From assembly GCF_015101885.1 (NCBI RefSeq), contig NZ_CP062941.1, forward strand, positions 744,001-808,000: a stretch of 64,000 bases of DNA, written 5' to 3'. A program made the position numbers and the translations under genes. The notes below the pieces were generated by a model that was not told the origin of the DNA, ran no database searches, and saw nothing but the letters and a program-made list of their open reading frames with translations. This document shows positions 1 to 64,000 of this stretch, one piece after another. Every line of letters starts with the position of its first letter. Positions within the stretch are counted from its first letter, which is position 1. This stretch comes from Massilia litorea (lineage in GTDB: Bacteria > Pseudomonadota > Gammaproteobacteria > Burkholderiales > Burkholderiaceae_D).

Positions 1-62
1 TTTCCTTCCTGCCGCTGCTGGGCCTGGCGACGGCCTTCCTGCCCACTACCCGGAAGAAATAG
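1..62 (+). CDS. C-terminal end of an unidentified membrane protein (partial)
   Basis: One frame is open from the window edge to a TAG at 60-62. It encodes about 19 residues, mostly hydrophobic (FLPLLGLATAFLP) and ending in a basic tail (TTRKK). This looks like the last transmembrane helix and cytoplasmic tail of a transporter such as an MFS pump, but too little is present to name a family. Confidence 0.4.
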   Translation, partial: SFLPLLGLATAFLPTTRKK

Positions 63-214
63 ACTGGACGGTGCAGGCGGAACAGCAGCCTTTACCCTGG
101 CGCTGTTGCATCCCCGCGCCAGATTGCATCACAGCACGAATTGCCGATAGGAAATCTACTGCGGCCTGAGCCGTCGCCGTGTAGACTTGCTCCCTTGTCT
201 TCATTTCCAACCTG

Positions 215-232
215 GCGGGCAGTTTTGCCCGC
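215..232 (+). other. Hairpin in the leader of the MHYT kinase gene
   Basis: The arms 215-221 (GCGGGCA) and 226-232 (TGCCCGC) form a perfect 7-bp stem with a 4-base loop. It ends 18 bases before the start codon at 251. No T-run follows, so it is not a standard intrinsic terminator. It could affect translation of the kinase, but that is only inferred from its position. Confidence 0.35.
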
Positions 233-250
233 TGAGCTATCGGGTTTGCC

Positions 251-2251
251 ATGTCTCTTGGCCATTACGAACCGACACTGGTCATGGTGTCGATCCTGGT
301 CGCGGTTTACGCATCGTACACGGCGCTGAGCCTGGCCGAGCGCGTGCGCCATTCGCACGGCCGCGCCACCTACTGGTGGATGGCGGGCGGCGCCTTTGCC
401 ATGGGTACCGGCATCTGGGCCATGCACTTCATCGGCATGCAGGCCTACCGCCTGCCTTTCCCGGTCGGCTACGACACCGGCATCACCTTCATTTCCTGGC
501 TGCTGCCGGTGCTGGCCTCGGTGCTGGCCCTGTCGCAGATCAGCCGCCCGGCGCCACGGGCCTCCCATTTCGCGCTCAGCGCGGTGCTGATGGGCATCGG
601 CATCAATGCCATGCATTACACCGGCATGGCGGCCATGCGCATGCGTCCCGGCATCGAATACGACCCGCTGCTGTTTGCCTTGTCGGTCCTGATCGCCATC
701 GGCGCCTCGGCCGGCGCCCTCTGGCTCGCCTTCCACCTGCGCCATCGCATGCAGCACGCCGGACTGGCCCAGTTCGCGGCCGCGCTGGTGATGGGCGGCG
801 CCATCGTCGGCATGCACTACACGGGCATGGAAGCGGCCCATTTCTCGCCGGGCAGCATCTGCCTGGAAGCCGACGTCGGCATCAGCCAGGATTTGCTGGC
901 CGGGATGGTGACGGTGACCGCCCTGCTGCTGCTGACGATCGCCACCCTGGTCGCCGTCTACGACTCGCGCCTGGAAGACCGCTCGCGCATCCTGGCCGCG
1001 TCGCTCGCCACCTCGGCCGAACGCCAGACCCTGTACCTGCATGAACAAAAGGCGCGCGTGGAAGCCGAGCGCCTGTCCGACATGAAGGACGAATTCCTCT
1101 CCACCCTCTCGCACGAACTGCGCACGCCTTTGAACGCCATGCTCGGCTGGGCGCAGTTGCTGATGGACGGCGGCAAGGACGAAAAGATGCTCAAGCGCGG
1201 CCTGCAGACCATCGAGCGCAATGCGCGCGCGCAGTCGCAGCTGATTGAAGACATGCTCGACATGAGCCGCCTGATCGCCGGCAAGATCCGGATCGAGGTC
1301 GACCGCACCTGGCCGTCCGACTTCATCAGCGCCGCGGTCGAGACTGTGCGTCCGGTCGCCCTGGCCAAGGGCGTGCGCCTGGAAATGCTGATCGAAAGCC
1401 ATGCCGGCCCGCTCGCGGCCGACGCCGGCCGCCTGCAGCAGGTGATGACGAATTTGCTGTCGAACGCGATCAAGTTCACGCCCGGCGGCGGCGCGGTGCG
1501 CGTCAGCTCGAAGCGCGCAGGAGACACGATCGTCATCGAGGTCACCGACACCGGCATCGGCATCAAGCCGGAGTTCATGCCCTACGTGTTCGACCGCTTC
1601 CGCCAGGCCGATTCCTCGTCCACGCGGCGCCACGGCGGCCTCGGCCTGGGCCTGTCGATCGCCCAGCAGCTGGTCGAACTGCAGGGCGGGCGCCTCAGCG
1701 CGGCCAGCCCCGGCGAGGGCGAAGGCGCGACCTTCACGCTGACCATGCCGCTCTCGAGCCAGGACGACACCCCGGCCGCGCCCGACTGCCTGCTCAAGCC
1801 GCACGACCTCGACGCCGTACGCGCCAGCAGCGGGGCCCTGGCCGGGCTGACGATCCTGGTAGTCGACGACGAGCGCGATTCGCTCGACATCGTGCACTAC
1901 GTGCTGGCCGACATGGCCGCCACCATCGTCACCGCCTCGACCGCCTACGAAGCCCTGCAGATGATCGACCGCCTGAAGCCGGACCTGATGGTGAGCGACA
2001 TCGGCATGCCGGGCATGGACGGCCTGGAACTGATCCGCCGCGTGCGCGCATCGAACAACCCGCAGGTGGCCGCCGTGCGCGCCCTTGCGCTGACCGCCTT
2101 CTCGCGCCGCGAAGACCGCCTGCGCTCGCTGGAAGCGGGTTTCGACGAATACCTGTCGAAGCCGGTGGCGCCGGCGGAACTGGTGCGCGCGGTGCTGACC
2201 TTGTGCGACAGCGCGCTGCACAGGCCGGCGCCGCAGCCGAAGCGGGTCTAG
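251..2251 (+). CDS. MHYT-domain hybrid sensor histidine kinase with receiver domain
   Basis: An integral-membrane hybrid kinase of 666 residues. The N-terminal 235 residues are hydrophobic and carry three copies of the MHYT signature (MHFIGM near 59, MHYTGM near 121, MHYTGM near 189). The MHYT domain is proposed to bind a metal and sense a diatomic gas or redox state. A linker leads to HisKA with the phospho-accepting histidine in SHELRTPLN (H288). An HATPase domain follows, with N-box NLLSNAIKF, DTGIG and GLGLGLS. A C-terminal receiver starts near 534 (ILVVDDE) with the acceptor aspartate in VSDIGMPGMDG (D583) and the conserved lysine in SKPV. No output domain and no adjacent response regulator is present, so the final partner is unknown. 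No strong ribosome-binding site precedes the start; it was chosen because MHYT homology begins there. Confidence 0.93.
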   Translation: MSLGHYEPTLVMVSILVAVYASYTALSLAERVRHSHGRATYWWMAGGAFAMGTGIWAMHFIGMQAYRLPFPVGYDTGITFISWLLPVLASVLALSQISRPAPRASHFALSAVLMGIGINAMHYTGMAAMRMRPGIEYDPLLFALSVLIAIGASAGALWLAFHLRHRMQHAGLAQFAAALVMGGAIVGMHYTGMEAAHFSPGSICLEADVGISQDLLAGMVTVTALLLLTIATLVAVYDSRLEDRSRILAASLATSAERQTLYLHEQKARVEAERLSDMKDEFLSTLSHELRTPLNAMLGWAQLLMDGGKDEKMLKRGLQTIERNARAQSQLIEDMLDMSRLIAGKIRIEVDRTWPSDFISAAVETVRPVALAKGVRLEMLIESHAGPLAADAGRLQQVMTNLLSNAIKFTPGGGAVRVSSKRAGDTIVIEVTDTGIGIKPEFMPYVFDRFRQADSSSTRRHGGLGLGLSIAQQLVELQGGRLSAASPGEGEGATFTLTMPLSSQDDTPAAPDCLLKPHDLDAVRASSGALAGLTILVVDDERDSLDIVHYVLADMAATIVTASTAYEALQMIDRLKPDLMVSDIGMPGMDGLELIRRVRASNNPQVAAVRALALTAFSRREDRLRSLEAGFDEYLSKPVAPAELVRAVLTLCDSALHRPAPQPKRV

Positions 2252-2328
2252 CCGGACGGCCGTCAAGAGGCTGTCATATTCCGGAGCGAAGATAGCCCTG
2301 TTCGCAAGAACACGGCAGCGTCGCTGCC

Positions 2329-3846
2329 CTACCGGCGCCGGCGGTCGGGAAACATACCGGCACCAGATTCCCCCTCCGTCACCTGGCGGGGCGCCGGCCG
2401 CTGCCGGCCCTTGCCGCCGCGGCCCAGGTACAGCGCCAGCATCCTGTCGGCAATGCGTCCGAAAGGGGCATGCAGCAGCCGTGCGAGACTCCAGCGTCCT
2501 TGCGCATAGACTCCCTTCCCATGGCTCATGGCCCTGAAGCCCTCGATGCCGTGATAGGCGCCGATGCCGCTCGGCCCCACTCCGCCGAAGGGCAAGTCGT
2601 CCTGCGCAACATGCATCAAGGTATTGTTGATGCCGACATTGCCTGAAGTCGTGCGCCGCAACAGGCTCCTGCAATTGCTGTCGTCCGGGCCGAAATAATA
2701 GAGTGCGAGCGGCCGCGGACGCGCGTTCACGTAGTCGACGACCTCGTCCAGGGTACGGTAGGAGAGCACCGGCAGGATGGGGCCGAATATCTCTTCTCGC
2801 ATGATGTTCATGCTGTCGTCGACGTTCAGGACCAACGTCGGCGCGAGCGTCCGAATGCGCCTGGCCGCGCTGGCGGGATCGACCCCTGCTTCGATCACGG
2901 TGGCGCCCTTGTCCCGGGCATCGTCCAGCAGCCCGCGCAGCCGCGCGAGGTGGCGCTCGCTGACGATCGAGGTGTAGTCGGCGGCGGTCGGGCCCTCGGG
3001 ATAGAAGGCGGACACCGCATCCTGGTAGCGCGCGACGAACTGCGCCAAATCGTCCACATGCACCATGGCGTAATCCGGCGCCACACAGGTTTGCCCGGCA
3101 TTCGACAATTTGCCGAACACCAGGCTCGACACCGTACGCGCGTCGCACTGCCCCGGCGCGACGACTGCCGGGCTCTTGCCGCCGAGTTCGAGCGTGACCG
3201 GCACCAGGTTGTCGCTCGCGGCCTTCATGACCTTGCGCCCCACTTCCGTGCTCCCGGTAAAGACCAGATGATCGAAGGCCAGGCCGCTGAACTGCGCCCC
3301 GACCTCGGGGCCGCCCAGCACCACCGCCACTTCGTCCGTCGCGAAACCAGTAGCCAGCATCCGCTTCATCAGTTCGCTCGTGCGCGGCGTCAGTTCGGAC
3401 GGCTTGATCATGGCGCGGTTTCCCGCGGCCAGCGCGGTTGCGAGCGGGATCATCGCCAGCGAGAAGGGATAGTTCCAGGGCGCCATGATGCCGATCACGC
3501 CTTTGGGCTGGTACGTCACATAAGCGCGGCCCGGCCGGTACGACAGGGCGACGTGCCTGCGCTCGGCCTGCATGAAGCGGCGCAGGTGGCGCAGCAGGTA
3601 ATCGATGGCCCCGACCACCCCCATCAGCTCCATGAGACCGGTCTCATGGCGGGACCGGTGTCCGAAGTCGAGGCTGATCGCGCTCTCGAGTTCGGTCCGG
3701 TAATCGAGGACCAGGGCGCGCAGCCGCTTCAGGCTGTCCTTGCGTTCGGCGAGCGTGGGCGGCCCCTCCGCGAGAAAGGCGCTGCGCTGGCGCAGCAGCG
3801 TCATGTGCATCAGCTCCTCAGGGAGTATTTTGGGCATTGCGGTCAT
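2329..3846 (-). CDS. calB: Coniferyl-type aldehyde dehydrogenase
   Basis: An NAD(P)-dependent aldehyde dehydrogenase of 505 residues that oxidises an aldehyde to the carboxylic acid. Visible catalytic elements are APWNYP (N125), the general base in LELGGKSP (E220) and the nucleophile in NAGQTCVAPDY (C254). The short, membrane-prone C-terminal end and the QTCVAPDY motif are typical of the coniferyl aldehyde/fatty aldehyde branch. The true substrate cannot be read from sequence. The start is supported by AGGAG six bases upstream (AGGAGTTTCC-ATG). It lies 12 bases downstream of the Old Yellow Enzyme-type gene on the same strand, so the two are probably co-transcribed from the MerR-type promoter at 5120-5150. 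The last 25 residues are an arginine-rich tail not typical of the family. Confidence 0.88.
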   Translation of the reverse strand: MTAMPKILPEELMHMTLLRQRSAFLAEGPPTLAERKDSLKRLRALVLDYRTELESAISLDFGHRSRHETGLMELMGVVGAIDYLLRHLRRFMQAERRHVALSYRPGRAYVTYQPKGVIGIMAPWNYPFSLAMIPLATALAAGNRAMIKPSELTPRTSELMKRMLATGFATDEVAVVLGGPEVGAQFSGLAFDHLVFTGSTEVGRKVMKAASDNLVPVTLELGGKSPAVVAPGQCDARTVSSLVFGKLSNAGQTCVAPDYAMVHVDDLAQFVARYQDAVSAFYPEGPTAADYTSIVSERHLARLRGLLDDARDKGATVIEAGVDPASAARRIRTLAPTLVLNVDDSMNIMREEIFGPILPVLSYRTLDEVVDYVNARPRPLALYYFGPDDSNCRSLLRRTTSGNVGINNTLMHVAQDDLPFGGVGPSGIGAYHGIEGFRAMSHGKGVYAQGRWSLARLLHAPFGRIADRMLALYLGRGGKGRQRPAPRQVTEGESGAGMFPDRRRR

Positions 3847-3858
3847 GGAAACTCCTGT

Positions 3859-5091
3859 TCAAGTCGCCTGGCGCCCGATCCAGCGGCGGTAGCGGCGCGT
3901 TTTAATCATCGTGTCGAGCTGCTGTTCGATGAAGGCAAATGCCGGCCCGACGCCGGGGTTCGTCGACTTCCCTTTGCTCAGGCGGCGCATCTGGTGCTTG
4001 ACCATCGCCATGTAGGCCAGCGATGCCAATACCTTGCTCTTCCATGCGATCGCACGCAGCATCGGCGCGCTGGACTTGCCCGCTTGCCATTCGCGCGGCA
4101 GGTTCGGGTTCAGGGCCAGCGCGGTGCCGATCCCGACCATGGCGACGCCGCTGTCCAGCACCTGCTCGGCAACGGGCATGCGGCGAATCCCGCCGGTGAC
4201 CATGACCGGCATGCGGGCGACCGCGGCGATGTCCCGGGCGAACTCGAGAAAATACGCTTCCCGCGCCAGGGTGCGGCCGTCGCGCGCCTGGCCGTGCATG
4301 GCCGGCGCCTCGTAGCTGCCGCCGGAAATCTCGATCAGGTCGACGCCGAGCGGATTGAGCAGCGAGACGACTTGCCTGGCGTCCTCGGGACTGAAACCGC
4401 CGCGCTGGAAGTCCGCCGAGTTGAGCTTGACCGAGAGCGCAAAGGCCGGACCGACGCGGCCGCGGATGTCCTTGACGATGTCGACCAGCAGGCGCGCCCG
4501 GTTCTCGAGCGCGCCGCCCCAGCGGTCGGTACGCCGGTTCGTGATCGGCGACAGGAACTGGCTGACCAGGTAGCCATGGGCCGCATGCACCTGCACCCCA
4601 TTGAAACCGGCTTGTTCGGCCAGCACCGCCGCGTTGACGAAGCGCTCCCTGACTTCCTTGATCTCGCGCTCCGTCATTTCACGAGGCGCCGTAAACTGCT
4701 TCGAGAAATTCCCCATGTCCATAGGAACGGCAGAAGGAGCGACCGTATCCTGGCCCAGGGCGGCCGGCATCTGGCGCCCCGGGTGATTAATCTGCATCCA
4801 GATCTGGGCGCCGCGGGCGCGGGCAAATTCGGCCCAGCGCTGGAAGCGCGCCTGGTGTTCCCCGGATTCGAGCACGACGCCACCGGGTCCGGTCATGGCA
4901 CGGCGATCGACCATGACGTTTCCGGTGATCATCAAGCCGACCCCGCCCTCGGCCCAGGTCCGGTACAGGCGGATCAAGTCGTCGGAGGGCGCATGGTCGG
5001 CATCGGCCAGGTTTTCCTCCATCGCCGCCTTAGCGAATCGATTCGGGATAACGGTGCCGTTTGGCAAAGTCAGTGGGGAAAATGGGTTCAT
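3859..5091 (-). CDS. NADH:flavin oxidoreductase, Old Yellow Enzyme family
   Basis: A predicted FMN-binding TIM-barrel oxidoreductase of 410 residues that reduces activated alkenes, such as alpha,beta-unsaturated carbonyls, with NAD(P)H. Family features seen are the N-terminal PLTLPNGTVIPNRF, the segment INHPGRQMP, the active-site region HAAHGYLVSQFLSP and the phosphate-binding end VTGGIR followed by GVAMVGIGTAL. The frame is open far upstream, but homology and a strong ribosome-binding site (AAGGAG at 5098-5103) fix the start at 5091. It shares a transcript with the aldehyde dehydrogenase and is divergent from the MerR gene. Together they look like a reactive-carbonyl or aromatic-aldehyde detoxification unit; that role is an inference. 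Confidence 0.88.
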   Translation of the reverse strand: MNPFSPLTLPNGTVIPNRFAKAAMEENLADADHAPSDDLIRLYRTWAEGGVGLMITGNVMVDRRAMTGPGGVVLESGEHQARFQRWAEFARARGAQIWMQINHPGRQMPAALGQDTVAPSAVPMDMGNFSKQFTAPREMTEREIKEVRERFVNAAVLAEQAGFNGVQVHAAHGYLVSQFLSPITNRRTDRWGGALENRARLLVDIVKDIRGRVGPAFALSVKLNSADFQRGGFSPEDARQVVSLLNPLGVDLIEISGGSYEAPAMHGQARDGRTLAREAYFLEFARDIAAVARMPVMVTGGIRRMPVAEQVLDSGVAMVGIGTALALNPNLPREWQAGKSSAPMLRAIAWKSKVLASLAYMAMVKHQMRRLSKGKSTNPGVGPAFAFIEQQLDTMIKTRRYRRWIGRQAT

Positions 5092-5119
5092 TCGATGCTC
5101 CTTGTGTGCAATATGGAGC

Positions 5120-5150
5120 ATCCTAAGGTTCAAGTGAACTTGAAGGTCAA
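5120..5150 (-). promoter_or_regulatory. MerR-type promoter/operator P1 of the oxidoreductase operon
   Basis: Read on the minus strand: -35 TTGACC (5150-5145), a 19-bp spacer and -10 TAGGAT (5125-5120). A 19-bp spacer is the hallmark of MerR-activated promoters, which the regulator untwists to allow transcription. The spacer carries the dyad TTCAAGTTCACTTGAA. Expected transcription start is near 5113, leaving a short leader with AAGGAG before the start at 5091. Confidence 0.85.
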
Positions 5151-5203
5151 GCGAAAAATTATTGTGTCGCGTAATCTCCACGCGACGCACTTCGCCGACC
5201 CTG

Positions 5204-5234
5204 TTGACATTCAAGTTAACTTCACGTGTAGAGT
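5204..5234 (+). promoter_or_regulatory. MerR-type promoter P2 of the merR-family gene
   Basis: -35 TTGACA at 5204-5209, spacer of exactly 19 bases, -10 TAGAGT at 5229-5234. The spacer begins with TTCAAGTTAACTT, a degenerate version of the operator in P1, suggesting that the regulator controls its own gene. The -10 lies too close to an in-frame ATG at 5239 for that codon to be used, which supports the start at 5275. Confidence 0.75.
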
Positions 5235-5274
5235 CGGCATGCACCGTTTTTCCGTTTTTCCCCACGAGACCCCC

Positions 5275-5697
5275 ATGAAAATCAGCGAGCTCGCCAAACG
5301 TACCGGCCTCACCCCATCGACGATCCGCTTCTACGAATCGAAAGGATTGTTGAAATCGGTAGGCCGCCTGTCCAACGGTTACCGGGAGTATCCGCTCGAA
5401 GCCGTCGCCATCCTGTCGATCATCATCAATGCCCAACAGACCGGCTTTACGCTCGACGAAATCAGGCAGGTACTGCCTGCCAACTCCACCAACTGGCGGC
5501 ATGACGAGCTGGTCGCCATGCTGACGAAGAAACTGGAGGACATCGAATCGATGGAGCTGCGGCTGGCGCAAAACAAGGCGCATCTGCGCACCCTCATCGA
5601 GCTCATCAACTCGAAACCGGACGACATGGCCTGCGAGGAGAATGCGGCCAGGGTCATGGACACGGTCGGCATTCCAGACCAGAAAAAACTTTCCTGA
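5275..5697 (+). CDS. MerR-family transcriptional regulator
   Basis: A 140-residue regulator. The N-terminal winged helix-turn-helix is classic (KISELAKRTGLTPSTIRFYESKGLL, quoted here only as family evidence, residues 2-26). A dimerisation helix follows at about 75-115. There is no conserved metal-binding cysteine pair at the C-terminus; the single cysteine is in DDMACEEN. An organic or electrophilic inducer is therefore more likely than a metal, which is inference. It is divergent from the oxidoreductase/aldehyde dehydrogenase operon and surrounded by three near-identical operators (5120-5150, 5204-5234, 5707-5737). Confidence 0.9.
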   Translation: MKISELAKRTGLTPSTIRFYESKGLLKSVGRLSNGYREYPLEAVAILSIIINAQQTGFTLDEIRQVLPANSTNWRHDELVAMLTKKLEDIESMELRLAQNKAHLRTLIELINSKPDDMACEENAARVMDTVGIPDQKKLS

Positions 5698-5706
5698 ATT
5701 TTTCGC

Positions 5707-5737
5707 TTGACCTTCAAGTTTGCTTGAAGCCTAGGAT
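5707..5737 (+). promoter_or_regulatory. MerR-type promoter P3 downstream of the merR-family gene
   Basis: -35 TTGACC at 5707-5712, 19-bp spacer, -10 TAGGAT at 5732-5737, with spacer dyad TTCAAGTTTGCTTGAA. It is almost identical to P1 but points away from the regulator gene, into the gene remnant at 5808-6302. It starts ten bases after the regulator stop codon. Confidence 0.8.
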
Positions 5738-5807
5738 CGCGTCCAGGGTGAACGATGGTGCCGCCTGGCGGCACACGACGACACCCGCGCACCATGAGTG
5801 AGGGGCC

Positions 5808-6302
5808 TTGGCCACCTCATGGAATCCACTGAAATCTTCATATCGATCGAATCCTCCCCTTTCCGTGATCCAGGCCGCGGCGCCGGAGCTGGACCTGGGC
5901 TGGTTCAGGACGCTTCCCAAGACCAGGGTCGATGTCGGCTTCGAGACGTATTCGCCCAATTTTGCCTTTGCCATTGCCGATAGCGGGACGGGCAAGACCG
6001 ACGTCGTCTTCGAGGGCCGCAAACTGCCCGATCTGTCGAACGAGGTCACGCTCGTCAAAAACAGTTTTATCAATACCGATCGACAGGATCGACTGACTTC
6101 CGGCTACGCCGTTTCCCGCCAACTTCAGCATGCGTCGAGCAAGGAGAAAGAGGCCGTCACGCTGAGGCTGGGAGAGGGAAGCTTGTCGGCCTATATCAAG
6201 GCGCTGAAGCTGGGGAAGATGCTGAAGTACGAATATGTTCCTGATTTCCAGAGTGCCTTGTATGCACCGGCACCGCTGGCTCTTGCTTCTGAAGGGAAGT
6301 AG
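5808..6302 (+). pseudogene. Gene remnant or short hypothetical protein behind promoter P3
   Basis: The frame is open for 164 codons and ends at TAG 6300-6302. The first possible start is a TTG, and the only internal methionine is late (LGKMLKYEYVP). From about residue 25 to the end the composition looks like a real protein (ELDLGWFRTLP, DVGFETYSPNFAFAIAD), while the first 20 residues do not. A stop lies nine bases upstream of the TTG. I read this as the 3' part of a gene whose 5' part was deleted, leaving promoter P3 close to the remnant. The family is not recognised. It could also be an intact short gene with an unusual start. Confidence 0.4.
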
Positions 6303-6460
6303 TTCGACTGGGCAGCGGACGCGCACTGCCTGTCGCGCCGCCTGGCGCCACTCCGTACGATATCGAACCGAAGCACGCGGCGCGGCGGGGTAATGTCGCA
6401 AGACAACCCCGGCAGTGCGGGCACCGCCGCCGTCGATTCAACTTTTACAGGAGAGCGTTC

Positions 6461-6925
6461 ATGCAACGACAGATCGCCGCCATGGTAGGCGGAGTCATCG
6501 CGGGAGTGGTGACGAGCGCAGTGATGTTTGCGGGCCGCAAGAGCGGCGTATTGACCAAGACGCTGGACCGGGATGCCGTCGACTGGATCGACGACAAGAC
6601 GGGTTCGCGCGCGGTGATCGGCGACACCGGCACCAGCGTCGTCGAGTTCGTCAATCACCTGGGCGCCTCGGCCGCCTTCGGTGCGGGCTACGCCAAGATC
6701 CAGGATCTCGCGCCTTCGGTCTCGCCGGTCGCACTCGGTGCGCTGTACGGCACGGCGCTGTACGCCGTCAACATCGGCGCCATCGCACCGGTGCTCGGCA
6801 TCACGCAAGGCGAGATCAAAGCGGGCCCGCGCAAGGCCGGCGAGCGCTGGGCGATCCACGTGCTGCAGGCGGTGGTGACCGCCGTCGTCGCGGATCGCCT
6901 GAGCTCCGCTAGCACGGATTACTAG
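6461..6925 (+). CDS. Small predicted inner-membrane protein of unknown function
   Basis: 154 residues with an AGGAGA ribosome-binding site just upstream. The N-terminus (AAMVGGVIAGVVTSAVMFAGRKSG) is a hydrophobic helix with small residues. Two further hydrophobic stretches cover about 67-80 and 90-110, and a last one is near 135-147. The general plan recalls YagU/DUF1440-type membrane proteins, but I cannot confirm that family. It stands alone between the remnant and the GGDEF-EAL gene. Confidence 0.7.
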   Translation: MQRQIAAMVGGVIAGVVTSAVMFAGRKSGVLTKTLDRDAVDWIDDKTGSRAVIGDTGTSVVEFVNHLGASAAFGAGYAKIQDLAPSVSPVALGALYGTALYAVNIGAIAPVLGITQGEIKAGPRKAGERWAIHVLQAVVTAVVADRLSSASTDY

Positions 6926-7072
6926 CCCCCAGGGCAGACCTGCCTGCGTACATGGGCGTTGGTGCCGGAAAGATTTCTTTTCGGGGTCAGGTTTTGTCAC
7001 GCGGCAGTTTTGCCCCTTTTTGTTTCCTGGAACATCGCGCCTTTCGGTAGCACGATTCAGGCGTGCCTTGCC

Positions 7073-7101
7073 TTGTCTCTCCTATCCACTGCGGGTAGAC
7101 T
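7073..7101 (+). promoter_or_regulatory. Probable sigma70 promoter of the GGDEF-EAL gene
   Basis: -35 TTGTCT at 7073-7078, 17-bp spacer, -10 TAGACT at 7096-7101. This predicts a transcription start near 7108 and a leader of about 94 bases. A similar TAGACT hexamer lies upstream of the MHYT kinase at 182-187, but without a convincing -35 box. Confidence 0.45.
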
Positions 7102-7201
7102 GGGGACGAGACATCAATGACTACGCTGCAATTGCGCTCGACCGAGTCAGGCATCGCGGCTCACTTCCTGCCGCCGATCGATCACCGATGCCGGAGCGCC
7201 C

Positions 7202-9370
7202 ATGAATCTCATGCTGAACGAACCGGGACAGATGCAGTTGGTCCCCCTCGCATTTCTGCTGGCAGCGGCAATTTCCGCTTATACGGCCATGCAGGCTCTG
7301 CTCGTTGTCTTCTCCGGCTATCGTCGTGGCCTGTACAGTTTTTACGCTGCGATGAGTATCGCCGTAACGCTTTTGTTCCTGGTCGATCACCGCTTCTATA
7401 TGGCAGACGCGCCCGCGGTCACGGCCCGGCTCACGCAGTGGCGCGTGGCGTTTGCGCTGGCATTTTATCCGGCCCTGTTTGGATTCATCGCGATCTATAC
7501 CGGACAGGAACGCTACCGCCGCTGGCTGTTGCTGATGACGATCGCCAGCGCCGGTCTCGTCGCCCTCAATTTCGCCATGCCCTATAGCTTGCGCTTCGAC
7601 TCCCTGGATAGCGTACGAGTGCAATCGATGCCCTGGGGGGAAACTTTCGCACTGCGTTATGGGAGCATCAGTCGCTGGAATATCGTTTCCAGGTGCCTGA
7701 CGACGACGGTCCTGCTATGGGGCCTGGCCAGGTCCGCCCATCTCTACCGGCATGGCGCCCGACGCGCTGCAATCCTGCTGGGCCTGGCGCTACTGGCCAT
7801 GCTGGCGGCGTCGGTATCGAGTTTGCTGGTCGACCTTGGGCGTGTCCAGTTTCTCTATTTGGGCGGCATTGCCTACTTCGGGCTGATCCTGTTCATGAAC
7901 TTCTCGCTGGGAATGGATCTGCACGAAATGAACCGTGCATTGGAAAGGACTTCCAAACAGCTGCAGCACCAAATCACGCTACGCGAAAGGACCGAAGAAT
8001 ATATCCGGCAAATCGGCTTTCGCGACAGCCTGACCGGGCTCCCCAACCGCGCCAAGCTGGACGAACAGCTCGATCTGGTGTTGCGACAGGAAACCGGCAG
8101 CAAGCACGGCGCGCTGATCATGCTTGGCCTGGACGACTTCAAGACCATCAACAATGTGCTTGGACATGACGTGGGCGACACCGTCCTACAGCTGGTGGCA
8201 CAGAGGCTGGGAGCTTCCGACATAGAAGGCGGATTACTTACTCGCTATGGTGGAGACGAATTCAGTTTCCTGTTTCCCGATCTTGCCTTCGATACACGCG
8301 AGCCGACGGAGGTGGCATGCGACATTGCAAGTCGCTGCCTGCATATCTTGTCCCAACCATTCGCGTTCAATGACAGGACGCTTGACGTTGGGGCATGTGC
8401 CGGCATTTCGGTATTCGCCTACCCCTCCCCGTTGGCAAAGAAGCCTCTGCAATGCGCGGAAATGGCGCTGGCGCGTGCCAAGTCCGCCGGGCGCGGCAGC
8501 ATCCAGCTATATGAATCCGGGATGCAGACCGAACTGGCAGAGAAGCACGAGCTCGAGCGCGACATGCGCATTGGCCTGAAGCGAGGCGAATTCCAACTCT
8601 ATTACCAGCCTCAAGTGGATTTTCAGGGCAATGTCCTCGGTGCCGAAGCATTGCTGCGCTGGCGGCATCCCGGCAAAGGGTTCGTTTCGCCCGCTGTCTT
8701 CATCCCGATCGCGGAACGGAGCGGCTTCGTTCACGACCTGGGAACATGGGTGTTACAGCAGGCGTGTGAACAGGTTGGACAGCTGGCCCGAAACGTCCCG
8801 GCCTTTGACGGCCACATTTCCGTGAATATCAGTAACTGGCAAATCAACCAGAGAGGTTTCGATAGCCACGTCCAGGACATCCTCGCGAACGCCGGGGCGG
8901 ACGCCTCCCGCCTGACGCTTGAAATAACGGAAAGCCTGTTCATCCACGACCTGAACGACGCCATCGCGCGGATTAACGCCTTGCGCGCTCTCGGCTTACG
9001 CTTCAGCATCGATGACTTCGGCACCGGGTATGCGTCCTTGTCCTACCTGCGCCGGCTGCCGATCGATGAACTAAAAATCGACCAGAGCTTCGTCAAGAAC
9101 CTGGGCATGAACGCCCGCGATACCGACCTGGTCGAGACGATCGTCCGCATTGCGCGCCACATGGACATGCAGGTGGTCGCAGAGGGTGTTGAAAACGAGA
9201 CGCAACGCGCCACGCTGGCGAAGATGAATATCTGGGCGCTGCAGGGCTATTACATCGCGCGGCCGATGGACAAGGACGCGTTTCTGGCCTGGCTCACCGA
9301 ACGCCGCGAAACAGTCTCACCGCCCGGCAGCAGCATCCCTGCTGGCGCCAGGTCCGACATTCGGACATGA
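7202..9370 (+). CDS. Membrane-anchored GGDEF-EAL cyclic-di-GMP protein
   Basis: 722 residues. Residues 15-235 form about seven hydrophobic helices, a 7TM-like sensor. A coiled segment (240-265) leads to a GGDEF domain with intact GGDEF (350-354), then an EAL domain with AEALLRW (EAL 482-484), LEITES (573-578), DDFGTGY (604-610) and AEGVE. Both diguanylate cyclase and phosphodiesterase sites therefore look complete, so the net activity cannot be predicted. No RxxD inhibitory site precedes GGDEF, so product inhibition of the cyclase is unlikely. The start has GGAG about six bases upstream. Monocistronic; a promoter lies at 7073-7101. Expected to adjust the switch between motility and biofilm at the inner membrane. 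Confidence 0.93.
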   Translation: MNLMLNEPGQMQLVPLAFLLAAAISAYTAMQALLVVFSGYRRGLYSFYAAMSIAVTLLFLVDHRFYMADAPAVTARLTQWRVAFALAFYPALFGFIAIYTGQERYRRWLLLMTIASAGLVALNFAMPYSLRFDSLDSVRVQSMPWGETFALRYGSISRWNIVSRCLTTTVLLWGLARSAHLYRHGARRAAILLGLALLAMLAASVSSLLVDLGRVQFLYLGGIAYFGLILFMNFSLGMDLHEMNRALERTSKQLQHQITLRERTEEYIRQIGFRDSLTGLPNRAKLDEQLDLVLRQETGSKHGALIMLGLDDFKTINNVLGHDVGDTVLQLVAQRLGASDIEGGLLTRYGGDEFSFLFPDLAFDTREPTEVACDIASRCLHILSQPFAFNDRTLDVGACAGISVFAYPSPLAKKPLQCAEMALARAKSAGRGSIQLYESGMQTELAEKHELERDMRIGLKRGEFQLYYQPQVDFQGNVLGAEALLRWRHPGKGFVSPAVFIPIAERSGFVHDLGTWVLQQACEQVGQLARNVPAFDGHISVNISNWQINQRGFDSHVQDILANAGADASRLTLEITESLFIHDLNDAIARINALRALGLRFSIDDFGTGYASLSYLRRLPIDELKIDQSFVKNLGMNARDTDLVETIVRIARHMDMQVVAEGVENETQRATLAKMNIWALQGYYIARPMDKDAFLAWLTERRETVSPPGSSIPAGARSDIRT

Positions 9371-9436
9371 CCTCCGCCTCACTGCAGCGCTACAGTTGAG
9401 TGCGTGTCCGAATGTCATCCCTGTCCCTGATTTTGC

Positions 9437-10210
9437 TCAATCGAACTTCGAAAAGTCCGGCTTGCGCTTCTGGAAGAAAGCCGTGAACGCTTCCTTCGCC
9501 TCGGCACCGACCAGCATGGCGCCGAACTGCTTGTTTTCGACATTCATCGTCTCAGCGACGATGGCCGCGCGCGGACGGCGCATCAGGGCCTTGGTGGCGC
9601 GGATCGAGGCGGCAGGCAGCGCCACCAGTTTCATCGCCTGGCCCTGCGCGAAGGCGAGCAGCTCGGCGGCCGGAAGCACTTTGGCAACGATGCCCATCTC
9701 GAAGGCTTCCTGCGCCGTAAACGCTTCGCCCAGCATCAGCTTCTCGGCGGCGCGGGTGTAGCCGGCGGCTTGCGCGACGAGCAGGGACGAGGCGAATTCC
9801 GGGCACAGGCCGAGCTGGGTAAACGGCATCGAGAACCTGGCGTTGTCGGCGCAATAGACCAGGTCGCAGTGCATCAGCATCGTGGTGCCGATGCCGACCG
9901 CGGCGCCGGCGACGGCGGCGACGACCGGCTTGGTGCAGCCCTCCAGCGCTTTCATGAACTGGAAGACCGGACGGTCTTCGGTCATGGCGCCGTCGCCGGC
10001 GTTGTTCAGGAAGTCGTCGAGGTCGTTACCGGCGGTGAAAATCTCTGGCTTGCCGGTGATGAGGACGGCGCGTACTTGCGGGTCCTGCTCGGCGTCGAGG
10101 AGCGCCTCGGCCATGGTCGAATACATGGCGCCGGTGATGGCGTTCTTGCGCTCGAGGCGGTCGAATTCGATGGTCAGAACACCGTTGGTTTTGGTCGTTT
10201 GAATGCTCAT
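9437..10210 (-). CDS. Enoyl-CoA hydratase/isomerase family protein
   Basis: 257 residues of the crotonase fold. The oxyanion-hole segments are FTAGNDLDDF and AGAAVGIGTTM; PEFASSLL occupies the region of the second catalytic acid. Enzymes of this family hydrate 2-enoyl-CoA or shift its double bond. The frame continues upstream through a palindromic repeat, but the crotonase domain starts at MSIQTTKTNGVL, so 10210 is chosen. It is the last gene of the beta-oxidation operon (15786 to 9437) and is separated from the thiolase gene by the repeat pair at 10248-10313. The cargo could be fatty acids or branched acyl chains. Confidence 0.88.
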   Translation of the reverse strand: MSIQTTKTNGVLTIEFDRLERKNAITGAMYSTMAEALLDAEQDPQVRAVLITGKPEIFTAGNDLDDFLNNAGDGAMTEDRPVFQFMKALEGCTKPVVAAVAGAAVGIGTTMLMHCDLVYCADNARFSMPFTQLGLCPEFASSLLVAQAAGYTRAAEKLMLGEAFTAQEAFEMGIVAKVLPAAELLAFAQGQAMKLVALPAASIRATKALMRRPRAAIVAETMNVENKQFGAMLVGAEAKEAFTAFFQKRKPDFSKFD

Positions 10211-10247
10211 GATGTTTTTGTCTCCCGGGTTTTCAGAAGCACGAAAA

Positions 10248-10313
10248 CGCGTGGGCACAAGTGCCCACCCTACGTTACGCGACGGCCGTAGGGTGGGCAC
10301 TCGTGCCCACGCG
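10248..10313. repeat. REP-like palindromic repeat, inverted pair (site A)
   Basis: Two copies of the same palindrome in opposite orientation: 10248-10273 (CGCGTGGGCAC..GTGCCCACCCTAC) and 10288-10313 (GTAGGGTGGGCAC..GTGCCCACGCG). Each can form a hairpin and the pair can form a cruciform, as in REPIN elements. It lies between the thiolase and hydratase genes of one operon, so it would be transcribed and could affect mRNA stability. Confidence 0.85.
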
Positions 10314-10366
10314 GTGATACGTGCCGGCCGCATCAACGAACACGCTGACACGGCCACTGTTCACAA

Positions 10367-11563
10367 TTAAACGCGCTCGATGATACCGGCCGCGCCCATG
10401 CCGGCACCGACGCACATCGTCACCATGCCGTATTTCAGGTTATTGCGGCGCAGTGCGTGCACGACGGTCGCGGCGCGGATGGCACCGGTTGCGCCCAGCG
10501 GGTGGCCGAGGGCGATCGCGCCGCCCATCGGGTTGACCTTGCTGGTGTCCAGGCCGAGGTCGCGGATCACGGCCAATGCCTGCGCGGCAAAGGCTTCGTT
10601 CAGTTCGATCCAGTCCAGCTGGTCCTGGGTGATGCCGGCGGCGGCCAGCGCCGCAGGAATCGCGACCTTCGGGCCGATGCCCATGATCTCCGGCGGCACG
10701 CCGCGCACGGCGAACGAGGAGAATTTAGCGAGCGGAGTCAGGTTGTGCTCGCGCAGGATCTTCTCGCTGACGACGATCAGGGCGCCGGCGCCGTCCGACA
10801 TCTGCGACGAGGTCGCGGCGGTGACGGTGCCTTTCGCCGCGAAGACGGGCTTGAGCTTGGCCATGCCTTCCGGGCTGGCGTCGGCGCGCGGGCCTTCGTC
10901 GAGGTCGACGGTGCGGCGCTTGACCGAGATCTCGCCGGTCGCCAGGTTCGGCGTGCGGGTGATGATCTCGACCGGGGTGATCTCGTCCTTGAACAGGCCT
11001 GCCTGCTGGGCCGCGATGGCGCGGCGGTGCGATTCCAGGCCGAATGCGTCCTGGTCTTCGCGCGACACTTTCCACTGCTGGGCGACCTTCTCTGCGGTCA
11101 GGCCCATGCCGTAGGCCAGGCCCACGTTCTCGTCCTTAAAGGTGTCCATGTTGATCGACGGGTGGTGGCCCATCATCGGCACCATCGACATCGATTCGAC
11201 ACCGCCGGCGATCATCACGTCGGCTTCGCCGACGCGGATGCGGTCGGCCGCCATCGCCAGGGCGGTGATGCCCGAGGCGCAGTAGCGGTTGACGGTCACG
11301 CCGCCGACCGTGTTCGGCAGGCCGGCCAGCACCACCGAATTACGGGCGATATTAAAACCCTGCTCCGCTTCCGGGAACGAGCAGCCGACGATGGCGTCGA
11401 CGATCAGTGCCGGGTCCAGGTTCGGCACGGCGGCCATCGCACCGCGGATCGCGGCGACCAGCAGGTCGTCCGGACGGGTGGTCTTGAACATGCCGCGTGG
11501 CGCCTTGCCGATCGGGGTGCGGGTCGCTGCGACGATGTATGCGTCTTGAAGTTGTTTGCTCAT
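10367..11563 (-). CDS. Acetyl-CoA C-acyltransferase (thiolase)
   Basis: 398 residues, the normal thiolase length. The acyl-accepting cysteine is in NRYCASGIT (C95). The C-terminal motifs GGAIALGHPLGATGAIR and CVGAGMGAAG supply the catalytic histidine and second cysteine. It carries out the last step of beta-oxidation, cleaving 3-ketoacyl-CoA with CoA. It sits directly downstream of the HAD-hydratase fusion (15 bases), so it is probably translated from the same mRNA. FadA/FadI-like is the best assignment; a biosynthetic PhaA role is less likely in this operon. Confidence 0.93.
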   Translation of the reverse strand: MSKQLQDAYIVAATRTPIGKAPRGMFKTTRPDDLLVAAIRGAMAAVPNLDPALIVDAIVGCSFPEAEQGFNIARNSVVLAGLPNTVGGVTVNRYCASGITALAMAADRIRVGEADVMIAGGVESMSMVPMMGHHPSINMDTFKDENVGLAYGMGLTAEKVAQQWKVSREDQDAFGLESHRRAIAAQQAGLFKDEITPVEIITRTPNLATGEISVKRRTVDLDEGPRADASPEGMAKLKPVFAAKGTVTAATSSQMSDGAGALIVVSEKILREHNLTPLAKFSSFAVRGVPPEIMGIGPKVAIPAALAAAGITQDQLDWIELNEAFAAQALAVIRDLGLDTSKVNPMGGAIALGHPLGATGAIRAATVVHALRRNNLKYGMVTMCVGAGMGAAGIIERV

Positions 11564-11578
11564 GTCATTCGTCCTTGA

Positions 11579-13975
11579 TTAGTTCCGCACTGGCTTGCCG
11601 GTCTGCATCATGCCCATGATCCGCTCTTGCGTCTTCGGGTTGTTCAGCAGTTCGATGAAGGCTTTACGTTCCATGTCGAGCAGCCACTGCTCCGACACCA
11701 CGCTGCCCTGGTCGACGTCGCCGCCGGTCACGATCTCGGCGATCATGTCGCCCAGCTTGTAGTCGTGGGCCGAGATGAAGCCGCCGTCACGCATGTTGAC
11801 CAGCTGGCCGCGGATCGTCGCCCAGCCGTAGCGGCCGGTCACGGTCACAGGGCGCTGCAGCGGTGCGCGGTAGCCGGCGTCGAACATCGCGCGCGCCTGG
11901 ACCTTCGCCACGTGCAGCAGCTCGTAGGCGTTGAAGACGATGATGTCGTCTTCCTTCAGGTAACCCATTGCCTTCGCTTCCAGTGCCGACTTCGACACCT
12001 GCGCGGTGGCGGCGTTGGTGAAACCGGTCTTCAGGAATTGCAGGATGTCGTTGCCCTTGGCTTCCGTGAAGGCGCGCACTGCCGCTTCCTTCAGGCCGCC
12101 GCCGGCCGGCACCAGGCCGACGCCAACTTCGACCAGGCCGATATAGGACTCGATCGAGGCGACACGCTTCGACGCGTGCAGGGCCATCTCGCAGCCGCCG
12201 CCCAGCGCCAGGCCGGCGACAGCCGCCACGACCGGCACGTTCGAGTACTTCATCTGCATGAAGGTGTCCTGCAGTTCCTTGACGATCGGGTCCATCGCTT
12301 TCGCGCCGCCGGCCATGAAGGCAGGCAGGGCCGATTGCAGGTCCGCGCCGGCCGAGAAGGCGCCGCCTTCGGTGGCGTCGGTATTCCAGATCACCAGGCC
12401 CTTGAAGTTCTTCTCGGCCTCTGCGAGACCGCGCTTCAGGCCCTGGATCACGCCGTCGCCGATGACGTGCATCTTGGTCTTGAGCGAAATGATCAGGACC
12501 TCGTCGCCGGTGTGCCACAGGCGCACCGAGTCGTCCTCGAACACGGTGGTGCCGGCGGTTTTCGCGTCGGTGACGCCTGCGCCCAGCACCGGTGCACGGA
12601 AGGCCTGGCGCTCGTACACGGCCAGGGTCGAGCGCGGCACATAGCTGTTCGATGCGGCCGAGTACGAACCCTCGACGGTGTGCACGCCCTTCTCGGCGAC
12701 TTGTCCCTCGAAGACCCATGCTGGCAGCGGGGTGTTGGTCAGCGCCTTGCCGCTATCGATGTCTTCCTTGACCCACTGCGCGATCTGGGTCCAGCCGGCG
12801 GCTTGCCAGGTCTCGAACGGACCGACGCTCCAGCCGAAGCCCCAGCGCATCGCGAAGTCGATGTCGCGCGCGTTGTCGGCGATGGTGTCGAGGTGCACTG
12901 CGATGTAGTGGAAGGCGTCGCGGTAGATCGCCCACAGGAACTGCGCCTGCGGGTTGGTCGATTCGCGCAGCGCCTTGAACTTCTTGACCGGGTCCTTTTC
13001 CTTCAGGATGCGCGCGACGATGTCGGCTGCCTTGCCGCCGCCTGCGACGTATTCGCCGGTCGCAAAATCGAGGCGCTGGATGTCCTTGCCGACTTTCTTG
13101 TAGAAGCCGCCGCCGCTCTTCTGGCCCAGGGCGCCCTTCTCGATCAGTTTCGACAGGACTTCAGGCGTCTTGTACACGCTGAAGAACGGATCGTCCTGCA
13201 GGGTGTCCTGCATGGTCTTGATCACGTGGCCCATCGTGTCCAGGCCGACGACATCGGCGGTACGGAAGGTGCCCGACTTCGCGCGGCCCAGCTTGGCGCC
13301 GGTCAAGTCGTCGACCACGTCCACCGACAGGCCGAATTTTTCGGCTTCGTGGATGGTGGCCAGCATGCCGAAGATGCCGACGCGGTTGGCGATGAAGTTC
13401 GGCGTGTCCTTGGCGCGCACGACGCCTTTACCGAGGGTCGATGTCAGGAAGGTCTCGAGCTGGTCGAGGATTTCCGGATTGGTCGACGTGGTCGGGATCA
13501 GCTCGACCAGGTGCATGTAGCGCGGCGGGTTGAAGAAGTGGACGCCGCAGAAGCGCGCCTTCAGGTTCTCATCGAAACCTTCGGCCAGCTTGTTGATCGA
13601 CAGGCCCGAGGTGTTCGAGGCGAAGATCGCGTTTTGGGCGATGTGCGGCGCGACCTTGGCGTACAGGTCGTGCTTCCAGTCCATGCGCTCGGCGATCGCT
13701 TCGATGATCAGGTCGCAGCCGGCCAGCACGTCGAGGTTGTCTTCGTAGTTGGCGACTTCGATCAGCGATGCGTCATCCTTGTTGCCCAGCGGGGCCGGCG
13801 ACAGTTTTTTGAGGTTCTCGATGGCGCGCAGCACGATGCCGTTCTTCGGGCCTTCCTTGGCCGGCAGGTCGAACAGCACGACAGGCACCTTGGCGTTGAC
13901 GCAGTGCGCAGCGATCTGCGCGCCCATCACGCCCGCGCCCAGCACGGCGACTTTCTTGACGGTGAAATTGGTCAT
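11579..13975 (-). CDS. 3-hydroxyacyl-CoA dehydrogenase / enoyl-CoA hydratase fusion (FadN-type)
   Basis: 798 residues. An N-terminal Rossmann domain (VAVLGAGVMGAQIAAHC) and the 3-hydroxyacyl-CoA dehydrogenase segments (FFNPPRYMHLVEL, NFIANRVG) occupy about 1-400. A crotonase domain follows at roughly 480-700 (VIWNTDATEGGAFSAGADL; ALGGGCEMALH). This order, dehydrogenase first, matches the FadN type and is the reverse of E. coli FadB/FadJ. It catalyses hydration of enoyl-CoA and NAD-dependent oxidation of the 3-hydroxyacyl-CoA. It is 20 bases downstream of the acyl-CoA dehydrogenase gene in the TetR-headed operon. Confidence 0.93.
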   Translation of the reverse strand: MTNFTVKKVAVLGAGVMGAQIAAHCVNAKVPVVLFDLPAKEGPKNGIVLRAIENLKKLSPAPLGNKDDASLIEVANYEDNLDVLAGCDLIIEAIAERMDWKHDLYAKVAPHIAQNAIFASNTSGLSINKLAEGFDENLKARFCGVHFFNPPRYMHLVELIPTTSTNPEILDQLETFLTSTLGKGVVRAKDTPNFIANRVGIFGMLATIHEAEKFGLSVDVVDDLTGAKLGRAKSGTFRTADVVGLDTMGHVIKTMQDTLQDDPFFSVYKTPEVLSKLIEKGALGQKSGGGFYKKVGKDIQRLDFATGEYVAGGGKAADIVARILKEKDPVKKFKALRESTNPQAQFLWAIYRDAFHYIAVHLDTIADNARDIDFAMRWGFGWSVGPFETWQAAGWTQIAQWVKEDIDSGKALTNTPLPAWVFEGQVAEKGVHTVEGSYSAASNSYVPRSTLAVYERQAFRAPVLGAGVTDAKTAGTTVFEDDSVRLWHTGDEVLIISLKTKMHVIGDGVIQGLKRGLAEAEKNFKGLVIWNTDATEGGAFSAGADLQSALPAFMAGGAKAMDPIVKELQDTFMQMKYSNVPVVAAVAGLALGGGCEMALHASKRVASIESYIGLVEVGVGLVPAGGGLKEAAVRAFTEAKGNDILQFLKTGFTNAATAQVSKSALEAKAMGYLKEDDIIVFNAYELLHVAKVQARAMFDAGYRAPLQRPVTVTGRYGWATIRGQLVNMRDGGFISAHDYKLGDMIAEIVTGGDVDQGSVVSEQWLLDMERKAFIELLNNPKTQERIMGMMQTGKPVRN

Positions 13976-13995
13976 GGTTTTTATCCCTTGCGTTC

Positions 13996-15786
13996 TTAGA
14001 ACAGGTCGGCGTCGAGCGCCATCAGGTTGGCGGAACCCGAGCGTGCCTGGCGGATCAGCATCGCGGTTTCCGGGTACAGGCGGGCAAAGTAGAAGCGCGC
14101 GGTGGCCAGCTTCGATGCATAGAACTTGTCATCGGAATCCTGCTTGGACAGCGCGATCTTCGCCATCTGCGCGAAGAAGTACGAGAACACCATGTGGCCC
14201 ACGACGCGCAGGTAAGGCACGGCAGCGGCGCCGACTTCGTCCTGGTTCGTGAATGCCTTCATGCCGATTTCCATGGTCAGCTTGCCGACCTTGTCGCCGA
14301 GTTCGCCCAGCGGGGTCACGAATTCGGACATCGCCTCGTCGAGGCCGTTCTCTTCGACGAATGCCTTGATCTTCTCGCCGAAGGCGCGCAGCTTGGCGCC
14401 GTTGTCCATCAGGATCTTACGGCCCAGCAGGTCCAGCGACTGGATGGTGTTGGTGCCTTCGTAGATCATGTTGATGCGCGCATCGCGCACATATTGCTCC
14501 ATGCCCCACTCGCTGATGTAGCCGTGGCCGCCGTAGACCTGCATCGCTTCCGAGGTGGCGATCCAGCCGTTGTCGGTGATGAAGGCTTTAACGATCGGGG
14601 TCAGCAGCGCGACTTCGCCGGCGGCTTCCTTGCGGACATCTTCGTCCGGGTGGTTCAGTTCGCGGTCGATCTGCAGCGCGACATACGAGCACACTGCACG
14701 CGCGCCTTCGGCGTAGGCTTTAGCAGTGAGTAACATGCGGCGCACGTCCGGGTGCACGATGATCGGGTCGGCTGGCTTGTCCGGTGCCTTCGGGCCCGAC
14801 AGGCTGCGCATCTGGATGCGGTCCTTGGCGTAGACCAGGGCGTTCTGGTAAGCGACTTCGGTCAGGCCGAGCGACTGCATGCCGACGCCGAGGCGGGCGG
14901 CGTTCATGAACACGAACATCGCGTTCAGGCCTTTATGCGGCTGGCCGATCAGGGTGCCGACGGCGCCGTCCAGGTTCATCTGGCAGGTGGCGTTGCCGTG
15001 GATGCCCATCTTTTCTTCGATGGCGCCGCAGAAGATCGGGTTGCGTTCGCCCAGCGAGCCGTCCGCGTTCGGCAGGAATTTCGGCACCAGGAACAGCGAG
15101 ATGCCTTTCGAACCTTCCGGTGCGTCCGGCAGGCGCGCCAGCACCAGATGGATGATGTTTTCGGCAACGTCGTGTTCGCCGGCGGAAATGAAAATCTTGG
15201 AGCCGGTGATTTTATAGGTGCCGTCGCCCTGCGGCTCGGCCTTCGAGCGCAAGAGGCCCAGGTCGGTACCGCAATGCGCTTCGGTCAGGCACATGGTGCC
15301 GGTCCACTCGCCCGAGACCAGCTTCGGCAGGTAGAACTGCTTCTGCTCGTCCGTGCCGTGTTCCTTCAGGCACTCGTAGGCGCCGTGCGACAGGCCCGGG
15401 TACATGGTCCAGGCCTGGTTGGCCGAGTTCAGCATTTCGTAGAACGAATTGTTCAGCGAAACCGGCAGACCCTGGCCGCCGTATTCCGGATCGCAGGCCA
15501 GCGCCGCCCAGCCGCCTTCGACGTACTGTTTATAGGCTTCCTTGAAACCCTTCGGGGTGGTCACGGTCTTGGTGGCGGCGTCGAAATGGCAGCCTTCGCG
15601 GTCGCCCGAGTGGTTCAGCGGGAACAGCACTTCCTGGGTGAACTTCGCGCCTTCTTCCAGCACCTGGTTGATGATGTCGGCGTCGATTTCCTGGTAGGCG
15701 GGCAGGTTCTTGAATTCTTCGGTGACGTTGAGGAATTCATGCAGCACAAACTGCATATCCCGGATTGGCGCGACGTACTGACCCAT
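13996..15786 (-). CDS. Acyl-CoA dehydrogenase (FadE/DmdC-like)
   Basis: 596 residues, longer than the usual 380-residue enzyme because of a C-terminal extension typical of the DmdC/FadE5 group. FAD-binding segments are CLTEAHCGTDLG and ITGSKIFISAGEHD. The catalytic base is the glutamate of IYEGTNTIQSLDLLGRK. It introduces the first double bond of beta-oxidation and passes electrons to ETF. It is the first enzyme gene after the TetR regulator, with a 65-base gap, and heads the run of four catabolic genes. Confidence 0.93.
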   Translation of the reverse strand: MGQYVAPIRDMQFVLHEFLNVTEEFKNLPAYQEIDADIINQVLEEGAKFTQEVLFPLNHSGDREGCHFDAATKTVTTPKGFKEAYKQYVEGGWAALACDPEYGGQGLPVSLNNSFYEMLNSANQAWTMYPGLSHGAYECLKEHGTDEQKQFYLPKLVSGEWTGTMCLTEAHCGTDLGLLRSKAEPQGDGTYKITGSKIFISAGEHDVAENIIHLVLARLPDAPEGSKGISLFLVPKFLPNADGSLGERNPIFCGAIEEKMGIHGNATCQMNLDGAVGTLIGQPHKGLNAMFVFMNAARLGVGMQSLGLTEVAYQNALVYAKDRIQMRSLSGPKAPDKPADPIIVHPDVRRMLLTAKAYAEGARAVCSYVALQIDRELNHPDEDVRKEAAGEVALLTPIVKAFITDNGWIATSEAMQVYGGHGYISEWGMEQYVRDARINMIYEGTNTIQSLDLLGRKILMDNGAKLRAFGEKIKAFVEENGLDEAMSEFVTPLGELGDKVGKLTMEIGMKAFTNQDEVGAAAVPYLRVVGHMVFSYFFAQMAKIALSKQDSDDKFYASKLATARFYFARLYPETAMLIRQARSGSANLMALDADLF

Positions 15787-15851
15787 GGTGTTCTCCTGAT
15801 GAAGGTGAGATTTGTTTGTAACTGAAGAGCGGGCGGCGAGGCCGGCCGCAT

Positions 15852-16463
15852 TTAATCTGAATGCTTGCTGTGAACCGGATTGCGGTAATTCTCGATCAGC
15901 CGGGCGAAGCCGCGGTTGGCGCGGTCGAGCGCGCCGGGGACGCGCAGGAAACGTGCGTCGTGGTGCAGGGCCAGGATCAGCCCGTACATCTCGTAGACCA
16001 GTTGCTGCGGGTCGGCGCCCGTTTGCAGGTCGCCGCAGTCGATGCTTTGCTGCACGGCGCGCAGCAGTGCGCCCTGCCAGGCACGCACCATCGCTACCAG
16101 CGATTCGCGGATCGGGCCTGGCCGGTCATCGTACTCCACCGCGCCGCTGATATAAATGCAACCCGATGCGATTTCGACCGATACCCGCTTGACCCAGCGT
16201 GCAAACATCGATTCCAGGCGCGGCAAGCCGCGTGCTTCCTTGACGCTTGGGAAAAACACTTCCTGTTCGAAACGGTGGTGGTAGAGCTTGAGCACTTCCA
16301 TCTGCAAATCTTCGCGCGAACCGAAGTGGGCAAACACGCCCGACTTGCTCATGTTCATGCGATCCGCGAGCAAGCCGATGGTCAGGCCTTCGAGGCCATT
16401 ACGGCTGGCCAGCTCGAGCGCGACGTCGAGAATCGCCGCCCGCGTCTGCTCGCCCTTGCGCAT
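15852..16463 (-). CDS. TetR/AcrR-family transcriptional regulator
   Basis: 203 residues. The N-terminal helix-turn-helix is standard (TRAAILDVALELASRNG; FAHFGSREDL). The C-terminal half is the ligand-binding, dimerising part. By position it is the likely repressor of the beta-oxidation operon that follows on the same strand, with an acyl-CoA as plausible ligand; no operator was identified with confidence. Confidence 0.9.
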   Translation of the reverse strand: MRKGEQTRAAILDVALELASRNGLEGLTIGLLADRMNMSKSGVFAHFGSREDLQMEVLKLYHHRFEQEVFFPSVKEARGLPRLESMFARWVKRVSVEIASGCIYISGAVEYDDRPGPIRESLVAMVRAWQGALLRAVQQSIDCGDLQTGADPQQLVYEMYGLILALHHDARFLRVPGALDRANRGFARLIENYRNPVHSKHSD

Positions 16464-16577
16464 GAATTTTGCTGAAGTGTTGATACGTTTCCCCTGGGTG
16501 AATCGAAAAATCCGAACGCTCGTACTATTATCTATCAGGCGTGGAATGTCAAACGGGAACTTAGAGGTGGGGTTCTA

Positions 16578-16634
16578 GTAGCATCGGCCCTCCGTGCCGA
16601 TGCTACAGTAGGGTGGGCACTCCGTGCCCACGCG
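16578..16634. repeat. Palindromic hairpin followed by a REP-like copy (site B1)
   Basis: 16578-16606 is a hairpin with arms GTAGCATCGGC and GCCGATGCTAC. One base later, 16608-16634 is the standard repeat GTAGGGTGGGCAC-TCC-GTGCCCACGCG. The first hairpin has a different stem but the same CTCCGT around its loop, as if it were a diverged member of the family. Confidence 0.8.
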
Positions 16635-16686
16635 AACGGTCGAACCATGTTGGCTTCGCTTTGGGCGCCGCCGATGACATCACGTT

Positions 16687-16710
16687 CCGCGTGGGCATGC
16701 CCACCCTACT
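16687..16710. repeat. REP-like repeat overlapping the end of the S4 gene (site B2)
   Basis: CCGCGTGGGCATGCCCACCCTACT, the reverse orientation of the copy at 16608-16634, with a shortened loop. It overlaps the last codons of the minus-strand S4-domain gene and supplies its stop codon. Confidence 0.8.
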
Positions 16711-17080
16711 CGCTGGCCCGCGAAATCGCCCGGCGGTCCCGCTTGGTCGGCCTGCCCTTGATCGTACTGCCCGGCTCCGGAAACAACCTTCTCGCCTCCG
16801 AATCGTTCTCGCGGCGCTGGATGCTCTCCTCGGTCTCCCGGTACAACTCGCGCGCGATCGGCGCCGCGCCGCGTTGATCGGAAATCCCGAGCACCACCAC
16901 TTCCCAGCGATCCGAACCATTGTCGATGGCAATCTTGTCGTCGACCTTGACGGCGCGCGCCGGCTTCACCGGTTCGCCGGCAATGCGCACCCGCCCGCGC
17001 TCGACGGCATCGGCCGCCATTGAACGGGTTTTGAAAAAACGCGCGGCCCACAGCCACTTGTCGATGCGTACGTTATCCAT
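16706..17080 (-). CDS. hslR: S4-domain RNA-binding protein, Hsp15-like
   Basis: 124 residues. The S4 RNA-binding fold covers residues 3-65 (RIDKWLWAARFFKTRSMAADAV, then GRVRIAGEPVKPARAVKVDD). It is followed by a charged, arginine-rich tail. In E. coli, Hsp15 binds free 50S subunits that still carry a nascent chain and helps recycle them. The start at 17080 (MDNVRIDKW) fits the domain boundary better than the ATG at 17113. The stop codon TAG lies inside a REP-like repeat, so the native C-terminus may have been altered when the repeat arrived. Confidence 0.85.
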   Translation of the reverse strand: MDNVRIDKWLWAARFFKTRSMAADAVERGRVRIAGEPVKPARAVKVDDKIAIDNGSDRWEVVVLGISDQRGAAPIARELYRETEESIQRRENDSEARRLFPEPGSTIKGRPTKRDRRAISRASE

Positions 17081-17093
17081 GTCTGGCTCTTCC

Positions 17094-18254
17094 TTATGCG
17101 TAACCGATAGCAAAAATGCGCATGGTCAGTTTATAGAGAAGGTAAGCCATTTCATAGCGCACGCGGCGCACCCATCCGATGCCCTCGAAGTCCTCCATGC
17201 GCACCACTTCGCCGTCGGCAATGCCGCGCTCGATGTGGGTACGCACGGCGCGCGCAAAGGCGGCGTTTTTCACGACGATATTCGCTTCCTGGTTCAGGAA
17301 CAGGGACAGTCCGTCGCAATTGCTGGAGCCGACCGTCGCCCAGTCGTCGTCGACCACGGCGATCTTCGCGTGCAACTGCGTCTTGCGGTATTCCACGACG
17401 TCGATGCCGTCCGCGAGCAGCTTCGGATAGAAGGAACGCGCGACGGCATCCTGCATCTTGAATTCGCCGACACCGATCAGGAGCGTCACTTGTACGCCGC
17501 GCCTTGCGGCCTGGGCCAGGGCCTCGCGGAACTTGCGGCCCGGCGCGAAATACGGATTGGCCAGCAGCACGCTTTTCCTGGCCTGGCCGATCGCTTGTAA
17601 ATAGGCGCGCTGGATGGTCCTCCGGTTGCGCAGGTTGTCGCGCACGACAAAGGCAGCGCGCATCGGGCGCGCGCCTTCGGTGGGCGGCGCTCGCCGCGTC
17701 TCGCGGAACAGCTCGATGCGGCTGAGCAGATCGAGGCGTCCGGCGCGCATCCATTGCGCCTGCGCTTCAAAGTGGATCTGGGCCAGCAGCGGCCCGCGTA
17801 CCTGCACCGCGAAATCCCAGCGCGGGGCGGACAAGGGCCGGTAGGGCTCGTAGTCGCACAGCATGTCGTCGTTGATGTTGATGCCGCCGACAAAGGCAAT
17901 TTCGCCGTCGACCACCGTGATCTTGCGGTGGGTGCGGGCGATGCCACGCTTGAACCAGGGGTTGAAGACGCGGTACTGGACGCCGGCCTGGGCAAAGGCT
18001 TCGGCGCGGCGGCAGCAGGCGCGGTGGCCGGTGCCGAACCAGTCGACCAGCACCCGCACCTTGACGCCGCGCCCGGCTGCGCGAATCAGCGCCGCTTCGA
18101 TGCCGCGCGCGACGGCGTCCTCGGCAAAGATATAGGTTTCGAACAGGATGTCGTGCCGGGCGGCGTCGATCGCGGCGATCATCGCCGGGAACAGCTGTTG
18201 TCCGGTTTCCAGCAGGGTGATGTCGTTGTTCGCTACATAGGTAACGCTGCGCAT
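17094..18254 (-). CDS. clsB: Cardiolipin synthase B-like phospholipase D protein
   Basis: 386 residues with two HKD motifs of the phospholipase D superfamily: THRKITVVDGEIAFVGG near 125 and LHAKIAVVDDDWATVGSSN near 305. ClsB-type enzymes make cardiolipin or phosphatidylglycerol by transphosphatidylation at the inner membrane. The start at 18254 lies four bases after the stop of the upstream nuclease gene, indicating translational coupling. E. coli has the same pair, ybhP next to clsB (ybhO), which strengthens both assignments. Confidence 0.88.
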   Translation of the reverse strand: MRSVTYVANNDITLLETGQQLFPAMIAAIDAARHDILFETYIFAEDAVARGIEAALIRAAGRGVKVRVLVDWFGTGHRACCRRAEAFAQAGVQYRVFNPWFKRGIARTHRKITVVDGEIAFVGGININDDMLCDYEPYRPLSAPRWDFAVQVRGPLLAQIHFEAQAQWMRAGRLDLLSRIELFRETRRAPPTEGARPMRAAFVVRDNLRNRRTIQRAYLQAIGQARKSVLLANPYFAPGRKFREALAQAARRGVQVTLLIGVGEFKMQDAVARSFYPKLLADGIDVVEYRKTQLHAKIAVVDDDWATVGSSNCDGLSLFLNQEANIVVKNAAFARAVRTHIERGIADGEVVRMEDFEGIGWVRRVRYEMAYLLYKLTMRIFAIGYA

Positions 18255-18258
18255 CGCT

Positions 18259-19071
18259 TCAGGCCAGCTGCAATTCGGCGACGATGGGCGCATGGTCCGA
18301 CAGCTTGGCCCAGATCGGGCCGGCCATCACCTGGGCGTTGTCGACCTTGAAGCCGCGCACATAGATGCGGTCGAGGCGGAACCAGGGCAGCGCGGCCGGG
18401 AAGGTGCGTGCCGGCGCCAGTCTCGGCTGGCGGCCGGCCCAGCCGCGCACCATGTCGCCCAGCGCCGATTTCGGCCCGAGTTCGTCGAACACCTCGACCA
18501 CGCCGAGCGCATTGCGCAGGCGCTCGCTGAGGGTATTGCGCCAGTCGTTGAAATCGCCGGCGATGAGGACCGGCTCGCCGTTCGGCGCCGACTTGTTGAC
18601 CGCTTCGATCAGCTGTTCGGTCTGGCGCCCGCGCCCGCCTTCGAACAGGCCGAGGTGGACGACATAGCAATGCACCTTGCCCGCCGGCGTTTCCAGCACG
18701 CAGTGCAGGATGCCGCGCTGCTCGTAGGCGTGGTCGGAGACGTCGTGGTTATGCGAGTTTTCGATCGGAAAACAGCTGAGCAGGGCATTGCCATGGTGGC
18801 CGTGGTCGTAGACGGCGTTCATGCCATAGGCGGAGTGATGCGACTCGCCGGCAAAGTATTCGTATTGCGCGGCTTCCGGCCAGATGCGGGTCTCGCGTTT
18901 ATGCTGGCCGTAGCGTGCGTGATGGCGGTCGTGCCGCCCTTGCACTTCCTGCAGGAAAACGATATCGGCGTGAAACTCGGCAATCGCCTTCTTAAGCGCA
19001 AGCACCCGGGGGGTACTGCGCAGCGAGGAGACACCCTTATGGATATTGTAGGTAGCGACACGAATCTTCAT
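18259..19071 (-). CDS. Endonuclease/exonuclease/phosphatase family protein, YbhP-like
   Basis: 270 residues of the metal-dependent EEP fold. Motifs in order are ATYNIHKG (residues 6-13), FLQEVQG, VVHLGL, AGDFNDWR and SDHAPIVAELQL. EEP proteins hydrolyse phosphodiesters in DNA, RNA or phospholipids. Pairing with a ClsB-like enzyme, as in E. coli ybhP-ybhO, suggests a membrane phospholipid role, but no direct function is established. Confidence 0.88.
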   Translation of the reverse strand: MKIRVATYNIHKGVSSLRSTPRVLALKKAIAEFHADIVFLQEVQGRHDRHHARYGQHKRETRIWPEAAQYEYFAGESHHSAYGMNAVYDHGHHGNALLSCFPIENSHNHDVSDHAYEQRGILHCVLETPAGKVHCYVVHLGLFEGGRGRQTEQLIEAVNKSAPNGEPVLIAGDFNDWRNTLSERLRNALGVVEVFDELGPKSALGDMVRGWAGRQPRLAPARTFPAALPWFRLDRIYVRGFKVDNAQVMAGPIWAKLSDHAPIVAELQLA

Positions 19072-19171
19072 GGGAACATTCTAACCCCATCAGTCCGTGT
19101 TCATTTTTATAACGTTTCCAATCGTGCGGCACGGGGTGCAGCCTTCTGGGAGCCACGACCCCGTGTGCAGC

Positions 19172-19375
19172 TTATTCAAATGCGGGAGCTGCTTCCCAAT
19201 GCTGGCGCAACGCGGCATTGCGCGGCGCGGCCAGATTCTCTGCCTCGGACAGAGGAACGGAAACCAGACGCGGGCCGCTCAGGCGCAGTCCGCAGAGCAG
19301 GTCGATGTAGAAGCAATCATCGTCTACGCTCACTGCCTTCACTTTTTCCTCGTGCTTCGGTTCGAATTGTTCCAT
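19172..19375 (-). CDS. Small DUF2442-like protein
   Basis: 67 residues with a good ribosome-binding site (GGGAGA, about seven bases upstream). The centre (VDDDCFYIDLLCGLRLSGPRLVSVPLSEAENL) has the pattern of DUF2442: a short beta-rich domain reading a sequence, then SVPL and a conserved leucine-rich turn. DUF2442 members often occur beside toxin-antitoxin-type genes; no partner is seen here. The next 500 bases upstream have no gene. Confidence 0.5.
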   Translation of the reverse strand: MEQFEPKHEEKVKAVSVDDDCFYIDLLCGLRLSGPRLVSVPLSEAENLAAPRNAALRQHWEAAPAFE

Positions 19376-19900
19376 GTATTTTCTCCCAGAATCCGTTGGT
19401 TGGACGTGTTGCAGTTTAAAAACTTCGCTCGACGCGAATTGCTGACGATAGGGGACGAGCTCCCTCTTGTCAAACGCGGATTCTATTGTGCGCTACCTAA
19501 CATAGCGAATTTCCTTCAGTAATTTTTCCCCGTGGAACTTGTTTCAATATGTAACAGGAAATGTTTCCATATATAATTTGTTTAAGCCAAGAGCATATTT
19601 GTATCAATTTGTATGCATGTTAGCCGGGTTTTCCGGGCAGTCTGACGAACTTTCACTGAGTCATTAATGACTATTGGTACCGAATGAACAGAATTTTTTC
19701 ATTCAGACAATTTTTTGTACGTCTTCGTGAGGTAGTCGTGTAGGACAAAAGGAAGGGTACTGTTGTATTTGCGCCTACAGATAAAAAATTCCTTGACAAG
19801 GAATAAACTGCCTTATGATTTACTTAACGGAACAAAAATCGGCAACCTGAGATAGTGGAAAGCCTGAAGCTTGCCACCTGTCAATAAAACAGCTGTCGAT
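19376..19900. other. AT-rich intergenic region without a recognisable gene
   Basis: About 525 bases with clearly lower GC than the flanks, especially 19480-19860. No credible ORF, tRNA or long hairpin is visible. A promoter-like pair, TTGACA at 19793-19798 and TATGAT at 19814-19819, points to the plus strand, but the spacer is only 15 bases and it faces the 3' end of ssuB. It may hold the promoter for the DUF2442-like gene, a small RNA, or be a remnant of transferred DNA. Confidence 0.5.
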
Positions 19901-20653
19901 CTAGGTCGGCGCACCCAATACCCGTCCCAGCAGTTCGCGTTCGAGCGCACCGAAAGCGGCACTCCCACGCTCACGTGGCCGGGACAAGTTGACCCGGATA
20001 TCGTGCGCGACCCGCCCCTCTTCGAGCACCAGCACCCGGTCCGCCAGCACCAGCGCCTCCTGGACATCGTGGGTAACGAGCACGGCGCTGAAGCCGTGGC
20101 GCAGCCAGAGCGACTCGATCAATTGCTGCATTCCGATCCGGGTCAGCGCATCGAGGGCGCCCAGCGGTTCGTCCAGCAGCAGGATGCCGGGCGCGTGGAC
20201 CAGGGCCCGGGCCAGGGCGACGCGCTGGCGCTGCCCGCCGGAAAGGACCGCAGGCCACTCGTCGGCACGCGCTTCCAGGCCTACCTGCGCCAGCGCCGCG
20301 CGCGCCGCATCGCGCCCGTCGCGCCCGGCCAGTCCCAGCGCGACATTGTCGAGTACGCTCTTCCAGGGCAGCAGCCTGGCCTCCTGGAACATCAGGCGCA
20401 GTGCATCGGCGCGCCCGGCGCCGTCGATCGCCACCGTGCCGCCGTCTGCCTGCTCGAGCCCGGCGACGAGGCGCAACAAGGTGCTTTTGCCGCAGCCGCT
20501 GCGCCCGACCAGGGCCACGAATTCGCCCGGAGCAATGCGCAGGTCGATGCCGTCGAGCACGTTGCGCCCGGCATAGCGCTTGGTCAGCCCGCGCAAGGCG
20601 ACGGCGTCGCTGGCAGCGGCGACCCGCTGCGTTTCTTCGCTTGTGATCCGCAT
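19901..20653 (-). CDS. ssuB: Aliphatic sulfonate ABC transporter ATP-binding protein
   Basis: 250 residues, one ABC ATPase domain: Walker [11 protein letters not shown]-loop [12 protein letters not shown], signature [15 protein letters not shown], Walker [13 protein letters not shown] and H-loop VTHD. The Q-loop PWKSV form is typical of the SsuB/TauB group. It powers import of sulfonates through SsuC. Last gene of the ssuEADCB operon. Confidence 0.93.
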
Positions 20654-20672
20654 ATGTCCTCGTTAACAGTAA

Positions 20673-21458
20673 TCAAAGGTAAGCCGGATTCCAGCGCAGG
20701 AAATGGCGTTCGAGCAACCGCGCGCCGACGTCGGCGGCCTTGCCCAGCAGCGCGTACAGCAGGATGCCGACCAGCACCACGTCGGTCTGCAGGAATTCGC
20801 GCGCATTCATGGTCATGTAGCCGATCCCCTGCTGGGCCGAAATCGTCTCGGCCACGATCAGCAGCACCCAGACCAGGCCGAGCGCGAAGCGGATGCCGAC
20901 CAGGATAGCGGGCAGCGCCGCCGGCAGGATCACGTCGCGGTACAGCGTCCAGCCCGACAACCCGTAGCTGCGTGCCATTTCGATCAGGCCGGCGTCGGCC
21001 GAGCGCACCCCGTGAAAGGTATTTAAATAGACGGGGAAGAACACCCCCACCGCCAGCAGGAAGAGCTTGGCGGTCTCGTCGATGCCGAACCAGAGGATCA
21101 ATAAGGGCACCAGCGCCAGTGCCGGGATGTTGCGCAGCATTTGCAGGCTGGTGTCGAGCAGGGTTTCGGCGCGCCGCGAACTGCCGTTCAACAGACCCAG
21201 CAGCAGACCGGCGCCGGCGCCGATGGCAAAGCCGGCCCCGGCGCGCCACAGGCTGGTGCGCAGGTGGATCCAGAGTTCGCCCGAGACCGTCAAAGTCCAG
21301 AAGGCGCGCAGCACCGCCAGCGGCTCGGGCAGGATGCGGCTCGAGAGCCAGCCGGCCTGCGCCGCGACCTGCCAGGCCAGCACCAGCAAGGCCGGCAAGG
21401 CCCAGGGCGCCAGCAGCCCGGTTAGCCCACGCGGCGCCGGGTTTGCTCCGGCCGCCAT
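20673..21458 (-). CDS. ssuC: Aliphatic sulfonate ABC transporter permease
   Basis: 261 residues with six predicted transmembrane helices and the EAA loop (EMARSYGLSGWTLYRDVILPAALPAILVGIR, residues 155-185 region). The ATG at 21458 shares one base with the ssuD stop (TGATG), so translation is coupled. The frame stays open further upstream, but that part is antisense-like sequence inside ssuD. It forms the channel with SsuB. Confidence 0.92.
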   Translation of the reverse strand: MAAGANPAPRGLTGLLAPWALPALLVLAWQVAAQAGWLSSRILPEPLAVLRAFWTLTVSGELWIHLRTSLWRAGAGFAIGAGAGLLLGLLNGSSRRAETLLDTSLQMLRNIPALALVPLLILWFGIDETAKLFLLAVGVFFPVYLNTFHGVRSADAGLIEMARSYGLSGWTLYRDVILPAALPAILVGIRFALGLVWVLLIVAETISAQQGIGYMTMNAREFLQTDVVLVGILLYALLGKAADVGARLLERHFLRWNPAYL

Positions 21459-22609
21459 CACGCCGCCTTCTTCGGCACGATGTCGCTGGCCATCATCTCG
21501 CCGAACGGCCCGGTGATCGATTGCTCGCCGCCCGTTTTTCCTTTGCCGAGCAGCGGGAACACCAGCTCGGCGAAGCGGTACGACTCTTCCAGGTGCGGGT
21601 AGCCGGACAAGATGAACGTCTCGATGCCGAGGTCCGCGTACTCGCGCATGCGGGCCGCTACCGTTTCCGGGTCGCCCACCAATGCGGTGCCGGCGCCGCC
21701 GCGCACCAGGCCCACGCCCGCCCACAGGTTGGGTGAGACCTCCAGCTTGTCGCGCCGCCCGCCGTGCAGGGCCGCCATGCGCTGCTGGCCGACCGAATCC
21801 ATCTTCGCGAACGCGGCCTGCGCCTTGGCGATGACTTCGTCGTCCAGGTGGCTGATGAGTTCATCGGCGGCGCGCCAGGCTTCTTCATTGGTCTCGCGCA
21901 CGATCACGTGAAGGCGGATGCCGAAGCGCAGCGTACGGCCGTGTTTCGCGGCGCGGGCGCGGATGTCGGCCAGCTTTTCCGCCACCGCCGCCGGCGGCTC
22001 GCCCCAGGTCAGATAGACGTCCATCTGTTCGGCCGCCAGTTGGTGCGCCGGCTCGGACGAGCCGCCGAAGTACAGCGGCGGATGCGGCGTCTGCAGCGGC
22101 GGATACAAGGTCTTCGCGCCCTTCACCTGGATATGCTTGCCCTCGAAATCGTAGCCGGCCGCCCCGCCCTCGCCTGCCAGACTGGCGCGCCAGACGCGGA
22201 TGAATTCGTCGGAGATGGCGTAACGCTTCGCATGGTCGGCGAACAGGCCGTCCGCTTCCAGTTCTCCCTGGTCGCCGCCGGTGACGACGTTGATCAACAG
22301 GCGCCCGTTCGACAGGCGGTCGAAGGTCGCGGCCTGGCGCACGGCGAGACCCGGCGTCGACAGGCCGGGGCGGATCGCGACCAGAAATTTCAGTTGGCGG
22401 GTAGCGCCGATCAGCGAGGCCGCGACGATCCAGGGGTCTTCGCAGGAGCGCCCGGTCGGCAGCAGCACGCCGTCGTAGCCAAGGGTGTCGGCGGCGACGG
22501 CGATCTGGCGCAGGTAGTCGGCATCGACCGCGCGCGCGCCCTTCGCCGTGCCGAGATAACGGCTGTCGCCGTGGGTGGGGAGGAACCAGAAGATGTTGGG
22601 GGTGGACAT
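21458..22609 (-). CDS. ssuD: FMNH2-dependent alkanesulfonate monooxygenase
   Basis: 383 residues, the expected length. The TIM-barrel flavin monooxygenase begins [17 protein letters not shown], as in SsuD. Conserved parts include [32 protein letters not shown] and [10 protein letters not shown]. It uses FMNH2 from SsuE and oxygen to split an alkanesulfonate into an aldehyde and sulfite. The start at 22609 is preceded by AAGGAA. It is ten bases downstream of ssuA. Confidence 0.96.
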
Positions 22610-22619
22610 GGTGTTTCCT

Positions 22620-23597
22620 TCAGAGCGGCGCCGCAGGCAGGGCCTCGGCCACATTCAGCGGTTTCGGGATCAGTTTCAGGTTGTGGAAGGCGTCGGCGAT
22701 GCGCTGCTGCTCGCGCACGACCTCCGGCGAGATCTTCCTGACGCCATACGCATAGCGGCGCCCCGCCAGCTCGACGACGTTCGGCGGCAGGCCGGTCTGG
22801 GCGGCGAGAATCCGGGCCACCTCGGCCGGATTCTCCCGGCCCCAGTCGTCGACCTTCGCGATCTCTTCCAACAGGATGCGCGTCAGCGCCGGCTGCTGCT
22901 CGACGAAGCCGCGCGCGGCCAGATAGAACTGGTGGTTCGAGACCAGGCCGCGGCCGTCGGCCAGCACGCGCGCGCCCAACTGCTGCTCGGCGGCGGCCAG
23001 GAAGGGATCCCAGATCACCCAGGCGTCGACACTGCCGCGCTCGAAGGCGGCGCGCGCTTCGGCCGGCGGCAGGTAGATCGGCTGGATTTCGGCCCAGGGC
23101 ACGCCCGCCTTTTCCAGGGCCCGCACTAACAGGAAGTGCACGTTCGAGCCCTTGTTCAGCACGATCTTCCTGCCGCGCAGGTCGGCCAGCGTGCGCAAGG
23201 CGGAGCCCTTCGGCACCACGATCGCTTCGCTGCCTGGCGAGGGCGGCTCGTGGCCGACATATACCAGGCGCGCGCCGGCAGCCTGGGCGAAGATCGGCGG
23301 CGCCTCGCCGACGGTACCGAAATCGATGCTGCCGACGTTCAGGCCCTCCAGCAGCACGGGGCCGGCCGGGAATTCGGTCCATCTGACGGCGATCTTCTGC
23401 GCGGCCAGGCGCTGCTCCAGCGTGCCGCGTCCCTTGAGCAGGGTGAGCGTCCCGTACTTCTGGTAGCCGATGCGCACTTCCTTCGGCGCCTGGGCCAATG
23501 CGCGGCCGGGCAGGCCGGCGGCCGCACCGGATGCGATTGCGGCCGCCAGCAGGCCGAGGGTACGGCGGCGCGCCGGCCGCGATGGGTGATCGTGCAT
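22620..23597 (-). CDS. ssuA: Sulfonate ABC transporter substrate-binding protein
   Basis: 325 residues. The N-terminus ([28 protein letters not shown]) is an export signal with a twin-arginine-like start and an AXA cleavage site near 34-36. The mature part shows the NMT1/SsuA pattern IGYQKYGTL and [15 protein letters not shown]. It binds sulfonates in the periplasm and delivers them to SsuC. Confidence 0.94.
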
Positions 23598-23630
23598 GGT
23601 GTTCTCTCTTATATGAATGGGCGATGAAAT

Positions 23631-24194
23631 TCAGGCCGCGAGCGCGGCGGCGTGCCGGGTGCCGAGTTCGGCGCCGAGCTGTTCGATACCGAGCGCCACG
23701 CGCGCGGCGATGCCGGGTGCCGGCGCCAGGCTGCCGTCGGGATGGCGTCCGAGCTGGTCGGAGGTGGCATAGATGCTCGGCAGGATCGAGCGCGGCGCCA
23801 TCGACGCCAGCACCGGGCGCAGCGCGTAGTCGAGCGCCAGCATGTGCGACTGGCTGCCTCCCGTCGCCAGCGGCAGCACCAGCTTGCCGGCCAGGCCATC
23901 CTGCGGCAGCAGGTCGAGCACCGCTTTCAGCAGGCCGCTGTAGGCCGCCTTGTAGACCGGCGTGGCCACGACCAGCACCTCGGCCTGCGCCACCAGGTGC
24001 AGCAGGCGGGCGATACCGGGCTCGCCGCAGTCGGCCGCCAGCAAGGCCTGGGGATCGAGTTCACGCGCTTCGATCCGGGTGATGCGCCGGCCGAAGGGGG
24101 CCAGCTGGTTGCCGACGTGCTGCAGCAGGCGCGAGGTCGAGGAGTTCGGGGATGGGCTTCCGCCCAACAGGATGATGCTCATGGTGTTGTCCAT
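23631..24194 (-). CDS. ssuE: NADPH-dependent FMN reductase
   Basis: 187 residues of the flavodoxin-like FMN reductase family. The phosphate-binding loop is GGSPSPNSSTSRLL and the flavin-contact motif is TPVYKAAYSGLLKAVLDLLP. It supplies FMNH2 to SsuD, and perhaps to the other flavin monooxygenases encoded at 24.4 and 27.9 kb. First gene of the operon; MSII at 24182 is an alternative start. The region to the divergent sfnB-like gene must hold the operon promoter. Confidence 0.93.
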   Translation of the reverse strand: MDNTMSIILLGGSPSPNSSTSRLLQHVGNQLAPFGRRITRIEARELDPQALLAADCGEPGIARLLHLVAQAEVLVVATPVYKAAYSGLLKAVLDLLPQDGLAGKLVLPLATGGSQSHMLALDYALRPVLASMAPRSILPSIYATSDQLGRHPDGSLAPAPGIAARVALGIEQLGAELGTRHAAALAA

Positions 24195-24372
24195 TCGTTC
24201 ACAGATGAGGACAGCCTAGAGCGGTCCGGGACGAAAGGACACGAATCGTTTTGCACATCCATATGCGTCCGGCGTTTTAAGGTTTTGCGCATATCGACGG
24301 GCGGATTTCTTCGTTCACGCGGCGCACACGCCGATGCACACTGTTTGTCATTCACTCATCAAGGCCCATCCG
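24195..24372. promoter_or_regulatory. Divergent control region between ssuE and the sfnB-like operon
   Basis: 178 bases between two divergent sulfur-scavenging operons. An inverted repeat, ATATGCG at 24261-24267 and CGCATAT at 24288-24294, is separated by 20 bases and could be an operator or a divided site for a LysR-type regulator such as Cbl or CysB. This is inferred from symmetry and position. No convincing -10/-35 pair was seen. Confidence 0.4.
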
Positions 24373-25578
24373 ATGTCTTCCTCCGTCCTTCCGTTGCGCA
24401 CTCCTGATTCCGGCAGATTCGCCGATCCGCTGGCCGTGGCGGCACAGCTGGCAGAACAATTCGCCGCCACTGCCGTCGAGCGCGACCGCGCCGGCGGCCA
24501 CGCTGCCCACGAACGCAGCCTGATCCGCGACAGCGGCCTGCTGACGCTGTCGATTCCAACGGAATTCGGCGGCCAAGGCGCACCCTGGTCGACCGTCTAC
24601 GCGGTGATCCGCAGCCTGGCCCGCGCCGACAGCGCCCTCGCCCACGTGTTCGGCTTCCACCACCTGCAGCTGGCCGGCATCGCGCTGTACGGCAGCGCGG
24701 TCCAGCAGCGCAACCTGTACAGCGCCAGCGTGCAGCAGGGGCTGTTCTGGGGGAATGCATTGAATCCCCTCGACCGCAGGACGACGGCGCGTGCCATCCC
24801 CGGCGGCTACGTCCTCGACGGCGTCAAAAGTTTCGCTTCCGGTTCGGTCGGTGCCGACTGGCTGACGATCTCCGCCTGGGACAACGAGGCTGGCGCCGCC
24901 CTGATCGCGGTGCTGCCCGCCGCCCAGCCGGGCGTGCAGGTCGAAGCCGACTGGGACGCCTTCGGCCAGCGCCAGACCGACAGCGGCAACGTCAGTTTCG
25001 AAAAGGTGTATTTGCCCGCGGCGCTGGTTTTGCAGGCACCGGGACAAACGCCCACCGCCCAGGCCACGCTGCGCTCGCAGGTGGCGCAACTGGTCATGAC
25101 CAACCTGTATCTCGGCATCGCGCTGGGCGCCTTCGAGGCGGCGCGCGAATATACGCTGACCCAGGCCCGCCCCTGGTTCGCATCCGGCGTCGACGAAGCC
25201 ACGCGCGACCCGTTTATCCAGCACCGCTACGGCGACCTGTGGCTCAAACTGCGCCCGGCAACCCTGCTGGCCGACCATGCGGCGCAGCTGCTCGACGCCG
25301 CATTCGCGAAGGGCGCGGCATTGACGGCGCGCGAACGCGGCGAGGTCGCGGTGGCCGGCGCCGAAGCGAAGGTACTGGCGCACCGCGCGGCCATCGAGAT
25401 CGGCAACGAGATGTTCGAACTGACCGGCGCCCGCTCGACCTCGGCCCGTTTCGGTTTTGATCGCTTCTGGCGCAATGCGCGCGTGCATACGCTGCACGAT
25501 CCGGTCGACTATAAATTGCGCGACCTCGGGCGCTACGCGCTGGAAGGCCGCCTGCCCGACCCGACCCCGTATTCGTGA
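24373..25578 (+). CDS. SfnB-family sulfur acquisition oxidoreductase
   Basis: 401 residues of the acyl-CoA dehydrogenase/DszC-like flavin monooxygenase fold. Segments include IPTEFGGQGAPWSTVYAVIR, HVFGFHHL and the C-terminal DPVDYKLRDLGRYALEG. The usual acyl-CoA dehydrogenase glutamate motif is absent, as in flavin monooxygenases of this branch (SfnB, DszC). It probably oxygenates an organosulfur compound such as a sulfone or thiophene using reduced flavin. The start at 24373 follows an AAGG. Its stop overlaps the next gene (TGATG), so it heads a coupled operon. Confidence 0.82.
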   Translation: MSSSVLPLRTPDSGRFADPLAVAAQLAEQFAATAVERDRAGGHAAHERSLIRDSGLLTLSIPTEFGGQGAPWSTVYAVIRSLARADSALAHVFGFHHLQLAGIALYGSAVQQRNLYSASVQQGLFWGNALNPLDRRTTARAIPGGYVLDGVKSFASGSVGADWLTISAWDNEAGAALIAVLPAAQPGVQVEADWDAFGQRQTDSGNVSFEKVYLPAALVLQAPGQTPTAQATLRSQVAQLVMTNLYLGIALGAFEAAREYTLTQARPWFASGVDEATRDPFIQHRYGDLWLKLRPATLLADHAAQLLDAAFAKGAALTARERGEVAVAGAEAKVLAHRAAIEIGNEMFELTGARSTSARFGFDRFWRNARVHTLHDPVDYKLRDLGRYALEGRLPDPTPYS

Positions 25579-26390
25579 TGAACGCGCCCCTTCCTCCTCC
25601 CGCCGTCGCGATCCGGCTCGACGATGTGGCACGCAGCTTCGCCCTGCCCGGCGGCGGCACCTTCGCGGCCGTGCGCGGCGTGACGCTCGAAGTGCGCGCA
25701 GGCGAGATTGTCGGCCTGGTCGGCCGCAGCGGCGCCGGCAAGTCGACCCTGCTGCGCCTGATGAATCTGTTGGAACGCCCGGACCGCGGCAGCGTCACCG
25801 TCGACGGCGCCGAGCTGACGCGGCTCGGCAAGCGCGAACTGCGCAATGCGCGGCGGCGCATCGGCATGATCTTCCAGCAGTTTAATTTGCTGCAGAACGC
25901 GACGGTGTTCGAGAACGTCGCCTTCCCGCTGCGCATCCACGATGCGATGAACGCGCCGCGCCTGAAGGCGCGCGTCGAGGAGTGCCTGGCGCTGGTCGGC
26001 CTGGCGGACCGCGCGGCCAGCTACCCGGCCCAGCTCTCGGGCGGCCAGAAACAGCGCGTGGCGATCGCGCGCGCCCTGGCCAGCCAGCCGGCGGTGCTGC
26101 TGTGCGACGAGCCGACTTCGGCACTCGATCCTGAGACGACGCGCGAACTGCTGGAAACGCTGCGCGACATCAACCGCCAGCTGGGCGTCACCATCGTCAT
26201 CGTCAGCCACGAACTGCAGGTACTCGGCACCCTGTGCGACCGCGTCGCCGTGATCGAACACGGGATCGTGGCCGAGGAGTTTTCGCTGGACGACCACAGC
26301 GCGCCGCGCAAGACCGCGCTGGGACGCGAACTGGCTTATTACGGCACCGAGGCCTTCGCGGCCGCCGCCTGGGGAGATGCACATGCCTGA
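25578..26390 (+). CDS. MetN-type ABC transporter ATP-binding protein
   Basis: 270 residues with Walker A GRSGAGKST, Q-loop FQQFNLLQNATVFENV, signature LSGGQKQRVAIARAL, Walker B VLLCDEPTSALD and H-loop VSHE. The sequence is MetN-like, although a normal MetN is about 340 residues and has an extra C-terminal regulatory domain for methionine. Only a short tail is present here, so feedback inhibition by methionine is probably missing. The start overlaps the upstream stop by one base. Confidence 0.88.
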   Translation: MNAPLPPPAVAIRLDDVARSFALPGGGTFAAVRGVTLEVRAGEIVGLVGRSGAGKSTLLRLMNLLERPDRGSVTVDGAELTRLGKRELRNARRRIGMIFQQFNLLQNATVFENVAFPLRIHDAMNAPRLKARVEECLALVGLADRAASYPAQLSGGQKQRVAIARALASQPAVLLCDEPTSALDPETTRELLETLRDINRQLGVTIVIVSHELQVLGTLCDRVAVIEHGIVAEEFSLDDHSAPRKTALGRELAYYGTEAFAAAAWGDAHA

Positions 26391-27045
26391 CCAACTCGTC
26401 GCCATCCTGCCGGAACTCTGGACCGCCTTCCTGCAGACGGCGCTCATGCTCGGCATCGGTTTGATCGCCGCGCTCGTCATCGGCGGCCCGCTCGGCGTGC
26501 TGCTGTTCCTGTTCTCCGACGGCCAGGCGCTGCACAACCGCAAGCTGGCGCTGGTGCTGGGCTGGTTCGTGAACACGGTGCGTTCCTTCCCCTTCATCAT
26601 CCTGATGGTGGCGCTGGTGCCGATCACGCGCAGCCTGGCGGGCACCTCGATCGGGCCGCTCGCGGCCGCGGTGCCGCTGTCGTTTGCCGCCATCCCCTAT
26701 TTCGCGCGCCTGGTCGAGCAGAACCTGCGCGACGTGCCGCGCGGCGTGATCGAGGCGGCGCAGGCGATGGGCGCCTCGGAACTGCAAATCGTGCTGCGCG
26801 TGCTGCTGCCCGAAGCGCGCGCCGCCCTGGTGCTCTCGCTCACCGTGCTGGCGATCAGCTTCCTCTCCTACTCGGCGGTTGCCGGCGTGGTGGGCGGCGG
26901 CGGCATCGGAGACCTGGCGATCCGCTACGGCTACTACCGCTTCGAAACCGACGTCATGGTGTTGACGGTCGTGATCCTGGTCGCGCTGGTGCAGCTGATC
27001 CAGCTGACCGGCACCCGCCTGGCGCGCCGCCTCGACAAACGCTGA
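26383..27045 (+). CDS. MetI-type ABC transporter permease
   Basis: 220 residues with about five to six transmembrane helices and the EAA motif (VIEAAQAMGASELQIVLRVLLPEA). It matches MetI of the methionine uptake family. The ATG at 26383 has GGGGAG seven bases upstream and overlaps the end of the ATPase gene, favouring it over the ATG at 26377. Context suggests the cargo is an organosulfur compound rather than methionine itself. Confidence 0.9.
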   Translation: MPDQLVAILPELWTAFLQTALMLGIGLIAALVIGGPLGVLLFLFSDGQALHNRKLALVLGWFVNTVRSFPFIILMVALVPITRSLAGTSIGPLAAAVPLSFAAIPYFARLVEQNLRDVPRGVIEAAQAMGASELQIVLRVLLPEARAALVLSLTVLAISFLSYSAVAGVVGGGGIGDLAIRYGYYRFETDVMVLTVVILVALVQLIQLTGTRLARRLDKR

Positions 27046-27074
27046 ATTCACTCACTACCGAAAGGACTACCCGC

Positions 27075-27899
27075 ATGCGCCCTCCCCGCCGTACCTTGTT
27101 CGCCGCCCTGCTCGGCCTGAGCTTGGTCTTCAGTGCCCAGGCACGCGACCCGAAGGAAGTCGTCATCGGCACCAGCGCCGGTCCCTACGCCGACCAGGTC
27201 CGCCTCGGCATCAAGCCGATCCTGGAACGCCAGGGTTACAAGGTCAAGCTGGTCGAATTCAACGACTACATCCAGCCGAACTTCGCCCTGGCCGAAGGCG
27301 CGCTCGACGCCAACGTGTTCCAGCACATCGTCTACCTGACGCGCTTCGCGGAACAGCACAAGCTGGCCTTGTCGGAACTCGTGAAAATCCCGACGGCGCC
27401 GATCGCGATCTACAGCCACAAGCACAAGTCGCTCGACGAAGTACGCGCCGGCACCACGGTGGCGCTGCCGAACGACCCGACCAACCAGGCGCGCGCCCTG
27501 GTCATGCTCGATCAGCTCGGGTGGGTCAGGCTGAAACCCGGTATCGACCCGATCAAGGCCTCGGAAAAGGACATCGCCGCCAACCTCAAACAGATCAAGC
27601 TGCTGCCGCTGGAGGCAGCCCAGTTGCCGCGTTCGCTGCAGGATGCCGACTACGCTTTCGTGAACGGCAATTTCGCGCTCGCCTCCGGCCTCAAGCTGCG
27701 CGACGCGCTGCGCCGCGAGACCATCTCGCCGAGCTACGCCAACCTGGTCGCCGTGCGCACGGCCGACCGCGACAAGCCCTTCGCGCGCGACATCGCGGCC
27801 GCCTACCGCTCGCGCGAATTCCTCGAGGTGACGAACCGCCTGTTTGCGGATTACGCCAAGACCGACTACCAGCTGGCGCTGGAGAAGAGCGCACAATGA
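27075..27899 (+). CDS. MetQ/NlpA-family substrate-binding protein
   Basis: 274 residues. The first 23 residues are a signal peptide (LFAALLGLSLVFSAQA) with no lipobox cysteine, so it is likely soluble in the periplasm instead of a lipoprotein like MetQ. The mature protein has EVVIGTSAGPYADQ, FNDYIQPNFALAEGALDANVFQH and KIPTAPIAIYSHKHKSLDEV, all MetQ family signatures. The gene ends in ATGA shared with the next start. Confidence 0.9.
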   Translation: MRPPRRTLFAALLGLSLVFSAQARDPKEVVIGTSAGPYADQVRLGIKPILERQGYKVKLVEFNDYIQPNFALAEGALDANVFQHIVYLTRFAEQHKLALSELVKIPTAPIAIYSHKHKSLDEVRAGTTVALPNDPTNQARALVMLDQLGWVRLKPGIDPIKASEKDIAANLKQIKLLPLEAAQLPRSLQDADYAFVNGNFALASGLKLRDALRRETISPSYANLVAVRTADRDKPFARDIAAAYRSREFLEVTNRLFADYAKTDYQLALEKSAQ

Positions 27900-29299
27900 G
27901 CACCCTCAGGCCGATCCGCTTCAACGCCTTCCAGATGAACACGGCGAGCCACCAGTCGCCGGGACTGTGGCGCCATCCGCGCAGCGCCGCGTCCTACCTC
28001 GACGCCGCGTACTGGGTCGAGCTGGCGCAGCTGCTGGAAGCGGGCGGCTTCGACGCGCTCTTCCTGGCCGACGTGCTGGGCGCCTACGACGTGTATGCCG
28101 GCAGCGCCGACGCGGCGTTAAGACACGGCGTGCAGCTGCCGCTGAACGATCCGCTGGCGCTGGTGCCGCTGATCGCCGGGGCCACCACGCGCCTGGGCAT
28201 CGGCGTGACGGCCGCCGTCAGCTACGAGCACCCGTACACCTTCGCGCGGCGCATGTCGACGCTCGACCACCTGAGCGGCGGACGGGTCGGCTGGAACATC
28301 GTCACCGGCTACCTCGACAGCGCCGCACGCAACCTCGGCCAGCAGCACCAGCTCGGGCACGACGCGAGATATGACCTGGCCGACGAATTTCTGGAGGTCG
28401 TCTATAAATTGTGGGAGAAGAGCTGGGAAGACGGCGCCGTGCTGCGCGACCGTGAACGCGGCATCTACACCGATCCGGCGCGGGTGCATCCGATCGATCA
28501 CCAGGGAACGCACTACACGGTGCCCGGCATCCACCTGTGCGAGCCGTCTCCCCAGCGCACGCCTTTCCTGTACCAGGCCGGCGCTTCGCCGCGCGGACTG
28601 GCGTTCGCGGCGCGCCATGCGGAAGCGACTTTCGTCAGCGGACCGACGCCGGGCATCGTGAAACGCTATGTCGACAGCGCGCGCGCCGCCACCCGCGCCG
28701 CCGGGCGCGACGGCGATGCCCTGCTGGTGTATGCCCAGGCGCTGATCGTCACCGGCGCCACCGCGGAGGAAGCGCAGGCGCGCCTGCGCGACTACCGGCA
28801 GCACATCGACATCGAGGCCGCATTGACCCTGCTCTCGGGCTGGACCGGCGTCGATTTTTCGCGCTACGCATTGGACGACACCATCGACTACATCGACACC
28901 GATGCCGGCCGCTCGGCGCTCGCTTCGCTCAGCGTGGCCGATCCGGATAAACGCTGGACCGTGCGCGAAGCGGCGCAGTTCATCGGCCTCGGCGGCCGCG
29001 GACCGGTGCTGGCCGGCGATGCGGCGCAGGTGGCCGACCAACTGGAGACCTGGCTCGACGTGACCGGCATCGACGGTTTTAATCTTGCCTACGCGCTGCC
29101 GCATGAAGACATGCGCAATGTCGTCGAACTGGTCGTGCCCGAGCTGCAGCGGCGCGGGCGTTACCGGGTCGACAGCGGCGGCGCCACGTTGCGCGAACGC
29201 CTGCTCGGCGCCGGTCCGCGCCTGCATCAGACGCACCCGGGCCGCCAGGTGCGGATCGACGGGCCTGGCTCCCTTGCTTCGCTGCGCCCCGCAGCCTAG
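27896..29299 (+). CDS. LLM-class flavin-dependent monooxygenase, NtaA/DszA-type
   Basis: 467 residues, the length of the NtaA/SnaA/DszA branch of luciferase-like monooxygenases. It shows GGFDALFLADVLGAYDVY, STLDHLSGGRVGWNIVTGYLDSAARNLG and FLYQAGASPRGLAFAARHAEATFV. These enzymes use FMNH2 and oxygen to open sulfones or N-substituted acids. Start ATG overlaps the binding-protein stop (ATGA). It is the last gene of the sfnB-like operon and ends tail-to-tail with the serine acetyltransferase gene. Confidence 0.9.
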   Translation: MSTLRPIRFNAFQMNTASHQSPGLWRHPRSAASYLDAAYWVELAQLLEAGGFDALFLADVLGAYDVYAGSADAALRHGVQLPLNDPLALVPLIAGATTRLGIGVTAAVSYEHPYTFARRMSTLDHLSGGRVGWNIVTGYLDSAARNLGQQHQLGHDARYDLADEFLEVVYKLWEKSWEDGAVLRDRERGIYTDPARVHPIDHQGTHYTVPGIHLCEPSPQRTPFLYQAGASPRGLAFAARHAEATFVSGPTPGIVKRYVDSARAATRAAGRDGDALLVYAQALIVTGATAEEAQARLRDYRQHIDIEAALTLLSGWTGVDFSRYALDDTIDYIDTDAGRSALASLSVADPDKRWTVREAAQFIGLGGRGPVLAGDAAQVADQLETWLDVTGIDGFNLAYALPHEDMRNVVELVVPELQRRGRYRVDSGGATLRERLLGAGPRLHQTHPGRQVRIDGPGSLASLRPAA

Positions 29300-30213
29300 T
29301 CGTTGCACATCTTCGCCTGCGTCACGTTACTGCCCGGCGCCACGCTCTGCGTCAGCCAGACGTTGCCGCCGATGGTCGAGCCGGCGCCGACCGTGATGCG
29401 GCCGAGGATGGTGGCGCCGGCATAGATGACGACGTCGTCCTCGACGATCGGATGGCGCGGCGCGCCTTTGACCAGCGCCCCGGTCGCATCAAGCGGGAAG
29501 CGGCGTGCGCCCAATGTCACGGCCTGGTACAGGCGCACGTGCTTGCCGATGATGGCGGTCTCTCCGATGACGACGCCGGTGCCGTGGTCGATGAAGAAGC
29601 TGGCGCCGATCTGGGCGGCCGGGTGGATGTCGATGCCGGTCAGCGTGTGGGCGATGTCGGCCGCCAATCGCGCCAGGAAGGGCGCGCCGAGACGGTGCAG
29701 GCAATGCGCCAGGCGGTGGTAGAGGACGGCGATCGTGCCCGGATAGCAGAGCATGATTTCGGCGACCGAGCTGGCGGCCGGGTCGCCGGCCAGCGCCGCC
29801 TGCACGTCGGACACGAGTAAGGCGCGGATTTCGGGCAGGCTGGCGGCGAAGCGGCGCGTGATCGCCCGCGCCCGCTCGGCCAGTTCGGCCTCGGCGATGT
29901 CCTCCATTCCCGGAGTGAAGCGCAGTGCGCGCCGCACCTGTTCGACCAGGCGGTCGAGCGCGACATTTAAAGTGTCGCCGACGAAATAATCGATGCTCTC
30001 GTCGTTCAGGTCGGGACGGCCGTAATGGGTCGGAAACAGCGCCGCCGACACGCCTTCGATCACCTGGCGCAGCACGGTGCGCGAAGGCAGTTCGCGCACG
30101 CGCCCCTGGTGACGGATGTTGTGGGTCGATTCGCGCGAGGTGCGCAGCGCGTCGATGATGGGGCCGAGGTGCCAATGGCTGGAGCCGGCCTGCTCCGTGT
30201 CGTAGTTATCCAT
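29296..30213 (-). CDS. epsC: Serine O-acetyltransferase, EpsC/SrpH-type
   Basis: 305 residues. The N-terminal helical part contains LFPTHYGRPDLNDESIDYFVG. The C-terminal left-handed beta-helix has the hexapeptide repeats, with ALTGIDIHPAAQIG-like GIDIHPAAQIGASFFIDHG and GETAIIGKHVRLYQAVTLGA. It makes O-acetylserine, the sulfur acceptor for cysteine synthase. Its stop codon overlaps that of the monooxygenase gene through CTAG at 29296-29299. Location at the end of the sulfur region suggests it provides acceptor for sulfide derived from sulfite. Confidence 0.9.
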   Translation of the reverse strand: MDNYDTEQAGSSHWHLGPIIDALRTSRESTHNIRHQGRVRELPSRTVLRQVIEGVSAALFPTHYGRPDLNDESIDYFVGDTLNVALDRLVEQVRRALRFTPGMEDIAEAELAERARAITRRFAASLPEIRALLVSDVQAALAGDPAASSVAEIMLCYPGTIAVLYHRLAHCLHRLGAPFLARLAADIAHTLTGIDIHPAAQIGASFFIDHGTGVVIGETAIIGKHVRLYQAVTLGARRFPLDATGALVKGAPRHPIVEDDVVIYAGATILGRITVGAGSTIGGNVWLTQSVAPGSNVTQAKMCND

Positions 30214-30691
30214 TCGACCAGATTACTCCAGGCGCCGGAGAAAACGAACGATTTTAAATACAGTTATTTATATGCGGCGGCCGCTTTCCAGCAGCCTGTT
30301 CCGCTTACGATGAGAAGGATTAATCTATTGCCGCCAATAAACTTCCGACCTACACTGCCGATTAGCCACTTGCTCTCGAAGATAAAGAAAGGAAGAAAAT
30401 GCCGGCAAATCAAATGGCAGAGCATTATCTTGGCCCAGCAAGTCATCAGTACCGGCTTTTTCGAAGGCATCGATCACTACAAGCCGGTTGGTTTGCTGGA
30501 CAAGTACCTGGACCGGTCGGCCTGACGGGACCGGCAATTCGAGAACCAACGCCCGCTGATACAGATTGAAACTTCTCTTACAGCGCCATCAACAGCTTTC
30601 GAAGCCATTCGCTGACACACTGTGGGCGTACGTACAGAGCGGGCACTAGCGGCACGCTAGCATCGACTCATCACTGAATCGGAGAACAACC
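30214..30691. other. Intergenic region with a short unassigned ORF
   Basis: 478 bases, richer in AT than the flanks from 30240 to 30420. A plus-strand frame from ATG 30310 to TGA 30525 encodes about 71 residues, ending QQVISTGFFEGIDHYKPVGLLDKYLD, whose codon use looks coding-like. The first half is unconvincing, so it may be the 3' scrap of a lost gene. Nothing else is visible except the promoter region of the 30692 gene. Confidence 0.4.
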
Positions 30692-31102
30692 ATGCGATTT
30701 ACTAACCAATCCATCATGCGCATCGCCGCCGTCCTGGCCCTGACCGCCGCTTCCACCTCGGCGTTCGCCCAGAGTGCCGAGTATCGCCGTGGCTACGAAG
30801 ACGGTTTTGCCGCCGGCCAGCGCGCCGCCCGCGATGACGGCGGCCGCGGCTACGGCCGCAACCGCCTGCATATCGAAGAAGCGACTTATGGCGCGCGCGG
30901 CGCGATGTGCGACGCGCGCCAGGCCGTTCGCCAGGAAGTCGAGCGAGGCGGCGCCATCATCACCGCCAACAATCAGTTGTGCGGCGATCCGATCCGTAAC
31001 GTCGAGAAGCGCCTGAGCATCGTCTACCGTTGCGGCGACGACGAACCGGTACGGGTGGTCGCGCGCGAAAACGAAACCCTGCGCCTGAGCTGCCGCCGTT
31101 AA
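30692..31102 (+). CDS. Secreted hypothetical protein with signal peptide
   Basis: 136 residues. A signal peptide covers about 1-26 (AAVLALTAASTSAFAQ; AFA cleavage). The mature part begins with a charged, glycine- and arginine-rich segment (EYRRGYEDGFAAGQRAARDDGG) and then carries three cysteines (MCDAR, LCGDP, YRCGDD), plus one near the end (LSCRR), so two disulfides are possible. GGAGA precedes the start. Family not recognised. It converges with the amidase-protease-nuclease gene, sharing four bases at the stops. Confidence 0.75.
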   Translation: MRFTNQSIMRIAAVLALTAASTSAFAQSAEYRRGYEDGFAAGQRAARDDGGRGYGRNRLHIEEATYGARGAMCDARQAVRQEVERGGAIITANNQLCGDPIRNVEKRLSIVYRCGDDEPVRVVARENETLRLSCRR

Positions 31103-33816
31103 GCATCCGCGCCCTCTCGACCGCGCGCGCGGCGCAAGGCTGCGTCGATCCGCTCGTCGAGCGCGCGGTCGGGCCCGATCCACTGTTCGGGCGCCGTTCC
31201 TGCGCTGCGGGCGGACAGGCGCAGCAGCACCGGGCGGTGGTCGGAGAAGCGCTTGAGGTAGTCGACCTGGCTCTTCTCCCTGGCGAGGATGAAGAAGTCC
31301 TGCGGCCCGTAGAGCCGCGACATGTTCGGCGACAGGAACACATGGTCGATGAGCGAGTGCGGGCTCTTGAGGTAGCTCACCGCCCCGGCCGCCTCGTCTT
31401 GTGCCGACAAGGGCTTGAAGTCGGCTTTGATGAGCGGGTCGAAATCCCCGCTCGCGAGTTCGGCATTGAAGTCGCCGCCCAGCACCCAGTCCTGGTCGGC
31501 ATCGTGCCGCTCGATCATCTCCTTGACGGCACGCGCGAGGATCTGCGACGCCATGCGCCGGCGCTTCCAGCCCTCGGCCATCGCCTTGAGATGGAGCGGC
31601 ACCAGGTTGAAATCGACGCCGTCGCCCGCATCCGAGCGTGCGCGGAAGCGAAATAGCGCCGGGTAGCGGTCGAAGATCTTGCCCGGCTTCGGCGCCACTT
31701 GCGACTCCGCCTCGAAGTCGCCGCTACGGAGACGAAACAGCGCGTCGATCCCGGCCGGCCAGGCGAGCTGCTCGCCGTCCACCGTGCCCGGGTTCCAGAG
31801 AACGGCGGTTGTCTGCTTCGACTCCGGCGAGTCGGGTTCGGAATGGAGGTAGCGCATTGGCAGCCCGAACTTGCGCTCGATGGTCTCTGCCAGCGCAGCC
31901 GTCGCCGGCGGCGAGGTCTCGACGAGTGCCCAGAGGTCGAGGCCAAGGTCGACGATCATGGTAGCGATCTCGTCGACCTTTTCGTCGTAGCGGTTGGCGA
32001 ACCACTCGATGTTCCAGAAGCCGATGTCGATGTCCTGCGTGGTCGCGTTATACAGGTCGACCACCCGCTCGGCGCCAGGCTGGGCGGCGTCCACCTGGCG
32101 CCCGGCGGCGCCGAAGAAACCGCTGAGCGTGTCGGACCCGTACACTTCGCCCAGGATCACGTCGATCATGGCGTTCGCTTCGCGGCCGCGGCGTGCCTCC
32201 AGGTCGAGCGCGATGGCGGCCAGCTTAATGCCTTCGTTGACGTATTCCGGCCTGAGTCCGTCCGAGTCCTGGATGCCATCGCGGTTAGGTTGCGACGCAT
32301 GATGGAGGGCGATGAGCCGGCCGCTGCGGTCGAACACGGGCGCGCCTGACGAGCCGGGCTCGGTATCGCTCGTATAGTGGAGGACGGCACCGTCGGGGCG
32401 AGCCGTGACGATGTCCGTGTCGTCGAGTGAAACGCGCTTGGGACGGCCACTCGGGTGATGGATGATGAAGGCCCGCTCCTCGGGCTGGATCGCGAAGGCC
32501 ACCCGCTCCATGCGGATGAGCGCGCCATCGGCCAGCTGCACGTCTTCTATCCCGACGAAACTGTAATCGAGCCCGTCCTTGATCGGACTGGTCACGAACA
32601 GCCGGTCGGGGCGCAACCGATAGCGCCGTCCCGGCGCCGGCTCGGTCTTGCGCCCGCTCGCGAGCGCCTGGGCGCTCAGTTCGTAGTCGAAGGCGACTTC
32701 CGCAGCTTCGGCCACCTCCGGCGAGTTCAGCACGTGGTGATTGGTAAGCAGGATGTTGGGCGCCACCAGGAAGCCGGTGCCACTCCAGCGGCCGCGGCGG
32801 CCGAGAAAGTCGACTCCCTCGGTACGGACGATACCGACCGCCTGGCGCTGCCTGGCGAGCCGCTCAAGGAAGGCGGCCTCGAGCGACTCATCGCGGCCGA
32901 TGATGATCTCCGGCCGGATGCCATCGCTGTCCGGCGGGCAGAGCCGTTCCTTGCGCCAGCCGCGCAACATCGCGCCGAGATCCTCGACGCCGGCCGCGCT
33001 GTTGATCGCGCGCTCGCGCGGGTTGGCGAGGAAGCCGATTGACAGGGACAGATCGCCGCCGTACGTCTCCCCGGCGGGACGCGGCGCGCCCGCGGGGTCC
33101 ATCCGCGCCACCTCGCCCTGAGGGGCGCGTTCGCTCGTCTGCGCATCGTCGAGTTGAATCACGTCGTAGCCGTCCTGGGGTTCCGCTTCGGGCCTGGTGC
33201 GAGGGGTAGCGGTCGCGGCGAGCAGCTCGGGCCTGGCCATGCGTCCGTCAGCGACCAGCCATCCCTTGACGGCCCCGGCGAGCGCGGCGGCGATCTTGTC
33301 CTTGTAGGCGTCGGTCTCGAGGCGCGCCTCCTCGGCTGCGACGTCCATGAAGCTCACCTCGACGAGGCAGGCCGCTGTCGTGGCCGCGTGTTGTTCGGGT
33401 CGCAGCACGCCGAAGCCACTCGACTTCACTCCGCGATCCTTGAGCCCGGTCGCCTTGCAGACAGCCGTCTGCACGAGCGTGGCCAATGCCTTCGAGTCGC
33501 TCGAGGCCGACCTGTGGTGCCAGGTTTCGGTGCCTTGCGCCGAGTGGTCGAAGCCATTGAAATGGATCGAGACGAAGGCGTCCGCCCGCGCTTGCCGGGC
33601 GATGTCGGCGCGCGCTTTCAGGCCGAGGTTGCGATCGGCGTCGCGCGTCAGCCGGGCCTCGACGTCCGACCCATTGAGTGCCTTGCACACGCGGCGCGCG
33701 AGGTCGAGGGTGAGGTCCTTCTCGAGCAGCCCCATCGGCCCCTCGGCGTGGTTCGCGTCCGAACCTCCGACCTCGCTGGTCCCGCCGTGCCCGGGATCGA
33801 TAACCGCAATCGCCAT
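31099..33816 (-). CDS. Amidase_3 - trypsin-like protease - EEP nuclease tripartite protein
   Basis: 905 residues from the ATG at 33816, which has a perfect AGGAGG at 33827-33822; an ATG at 33846 would add ten residues. Residues 1-187 form an N-acetylmuramoyl-L-alanine amidase: H10 in DPGHGG, E32 in LLEKDL, H85 in SIHFNG and E153 in LVEVSF. Residues 190-300 are a proline- and acid-rich linker. Residues 305-545 form a trypsin-like serine protease: H360 in TNHHVL, D417 in DGLDYSF and S490 in PGSSGAP. Residues 594-868 form an endonuclease/exonuclease/phosphatase domain: N602 in FWNIEW, E633 in LVETS, GGDFNAE, DH at 824-825 and SDHRPV. All three active sites look complete. No signal peptide or membrane helix is present. 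It lies alone next to nudB, with no partner gene. An effector or defence role is inferred from architecture only. Confidence 0.9.
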   Translation of the reverse strand: MAIAVIDPGHGGTSEVGGSDANHAEGPMGLLEKDLTLDLARRVCKALNGSDVEARLTRDADRNLGLKARADIARQARADAFVSIHFNGFDHSAQGTETWHHRSASSDSKALATLVQTAVCKATGLKDRGVKSSGFGVLRPEQHAATTAACLVEVSFMDVAAEEARLETDAYKDKIAAALAGAVKGWLVADGRMARPELLAATATPRTRPEAEPQDGYDVIQLDDAQTSERAPQGEVARMDPAGAPRPAGETYGGDLSLSIGFLANPRERAINSAAGVEDLGAMLRGWRKERLCPPDSDGIRPEIIIGRDESLEAAFLERLARQRQAVGIVRTEGVDFLGRRGRWSGTGFLVAPNILLTNHHVLNSPEVAEAAEVAFDYELSAQALASGRKTEPAPGRRYRLRPDRLFVTSPIKDGLDYSFVGIEDVQLADGALIRMERVAFAIQPEERAFIIHHPSGRPKRVSLDDTDIVTARPDGAVLHYTSDTEPGSSGAPVFDRSGRLIALHHASQPNRDGIQDSDGLRPEYVNEGIKLAAIALDLEARRGREANAMIDVILGEVYGSDTLSGFFGAAGRQVDAAQPGAERVVDLYNATTQDIDIGFWNIEWFANRYDEKVDEIATMIVDLGLDLWALVETSPPATAALAETIERKFGLPMRYLHSEPDSPESKQTTAVLWNPGTVDGEQLAWPAGIDALFRLRSGDFEAESQVAPKPGKIFDRYPALFRFRARSDAGDGVDFNLVPLHLKAMAEGWKRRRMASQILARAVKEMIERHDADQDWVLGGDFNAELASGDFDPLIKADFKPLSAQDEAAGAVSYLKSPHSLIDHVFLSPNMSRLYGPQDFFILAREKSQVDYLKRFSDHRPVLLRLSARSAGTAPEQWIGPDRALDERIDAALRRARGREGADA

Positions 33817-33980
33817 GCCGCCCTCCTGTCGGTGAACGTCATTCACACACCGGCTCGCGCTGAAAGCCGACAGCTTGATGATGTGTTAGACACCGCTGAG
33901 AAGCAGAGTTCAACCGCCAGCATGGCAGCGCAGCGCCAGGGGAGGACGTCCGCGCATCTGGCCGACAAATTCCGGCCTTG

Positions 33981-34445
33981 TCAGGTGTCGGCCCCACCCG
34001 ATCGCGCATGCCTGGGCAACTGCAGAATGGCTTCCGCATTCGACGACGAAAAACAGCGGTCCGCCGCTTCCAGCAAGGGGAGCCAGGCGTGGCGCAGGTG
34101 TTCGCGCGGGCTCAGGATAATCGGGATATCGCGCGGCACGCAGACTGAAAACACGTGCTCGGTGTTGTGGGTGACGCCGGGCGCGTAGCGATGGCGCCAG
34201 GTCGGATAGATCTCGTAGATGTTCGACAGGTTCCAGTCCTGCAGGCGGATGCGCTCGCCGTCGGCCACGATCCCGGTTTCCTCGAACAGTTCGCGCGTAG
34301 CGGTGGTCAGCAGCGGCTCGTCCAGCGCGTCGAGCGAGCCGGTAACGGACTGCCAGAAGCCGGGCCGGTCGGCGCGCTCGATCAGCAGCACTTCCATTTC
34401 ACGCGTGTGGATCACGACGAGGACCGATTCAGGAATCTTGTGCAC
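33981..34445 (-). CDS. nudB: Dihydroneopterin triphosphate diphosphatase (Nudix)
   Basis: 154 residues. The Nudix box is clear (GSLDALDEPLLTTATRELFEETGI, residues 37-60), and the protein begins KIPESVLVVIHT as in NudB. It removes pyrophosphate from dihydroneopterin triphosphate, an early folate step. It lies downstream of aspS on the same strand, separated by the terminator at 34482-34514; aspS-nudB is a common pair in Burkholderiales. Confidence 0.9.
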   Translation of the reverse strand: MHKIPESVLVVIHTREMEVLLIERADRPGFWQSVTGSLDALDEPLLTTATRELFEETGIVADGERIRLQDWNLSNIYEIYPTWRHRYAPGVTHNTEHVFSVCVPRDIPIILSPREHLRHAWLPLLEAADRCFSSSNAEAILQLPRHARSGGADT

Positions 34446-34481
34446 GCGGGACTTCTCCGTGGGAAAACTAAAAGCGAAAAT

Positions 34482-34514
34482 AAAAGGGCCGGCGCATCGT
34501 CGATGCGCCGGCCC
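34482..34514 (-). terminator. Intrinsic terminator after aspS
   Basis: On the minus strand a 14-bp GC-rich stem (GGGCCGGCGCATCG and its complement, 34514-34486) is followed directly by TTTTATTTT. This is a strong rho-independent terminator between aspS and nudB. Confidence 0.9.
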
Positions 34515-34545
34515 CTATTCTACCCAGCCATACGGCCGAGCGTGA

Positions 34546-36348
34546 TTACCCGACTTTCGGCTCGTTGCGCAGGCGGATGTGCAGTTCCTTGAGTTGCTTC
34601 TCGTCGACTTCGGACGGCGCGTTGGTCAGCAGGTCTTGCGCGCGCTGGGTCTTCGGGAAGGCGATCACGTCGCGGATCGATTCCGAACCCGTCATCAGCG
34701 TGACCAGGCGGTCCAGGCCGAAGGCCAGGCCACCGTGCGGCGGCGCGCCGTATTGCAGGGCGTCGAGCAGGAAGCCGAACTTCAGCTGCGCTTCTTCGGC
34801 GTCGATCTTCAGGGCGCGGAAGACCTTGCTCTGCACTTCTTCGCGGTGGATACGGATCGAGCCGCCGCCCATTTCCCAGCCGTTCAGGACCATGTCGTAG
34901 GCCTTGGCGATGCAGGCGCCCGGATTGGTTTCCAGCATGTCTTCATGGCCGTCTTTCGGGGCCGTGAACGGGTGGTGGGTCGCGGTCCAGCGGTTCGACT
35001 CTTCGTCGTGCTCGAACATCGGGAAGTCGATCACCCACAGCGGGCTCCAGGTGTCTTCGAACAGGCCGGCCTTCTTGCCGAATTCCGAGTGGCCGATTTT
35101 CACGCGCAGGGCGCCGATGGCGTCGTTGACGACCTTGGCTTTATCCGCACCGAAGAAGATCAGGTCGCCGTCCTGCGCGCCCGTCAGTTCCAGGATCTGG
35201 GCCAGCACCTCGTCCGAGATGTTTTTCACGATCGGCGACTGCAGGCCTTCGCGGCCCTTGGCCTTCTCGTTGACCTTGATGTAGGCCAGGCCCTTGGCGC
35301 CGTAGATGGCGACGAACTGGGTGTAGGCGTCGATTTCCGAACGCGGCATCGAGCCGCCTTGCGGCACGCGCAGGCCGACGACACGGCCGCCGGTCATGTT
35401 GGCGGCGCTGTTGAAAACCTTGAACTCGACCGACTTCATCAGCTCGGTCAGTTCGGTGAATTCCAGCTTGACGCGCATGTCCGGCTTGTCCGAGCCGTAC
35501 ATGCCCATGGCGGTGGCGAAGTCCATGACCGGGAACGGGTTCGGCAGCTCGATGTCGGCGGCGTTCTTGAAGACGACACGCATCATGTCTTCGAACAGGT
35601 CACGGATTTCCTGTTCGGTCAGGAAGGAGGTTTCGCAGTCGATCTGCGTGAATTCCGGCTGGCGGTCGGCGCGCAGGTCTTCGTCGCGGAAGCACTTGGT
35701 GATCTGGTAGTAACGGTCGAAGTTGGCGACCATCAGCAGCTGCTTGAACAGCTGCGGCGACTGCGGCAGCGCGAAGAAGTTGCCCGGATTGACGCGCGAA
35801 GGGACCAGGTAGTCGCGCGCGCCTTCCGGGGTCGACTTGGTCAGCATCGGGGTCTCGATGTCGATGAAGCCCAGGTTGTCGAGGTATTTACGCACTTCCA
35901 TCGACACTTTATAACGCAGGCGCAGGTTGCGCTGCATCTGGCCGCGGCGCAGGTCGAGCACGCGGTGGGTCAGGCGGGTCGTTTCCGACAGGTTGTCGTC
36001 GTCCAGCTGGAACGGCACCGGCACCGAGGCGTTCAGCACTTCGACCGAGGTGGCGTTGATTTCGATCTTGCCCGACTTCAGGTTGGCATTGGCGGTCCCT
36101 TCCAGGCGGTTGGTCACGGTGCCGGTGATGCGCAGGCAGTACTCGTTGCGCACGTGCTCGGCGGCCTTGAACACATCGGCATTGTCCGGATGGCAGACGA
36201 CCTGCACCAGGCCTTCGCGGTCGCGCAGGTCGATGAAGATGACGCCACCGTGGTCGCGGCGGCGGTGTACCCAGCCGCACAGGCTGACGGTTTGGCCCAG
36301 CAGTTCTTCGGTGACGAGGCCGCAATAGTTGGTACGCATGGAGGACAT
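34546..36348 (-). CDS. aspS: Aspartate--tRNA ligase
   Basis: 600 residues, the length of bacterial-type AspRS. The N-terminal anticodon-binding OB fold is followed by class II motifs: [18 protein letters not shown] (motif 2) and [13 protein letters not shown] (motif 3). The bacterial insertion domain lies between them. It charges tRNA-Asp in the cytoplasm and may be non-discriminating if asparagine charging uses GatCAB, which cannot be judged here. It follows fmdB and the DUF502 gene on the same strand and ends at a strong terminator. Confidence 0.97.
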
Positions 36349-36428
36349 ATTTTCTCTATTCCAAGTTGGTGTATCGGTTGCCGCCAGCAGCGGCTTTGAT
36401 TTTGCTTATTGTAGTCCGCTCGGGAGGC

Positions 36429-37016
36429 TTATTCGGGTGCTACCACGCCCATCGACACGATGTACTTCAGCGCAGCATCGACCGTCATGTTCAGCTCGAC
36501 GACTTTGCTGCGTTCCATCATCAGGAAAAAGCCCGAGGTCGGGTTCGGGGTGGTCGGCACGTAGACGCTGACGTACTCGCCGACCAGGTGATTCTTGACG
36601 TCGCCGCCGGGAATGCCGGTGAGGAAGGCGATCGTCCAGGAATCGGCGTGCGGATACGGGATCAGCACGGCCTGGCGGAAGGCGTTGCCGGAAGACGAAA
36701 ACAGGGTATCGGACACCTGCTTCACGCTGCCGTAGAGCGAGCTGACGACCGGGATGCGTTTCAGCAGCCGTTCGCCGATGCGCACGATGTACTTGCCGAC
36801 CAGGTTATTCGTCAGCAGGCCGGTGACGAAGACGATCGCCAGCGTCAGGATCGCCCCGATACCGGGGATGTCGAAGCCGATCAGGGTGCGCGGCTGCCAG
36901 CGCTGCGGGACGAACATCAGCGACTGGTCGAGGGTGCCGATGACCATGCTCAGCACCCAGGCGGTGATCGCCAGGGGCACGAGGATCAGTAAGCCGGTCA
37001 GGAAATATTTGCGCAT
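36429..37016 (-). CDS. DUF502 family inner-membrane protein
   Basis: 195 residues. Two transmembrane helices: residues 4-28 (FLTGLLILVPLAITAWVLSMV) and about 50-72 (IPGIGAILTLAIVFVTGLLTN). The DUF502 signatures are IPVVSSLYGSVKQVSDTLF and a beta-rich C-terminal part with VYVPTTPNPTSGFFLMM. Function unknown. The start at 37016 was chosen at the domain beginning (MRKYFLTG). It sits between fmdB and aspS, an arrangement widely conserved in betaproteobacteria. Confidence 0.9.
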   Translation of the reverse strand: MRKYFLTGLLILVPLAITAWVLSMVIGTLDQSLMFVPQRWQPRTLIGFDIPGIGAILTLAIVFVTGLLTNNLVGKYIVRIGERLLKRIPVVSSLYGSVKQVSDTLFSSSGNAFRQAVLIPYPHADSWTIAFLTGIPGGDVKNHLVGEYVSVYVPTTPNPTSGFFLMMERSKVVELNMTVDAALKYIVSMGVVAPE

Positions 37017-37065
37017 CGAATTCTCATTATTCTTATTGCTGCGGCGCGGGGGCCGCAGGGTGGCG

Positions 37066-37389
37066 TCAGGACGCGCTCGGCTCGCTCTTCGCAGGCGTTG
37101 CCGGTGCCGGGGTGGCCGCCGCGCTGCTGCCGGTCGAGGCGCTTTCCGCAGTCGGGGCGGCGGTAGCTGCACCGGCGGCAGGCGCGGTGCCGGTAGGCGG
37201 CGCTTTGCCGCCGCGGAAGTCGGTGACATACCAGCCGGTGCCCTTGAGCTGGAAACCGGCGGCGGTGACCTGCTTCTTGAACGCATCCTTGCCGCACGAC
37301 AGGCAGGTCGTCAGGACCGGGTCGGAAATTTTTTGCAGTACATCTTTGGAAAAACCGCATTCATCGCAGCGGTAAGCGTAAATCGGCAT
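37066..37389 (-). CDS. FmdB-family zinc ribbon protein
   Basis: 107 residues. The N-terminus MPIYAYRCDECG...TCLSCG is the FmdB zinc ribbon with CxxC pairs at about 8-11 and 29-32. The second half is an alanine/proline/threonine-rich tail of about 45 residues. A role as a transcription regulator has been proposed for FmdB, but the function of this group is unclear. GGAG precedes the start by seven bases. First gene of the fmdB-DUF502-aspS operon. Confidence 0.88.
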   Translation of the reverse strand: MPIYAYRCDECGFSKDVLQKISDPVLTTCLSCGKDAFKKQVTAAGFQLKGTGWYVTDFRGGKAPPTGTAPAAGAATAAPTAESASTGSSAAATPAPATPAKSEPSAS

Positions 37390-37422
37390 TGTGATACTCC
37401 GCAAAAATCTTCAAAACCCTGA

Positions 37423-37451
37423 ATTATAAAGGTTTTAGCGGGCTCTGACGG
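37423..37451 (-). promoter_or_regulatory. Probable promoter of the fmdB-DUF502-aspS operon
   Basis: On the minus strand the -10 is a perfect TATAAT (37428-37423). The -35 candidate CCGTCA at 37451-37446, 17 bases upstream, is weak. The transcription start would be near 37416, leaving a leader of about 27 bases that contains the GGAG site. Confidence 0.45.
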
Positions 37452-37542
37452 ATTGATGGCCCCGCCGGGCATACACTGGATTGCCCACGAAAGCAGCAAC
37501 TCCGCGAACTGTTGTTTTTAATCAGCATTTCAGCCAATTCAT

Positions 37543-37715
37543 TTGCCCAAAATCAACTCAGCTGTTTAAATAGCATCTTCGACAGCGCAAGCTGCCGCCG
37601 GGCGTCAAGCCAGCGGGACTAGGTCCAAGAAACAGAAGTTGGCGCGATGTCTCATCGCCGCCTGGCCGTACAAGAATGCTGCAGTTACCAGCCCGCGTAT
37701 GCGGGCATTTTTTTT
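37543..37715 (+). ncRNA. Candidate small RNA with its own promoter and terminator
   Basis: Promoter-like boxes TTGCCC (37543-37548) and TTAAAT (37566-37571) are separated by exactly 17 bases. About 120 bases later is a strong terminator: GCCCGC at 37691-37696, loop GTAT, GCGGGC at 37701-37706, then A and eight T. No gene on the plus strand ends here. Between them, CGATG-TCT-CATCG near 37640 forms another hairpin. The predicted transcript is about 135 bases. It resembles no RNA family that I know; 6S, 4.5S and tmRNA were considered and do not fit. Confidence 0.45.
37691..37715 (+). terminator. Intrinsic terminator on the plus strand
   Basis: A 6-bp GC-only stem with loop GTAT, followed by ATTTTTTTT. 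No coding gene lies upstream on this strand, which is the main reason to suspect the small RNA. Confidence 0.8.
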
Positions 37716-37747
37716 GCCTTGCTTACCGGGCTGTGCATGCGTTGTAC

Positions 37748-37822
37748 CGCGTGGGCACGGAGTGCCCACCCTACAAGGGCGAGGCCGCGAAGTTGTAGGG
37801 TGGGCACCCTGTGCCCACGCGG
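37748..37822. repeat. REP-like palindromic repeat, inverted pair (site C)
   Basis: Copies at 37748-37774 (CCGCGTGGGCAC-GGA-GTGCCCACCCTAC) and 37795-37822 (GTAGGGTGGGCAC..GTGCCCACGCGG), facing each other with a 20-base spacer. It ends seven bases from the stop of the methyltransferase gene. Confidence 0.85.
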
Positions 37823-37828
37823 TCACAC

Positions 37829-38443
37829 TCAACGCCGGCGCCACACCATCCAGCGCTCCTGTCCGGCAAAGACGGGCAGCGAATCGACGACCTCCCCTTC
37901 TTCCACCAGTTCGAAATCGGGCGCTAATAAAGCTTCCAGCTCCGTGCGCGCGATGCCGAACGGCGGTCCCTTCGGAGAGTGGCCGAAAAAGAAGAAGCCG
38001 GCCAGCTCCCCGCCCGGCGCCAGCAGGTCGGCCCAGCGCGCCGCCACGTGCGGCCGCATGGCGGGCGGCAGTGCACACAGGAAGGCACGCTCGTAGATCA
38101 GGTCGAGCGGACGCGCCGCCTGCCAGGCGAAGAAATCGGCTTCCACCACGCGCGGCGCCCAGGGCCCGACCAGCCGGCGTGCGCGCAGCACGGCGGCCGG
38201 CGAGAAATCGATGGCAGTGGCTTCCCACCCGGCTTCGGAAAAACAGACAAGTTCGTAGCCATTGCCGCAGCCGGGGATCAGCACCGTGCGCGGCGTCTTG
38301 TTGCGCCCCACGAAATCGCGCAGCGCCTGCGGCACCCCGCCCAGGTCCCAGGGCGTGAATGCGCCTTCAAACCGTTCGTCCCAGAAGTCCGGGCTCAGCG
38401 GATCGCGGCTTTTAAAAGTCGGAATGTCAGAGGTGCTGGCCAT
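37829..38443 (-). CDS. TPMT-family SAM-dependent methyltransferase
   Basis: 204 residues of the thiopurine S-methyltransferase family. It begins with [24 protein letters not shown] and has the SAM-binding loop [22 protein letters not shown] and [12 protein letters not shown] are also family signatures. Substrates in bacteria may be thiols, selenium or tellurium compounds, or thiocyanate-like molecules. The start at 38443 overlaps the end of ubiB by 17 bases, so expression is coupled to ubiB. Confidence 0.87.
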
Positions 38444-39998
38444 AGCGCGCGAACAGGGCGGCGAAGATGATGCCCGATGCAATGCCCCCGGCCAGCCAGG
38501 CGACAAAACCGATCAGGCGGTTGGTGCGGCGCTGTTCCAGCACCAGCATGGTCAACAGATCCTGGGTGGCCGCGTGCGGTTGCGCATGCTGTTCGAGCGC
38601 GCGGTGCGCCAGGCGCGGCAGTTGCGGGAAGATGTGGGCGTAGCGCGGCGCCTCGGCCTTTAAACGCTCGACCAGGCCGCGCCAGCCGACCTGCTCGCCC
38701 ATCCAGCGCTCCAGATACGGCTTCGCGGTCTTCCACAGGTCGAGGTCCGGGTCGAGCTGGCGGCCGAGTCCCTCGATGTTGAGCAGGGTCTTTTGCAGCA
38801 GCACCAGTTGCGGCTGGACCTCGACATTGAAGCGGCGCGAGGTCTGGAACAGGCGCAGCAGGATCTGGCCGAAGGAAATGTCCTTCAATGGACGGTCGAA
38901 GATCGGCTCGCAGCAGGCGCGCACGGCTGATTCGAGTTCGTCGACGCGGGTATTGCGCGGCGCCCAGCCCGATTCGATGTGGGCCTCGGCCACCCGCTTG
39001 TAGTCGCGCCGGAAGAAGGCGAGGAAATTCTGCGACAGGTAATCCTTGTCGAAATCGTTCAGCGTGCCGACGATGCCGAAGTCGAGCGCGATGTAGCGGC
39101 CGAAGGTGGCCGGATCGATGGACACCAGAATGTTGCCGGGATGCATGTCCGCATGAAAAAAGCCGTCCCGAAAAACTTGCGTGAAAAAGATCTCGACGCC
39201 GTCGCTCGACAGCTTTTTCAGGTCGACCCCTTCGGCCGCCAGGCGGTCGATCTGCGACACCGGGATGCCGTTCATGCGCTCCATGACGATCACGCTGCTG
39301 GAGCAATAGTCCCAGTACATTTCCGGGACCATCAGCAATTCCGAATCCGCGAAATTGCGGCGCAGCTGGGCGGCGTTGGCGGCCTCGCGCATCAGGTCGA
39401 GTTCGTCGTGCAGGTATTTGTCGAACTCGGCCACGACTTCGCGCGGTTTGAGCCTGCGGCTTTCGGCCCAGACGCGCTCGATCAGGCCGGTGGCCATGTA
39501 CATCAATGCGATGTCTTCGTCGATGGTCTTCTTCATGCCGGGACGCAGCACCTTGATCGCCACTTCCTTGCCGTTCTTGAGGGTCGCGAAGTGGACCTGG
39601 GCGATCGAGGCCGAGGCGACCGGAACCGGATCGAAACTGGCAAACAATTGATCGGGATGCGCGCCGAGCGAGGCCGTGATCTGGGCGATGGCCTGGTCGG
39701 ATGGGAAGGGTGGGACCCGGTCCTGCAGCCGCGACAATTCGTCCGCGATATCGGGCGGCATCAGGTCGCGCCGGGTCGACAGCACCTGGCCGAATTTAAT
39801 GAAAATCGGCCCGAGTTCCTCGAGGGCGAGGCGCAGCCGGATCCCGCGCGGGGTCGTGATCCGTTTGCGCCAGAAGAACATACCGCTGACGAAGCGCGCG
39901 GTGCGCGGCGCGTCGAAGCCGGACATTGCAATTTCATCGAGGCCGTACTTGGTTGCGACCGTGAAGATTTTAAGCAGGCGCAGGAATTTCAATATCAT
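38427..39998 (-). CDS. ubiB: Ubiquinone biosynthesis accessory kinase UbiB
   Basis: 523 residues of the ABC1/ADCK atypical kinase family. It contains the KxGQ motif ([15 protein letters not shown]), the alanine-rich nucleotide loop region (SIAQVHFA), FHADMHPGN and DFGIVGTL. Two C-terminal transmembrane helices ([21 protein letters not shown] region) anchor it to the inner membrane. UbiB is an ATPase needed for ubiquinone synthesis and may extract lipid intermediates. Its start abuts the ubiJ stop (position 39998 shared). Confidence 0.95.
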
Positions 39999-40663
39999 CA
40001 GCTGTCCAGGGTGGGGTCCCCGCTCGGGCGGGTTGTCGGAATGGGGGCTTGCTTGAGCAGTTGTTCCAGCCGGGCAACGCGCTTGGCCGTGCGTTCGACA
40101 TCGTCGCGCAGGCGCACCACGTCGGCACCGAAGGCATCGACCTCGCCGGGACGGATCAGCACCGGCCGTTCCTCGACCAGGAATTCGGCCAGGTTCTCGG
40201 CCAGGCGCCGTCCGGTGGCATTCACGTTGGCAAAGGCGCTGCGAACACCGCCGGCCAGGCGGTTCGCGCCGATCGGGCCGAACAGGCGCTCCAGGTCGTG
40301 CTCGGGCTCCCAGCGCAGGCTGCGGCTGAGCTGGGAAATCGTGTTGGCGAACTCGGCATCGCCCTCGATGCGCACATAGGAAAAGGCGCGCTCGCGGTTC
40401 TGCGCGATCAGCGGCAGGTCGGCCAGCTTGACGTGGATGGTGACGTTCGGCACCGCATCAGGGAGCCCCGCTTCGAGCAGGCCGTCGGCGCCCACGCGCA
40501 GGCGCAATGCCAGATGGCCGGTATCGATGACGGCGATCTTGCCGGCGTGGCGCTGCAGGGACGCGCGTGCCCAGGCCTCGTCAGCCAGCAAGTGGTTGAT
40601 CGTGGCGACGGCGGAGGCGCTCAAGGCGCGTTGCGGCGACAAAAATAAGGGGCTCGGTGACAT
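39998..40663 (-). CDS. ubiJ: Ubiquinone biosynthesis accessory factor UbiJ
   Basis: 221 residues. A SCP2-like sterol-carrier domain covers about 15-120 ([33 protein letters not shown]). A helical C-terminal part is partly coiled coil ([23 protein letters not shown]). UbiJ with UbiK organises the cytoplasmic Ubi complex and binds the lipid. It lies between the Tim44-like gene and ubiB. Confidence 0.9.
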
Positions 40664-40673
40664 AAAATGGGTC

Positions 40674-40709
40674 GCTAAAAAACAAAACCGCCCGTTGTGA
40701 CGCGGGCGG
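40674..40709 (-). terminator. Intrinsic terminator after the Tim44-like gene
   Basis: Minus strand: CCGCCCGC (40709-40702), loop, CGGGCGG (40694-40688), then TTTTGTTTTTT. It should stop transcripts from ubiE and the Tim44-like gene before ubiJ. Confidence 0.85.
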
Positions 40710-40767
40710 CTTCGATCTTACCAGTTTGCCGGGGTCAAACCCGGGCGCACGGGAAACTTTACAGAAA

Positions 40768-41733
40768 TCACGCCAGCTGCTGGATACCAGCCAACACCCA
40801 ACCAGTATTGCCCGACAGCGGCTTTTCCATGTTCCAGACTTCAGCCATGGGCTCGGCCGGCGCGTTCGGGGCGGTGCGGATCATGGCGTTGAACTGGACG
40901 CTGGCCAGGTAGTCGGTGGCCGTCGTTTCGATGCCGAGCAGCTGGGCCTCGATCGAGACGACATCCGTGAAATCGGCATTCGCGCCGCGTTCGGCGATCT
41001 GCATTTTCAGTTCGGCGAACACTTCCGGCGTCGTGAATTCGCGCAGGTCGGCGACATCACCCTTGTCCCAGGCGGCCTGCATCCGGATGAAGGAGGATTT
41101 CGCATGGCGCAGGAAGGCCTCGGTGTCGAAGTCGGCCGGCACGCCCCACGGGGTGTGCGCGGCAGGGCCGGCCTTGTTCAGCGAGACGCCCGATGTTGGC
41201 TGGGAATTGCCGAACGACTGAGGCTGGTATGGCTGCTGCAGGCCCGAACCGATTTCCGGCGTCATGCCGGCCGGCACCGGCTGGTTGAAATCGCCGCCCT
41301 GGAACTGGGCATTGGCCGGCGTGTCCTTGCGGCGGAACATGCGGACGATGAACATCACGGCAAAGGCGAGCAGGGCCAGCATCAGGAGGGTCGACAGCAT
41401 CGAGGCCATCGCGCCGCCGATACCGAGGTGCGAGAACAGCGCGCCCAGGCCGAGGCCGAGCAGCGCGCCGCCCAGCAGGCCTTTCCACATGCTCGGACGC
41501 TGCGGCTGCATGCCGCGCGCACCGGCGGCACCGGCCATCGGCGCGGCCGGCGCAGGCTGGGCAGCCTGGCGATTCATCGGCGTCATCGGCGCAGGTGCCG
41601 GGGCCGGCATCTGGCGCACGGTCTGCGACTGGCGGCCGATCGAACGGCGCCCGCCCATCGGACGCGCAATCGCCTCGGAAATCATGGCGGTAGCGGTCAG
41701 CGCCAGCACCATCGTGACCAGGAATTTTTTCAT
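40768..41733 (-). CDS. Tim44-like domain membrane protein
   Basis: 321 residues. Signal or anchor segment at 1-23 (FLVTMVLALTATAMISEAIA). A proline/alanine/glutamine-rich linker follows, then a glycine-rich hydrophobic stretch (GLLGGALLGLGLGALFSHLGIGG) and a second helix near 112-130. The Tim44-like domain spans about 200-321 (FLRHAKSSFIRMQAAWDKGD, LLGIETTATDYLASVQF). The domain resembles the part of mitochondrial Tim44 that binds membranes; its bacterial role is not known. It is located between ubiE and ubiJ as in many Burkholderiales. Confidence 0.88.
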   Translation of the reverse strand: MKKFLVTMVLALTATAMISEAIARPMGGRRSIGRQSQTVRQMPAPAPAPMTPMNRQAAQPAPAAPMAGAAGARGMQPQRPSMWKGLLGGALLGLGLGALFSHLGIGGAMASMLSTLLMLALLAFAVMFIVRMFRRKDTPANAQFQGGDFNQPVPAGMTPEIGSGLQQPYQPQSFGNSQPTSGVSLNKAGPAAHTPWGVPADFDTEAFLRHAKSSFIRMQAAWDKGDVADLREFTTPEVFAELKMQIAERGANADFTDVVSIEAQLLGIETTATDYLASVQFNAMIRTAPNAPAEPMAEVWNMEKPLSGNTGWVLAGIQQLA

Positions 41734-41745
41734 GCGAATGTCCCC

Positions 41746-42480
41746 TTAAAGTTTGATACCGGTGTGCAGTGCCGCCACACCCGCCGTCAGGTTGAAGTAC
41801 TGCACGCGCTCCAGCCCTGCCGTTTCCATCATGCCCTTCAGCGTTTCCTGGTCCGGGTGCATGCGGATCGATTCGGCCAGGTAACGGTAGCTTTCGCTGT
41901 CGCCTGCGATGCGCTGACCCAGCCATGGCAGCACCGAGAACGAATACACGTCGTACGGCTTTTGCAGCGGCGCCGCCACTTTCGAGAACTCCAGCACCAG
42001 CAGCTTGCCGCCCGGTTTCAGGACGCGGCGCATTTCCGCCAGCGCCTGGTCCTTGTGCGTCATGTTGCGCAGGCCAAAGGCAACGCTGACCCGGTCGAAA
42101 TAATTGTCCGGGAAAGGCAGCTTTTCGGCGTCACACAGCAAGGTGGGGGTGACCAGACCCTTATTCAATAGACGGTCGCGGCCCACGCGCAGCATCGACT
42201 CGTTGATGTCGGTGAGCCAGACTTCCCCGCTCGGCCCCGCCTGCTTCGCGAAAGCCTTCGACAAGTCGCCGGTACCGCCGGCGATGTCGAGCACCTTGAA
42301 GCCCGGACGCACGCCCGCCTGGGCAATGGTAAAAGTCTTCCAGAGCCGGTGCAGGCCGCCGGACATGAGGTCGTTCATCACGTCGTATTTCGATGCGACC
42401 GAATGGAATACCTTGGCGACCTCGTGGACCTTCTCGTCCTCGGAAACGGTTTTATAGCCGAAATGGGTTTGGTTGGTCAT
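41746..42480 (-). CDS. ubiE: Ubiquinone/menaquinone methyltransferase UbiE
   Basis: 244 residues. Motifs: [34 protein letters not shown] start, [12 protein letters not shown] (SAM loop), [13 protein letters not shown] and [14 protein letters not shown]. It C-methylates the benzoquinol ring in ubiquinone synthesis. It is the first gene of the ubiE-Tim44-like unit and divergent from the hybrid kinase. Confidence 0.97.
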
Positions 42481-42507
42481 AGGGCGTTGGCTGTTTGATC
42501 TTGCCAC

Positions 42508-42513
42508 ATTATA
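42508..42513 (-). promoter_or_regulatory. Probable -10 box of the ubiE promoter
   Basis: TATAAT on the minus strand at 42513-42508, about 28 bases before the ubiE start, in the context TTGTATAAT. No good -35 box is visible 16-18 bases upstream. Confidence 0.4.
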
Positions 42514-42593
42514 CAAGCGCGCCCGCCATGGGGCGCCCGCCGCGGCCGCGGGTGGGCGCAAGCATTGGTGCGACAGCACATTGTTAGCTCTTG

Positions 42594-42599
42594 TATAAT
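42594..42599 (+). promoter_or_regulatory. Probable -10 box of the hybrid kinase promoter
   Basis: TATAAT on the plus strand, also in the context TTGTATAAT, 41 bases before the ATG at 42641. The candidate -35 (GCGACA at 42570-42575) is weak. It is 81 bases from the divergent ubiE -10. Confidence 0.4.
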
Positions 42600-42640
42600 C
42601 TCTCCCCTCACCTTTTTTTCCTATTGGCAACAATAATTTC

Positions 42641-44848
42641 ATGCGAACCAGGACCCGTTTCCTGCTGCTTGTGCTGTCGATCCTGGTTCCTTCCTTCATT
42701 GCGGCGGCGCTCGCCGTCGCCTATGTCTACCACGACGCCCAGCAAGCGCAGAACCGCAGCATGGCCGAGACCGCGCGTGCGATGGCGCTGCTGATCGACA
42801 ACGAAATCGGCACCCGGGAAACGCTGCTGCGCGCACTGGCCGGCTCCCCGGCCCTGCAGGACGGCCGCCTTGACACCTTCCACGAACACGCGCGCCGGGT
42901 CGCGCCCCCGCCGGCCTCGGCGGTGGTGCTGTTCGACCTCGACGGCCGTCCCCTGCTCAACAGCCGCCTGTCCTACGGCGAGCCGCTGCCGCTGCGCGGC
43001 GCATCGAATATCGGCCAGCTGATGGGGCGCTACGGCGCCGACCGCACCCTGGTCTCCGACCTGTTCAGGTCGAAACTGACGGGGCGTTACGATTTCGCGG
43101 TGCAGGTGCCGGTCAAGTCGGGCGAGCGCATCCGCTACCTGCTGTCCGTGGGGGTCAACGCCGGCACGCTGGACCGCCTGCTGCAGCGCCAGCGCCTGCC
43201 GCAGGCCTGGCTCGCCACCATCGTCGACCGCAACGGCATCGTCGTCGCCCGTTCGCGCACGCCGGAACTGTATGTGGGCAAGCCGGTGCGTGCGGCCACG
43301 CTGGAGCGCCTGGCGCGCCCGGGCGACCAGATGTTCGAATCGCGCTCGCTCGACGGCGTCGAATCGCGCGTGTTCGCCAGCACCGTGCCGGCATCCGACT
43401 GGAAAATCCTGCTCAGCGTCCCGCGCAGCGAGTTGCGGGAAGCGCCGCTGCGCGCGGCCGCCCTGCTCGGCGGCGTCATGGCGCTGCTGCTGATCGCGGG
43501 CCTGGTCGCCGCCCGCCGTTTCGCCAACCGCGCCATCGCCCCGATCGAAGCGCTCGGACAGAGTGCGAAAGCGCTCGGCGACGGCGCCGAGGTGCGCTAC
43601 GCCGCCGCCGGCTGGGCCGAGCTCGACAGCGTGGCGCAGCACCTGGCCGAGGCCAGCACCCGCATCCGCCATGGCCAGACGGAGATGGAAGCGCGCGTCG
43701 CCGCCGCGATCGCCGCCACCGAGCGCGCCCAGAGCGCGCTCCTGAAGAACCAGAAGCTGGAAGCGCTCGGACGCCTCACCGGCGGCATCGCCCACGAGTA
43801 CAACAACCTGCTGCAGACGCTCACCACGGCGCTGCAACTGGCCGCCTTCTCCACGCGCGAGGAAAAGGTCAAGGGCCTGATCCAGACCTGCCAGCGCACG
43901 GTGGCGCGCGCCACCACCCTTACCGGCCAGCTCGGTTCCTTCGGCCGCCTGCAGGAAGCGCGCCTGATCACGGTCGACGTCTGCGAGCAGCTGCGCAGCG
44001 CCGTCCAGCTGATGAAGGGTTCGCTGCGCGGCGACGTCGCGGTCGAGGTGCATTGCGAGGATGGCGTCTGGCCGGTGACGCTCGAGCCGCTGCAGTTCGA
44101 CGTGGCCTTGCTGAACCTGGCCCTGAACGCGCGCGACGCCATGCCGAACGGCGGCTTGCTGCGCCTGGAAGCGCGCAACATCAGCATCGACGGCGCCCAC
44201 GACAGCCTGGCCCGGGGCGACTACGTCCAGGTCAGCATGGTCGACAGCGGCAGCGGCATGACGCCCGCGGTCATGGCACGCGCCCTCGACCCCTTCTTCA
44301 CGACGAAACCGCCGGGCCAGGGAACGGGCCTGGGCCTGCCGCAGGCCTATGCTTTCGCCACCCAGGCCGGCGGTACGCTCACCCTCGACAGCATTCCCGG
44401 CATCGGCACCCGCGTCGACCTTTACCTGGCGCGCGCCCGCGCGGACGTGGCGGCCGCTCCCGGGATCGACGAGCGCGCGGCTCCGGCGCAGGGCAGCGGC
44501 ACCATCCTGTTCGTGGAAGACGATAACCTGGTGCGCGAAGCGGTCATGCGCGCCTTGACCGAGAGCGGTTTCGAGGTGATGACGGCCGAGGACGGCGAAG
44601 CGGCCCTGCGCCTGCTCGAAGGCGGCCCGCGTCCGGACGCCGTGTTTTCCGACATCGTCATGCCGGGCCAGGTCAGCGGCGTCGACCTGGCCGGCATCCT
44701 GCGCCAGCGCTATCCGGGCCTGCCGGTCATCCTCGCCACCGGCTACACCGAACAGCAGGTCGACGTGCCCGGCGTGCAGGTACTGGCCAAACCGTATGCG
44801 ATCGAACAGCTGGTGGCTGTGCTGTCAAAAGCGACGGCGAAGGCCTGA
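42641..44848 (+). CDS. Hybrid sensor histidine kinase with dCache-like sensor
   Basis: 735 residues. Transmembrane helix at 7-30, a periplasmic dCache-like sensor (about 35-270), a second helix near 277-295 and a HAMP-like segment. The histidine box is [16 protein letters not shown] (His near 385), the HEYNN form of the HWE-free NtrB-like kinases. The HATPase domain has [20 protein letters not shown] and GTGLGLP. A C-terminal receiver has [12 protein letters not shown] and VFSDIVMPG (Asp near 668). No output domain and no partner regulator nearby. It lies between ubiE and the cold-shock gene. Confidence 0.92.
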
Positions 44849-44959
44849 TTCGCTGAGTTCCGACAACGTTCCTTGCGTAGTTGCATTAATTCACGCGCTA
44901 AGCACGGATGGCCTGTCGTTTCTCGCCAACTGGACCTTAAATACGGCATTTAATTGTGC

Positions 44960-44987
44960 TTCACACGCGCGAAACTGTGCCTATAAT
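44960..44987 (+). promoter_or_regulatory. Probable promoter of the cold-shock gene
   Basis: -35 TTCACA at 44960-44965, 16-base spacer, perfect -10 TATAAT at 44982-44987. The transcript would begin near 44994 with an 87-base leader before the ATG. Long structured leaders are typical of cold-shock mRNAs. Confidence 0.6.
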
Positions 44988-45080
44988 AATATCGCTTTGT
45001 TAAGACAGTCGCTGGTGGTCATTCGTGGTTTCCCGACAAGCCGAAACAAGGCACATTAAAATAACTTTTGGGGAATTAAA

Positions 45081-45284
45081 ATGACGACTGGCACTGTTAA
45101 GTGGTTCAACGATGCAAAAGGTTTTGGTTTCATCACGCCTGACGGCGGCGGTGAAGACCTGTTCGCGCACTTCTCGGCAATCAACACCCCGGGCTTCAAG
45201 TCCCTGGCCGAAAACCAGCGCGTGAGCTTCGAGATCACCACCGGCCCGAAGGGCAAACAAGCTGCCAACATCCAGCCACAGTGA
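45081..45284 (+). CDS. Cold-shock protein of the CspA family
   Basis: 67 residues, one cold-shock domain. RNP-1 is KGFGFITP and RNP-2 is LFAHFSAI. It binds single-stranded RNA/DNA and melts mRNA secondary structure. GGGGAA lies seven bases upstream. Own promoter at 44960-44987 and a bidirectional terminator at 45326-45354. Confidence 0.95.
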
Positions 45285-45325
45285 TGTTCGGATCGCGCGG
45301 CCCCGGCTGACGCGGTGTCGACAAT

Positions 45326-45354
45326 AAAAAAGCGCCTTCGCAGGCGCTTTTTTT
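45326..45354. terminator. Bidirectional intrinsic terminator
   Basis: A-tract at 45326-45331, stem AGCGCCT/AGGCGCT (45331-45337 and 45342-45348) with loop TCGC, then seven T. It serves the cold-shock gene on the plus strand and the DUF971 gene on the minus strand. Confidence 0.9.
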
Positions 45355-45374
45355 ATGGCTGAGGCCGGCGTGGC

Positions 45375-45800
45375 CTAATGGCTGTGCCCGCTGCCGCAGA
45401 CGCCGCCGCGCACCAGCGCACCCGGCAGTACCGTGCCCGGCTCGCGGCCGCTATCTCCCTCGAAGCCGGCCGCGTGCAGGCGGTTCAGATAGTCCTGCCA
45501 CAGGGCATCGTGCTCATTGCCCAGCTTGTACAAATAATCCCAGGTAAAGATGCCGCTCTCGTGGCCGTCGGTGAACAGCGGTTTGACGGCGTAGTTGCCG
45601 ACCGGCTCGACACCCTTGATGCCGACCTCGCGCTTGCCCACTTGCAGGGTTTCCTGGCCGGGGCCGTGCCCCTTCACTTCGGCCGACGGCGAGTAGACGC
45701 GCATCAGTTCGAAAGGAATCGAGAAGGCGCGGCCGTCGTCAAAGGCGATGTCGAGCAGGCGGGACTTCTGGTGGACGGTCAGTTCGGTTGGAATCGGCAT
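45375..45800 (-). CDS. DUF971 protein (gamma-butyrobetaine hydroxylase-like N-terminal domain)
   Basis: 141 residues. The domain begins PTELTVHQKSRLLDIAFDDGRAFSIPFELMRVYSPSAE and includes VGNYAVKPLFTDGHESGIFTWDYLYKLG. It is the small beta domain found at the N-terminus of gamma-butyrobetaine hydroxylases and as a stand-alone protein; an iron-sulfur link has been suggested. The tail ends CGSGHSH, possibly metal-binding. It usually lies next to ubiE in Burkholderiales, but here a kinase and a cold-shock gene intervene. Confidence 0.88.
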   Translation of the reverse strand: MPIPTELTVHQKSRLLDIAFDDGRAFSIPFELMRVYSPSAEVKGHGPGQETLQVGKREVGIKGVEPVGNYAVKPLFTDGHESGIFTWDYLYKLGNEHDALWQDYLNRLHAAGFEGDSGREPGTVLPGALVRGGVCGSGHSH

Positions 45801-45806
45801 GATTTT

Positions 45807-46238
45807 TTAAACTTTGTTAAACCGCCGCGCGATCGCGTCGGCCAATTGCGGCAACAATGCGCGCCGTGCATCGAGCACGGCGGCATCCGTTTCGCGCACC
45901 GCCGCCGCCCACACGGGAGCAGGGAAGTGCGCATCGTCAGTGTAGCGCGGGATCACATGCCAGTGCAGGTGCGGTACGACATTGCCCAGGCTTGCGACGT
46001 TGATTTTAGAAGGCGCCATCACCTCGCGGATCGCCTCTTCCACTTCATGGACCGCTTCGTTGAGCAGCAGCCGGTCCGCGCGTGACAGGTCGCTCATCTC
46101 GCGCACGTGCTTGCGCCAGATGACCCGGCAGAAGCCCGGATAATTGGCGTCGTCGACGATGATGACCGCGAACTTGTCGTTCGCGGCAACGGTCGGCACG
46201 CTCAATGCGCACAGCTCGCAGGCCTGCTCAGTCGTCAT
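45807..46238 (-). CDS. HIT-family hydrolase
   Basis: 143 residues. Active-site triad HLHWHVIPR (HxHxH) near 93-101 and CELCAL near the N-terminus. HIT proteins hydrolyse nucleoside phosphoramidates or dinucleotides such as ApnA. Its start overlaps the stop of the large oxidoreductase gene by four bases (ATGA), so it is co-translated. The DUF971 gene follows after six bases. Confidence 0.9.
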
Positions 46239-49200
46239 ACCAGCACCCGCTCGATGCCGCCATTGTTGGCGCGCGCGACGTAATCCGGCAGCCAGTTCTC
46301 GCCCAGCAGGTGCTTCGCGATCTCGACGACGATGTAGTCGCTCGACGTGTTCGCATCATTGTTGTAGCGCGACAGGCCCTGCAGGCAGGACGGGCAGCTG
46401 GTCAGGATCTTGACTTCGCCCTCGAAGCCGTCTTCGCGCAGTTTCGCCGCACCCTTCTCCATCTCGCTCTCCTTGCGGTAGCGGACCTGGGTCGCGATGT
46501 CCGGACGCGACACGGCAAAGGTGCCGGACTCGCCGCAGCAGCGGTCGTTCTTTTCGATTTTCACGTTGTCGAAGGTGGAGACCAGCTCGTTCACGGTCTT
46601 GACCGCATCCTGGATCTTCATCGGCGTGTGGCAAGGGTCGTGGTACATGTAGCGCGTGCCCTCGACTCCTTCGAGCTTGACGCCCTTCTCCAGCAGGTAT
46701 TCATGGATGTCCATGATGCGGCAGCCCGGGAAGATCTTGTCGAACTCGTAGGTCGCCAGCTGGTCGTAACAGGTGCCGCACGAGACCAGCACCGTCTTGA
46801 TGTCGAGGTAGTTCAGGGTGTTCGCCATGCGGTGGAACAGCACCCGGTTATCCGTCATCATCTTGTCGGCCTTGTCGTACTGGCCGGCGCCGCGCTGCGG
46901 ATAGCCGCAGCACAGGTAACCCGGCGGCAGCACGGTCTGTACGCCCACTTCCCACAACATCGCTTGAGTTGCGAGACCGACTTGCGAGAACAGGCGCTCG
47001 GAACCGCAGCCCGGGAAGTAGAACACCGCTTCGCTGTCGGCATTGGTCGCCTTCGGGTTGCGGATGATCGGGATGACTTTATCGTCCTCGATATCGAGCA
47101 GCGCGCGCGCCGTCTTCTTCGGCAAATTCCCCGGCATCTTCTTGTTGATGAAGTGGATCACCTGCTCGCGCACCGGCGCTTTACCGGTGGTCGGCGGCGG
47201 TGCGGCGGTCTGCTCCTTCGCGAATTTCTTGAGGATGCTGTTACCCAGGCGCTGGGCCTTGTAACCGACGCCGACCATGGCCGCGCGGGTGGCGTTGATC
47301 GTGGTCGGATCGGTCGCGTTCAGGAAGAACATGGCGGCGCGATTGGCCGGCTTGAAGCTGCGCTTGTCCATCTTGCGCAGCAGGTTACGCATGTTCATCG
47401 AGACGTCGCCGAAGTCGATGTTGACCGGGCATGGCGTCACGCACTTATGGCACACGGTGCAGTGGTCGGACACGTCCTCGAACTCTTCCCAGTGGCGGAT
47501 CGAGACGCCGCGGCGGGTCTGTTCTTCGTAGAGGAAGGCTTCGATCAGGGCCGAGGTCGCGAGGATCTTGTCGCGCGGCGAGTACAGCAAATTCGACTGC
47601 GGCACGTGGGTCGTGCAGACCGGCTTGCATTTGCCGCAGCGCAGGCAGTCCTTGATCGAATTGGCGATCTCGCCGATGTCGCTCTGCTGCATGATCAGCG
47701 ATTCGTGGCCCATCAGGCCGAAAGACGGCGTGTAGGCGTTGCGCAGGTCGGCGTGGGCTTCTTTCAGATTGAGCAGCTTGCCCTTGTTGAAGCGGCCCTC
47801 CGGGTCGACGCGCAGTTTGTAGTCGCGGAATTCCTGGATCTCGTCGTCCGTCAGGAATTCGAGCTTGGTGATGCCGATGCCGTGTTCGCCCGAAATCACC
47901 CCATCCAATGAACGCGCCAGCTTCATGATGCGCTCGACGGCTTTATGGGCGTCCTGCAGCATCGCGTAGTCGTCCGAGTTCACCGGCAGGTTCGTGTGCA
48001 CGTTGCCGTCGCCGGCGTGCATGTGCAGGGCCACGAAGACGCGCGAGCGTAATACCCGCTTGTGGATCGCGGTCGTCTCGTCGAGGATGCATTTGTAGGC
48101 TGCGCCATTGAAAATCTGGCGCAGCGGCGCGCGCAGGTCCTGCTTCCAGGAGATGCGCAGCGTGTGGTCCTGCACCACGTCGAACAGGGTCGCATCCGGC
48201 TGGTTGCCGATGCGCAGGTCGAAGGTGCTCGACAGGTGGCCGAGGCCCAGTTCATCGAGCTGGTGGTGCACATCGACCAGGCGCTGGTCGAGGTTGGCCA
48301 GCACATAGTTCCAGCGCGCCTGCACGGCTTCGACCAGGGCCACGGCCTGCTCCGGACGGTCGCCCATGATCTCGTCGCGCGCGACCGTGTCGCCGGTGGC
48401 GTCGTCGCTCTTCTCGAGCGGCAGGTGGCCGCCCGACAGATAGGTATGCAGTTCGCCGGCCAGCTGCAGTTTGTTCTTGATCGACAGCTCGACGTTGATG
48501 CGCTCGATGCCGTCGGTGTACTCGCCCATCCGGTTCAGCGGAATGACGACGTCTTCGTTGATTTTAAAGGCGTTGGTGTGGCGGGCAATCGCCGCGGTGC
48601 GGGCGCGATCGAGCCAGAATTTTTTGCGGGCTTCGGCGCTGACGGCTACAAAACCTTCGCCGACGCGGGTGTTCGCGATGCGCACCACTTCCGAGGCGGC
48701 CATCGCGACGGCGTTCTCGTCGTCGCCAACGATATCTCCAAATAACGCCATTTTCGGCAGCGTGCCGCGCTTCGATTTGGTGGCATACCCTACCGCGCGC
48801 AGGTAGCGTTCGTCCAGGTGCTCCAGGCCGGCGAGACGCAGGGTCTCGAATTCCGGCTTGCCGTTTTTCGGCAGCGAATCGAGGTAGTCCTTGATCTCGA
48901 CGATCGACGGAATCGCATCGCGCGCCTGGCCGAAGAATTCCAGCGCCACGGTGCGCGTAAACTTCGGCATCTTGTGCAGGATCCAGCGCCCCGAGGTGAT
49001 CAAACCATCGGTGCCCTCTTTCTGGATGCCCGGCAGGCCCGAGAGGAATTTGTCGGTGACGTCCTTACCCAAGCCCTCCTTGCGGAACTTGCGGCCCTCG
49101 ATGGTCAGCGTCTCGGTGCGGAAGGGTGCGCCCTTCGGCGCGCCCTTTACTGCCGGGTGGGTCCATTCCAGTTTAAAGACGGCGGTCGGGGCGTCGTGGA

Positions 49201-50245
49201 TCTTGCCCAGGTTGTGTTCCAGGCGCGTGACTTCCAGCCAGTCGCCGTTCGGGTCGACCATGCGCCACGAGGCCAGGTTATCCAGCGCCGTGCCCCACAG
49301 GACGGCCTTCTTGCCGCCCGCGTTCATCGCGATATTGCCGCCGATGCAGGACGCGTGGGCCGAGGTCGGGTCGACCGCGAACACGAAGCCGGCCTTCTCG
49401 GCCGCCTGCGAGACGCGCTGGGTGACGACGCCGGCGCCGGTATGGATGGTCGCGTACTCACGGTCCACGCCGGGCAGGCGCGTCATCTCGACTTCGCCCA
49501 GGCCGATCAGCTTTTCCGTGTTGATCACGGCCGACATGGCGGTCAGGGGAATGGCGCCGCCGGTGTAGCCGGTGCCGCCGCCGCGCGGGATGATGGTCAG
49601 CCCGAGTTCGATGCAGCCTTTCACCAGGCCCGCCATCTCTTCCTCGCTGTCCGGGACCAGCACCAGGAACGGGTATTCGACGCGCCAGTCGGTGGCGTCG
49701 GTGACGTGCGACACGCGGTGCATGCCGTCGAAGCGGATATTGCGTTTATCGGTATAGGCGCCGAGGACGGATTTCGCCTTCTTGCGCAGGTCGTACATGT
49801 CGCGGAACTCGCGGCCGAAGTCGTCGACGGCCTTGCGCGCGGCGGCCAGCAGCTGCTCGACGGCGGCGCTGCGCGCGGCCACCGCTGCGGCATCGCCACC
49901 GTCCGTCGTGTCGACCGTCAGGCGGCGTTTATCGACTTCGGCCAGGCGGTGATGCAGGGCGTCGATCAGCTTCTGGCGGCGCTTCGGGTTGTCCAGCATG
50001 TCGTCCTGCAGGTAGGGATTTCTCCGTACCACCCAGATGTCGCCCAGCACCTCGTAGAGCATGCGCGCGGAGCGCCCGGTCTGGCGTGCGCCGCGCAGCT
50101 GGTCGAGCAGCTCCCACGATGCTTCGCCGAGCAGGCGGATCACGATTTCGCGGTCCGAGAACGAGGTGTAGTTATAAGGAATTTCGCGCAGGCGCGCCGG
50201 TGCGTTATCGGCGAGCAGGGTCTGGATGTTGACTGGGGCGTTCAT
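46235..50245 (-). CDS. FAD-linked oxidase / Fe-S oxidoreductase fusion (DUF3683)
   Basis: 1336 residues. The DUF3683 segment ([18 protein letters not shown]) is at the N-terminus. A PCMH-type FAD-binding domain covers about 195-420 ([33 protein letters not shown]). The FAD-oxidase C-terminal domain follows ([21 protein letters not shown]). Two 4Fe-4S motifs, [11 protein letters not shown] near 868 and [12 protein letters not shown] near 930, come next. CCG domains follow with [27 protein letters not shown] and SCPSC. The architecture equals glycolate/lactate oxidase GlcD fused to GlcF-like subunits, so it probably oxidises a 2-hydroxy acid to quinone. The start at 50245 is an ATG; a TTG at 50281 was rejected. 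Confidence 0.92.
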
Positions 50246-50430
50246 GGATGAGATCGATGTTTGGACTGGCCCGAAGGACAATCATTTTAGCTTATTGCGC
50301 CGCACAACGCTGGGCCGAGACAATTTCCTGCCGAGGTGGGAAGCAACAAAATGCGTATAGACGACTTCGAACGCAAATTAGATTCGCAAAAACATCCTCT
50401 CAGGCATCGAAAGTAAGCCTGCGAGCCGGA

Positions 50431-50934
50431 TCAGCCGGTGAAGCGCGTCATCATGTCCCCCACCCTGCGCCAGGCGTCGTCCGGCACATACAGCAGCACC
50501 GCCGTCATGGTGAGATATCTCCCGAACTTCCCGATCGCCATGTACATCACGGAGGACCAGAACGGCAAATGCAGCCAGCCGGCCAGCGTACAGAGCGGAT
50601 CGCCGATTCCCGGCACCCAGGACAGCAGCATGGTTTTCGAGCCGTACTTCGCCAGCCAGCCGAACCAGCGGCTCTGGCGTTCGCGGGCAAAGGCGATCTT
50701 GGCCCGATAGCCGATCAGGTAGTCGACCGCACCGCCCAGGGTGTTGCCGATGGTGGCGACGATGATCGCCGGCCAGAACATGGCCTCGTTCGCCTTCACG
50801 ACGGCGAATACGGCCGGCTCGGAACCGAGCGGCACCAGGGTGGCGGAGACGAATGCGATGAGAAAGACCGACGTGAGCCCGACTGTGGGAGCGGCGAGGA
50901 CCTTGAGCAGCCAGAGGACAGCGGTTTCGATCAT
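50431..50934 (-). CDS. YqaA/DedA-type inner-membrane protein
   Basis: 167 residues, mostly hydrophobic helices. Signature region: LVPLGSEPAVFAV, ATIGNTLGGAVDYLIG and SWVPGIGDPLCTLAGW. It belongs to the SNARE-associated/DedA superfamily (YqaA branch), thought to move lipids or support membrane homeostasis. It stands alone, divergent from ilvA. Confidence 0.87.
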   Translation of the reverse strand: MIETAVLWLLKVLAAPTVGLTSVFLIAFVSATLVPLGSEPAVFAVVKANEAMFWPAIIVATIGNTLGGAVDYLIGYRAKIAFARERQSRWFGWLAKYGSKTMLLSWVPGIGDPLCTLAGWLHLPFWSSVMYMAIGKFGRYLTMTAVLLYVPDDAWRRVGDMMTRFTG

Positions 50935-51115
50935 CAGTGAAGGTTCGGCAATTGGAGAGGTCCATTATAATGAGGAAAACACATCGCCCCGACACGATAC
51001 GCCGTGCCCGCTACCCGGGAGGGCGTGTCGCACTGCAGCTTAGGTCACCCGCCAAGGTTTTCAGTCTCGCGTCACAGGAACCAGGATACTGGCCACGCAC
51101 TCTCCTTTCTTGATC

Positions 51116-52648
51116 ATGACAACCGACTATTTGAAAAAAATCCTGACCGCGCGCGTCTACGACGTCGCCCAGGAAACGCCGCTCGAACTCGCGCCCACCC
51201 TGTCGCAGCGCTTCGGCAACCGCATCTATTTCAAGCGCGAAGACATGCAGAGCGTGTTCAGTTTTAAACTGCGCGGCGCCTACAACAAGATGGCGCACCT
51301 GTCGCAGGAGGCCCTGAAGCGCGGCGTGATCTGCGCCTCGGCCGGCAACCACGCGCAAGGCGTGGCCCTGTCCGCCGCCCGCCTCGGCTGCCGTGCGCTA
51401 ATCGTGATGCCGACCACGACACCGCAGGTGAAAATCGACGCGGTCAAATCGCGCGGCGGCAATGCGGTCGAGGTCGTGCTGCACGGCGACTCCTACACCG
51501 ACGCCTACAACCACGCGATCACGCTCGAGCGCGAGCAGAAGCTGACCTTCGTCCACCCCTTCGACGACCCGGACGTGATTGCCGGCCAGGGCACGATCGG
51601 CATGGAGATCCTGCGCCAGCATTCGAGCCCGATCCACGCGATCTTCGTCGCCATCGGCGGCGGCGGCCTGATCTCGGGCATCGGCGCTTATGTGAAAGCG
51701 GTGCGCCCGGACATCAAGATCATCGGCGTGCAGTCGATCGATTCGGACGCGATGGCGAAAAGTTTGAAGGCGGGCGAGCGCATCACGCTGCCCGACGTCG
51801 GCCTGTTCTCGGACGGCACCGCGGTGCGCCTGGTGGGCGAAGAGACCTTCCGCGTGGCGCAGCAAGTCGTGGACGAGATCATCCTGGTCGACACCGATGC
51901 GATCTGCGCCGCGATCCAGGACGTGTTCCAGGACACCCGTTCCATCCTGGAGCCGGCCGGCGCGCTGGCGATCGCAGGCGCCAAGGCCTATATCGAACGC
52001 TCGCAGATGGCGCGCCAGCCGGTGAAGAACGAGTCCCTGGTGGCGGTCGCCTGCGGCGCCAACATGAATTTTGATCGCCTGCGTTTCGTTGCCGAGCGCG
52101 CCGAGCTGGGCGAAGCGAGGGAGGCCGTGTTCGCGGTGACCATTCCCGAGCAGCGCGGCAGTTTCAAGCGTTTCTGCTCGCTGGTCGGTCCGCGCAACGT
52201 CACCGAGTTTACGTACCGGATCAGCGATGCGCGCCAGGCGCACGTGTTCGTGGGCGTGCAGGTCGGCAGCCGCGGCGAATCGAGCCTGCTGGCCCACACC
52301 TTCGAGCAGCACGATTTCGCCACGCTCGACCTCACCCACGACGAACTGGCCAAGCTGCACATCCGCCACCTGGTCGGCGGCAAAAGCGCACTGGCCCAGG
52401 ACGAGCTGCTGTACCGCTTCGAATTCCCCGAGCGTCCGGGTGCGCTGATGCGCTTCCTCGACAGCATGGCGCCGAACTGGAATATCTCGCTGTTCCATTA
52501 CCGGAACCAGGGGGGCGACGTGGGCCGCATCCTGGTCGGCCTGCAGGTGCCGAGCGGGGAGATGGACGAGTTCCGGCAGTTCCTGGCGACGCTGGGGTAC
52601 CGGTATTGGGACGAGACGGCGAATCCGGTTTATAAACTGTTCTTGTGA
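51116..52648 (+). CDS. ilvA: Threonine ammonia-lyase, biosynthetic
   Basis: 510 residues, the long biosynthetic form. The PLP lysine is K51 in VFSFKLRGAYNKM and the phosphate-binding loop is GGGGLISG. Two C-terminal ACT-like regulatory domains (about 330-510) suggest isoleucine feedback. It deaminates threonine to 2-oxobutanoate for isoleucine synthesis. ATG at 51116 is preferred over TTG at 51110. queF follows on the same strand after the repeat array. Confidence 0.96.
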   Translation: MTTDYLKKILTARVYDVAQETPLELAPTLSQRFGNRIYFKREDMQSVFSFKLRGAYNKMAHLSQEALKRGVICASAGNHAQGVALSAARLGCRALIVMPTTTPQVKIDAVKSRGGNAVEVVLHGDSYTDAYNHAITLEREQKLTFVHPFDDPDVIAGQGTIGMEILRQHSSPIHAIFVAIGGGGLISGIGAYVKAVRPDIKIIGVQSIDSDAMAKSLKAGERITLPDVGLFSDGTAVRLVGEETFRVAQQVVDEIILVDTDAICAAIQDVFQDTRSILEPAGALAIAGAKAYIERSQMARQPVKNESLVAVACGANMNFDRLRFVAERAELGEAREAVFAVTIPEQRGSFKRFCSLVGPRNVTEFTYRISDARQAHVFVGVQVGSRGESSLLAHTFEQHDFATLDLTHDELAKLHIRHLVGGKSALAQDELLYRFEFPERPGALMRFLDSMAPNWNISLFHYRNQGGDVGRILVGLQVPSGEMDEFRQFLATLGYRYWDETANPVYKLFL

Positions 52649-52678
52649 TTGCCTTGTGATAGCGGCCGGTGACACGTA

Positions 52679-52936
52679 CGTAACGCGTGGGCTCGGAGAG
52701 CCCACCCTACGTTACGCCACAGCTGCGGGCGTTGTCGTTGACCGCTGCGCACCGTCGTAACGCGTGGGCTCGGGGAGCCCGCCCTACGTTACGCCACAGC
52801 CGCGGGCGTTGTCGTTGACCGCTGCGCACCGTCGTAACGCGTGGGCTCGGGGAGCCCACCCTACGTTACGCCACAGCCGCGGGCGTTGTCCTTGACCGCT
52901 GCGCACCGTAGGGTGGGCTCTCCGAGCCCACGCGTC
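52679..52936. repeat. 77-bp tandem array of REP-like palindromes with an inverted end (site D)
   Basis: Three head-to-tail units with exact 77-base spacing. The palindromes are at 52684-52710, 52761-52787 and 52838-52864. Each is followed by the same 50-base spacer containing GCGGGCGTTGT..TTGACCGCTGCGCACCGT. A fourth palindrome at 52908-52934 is inverted. Units differ by a few bases. The whole 383-base gap between ilvA and queF is filled by this array, leaving little else; the queF promoter must lie after 52936 or upstream of the array. Confidence 0.9.
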
Positions 52937-53031
52937 ATGCGGCTGCCGCACCGCAGACCAGACACACACCCATCCGCGGAAAGGTGTACGATACGCCGCT
53001 TTGCCGCCGCCGGGCCCATCGAGACGAGATC

Positions 53032-53862
53032 ATGCACAACACCCCCGATCAATCGCCACTTGGAAAATCTTCCGCCTACCAGACCCAGTACGCACCGGAG
53101 CTGCTGTTCCCGATTCCGCGCCAGCAAAAGCGCGAGGAACTGGCGATCACCGGTACCTTGCCCTTCTTCGGCCTGGACATCTGGAATGCCTACGAATTGT
53201 CGTGGCTGAACATGCGCGGCAAGCCGCAGGTGGCGATCGCGACCATCAGCGCGCCGGCCGATTCGCCGAACATCGTCGAATCGAAGTCGTTCAAGCTCTA
53301 CCTCAATTCCTTCAACCAGACCCGCGTGGCCGGTCCGGATGCCCTGTTGTCCCTGCTGCGCGAGGACTTGTCGAACGCCTTCGGTGCGCCGGTCCACATC
53401 ACGCTGGTCGAGCCCGAGAATTTCGGCAAGCTCAAAATGGGCGAACTCGAAGGACTGTCGCTGGACCGCCTCGACATCGAAGTCGACGATTATTCGCCGG
53501 CGCCGCACCTGCTCACCGCCAATTTCGACGAGGCGCCGGTCGAGGAAACCCTGGTCTCGAACCTGCTGAAATCGAATTGCCTCGTCACCGGCCAGCCGGA
53601 CTGGGGCAGCGTGCAGATCGAGTATGTGGGTCCGCAAATCGACCAGGAAGGCCTGCTGCGCTACCTGATCGGCTTTCGCGAGCACAATGAATTCCACGAG
53701 CAGTGCGTCGAGCGCATCTTCATCGACATCCTGCGCCAGTGCAAACCGAGCAAGCTGGCGGTGTACGCGCGCTACACCCGCCGTGGCGGCCTCGACATCA
53801 ATCCGTGGCGGGCGAATTTCAGCACCGGGCGGCCGCACAACCTGCGCGGCGCGCGCCAGTAA
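53032..53862 (+). CDS. queF: NADPH-dependent 7-cyano-7-deazaguanine reductase
   Basis: 276 residues, the long bimodular QueF type as in E. coli. The nucleophilic cysteine is in [18 protein letters not shown] and the NADPH motif in [32 protein letters not shown] is also conserved. It reduces preQ0 to preQ1 in queuosine synthesis. The start at 53032 was set by homology; the frame continues 48 bases upstream. No preQ1 riboswitch was seen. Confidence 0.95.
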
Positions 53863-53964
53863 ATCGGCGCCACGACCGTTGTACCTTTCCAGCCACAGAA
53901 TCGACGGACAAACGATATTTTATTGTTACCTTCAGTATGCATAATTAATATGCAAAGACGGTGA

Positions 53965-53988
53965 AAAGACGGCGAACGCGCCGTCTTT
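53965..53988 (+). terminator. Terminator-like hairpin after queF
   Basis: Arms AAAGACGGCG (53965-53974) and CGCCGTCTTT (53979-53988) form a perfect 10-bp stem with loop AACG. The following T-run is only three bases, included in the arm, so termination strength is uncertain. Confidence 0.6.
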
Positions 53989-54130
53989 CCTTCGATTCAT
54001 TCAGCCACTACCACTTTTCGTTGCGGAAATTGCGCGTCCTCTTGTGAAAGCGCAAAGAGGGCTAAGACAAGGGTGGCTGAGAGGTCGAAAGAATCCGGCG
54101 ACAGGCGTAGGATACCGACGCGAAATCGAA

Positions 54131-54158
54131 TTACAGGGCCGGAAAACAGGCCTATAAT
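54131..54158 (+). promoter_or_regulatory. Probable promoter of ptsN
   Basis: -35 TTACAG (54131-54136), 16-base spacer, perfect -10 TATAAT (54153-54158). The transcript would start near 54165, 40 bases before the ptsN start. It may also serve hprK, which follows after 50 bases. Confidence 0.55.
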
Positions 54159-54204
54159 TCCGCTCCGCAAGTCGGCCTTGGTGCCGCATTATGAAAAGCG
54201 TGAA

Positions 54205-54687
54205 ATGACCAACCTCAGCAAAATCCTTTCCCTCGAAAACGTCCAGCTCGACATCGAAGTGTCGAGCAAGAAGCGCGCCTTTGAACAGGCCGGACTGATT
54301 TTCGAGAACAACTGCGGGATCGCACGTTCGACCGTCTCGGAGAACCTGTTCGCGCGCGAGCGCCTCGGTTCGACCGGCCTCGGCCATGGCGTCGCCGTGC
54401 CGCACGGACGCATCAAGGGCAGCAAGAGTTTGAAGCAGCCGATCGCCGCGTTTGTTCGCCTGGCCGCACCGATCCCCTTCGAATCGCCCGACGGCCAGCC
54501 GGTCAGCCTGCTGTTCTTCCTCCTGATTCCGGACCACGTGACGCAGCAGCACCTGGAAATCCTGTCGGAAATTGCCGAGCTGTTCTCGGACGAAGCGATC
54601 CGCACTGCCCTGGCCACCGATACCGATCCGCGCTCGATCCACGAACGCATTATCAACTGGCAACCTAGCTTGCAGGCCTTGGGTTAA
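54205..54687 (+). CDS. ptsN: PTS IIA-like nitrogen regulatory protein
   Basis: 160 residues of the IIANtr family. The phosphorylated histidine is H67 in [13 protein letters not shown]. Family parts include [14 protein letters not shown] and [20 protein letters not shown]. As the end of the nitrogen PTS, it modulates potassium transport, phosphate sensing and central metabolism according to its phosphorylation state. It is immediately upstream of hprK. Confidence 0.95.
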
Positions 54688-54737
54688 ACTCGCAGGGGAG
54701 TCCTCTCCGCCACGCGTTTAACCTTACCGATCTTGCC

Positions 54738-55673
54738 ATGCTGCAGACTCCGCTCACCATCCAACGGCTGTACGACGACAACCGCGACAGCCTGCAACTG
54801 GGCTGGTTCGCCGGCTTTCCGGGGGGCGAGCGGCTGATCTCGGGCGACGTCGCCTCGGCCGCCGACCAGGTCGGCCACCTGAACCTGATCCACCCGGGCC
54901 GCATCCAGGTCTTCGGACACCAGGAACTGAATTACTACCACCGCCTGAAATCGAGTTCGCGCAGCCACGTGATCGGCGAACTCATCGGCGGCGGCCCGCC
55001 GGCGCTGATCATCGCGCAAGGCCTGGAAACCCCGCCCGACATCCTCGCCATCTGCGACGAGCAGAACATTCCGCTGTTTTCGACCCCGCTGCCGGCGGCC
55101 CAGGTGATCGACTTCCTGCGCGTATACCTGTCGAAAAAGCTGGCCCAGCGCGTGATCATGCACGGCGTCTTCATGGACGTGCTCGGCGTCGGCGTGCTGA
55201 TCACGGGCGATTCCGGCCTCGGCAAAAGCGAGCTCGGTCTCGAGCTGATCTCGCGCTCGCACGGTCTGGTCGCCGACGATGCCGTCGAATTCTCGCGCAT
55301 CGCCCCGAACATGATCGAAGGCCGCTGCCCGCCCCTGCTGCAGAACCTGCTGGAGGTGCGCGGCCTCGGCCTGCTCGACATCAAGGCGATCTTCGGCGAG
55401 ACCGCAGTGCGCCGCAAGATGCGCCTGAAACTGATCGTGCACCTGGTAAAACGCGGCGTGCTCGACGAGGAAGTCGAGCGCCTGCCCTTCCATTTCCCGA
55501 CCGAAGAAGTGCTGGGACTGCCGATCCGCAAGGTCGTCATTCCGGTGGCAGCCGGCCGCAACATCGCGGTGCTGCTCGAGGCCGCGGTGCGCAATACGAT
55601 CCTGCAATTGCGCGGGATCGATACGCTGCAGGAGTTCATGGAGCGGCAACGTCAAGCGATGAGCGGAGATTGA
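54738..55673 (+). CDS. hprK: HPr(Ser) kinase/phosphorylase
   Basis: 311 residues, standard length. P-loop [14 protein letters not shown] at 157-170 and the catalytic histidine in [10 protein letters not shown] (H142). The signature [19 protein letters not shown] is present. It phosphorylates HPr on serine and also removes the phosphate, tuning the PTS. In betaproteobacteria it works with IIANtr and an incomplete PTS. The last 25 bases recur 106 bases later (55753-55777). Confidence 0.96.
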
Positions 55674-55777
55674 GTGTTGCCAAGGAGTCTGCCCTTGCAA
55701 GGGCAGACCGTTCCGCAGGCGCGGGACATGTCCCGCGAAACCCCTGCTCCACCAACGTCAAGCGATGAGCGGAGATT
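55647..55777. repeat. 25-bp direct repeat flanking two palindromes after hprK
   Basis: A 25-base sequence at the hprK end (55647-55671) is repeated exactly at 55753-55777. Between them are two perfect palindromes: 55687-55708 (arms GTCTGCCCTTG/CAAGGGCAGAC) and 55720-55737 (CGCGGGACA/TGTCCCGCG). It looks like a small palindromic element that arrived with, or caused, a local duplication. Confidence 0.8.
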
Positions 55778-55917
55778 AGAGCGCTCGCTCTGCGCAAAAG
55801 CGTCACAACCCCCGTGCATTCGCTGCTAACGTTCACGATCGGAAGGTAAGCGCTTTCAACCGGTCAAAATCGGGACGATCGGGGACAAAGTTGCTACGGT
55901 TGCGGTATCATCGCGCC

Positions 55918-56781
55918 ATGCACATCGTTCTCATCACCGGTATCTCCGGATCGGGCAAATCGGTTGCCCTGAATGTTCTGGAAGACGCGGGTTACTACTG
56001 CGTCGACAACCTGCCGCCGGCCTTGCTGCCGCAGCTGGTGAAAGCCGTGTCGAGCGAAGGCACGGGCAAGCTCGCCGTCGCGGTCGATGCCCGCAGCTCG
56101 GAATCGCTGACCGAATTGCCGCTGACGGTGGCGCGGCTGAAAGAAGAAGGCCACCAGGTCAAGGTGCTGTTCCTGACCTCGAGCACCCATTCGCTGGTGG
56201 CACGCTTCTCCGAAACGCGGCGCAGCCATCCGCTGTCGCACACGCTGCGCCCGGGCGAAAACCCGGCCTCGCGCCGCACGCTGATCGAATGCATCGCCGA
56301 GGAGCGTGAACGCCTCGGCGCGATCGAGCAGCTCGGTCACGTGATCGATACCTCCGAGGCATCGGCGAATAAACTGCGCGGCTGGATCAAGGAACTGGCC
56401 GAAGTCCAGCACGCACCGCTGACCCTGTTCTTCGAGTCCTTCGCCTTCAAGGTCGGCGTCCCGCTGGACGCCGACTTCGTGTTCGACGTGCGCGCCATCC
56501 CGAACCCGTATTACGACCTGGCGCTGCGCCCGCTGACCGGCAAGGACGCCCCCGTGATCGCCTTCCTCGAGGCCCAGCCGAGCGCCACCGAGATGCTGCA
56601 CGATATCTGCAAGTTCGTGGAAAAGTGGCTGCCTTCGTTCAAGACGGACAACCGCAGCTACCTGACGGTGGCCGTCGGCTGTACCGGCGGGCAGCACCGC
56701 TCGGTGTACATGGCGGAGCGGTTGGCGGCCTATTTCAACGAGAGCGAGCGCGTGGTGCTGAGGCATCGCGAGCAGTCGTAG
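55918..56781 (+). CDS. rapZ: RNase adapter protein RapZ (nucleotide-binding)
   Basis: 287 residues. Walker A is GISGSGKS (8-15). The C-terminal part carries [19 protein letters not shown] and [11 protein letters not shown]. RapZ binds nucleotides and, in enterobacteria, guides RNase E to the GlmZ small RNA; in other phyla it is often linked to the PTS as here. The start at 55918 is fixed by homology. It is the last gene of the ptsN-hprK-rapZ group. Confidence 0.95.
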
Positions 56782-56786
56782 CTCCC

Positions 56787-56924
56787 GTAGGGTGGGCTCT
56801 AGTGAAACCGTCGTTGAGGCCATTGGCCTCAACGACCCCACGCGGTGATACGCGCGGGCTCCGATTTCGTGCCGGATGATCTCGCTGCCACGTATCGCCG
56901 CGTGGGCTCGGGGAGCCCACCCTG
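56787..56924. repeat. REP-like repeats, one with a replaced hairpin (site E)
   Basis: 56787-56843 begins GTAGGGTGGGCTC and ends CCCACGCGG as in the standard repeat. Its middle holds a different 27-base palindrome (GTCGTTGAGGCC-ATT-GGCCTCAACGAC, 56810-56836). A normal inverted copy lies at 56898-56924. The site fills the gap between rapZ and the convergent hydrolase gene. Confidence 0.85.
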
Positions 56925-56940
56925 CGTTACGCGACAGTTA

Positions 56941-58026
56941 TCAGCTTAAATGCCGCAGCGGGTGTGCGTGATCCGGCCAGACAGGTTCGAAGAACCGCTC
57001 CACCATTTCCGGAGTCACCGCGTCGAGCGTTGGCGGATTCCAGGCAGGCGCATTGTCCTTGTCGATCACCAGCGCGCGCACGCCTTCCAGCACTTCCCCG
57101 TGTTCAAAATTGCGGCGCACCAGCGAGCGTTCCATGCGCAGGCAGTCGGCGACATCGAGCGCGGCCCCACGCTGCAGCATCTCCCAGGTCACGCACATCA
57201 TCAGCGGCGAACGCTGGCGCATCGCGGCCAGGGCCTTTTGCAGGAACGGATTCTCGTCCTTTTCCAGCGAGGCCATGATGGCGGCCACCGAACTGGCGCC
57301 GAAGTGCGCGTCGATCGCGGCGCGCTGCGTCTCCAGCACGCTCTGACCCGCGTCCACAGCGAAGCGCGCGGCGAAGCGACGGATCGCGTCAGCCAGCTGA
57401 GCGCCCGGCGTCGATTCGATCAGCGCGTTCAGTTCGCCCAACTGCGCGCCCGGCACGAAGACGTCGGCCAGGCCAACGTACAGCGCGTCGGCAGCGCCGA
57501 TCGTCAGTCCGGTCAGGCCCAGGTAGTTGCCCAGCTGGCCCGGTGCGTGCGACAGGAAATGGCTGCCGCCGACGTCCGGGAACAGGCCGATGTTCACTTC
57601 CGGCATCGCCATCTTCGTGCGCTCGGTCACGATGCGCAGGCCAGTTTCAGGACCGCCCTGGGCGATACCCATGCCGCCGCCCATCACCACGCCGTCCATG
57701 ATCGATACATACGGTTTCGGATAGAAGTGGATCAGATGGTTCAGCGCGTATTCCTCGGTGAAGAAATCTTCGAGCAGGGCGCTGCCGCCGGTGGGGGTCG
57801 CGTGGCCGGCTTCGTGGAAGAAGCGGATATCGCCGCCCGCGCACAGGGCTTTTTCGCTGCTGCTGGTGAGGACGACCGCGCACACCGACGCGTCGTCGCG
57901 CCAGGCCAGCAGGATGTCGGTCAGACGCCGCACCATCGCCAGCGAGAGGGAGTTCAGGGCCTTGGGACGGTCGAGCGTGATGATGCCGGTGCCGTTGGCA
58001 ACGCGGGTCAGGACATGGTCGGTCAT
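56941..58026 (-). CDS. 3-hydroxyisobutyryl-CoA hydrolase-like enoyl-CoA hydratase family protein
   Basis: 361 residues, longer than simple crotonases, as in the hydrolase (HIBYL-CoA) branch. Motifs: TLDRPKALNSLSLAMV, ALCAGGDIRFFHEAG, MDGVVMGGGMGIAQGG and MPEVNIGLFPDVGGSHFLS. The pattern fits release of CoA from 3-hydroxyisobutyryl-CoA in valine breakdown. The ATG at 58026 is used; an ATG at 58056 would add ten residues. It lies between hpf and rapZ, an unusual place because these genes are usually adjacent to ptsN. Confidence 0.9.
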   Translation of the reverse strand: MTDHVLTRVANGTGIITLDRPKALNSLSLAMVRRLTDILLAWRDDASVCAVVLTSSSEKALCAGGDIRFFHEAGHATPTGGSALLEDFFTEEYALNHLIHFYPKPYVSIMDGVVMGGGMGIAQGGPETGLRIVTERTKMAMPEVNIGLFPDVGGSHFLSHAPGQLGNYLGLTGLTIGAADALYVGLADVFVPGAQLGELNALIESTPGAQLADAIRRFAARFAVDAGQSVLETQRAAIDAHFGASSVAAIMASLEKDENPFLQKALAAMRQRSPLMMCVTWEMLQRGAALDVADCLRMERSLVRRNFEHGEVLEGVRALVIDKDNAPAWNPPTLDAVTPEMVERFFEPVWPDHAHPLRHLS

Positions 58027-58139
58027 GGCGAATTCGTTGATGGAAAAGACAAGCATTTTACCCAAGACACTGCCGTCCACCGCACAAAATGAAAAGGGCG
58101 CCTTCCGGCGCCCTCGTTCAGACGGTGCTCGATGCGCGA

Positions 58140-58496
58140 TCAGATCGCAGCAGCAGCCTCTCCGCCTTCAGGCAGGCGCTTGAGCGCCTCACGACTATGG
58201 TCCTTCAACATCGTCTTGTATTTCATCACCTGGCGATCGAGCCTGTCCATCAGGAGATCGATCGCCGCATACAGGTCTTGCGCCACACTTTCCACGTGTA
58301 CGGTCTTGCCGGAGACGCGCAGGTTGATCTCGGCCTTCTGTCGTTTGTCTTTTTCGGTGAGGTTGTCGATCGCGAGGATGACGTGGGAATCGATCACTTG
58401 ATCGAAATGGCGGGTGATGCGTTCGAGCTTGTTCTGTACGTATTCACGGATGGCGGGGGTGACGTCGAGGTGGTGGCCACTGATGGTGAGATTCAT
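58140..58496 (-). CDS. hpf: Ribosome hibernation promoting factor
   Basis: 118 residues of the HPF/YfiA family, between the short and long forms; it lacks the C-terminal dimerisation domain of long HPF. It begins [31 protein letters not shown] lies six bases upstream. It binds the ribosome decoding area in stationary phase. It follows rpoN, the classical arrangement. Confidence 0.93.
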
Positions 58497-58559
58497 ACAC
58501 ACTCCTTTGAAAATGTAGCGGCCGCCGCGCCGCGCAGGGAGTGCGCATGGGGGCCGCTG

Positions 58560-60026
58560 TTACAAGGATTTGCGGAGACTGACGGGAGGAATCTTGAGTG
58601 CCTCGCGGTATTTTGCAACCGTGCGGCGCGCAATGACCATCCCTTGTTCACCGAGCATTTCCGCGATCTTGCTGTCGGATAATGGGTTCTTTGGGTCTTC
58701 TGCTCCTGTCAGTTGCGCAATGAGCGCCCGTATCGCCGTAGACGATGCTTCGCCCCCCGCTTCGGTGGCGACATGGCTTCCGAAGAAATACTTCAGCTCA
58801 AACATGCCGTGCGGGGTCAGCATGAATTTTTGAGTTGTCACGCGAGAAATTGTGCTCTCGTGTAGTCCTAGTGTATCAGCTATCTCGCGAAGCACAAGGG
58901 GACGCATGGCAACCGCGCCATGGCTGAAAAAGTTCTTCTGGCGCTCCACAATTGCCTGCGAAACACGCAGGATCGTGTCGAAACGCTGGCGCATATTTTT
59001 AATGAGCCACTTCGCTTCCTGCAGCTGCGCGCTCATCTGGCCTTCGCCTTTGCCCTGCTTGAGCAAATTCGCATAGACGTTGTTCACACGCAGGCGCGGC
59101 ATCACTTCGTTGTTCAGCGAGACGCTCCAGCCGCCCTTCGACTTGCGGACAATAACGTCCGGTACGACGTAATCCGAGACGCTCGACGCGAAGGCGGCGC
59201 CGGGATGCGGATTGCACTGGCGGATCACGGCCTGCGCTTCACGCAGGTCCTCGTCGTCGCAGTCGAGCGCTTTTTTCAGTTTCGTGAATTCGCGCTGCGC
59301 GAACCAGCTCAGATACCCCTCGACGATTTTCAGGGCCATGCGCCGCGTCACCAGCGGCACGCCCGGCATCGCGCGGATCTGCAGCGCCAGGCATTCGGAT
59401 GCGCTGCGCGCGCCGACGCCGACCGGGTCCAGGCTTTGCACCAGCGCCAGCGCGCAGCGCAGTTCGTCCATCTCGACCTCGAGCTCCTCCGGCAAGCGCG
59501 CATGGATCTCGTCGAGCTGCTCCTCCAGGTAGCCGTTGTCGTCGATCGCGTCGATCACGAGTTCGGCCAGCGCGCGGTCGCGCGCCGTGACGCCCGTCAC
59601 GCGAATCTGCTCGCACAGATGCTCGCGCAGGGTCACGCCGACCGCGCCGAGCTGCGGGCGGCCGTCGTCGTCGCCGTCGCCGCTCGATGCGCGCGAACCC
59701 TCTCCCCAGTCGCCCTCGGACTCGCCGCGTTCGACCTCGCCGCCTTCGCCGCCCTCGGCCGCCTCGGGCGCAGGGGCGCCCTCCTCGTTGTTCGGCGCCG
59801 GCGCCTCGGCTTGCGCCGGCGCGCTGTTGATCGCGCCGTCGGCCAGCAGGCGCACCGAGTGGTCGAGCGGGTCGTCGAGCCGTTCGAGCAGCGGGTTATC
59901 GGACAGGATCTGCTCGATCTCCTGATGTAGTTCAAGGGTGGAGAGCTGCAGCAGGCGGATCGACTGCTGAAGCTGCGGCGTGAGCGCCAGGTGCTGCGAA
60001 GTCCGGAGTTGCAGGGATTGTTTCAT
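58560..60026 (-). CDS. rpoN: RNA polymerase sigma-54 factor
   Basis: 488 residues. The glutamine-rich N-terminal region ([23 protein letters not shown]) contacts activators. An acidic linker follows (about 75-130). The C-terminal helix-turn-helix and RpoN box (ARRTVAKYR near 470) recognise -24/-12 promoters. It controls nitrogen and other regulons with enhancer-binding proteins. It is downstream of lptB and upstream of hpf. Confidence 0.97.
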
Positions 60027-60064
60027 GGTGCCGCTCGGTGTCCCGTGTTGTTGCTACAGCCTTG

Positions 60065-60825
<761 letters not shown>

Positions 60826-60826
<1 letters not shown>

Positions 60827-61416
60827 TATTTCTTTCCTGGTGCTGCCGGCGCTGCCGGAGCCGCCGCTGGAGCCGCGGCGGGCGCAGTGCGGCGCGGCGC
60901 GATGATCAGGGTCCCGCGGCCGCCGCCGGACTTGGTCTCGCCGCTGGCGTCGTTGCGCACGGTGGCCACTTCCTTGCGGTTGTCGTAGGAGATGTAGGCG
61001 CCATCGAGTTCGTTCGTCAGGCGCCCGTTCTCGAGTTCCTTCACGATCGCCTTCGAGAACAGTTTCACGAGTTCCACCCGCTCGTCGTATTCGATGCGCT
61101 CGGCCTGGCCTTCGACCCACAGGTCCGGGCCGCCGTCGCGCTTCTGGCGGAAGGTCGCCACGCGCCCCGGGTTCGAAGTAAGCGTGACGTTCATGTAGCC
61201 TTCCGGGGTTTCCTTGAGCAGCGCGCGGTCCGACTTCAGGATCAGGGTGCCGCGCGTGAGGACCACATTCCCCGTCAGGATGCGCGTCTGCGTGACTTCG
61301 TCGACGTCGAGCGAATCGAAGTTGATGACGGCCTGCTTGAGCGAGTCCGCGCGCTCGGCGTGGGCTGCCGTCAGCGACAGCAGCGAAAGGAAGGCGGCGG
61401 CGAAGATGTTTTTCAT
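60826..61416 (-). CDS. lptA: Lipopolysaccharide transport periplasmic protein LptA
   Basis: 196 residues. Signal peptide at 1-20 ([17 protein letters not shown]). OstA-type beta-jellyroll strands follow: [27 protein letters not shown] and [14 protein letters not shown]. The end is an alanine/proline-rich tail. It forms the periplasmic bridge carrying LPS from LptC to LptD. Confidence 0.93.
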
Positions 61417-61431
61417 TAGGGCTCGTTCCTG

Positions 61432-62046
61432 TTATTGGTTGGGTGCGGGGCTCGTACGCGGCGGATAGACGATCTGGCCGCGGCCGCCGAGGTGCAGCTT
61501 CTGCGTCGGGTTCTCGGCCACCATGCCGACGCCGTTGGCCGAGGCGGCGCCGAGCGTCATCTGGACCGGACGATCGGTCTTGACGATCTCGTCGTCGGCC
61601 AGCACGGTCAGGGCCTCGGTTTTCGCGCGCAGGGCCGCGCTCTTCGGCGTGGCCGGGCGGTTGACGTCGACGTTGCCCATCAACTCGACGCGGTCTTCGC
61701 CGTGGTAGACCTGGCCGCGGTCGGCGTGCATGGTCATGCGCGGGCGGCCCGGCGCCATGCTCTCGACGACCGGCCTGGTCACTTCCGAAACGTCGTTGTC
61801 CGGATGGTGGGCCAGGCGCGCGCCCGACACCACGTAGCGCGGCGCGCCGTGTTCGGTCATGCGCACGAAGCTGAAATTCTCGACGATGTAGTCGGGTTCG
61901 TTCAGGCCGTTGCCGACGCCCGTCGCATCGTCGGTCTGGACCGCCTGCAGCAGCCAGAAGCTGCCGAAGGCGAAGAAGACCGCCGTCAGCATCAAGGCCA
62001 GCAGGCGCCAGCGGTGCGCGGTCCGTTTGTTCACGTAGGTTGCCAT
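61432..62046 (-). CDS. lptC: LPS export protein LptC
   Basis: 204 residues. One N-terminal transmembrane helix (about 13-34, [22 protein letters not shown]) and a periplasmic jellyroll ([28 protein letters not shown]). LptC accepts LPS from LptBFG and hands it to LptA. It lies between kdsC and lptA, as in other betaproteobacteria. Confidence 0.92.
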
Positions 62047-62078
62047 GCGGTTAAGCGCTTAGTCGAATTCATTTGAAC

Positions 62079-62609
62079 TCATGCGAAATAGGGCGAGAGC
62101 GCCTGCTCGTACGTGCCCTGGGCGCGCATGACCATGTCGCACACTTCGCGCACGGCGCCGCGGCCGCCGCCGGCTTTCGTCACATAGTGCGCACGGTGCT
62201 GCACTTCCGGATGCCCGGTCGGCACCGTCACGGCGAAACCGACTTTCGTCAGCAGCGGCAGGTCGATCACGTCGTCGCCGATGTAGCCGCACTGCTCGGC
62301 CGTGAAGCCGGTCTGCTCGAGCAGCTCGGCAAACGCGACGCGCTTGTCATGGTGGCCCTGCCAGACGTGGTTGATGCCGAGGTCGCGGGCACGCGCCAGC
62401 ACGATCGGCGATTTGCGCGCGCTGATGATGGCGGTGATCACGCCCGTCTTCTGCAGCAGCTGGATGCCGAGGCCATCGAGCACGTTGAAGGTCTTGGTGA
62501 CCTCGCCGTCCGGCCCATAGGTCAGGCTGCCGTCGGTCAGGATGCCGTCGACGTCGAAGATCATCACTTTTACGCGCGCCGCGCGGGTCATGTGTTCCAG
62601 CGGGGTCAT
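62079..62609 (-). CDS. kdsC: 3-deoxy-D-manno-octulosonate 8-phosphate phosphatase
   Basis: 176 residues, HAD-superfamily without a cap. The catalytic aspartates are in IFDVDGILTDG, with FNVLDGLGIQLLQ, ISARKS and GDDVIDLP. It releases phosphate from Kdo-8-phosphate for the LPS inner core. Stop and start abut kdsD and are close to lptC. Confidence 0.96.
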   Translation of the reverse strand: MTPLEHMTRAARVKVMIFDVDGILTDGSLTYGPDGEVTKTFNVLDGLGIQLLQKTGVITAIISARKSPIVLARARDLGINHVWQGHHDKRVAFAELLEQTGFTAEQCGYIGDDVIDLPLLTKVGFAVTVPTGHPEVQHRAHYVTKAGGGRGAVREVCDMVMRAQGTYEQALSPYFA

Positions 62610-63632
62610 TTAAATCACCTTGGCGCGCGTCAGGTCGTGGATGTGCAGCGCGCCGACCAGCACGCCCGCTTCATCGACGACCAGCATCTGGTTGATGCGG
62701 AACTCTTCCATGATCGCGACCGCGTCGACCGCCAGCTGGTCGGGGTGCACGGTGCGCGCGCCGACGTGCATCACGTCGCGGATGGTCACATTCGAAAAGT
62801 CCTGCATGCGCTCGATCAGGCGGCGCAGGTCGCCGTCGGTGAACACACCCAGCGGCTTGAAGCCGGGGTCGACCACGGCCGTCATGCCCATGCCCTTCTG
62901 GCTGATCTCCAGCAGCGCGCGGGTGAGCGGCGTATCCGGGGTCACGGCGGGAATCGCTTCTCCGCTGCGCATCACGTCGCGCACATGGGTCAGCAGGCGC
63001 CGGCCCAGGGCGCCGCCCGGATGCGAGCGCGCGAAGTCTTCCTCGCGGAAGCCGTGCGCATCGAGCAGCGCCACGGCCAGCGCGTCGCCCAGGGCCAGCG
63101 TGACGGTGGTGCTGGCGGTCGGCGCCAGGTTCAGGGGGCAGGCTTCCTTGGACACCGAGACGTCGAGGTGGACGTCGGAGAGCTGCGCCAGGCGCGATTG
63201 CGGCTTGCCGGTCATCGCGATCAGGGGCGTGCCCATGCGTTTCACGACCGGCAGGATGTCCATCAATTCGGAGGATTCGCCGGAATACGAGATCGCGATG
63301 AACACGTCCTTGTCGGTCACCATGCCGAGGTCGCCGTGGGCGGCTTCACCCGGGTGGACGAACATGGCCGGGGTCCCGGTCGAGGCCAGGGTCGCGGCGA
63401 TCTTGCGCGCGATATGGCCGGATTTGCCCATGCCCGACACCACCACGCGGCCGGTGCAGGCGAACATCAGGCCGACCGCGCGGGCGACGCTGTCGTCGGC
63501 GCCGAGACGGGCGTGCATGGCGTGGATGGCGTCGGCCTCGATGGTCAGGGTTTCGCGCGCCAGCTCCAGCACGCGGCGCGACTGGTTCTCGTCAAAACTG
63601 TTCAGCATTGTTTTTTCATCGGTTACACTCAT
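62610..63632 (-). CDS. kdsD: Arabinose-5-phosphate isomerase
   Basis: 340 residues from 63632; a start at 63608 (MLNSFDEN) is equally possible. The SIS sugar-isomerase domain (VVSGMGKSGHIARKIAATLASTGTPAMFVH, about 55-90) is followed by two CBS domains (IPAVTPDTPLTRALLEI; VHPDQLAVDAVAIM). It converts ribulose-5-phosphate to arabinose-5-phosphate, the first step to Kdo. First gene of the kdsD-kdsC-lptCAB-rpoN-hpf run; divergent from the antiporter gene. Confidence 0.95.
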   Translation of the reverse strand: MSVTDEKTMLNSFDENQSRRVLELARETLTIEADAIHAMHARLGADDSVARAVGLMFACTGRVVVSGMGKSGHIARKIAATLASTGTPAMFVHPGEAAHGDLGMVTDKDVFIAISYSGESSELMDILPVVKRMGTPLIAMTGKPQSRLAQLSDVHLDVSVSKEACPLNLAPTASTTVTLALGDALAVALLDAHGFREEDFARSHPGGALGRRLLTHVRDVMRSGEAIPAVTPDTPLTRALLEISQKGMGMTAVVDPGFKPLGVFTDGDLRRLIERMQDFSNVTIRDVMHVGARTVHPDQLAVDAVAIMEEFRINQMLVVDEAGVLVGALHIHDLTRAKVI

Positions 63633-63719
63633 TCTGTAAGTATAAACGAATTGCGAAAGCAAAAAACTTGCCAGACGTATCAAAACCACGATCGCTCAGC
63701 ATAAAGATCTTAAAAACGC

Positions 63720-64000
63720 ATGGCATCCGGACTTGAATTGACCCTGCTGCTGCTCGGCAGCGCCGTGCTCGGCGTGGTCGTGTTTCGCAGCCTGCACCTG
63801 CCGCCGATGCTGGGTTACCTGGCCGTCGGCGTGCTGATCGGCCCGCACGCTTTCGGCCTCGCGGCGGAAACCGGCGCGACCCACGCGCTGGCCGAATTCG
63901 GTGTCGTATTTTTGATGTTTTCCATCGGCCTCGAATTTTCGCTGGCCCAGCTGCGCTCGATGCGGCGCATCGTGTTCGGGCTGGGACTGGCGCAGGTGGT
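63720..64000 (+). CDS. Kef-type cation/proton antiporter (partial, N-terminal part)
   Basis: The first 93 codons of a gene cut by the window end. Hydrophobic helices with LPPMLGYLAVGVLIGPHAFGL and EFGVVFLMFSIGLEFSLAQL are typical of CPA2 antiporters such as KefB/KefC/YbaL. These exchange potassium or sodium for protons, and Kef proteins are gated by glutathione adducts. A kefB-like gene next to kdsD is the usual arrangement in Burkholderiales. Confidence 0.92.
   Translation, partial: MASGLELTLLLLGSAVLGVVVFRSLHLPPMLGYLAVGVLIGPHAFGLAAETGATHALAEFGVVFLMFSIGLEFSLAQLRSMRRIVFGLGLAQV

What the first reader, a model, noticed from the sequence alone, without database searches (positions are those of the whole stretch)
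31099..33816. Single protein combining a peptidoglycan amidase, a trypsin-like protease and an EEP nuclease
Three hydrolases attacking cell wall, protein and nucleic acid (or phospholipid) are joined in one chain, and each has its expected catalytic residues: H10/E32/H85/E153, H360/D417/S490, and N602/E633/D782/N784/D859/H860. There is no signal peptide or membrane helix, so the amidase cannot reach peptidoglycan by Sec. The protein may be delivered by a secretion system, released by lysis, or act as a self-destructive defence effector. Trypsin-like domains preceded by a short helical segment (here about 308-331) are known from bacterial conflict systems, which is suggestive only. I know of no described protein with this order. 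The gene stands alone in an accessory position with a perfect AGGAGG, and no immunity gene is evident; the secreted 136-residue protein converging on it (30692-31102) is the only neighbour candidate.
Basis: partly seen in the sequence, partly recalled or inferred. Interest (0 to 1): 0.85.

Follow-up and report, generated by a model that had tools for sequence, protein, structure and literature searches.

The report
Three-hydrolase protein with protease–nuclease core
One bacterial protein really does join a cell-wall cutter, a protease and a DNase-like enzyme; it belongs to a large, apparently undescribed family in which a fixed protease–nuclease pair carries swappable enzymes, most likely to take the producing cell itself apart.

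Summary
One uninterrupted 905-aa ORF on the MINUS strand (31099-33816) carries Amidase_3, Trypsin_2 and Exo_endo_phos (EEP) domains with complete active sites. The protease histidine is H361, not H360. It is not an isolated fusion: among the 120 best-listed of 328 homologues, 38 get the same three-domain call (two with amidase remnants), and all 120 keep trypsin then EEP, 27-34 residues apart. Around that core come amidases, GDSL/SGNH-like esterases, a subtilase or a second nuclease, up to five domains per chain. In 9 of 40 loci such modules are separate genes directly next door. The trypsin triad is intact in 120 of 120; the EEP set is incomplete in 16. A crude hydropathy rule flags a signal or TM segment in 0 of 120. 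The trypsin is sister to trypsins of 'NucA-trypsin' conflict systems (PMC7159879). Best reading: a cytosolic self-lysis executor commanded by its protease. Shown: domains, residues, kinship, constraint, insertion at an empty site. Inferred: trigger, cleavage, self-targeting. T6SS delivery and an immunity role for the 136-aa neighbour are not supported.

The parts
31099..33816 (-). CDS, 905 aa: Amidase_3 - disordered linker - trypsin-like protease - EEP nuclease-like domain
   Evidence: 328 homologues at E <= 0.001, 120 listed
33822..33827 (-). AGGAGG ribosome-binding site, 5 nt before the ATG at 33816
   Evidence: sequence
33265..33804 (-). N-acetylmuramoyl-L-alanine amidase domain (Amidase_3, residues 5-184; H10, E32, H85, E153)
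   Evidence: fold matches 4rn7 and CwlV 1jwq; residues complete in 43 of 46 aligned; dN/dS 0.20 and 0.18 against L009 and L011
32884..33246 (-). Disordered Ala/Pro/Glu-rich linker (residues 191-311), proposed tether and release region of the amidase
   Evidence: pLDDT under 50 over 197-270, 272-277, 292-294 and 298-312; gap between amidase and trypsin HMM segments varies 39-92, n = 46; cleavage is inferred
32824..32910 (-). Conserved lead-in of the trypsin fold (residues 303-331; lineage consensus ERIIGxxDLxxxxFLxxGxRxAxAVxRV)
   Evidence: consensus of 35 related proteins; first helix of the domain in the model
32176..32883 (-). Trypsin-like serine protease domain (residues 312-547; triad H361/D417/S490)
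32035..32175 (-). Fixed-length junction of trypsin and EEP (residues 548-594, contains GSDTLSGFFGAAGR)
   Evidence: gap between HMM segments 27-34 residues, sd 1.1, in 120 of 120; a pattern from this stretch was among the conserved ones chosen by the locus search
31207..32034 (-). Endonuclease/exonuclease/phosphatase domain (residues 595-870; N602, E633, H742, D782, N784, D859, H860)
33981..34445 (-). NUDIX-type ORF (nudB by eye), upstream flank of the insertion, same strand
   Evidence: adjoins the 136-aa gene in three relatives without the fusion at this site
30692..31102 (+). Small protein (136 aa) with a signal-peptide-like N-terminus, converging flank whose stop codon overlaps that of the fusion gene
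   Evidence: present without the fusion gene beside it in L102, L111, L113

Best explanation
It is a cytosolic, self-directed cell-dismantling enzyme. The constant unit is a trypsin-like protease joined at fixed spacing to a DNase-I-like nuclease, with a peptidoglycan amidase tethered by a long disordered linker. Proposed working: the protein is made inactive or sequestered. On a stress or infection signal the protease becomes active, perhaps by oligomerisation. It cuts the linker and/or other cell proteins, frees or unmasks the nuclease and the amidase, and the cell loses its DNA and, once the inner membrane fails, its wall. Relatives swap the amidase for other wall hydrolases, GDSL/SGNH-like esterases or a subtilase, so dismantling of a bacterial cell is the shared theme. 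SHOWN: domain content, intact catalytic residues, constraint on all three domains in the window's lineage, a constant protease, no recognisable export signal, kinship of the protease to NucA-linked trypsins, accessory insertion. INFERRED: that the target is the producing cell, that the protease triggers the rest, the cleavage site and the signal. I give 'self-directed lysis/conflict executor' about 0.5 and the linker-cleavage detail about 0.3.
For: Trypsin triad 120 of 120, while the EEP set is incomplete in 16 of 120 (3 of them cut short) and the Ami3 set in 3 of 46: the protease is the indispensable part. In a same-genus pair with a truncated amidase and a dead EEP, dN/dS is 0.215 for the trypsin, 0.37 for the EEP and 0.45 for the amidase remnant. 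Against L009 and L011 the window gene has 0.12-0.29 for all three domains. Trypsin-EEP gap 27-34 aa, sd 1.1 (n = 120), against 39-92, sd 11.7 (n = 46) for amidase-trypsin. Signal- or TM-like segment in 0 of 120. Of 41 related non-EEP proteins at hand, 35 were scanned and 29 carry Endonuclease_NS; EEP- and NUC1-linked trypsins lie together apart from HtrA-type ones of the window's genome, 100/99. Extra hydrolases are fused, or direct neighbours on the same strand in 9 of 40 loci. NucA-trypsin systems are already proposed to act by a proteolytic cascade, with peptidoglycan-attacking partners (PMC7159879 section 32). In LypC (trypsin plus endonuclease) the protease serine is needed for self-lysis and the nuclease residues are not (PMC13236601 section 9). 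In Hachiman a trypsin-like protease activates a pro-nuclease (PMC12799240, Results part 1).
Confidence: 0.5

Rival explanations
1. An antibacterial weapon delivered to rivals by a secretion system (T6SS, contractile injection or other) or in vesicles, its three domains attacking wall, protein and DNA of the target.
For: The window genome has a T6SS marker, as do the three other carriers in its family. Wall hydrolases and nucleases are typical cargo (recalled). Relatives with GDSL, patatin and PLD genes nearby lie on conjugative rhizobial plasmids.
Against: T6SS marker in 14 of 25 chosen carriers, not found in 11 (some are incomplete MAGs), against 26 of 60 family genomes, two of them carriers; eCIS marker in 3 of 25. 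The T6SS marker of the window genome lies 0.55 Mb away. No PAAR, VgrG, Rhs or similar domain among the Pfam matches. No immunity gene recognised: the converging neighbour occurs without the fusion.
Confidence: 0.2
2. A cytosolic stockpile of digestive enzymes that acts only after the cell has been lysed by something else (phage, predator, toxin), clearing DNA, protein and wall debris or harming the attacker.
For: Explains the lack of export signal, the stand-alone gene, the breadth of substrates of the modules and the absence of a recognised sensor.
Against: Does not explain why the protease is joined at fixed spacing to the nuclease, nor kinship to NucA-trypsin systems, some of which encode STAND or EAD1 components (PMC7159879 section 32).
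Confidence: 0.15
3. A regulatory protease in which the amidase and EEP domains serve mainly as binding or targeting modules.
For: Only the trypsin triad is universal; 16 of 120 have an incomplete EEP set (three of these cut short) and some a truncated amidase, with the trypsin still constrained.
Against: Amidase residues complete in 43 of 46 and EEP residues in 104 of 120; the same lineage recruits many unrelated hydrolases.
Confidence: 0.1

Closest known systems
NucA-trypsin conflict system ('System 3', Kaur et al. 2020, PMC7159879; section 32 read in full; other passages)
   Same: Trypsin-like peptidase and nuclease in one chain; in some an extra subtilisin; peptidoglycan-attacking partners. 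Our trypsin is sister to NucA-linked trypsins.
   Different: The nuclease is EEP, not NucA; amidase, esterase and subtilase are fused or neighbouring instead of recruited through EAD1; no STAND or EAD1 gene recognised beside it. [quoted passage not shown] supplements not seen).
LypC of the Caulobacter LypABC CARD-NLR-like lysis system (PMC13236601; abstract, section 9 and Discussion read)
   Same: N-terminal trypsin-like domain, C-terminal endonuclease; protease essential and nuclease residues dispensable for self-lysis, mirroring our conservation pattern.
   Different: Its trypsin gives no hit to our trypsin profile at E 10, while its nuclease matches our NUC1 profile at 157 bits. No amidase described. 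Works with LypA and LypB.
Protease-activated pro-nuclease pairs of Hachiman/AVAST and canu (PMC12799240; abstract, part 1 of 2 of Results, Discussion read)
   Same: Trypsin-like protease functionally coupled to a DNase.
   Different: MBL-fold nuclease in a separate gene, protease fused to defence enzymes; here an EEP fold in the same chain.
Amidase_3 endolysins and autolysins (CwlV, CwlD, AmiA-C; phage endolysins phrog_435)
   Same: Fold and zinc/catalytic residues of the N-terminal domain.
   Different: No export signal recognised, no phage context: phage hits cover the amidase part only in the 20 of 69 rows listed; none of 32 pattern matches in viral contigs encodes a relative.

Membership tests
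NucA-trypsin System 3 | Trypsin-like peptidase, catalytically intact | tested here: met
   Trypsin_2 E 4.9e-18; triad present and invariant in 120 of 120
NucA-trypsin System 3 | Peptidase lineage shared with NucA-linked trypsins | tested here: met
   29 of 35 scanned non-EEP relatives carry Endonuclease_NS (6 further ones left out); grouped apart from the window genome's HtrA-like proteins, 100/99, with a long-branch warning by the program
NucA-trypsin System 3 | NucA (Endonuclease_NS, HNH) nuclease | tested here: not met
   EEP domain instead; the genome's one Endonuclease_NS match is in a separate 296-aa frame elsewhere. P0116 has both EEP and NucA
NucA-trypsin System 3 | EAD1 adaptor or STAND partner | tested here: inconclusive
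   No such hit in the protein; neighbours not fully annotated, EAD1 not sought genome-wide; the paper says the core also occurs without EAD1
LypC / CARD-NLR lysis module | Trypsin domain of the LypC type | tested here: not met
   L141, inferred to be LypC from its published numbers (662 aa, S296, H471, N505), gives no hit to our trypsin profile at E 10
LypC / CARD-NLR lysis module | LypA (CARD-trypsin-ATPase) and LypB (NLR) partners | tested here: inconclusive
   None recognised adjacent; 8 Trypsin_2 matches in the genome were listed but not examined for ATPase domains
Gated nuclease-protease pair (Hachiman/AVAST) | MBL-fold pro-nuclease gene beside a protease fusion | tested here: not met
   EEP fold in the same chain
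Gated nuclease-protease pair (Hachiman/AVAST) | Nuclease unmasked by proteolysis | not testable with these tools
   Needs biochemistry; a low-confidence EEP loop (806-820) and a stretch just behind the domain (878-882) are at most suggestive
T6SS effector | Delivery or adaptor domain, T6SS linkage, or immunity gene | tested here: not met
   No such domain; marker 0.55 Mb away and not found in 11 of 25 chosen carriers; neighbour occurs without the fusion
Amidase_3 (N-acetylmuramoyl-L-alanine amidase) | Profile match and zinc/catalytic residues | tested here: met
   E 1.3e-40; H10, E32, H85, E153
EEP superfamily | Profile match and metal/catalytic residues | tested here: met

The most novel reading that the evidence does not exclude
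The protein represents a widespread, undescribed class of self-contained 'dismantling polyenzymes': a protease-nuclease core that carries swappable wall, lipid and protein hydrolases and, once triggered, processes itself into a complete cell-destruction kit. If so, the fusions name the kinds of lytic effectors (wall amidases, GDSL-like esterases, subtilases) that remain unidentified in comparable protease-nuclease lysis systems such as LypABC.
Probability: 0.35. Interest if true: 0.85.

Novelty: new variant of a known kind. Interest (0 to 1): 0.68.

Why it matters
Bacterial immune and lysis systems built on trypsin-like proteases end in an execution step that is often unknown; the LypABC authors state that their lytic effectors are unidentified. 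This family fuses candidate executors to the protease, so a one-gene, three-active-site mutant set could test protease-commanded lysis directly. It also extends the NucA-trypsin idea to a second nuclease fold and to chains of four or five domains, and its carriage is sporadic (4 of 392 genomes of the family at E 1e-40, own genome included), as expected of accessory conflict genes.

Tried and rejected
Frameshift artefact: rejected (one ORF, many homologues). Phage endolysin: not supported (only says that none of 32 pattern matches encoded a relative). Immunity role of the 136-aa neighbour: rejected. T6SS/eCIS dedication: not supported; the 25 carriers were chosen by me from the loci at hand, some are incomplete MAGs, and the T6SS control is from the window's family only. 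In-situ origin from the housekeeping EEP gene that follows nudB in at least 15 of 29 genus relatives (counted by eye, which printed two ORFs per locus): no support, since the fusion's EEP goes with its trypsin in other phyla and the window still has that housekeeping gene (18259-19071). A short motif seemingly repeated before trypsin and EEP: both sites matched in only 2 of 15 sequences, dropped. LypC as a close homologue: rejected for the trypsin. The C-terminal module that I labelled 'CtermLys' by eye has no Pfam match and no convincing PHROG match, so that label is unproven. The stand-alone 'SGNH' genes of L007 and L012 have no Pfam match either; the name rests on our profile also matching modules that Pfam calls Lipase_GDSL. 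DUF2272 and Amidase_2 rest on Pfam for P0050 and P0058, the GH108-like label on a sub-cut-off PG_binding_3 match in P0050; elsewhere on profiles built from one to a few proteins. '40 trypsin-EEP alone' may hide unmodelled regions. Residue counts for the amidase came from a poor alignment and are replaced. PADLOC gave only weak RT-protease matches. The viral structure library gave 50 listed rows named mostly as single-domain trypsin or EEP proteins of large viruses, not followed. Rows dropped: only the 120 listed of 328 homologues were used, and 7997 candidates were scored; 80 of 530 confirmed genome loci were kept, 79 distinct; 35 of 41 non-EEP relatives at hand went into; 44 loci into; 12 of the 120 proteins and locus segments of at least 180 aa into the tree; L034's GH108-like neighbour, 1.9 kb away on the other strand, is not counted as linked. 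My ORF caller is crude and missed some genes in GC-rich loci.
Full report
OBSERVATION. The ORF lies on the minus strand, 31099-33816, 905 aa, no internal stop. Pfam finds Amidase_3 (5-184), Trypsin_2 (346-504) and Exo_endo_phos (601-860), each above its cut-off. The start has AGGAGG at 5 nt. That these positions are the catalytic ones is recalled from the families.

FAMILY. A database search gave 328 homologues, of which the best 120 were listed and used. With profiles built here all 120 hold trypsin followed by EEP, which is partly due to listing by whole-length similarity. 38 read Amidase_3-trypsin-EEP (P0018 and P0019 with remnants of the amidase), 40 trypsin-EEP alone. The others add an SGNH/GDSL-like domain in front or behind, Amidase_2 with DUF2272 and a GH108-like segment, a subtilase, an unassigned C-terminal module or NUC1: 15 architectures in all. 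P0050 carries DUF2272, Amidase_2, a sub-cut-off PG_binding_3 match, trypsin and EEP; P0047 subtilase, Amidase_3, trypsin and EEP. Myxococcus L013 and Mesorhizobium L016 add endonuclease I.

WHICH PART MATTERS MOST. The triad is complete in 120 of 120, the EEP set in 104 of 120 (three of the 16 failures are cut short) and the Ami3 set in 43 of 46. Against Massilia soli (L009) and Phenylobacterium (L011), dN/dS is 0.20/0.18 for the amidase, 0.20/0.12 for the trypsin and 0.29/0.17 for the EEP (synonymous sites partly near saturation). Even L009 has changed two EEP residues (D782A, N784D). Two same-genus copies (L089, L090) with a shortened amidase and dead EEP keep the triad; between them dN/dS is 0.215 (trypsin), 0.37 (EEP) and 0.45 (amidase remnant). 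The window gene against L089 gives 0.25, 0.51 and 0.45.

SPLIT FORMS. In 9 of 40 loci with an EEP gene the other hydrolase is a separate gene directly adjacent on the same strand: SGNH-Ami3 in L004, L005, L018, L041 (gap 9-41 bp) and L021 (overlap 16 bp), SGNH in L007, L012, L020 (9-12 bp), subtilase in L045 (15 bp). In three more (L032, L033, L047) a subtilase is divergent at 0.6-2.3 kb. Fusion and adjacency together argue that these enzymes act as one unit. In R. etli plasmid L008 a trypsin-PLD and a patatin gene follow in the same direction.

KINSHIP. Related proteins without EEP mostly carry NucA: 29 of the 35 scanned, of 41 at hand. In the tree (98 rows) EEP-linked and NUC1-linked trypsins lie together, separated from the window genome's HtrA-like proteins (100/99). 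The mostly proteobacterial EEP clade with the window protein (34 rows, 100/98) is sister to the NUC1 clade (39 rows, 100/98; join 95/84). A second EEP group of 18 rows lies outside (89/71), so EEP-linked trypsins need not be one clade. The program warns of long branches at the outgroup. The genome's own paralogue L002 falls with the NUC1 clade. The lineage reaches contigs binned as archaea, Bacteroidota, Planctomycetota, Acidobacteriota and Cyanobacteriota, many of them MAGs. Kaur et al. described NucA-trypsin systems as conflict systems likely run by a proteolytic cascade and coupled to peptidoglycan attack (PMC7159879, section 32 read). Word-start searches of their main text find none of EEP, exonuclease, amidase, SGNH or GDSL. 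Of PMC8195603 I saw passages only.

LYPC. In Caulobacter, LypC (trypsin plus endonuclease) needs its protease serine but not its nuclease residues for self-lysis, and the lytic effector is unknown (PMC13236601). I found a protein with exactly its published numbers in an unnamed Caulobacteraceae genome; its nuclease matches our NUC1 profile, its trypsin does not match ours. So it is a functional analogy with a shared nuclease partner, not a membership.

GENOMIC SETTING. Of 60 genus relatives searched with nudB, 29 loci were fetched. In 3 of these 29 the nudB and 136-aa genes lie 20-40 bp apart (aligned ends) with nothing between (L102, L111, L113). The fusion is therefore an insertion between two convergent genes, and the small gene is not its partner. 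Two of these three genomes (G223, G367) carry the decayed copy elsewhere. The gene's GC (0.681) and GC3 (0.86) resemble those of neighbours. In 392 genomes of the family (Oxalobacteraceae, inferred from G011 = Massilia soli), 4 have a match at E 1e-40, own genome included. No relative found in viral contigs. In plasmids 5 of 142 records with a hit cover at least 80% of the query, each joined from two or three pieces.

DELIVERY. 0 of 120 homologues have a signal-like N-terminus or TM segment by a crude hydropathy rule that does flag the secreted neighbour. T6SS and eCIS markers do not track carriage: 14 and 3 of 25 chosen carriers; T6SS 26 of 60 in the family, two of the 60 being carriers.

CONCLUSION. 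The fusion is real, conserved and constrained. The most economical reading is a self-lysis or conflict executor of the NucA-trypsin kind in which an EEP nuclease replaces NucA and the wall-degrading effector is fused. The trigger, the cleavage and the target remain to be tested. Literature absence rests in an open-access library only; of the papers listed in my searches I opened four (PMC7159879, PMC8195603, PMC12799240, PMC13236601).

Noticed in passing
G000:C1:4120299-4121132 (L002), outside the window: The same genome has a second modular protein of the wider lineage: a 784-aa trypsin with the same lead-in motif and a weak, sub-cut-off permuted papain-like (Peptidase_C92) match at its C-terminus.
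   Followed up: partly
window 18259-19071 (minus) and 17094-18293 (minus): A housekeeping-type EEP gene followed by a cardiolipin-synthase-like gene (by eye). In at least 15 of 29 genus relatives that EEP gene lies close downstream of nudB, but here it is about 15 kb away, so the nudB neighbourhood has been rearranged.
   Followed up: partly
P0014, P0018-P0023; L089, L090: A group in which the EEP site has decayed in a shared pattern (E633G or A, H742D, D782G, N784D, D859E) while the trypsin stays intact; P0018-P0023 also have a shortened or unrecognised amidase.
   Followed up: yes
L006:8903-14053, L008:8864-11443: Plasmid-borne rhizobial giants: GDSL-Amidase_3-M74-subtilase (1651 aa as annotated) and GDSL-Amidase_3-M15, so the toolbox also exists without trypsin in the same chain.
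   Followed up: no
L005:15391-16062, L041:13462-14154: A C-terminal module of about 220 aa (motif HSEGERGLLPLP in P0026 and HSLGERGLLPLP in P0085) in several relatives matches no Pfam family and no convincing PHROG.
   Followed up: partly
L022 and L045: Trypsin-EEP proteins in contigs binned as the archaeon Nitrosopumilus, L045 with a subtilase gene 15 bp upstream; could be binning errors.
   Followed up: no
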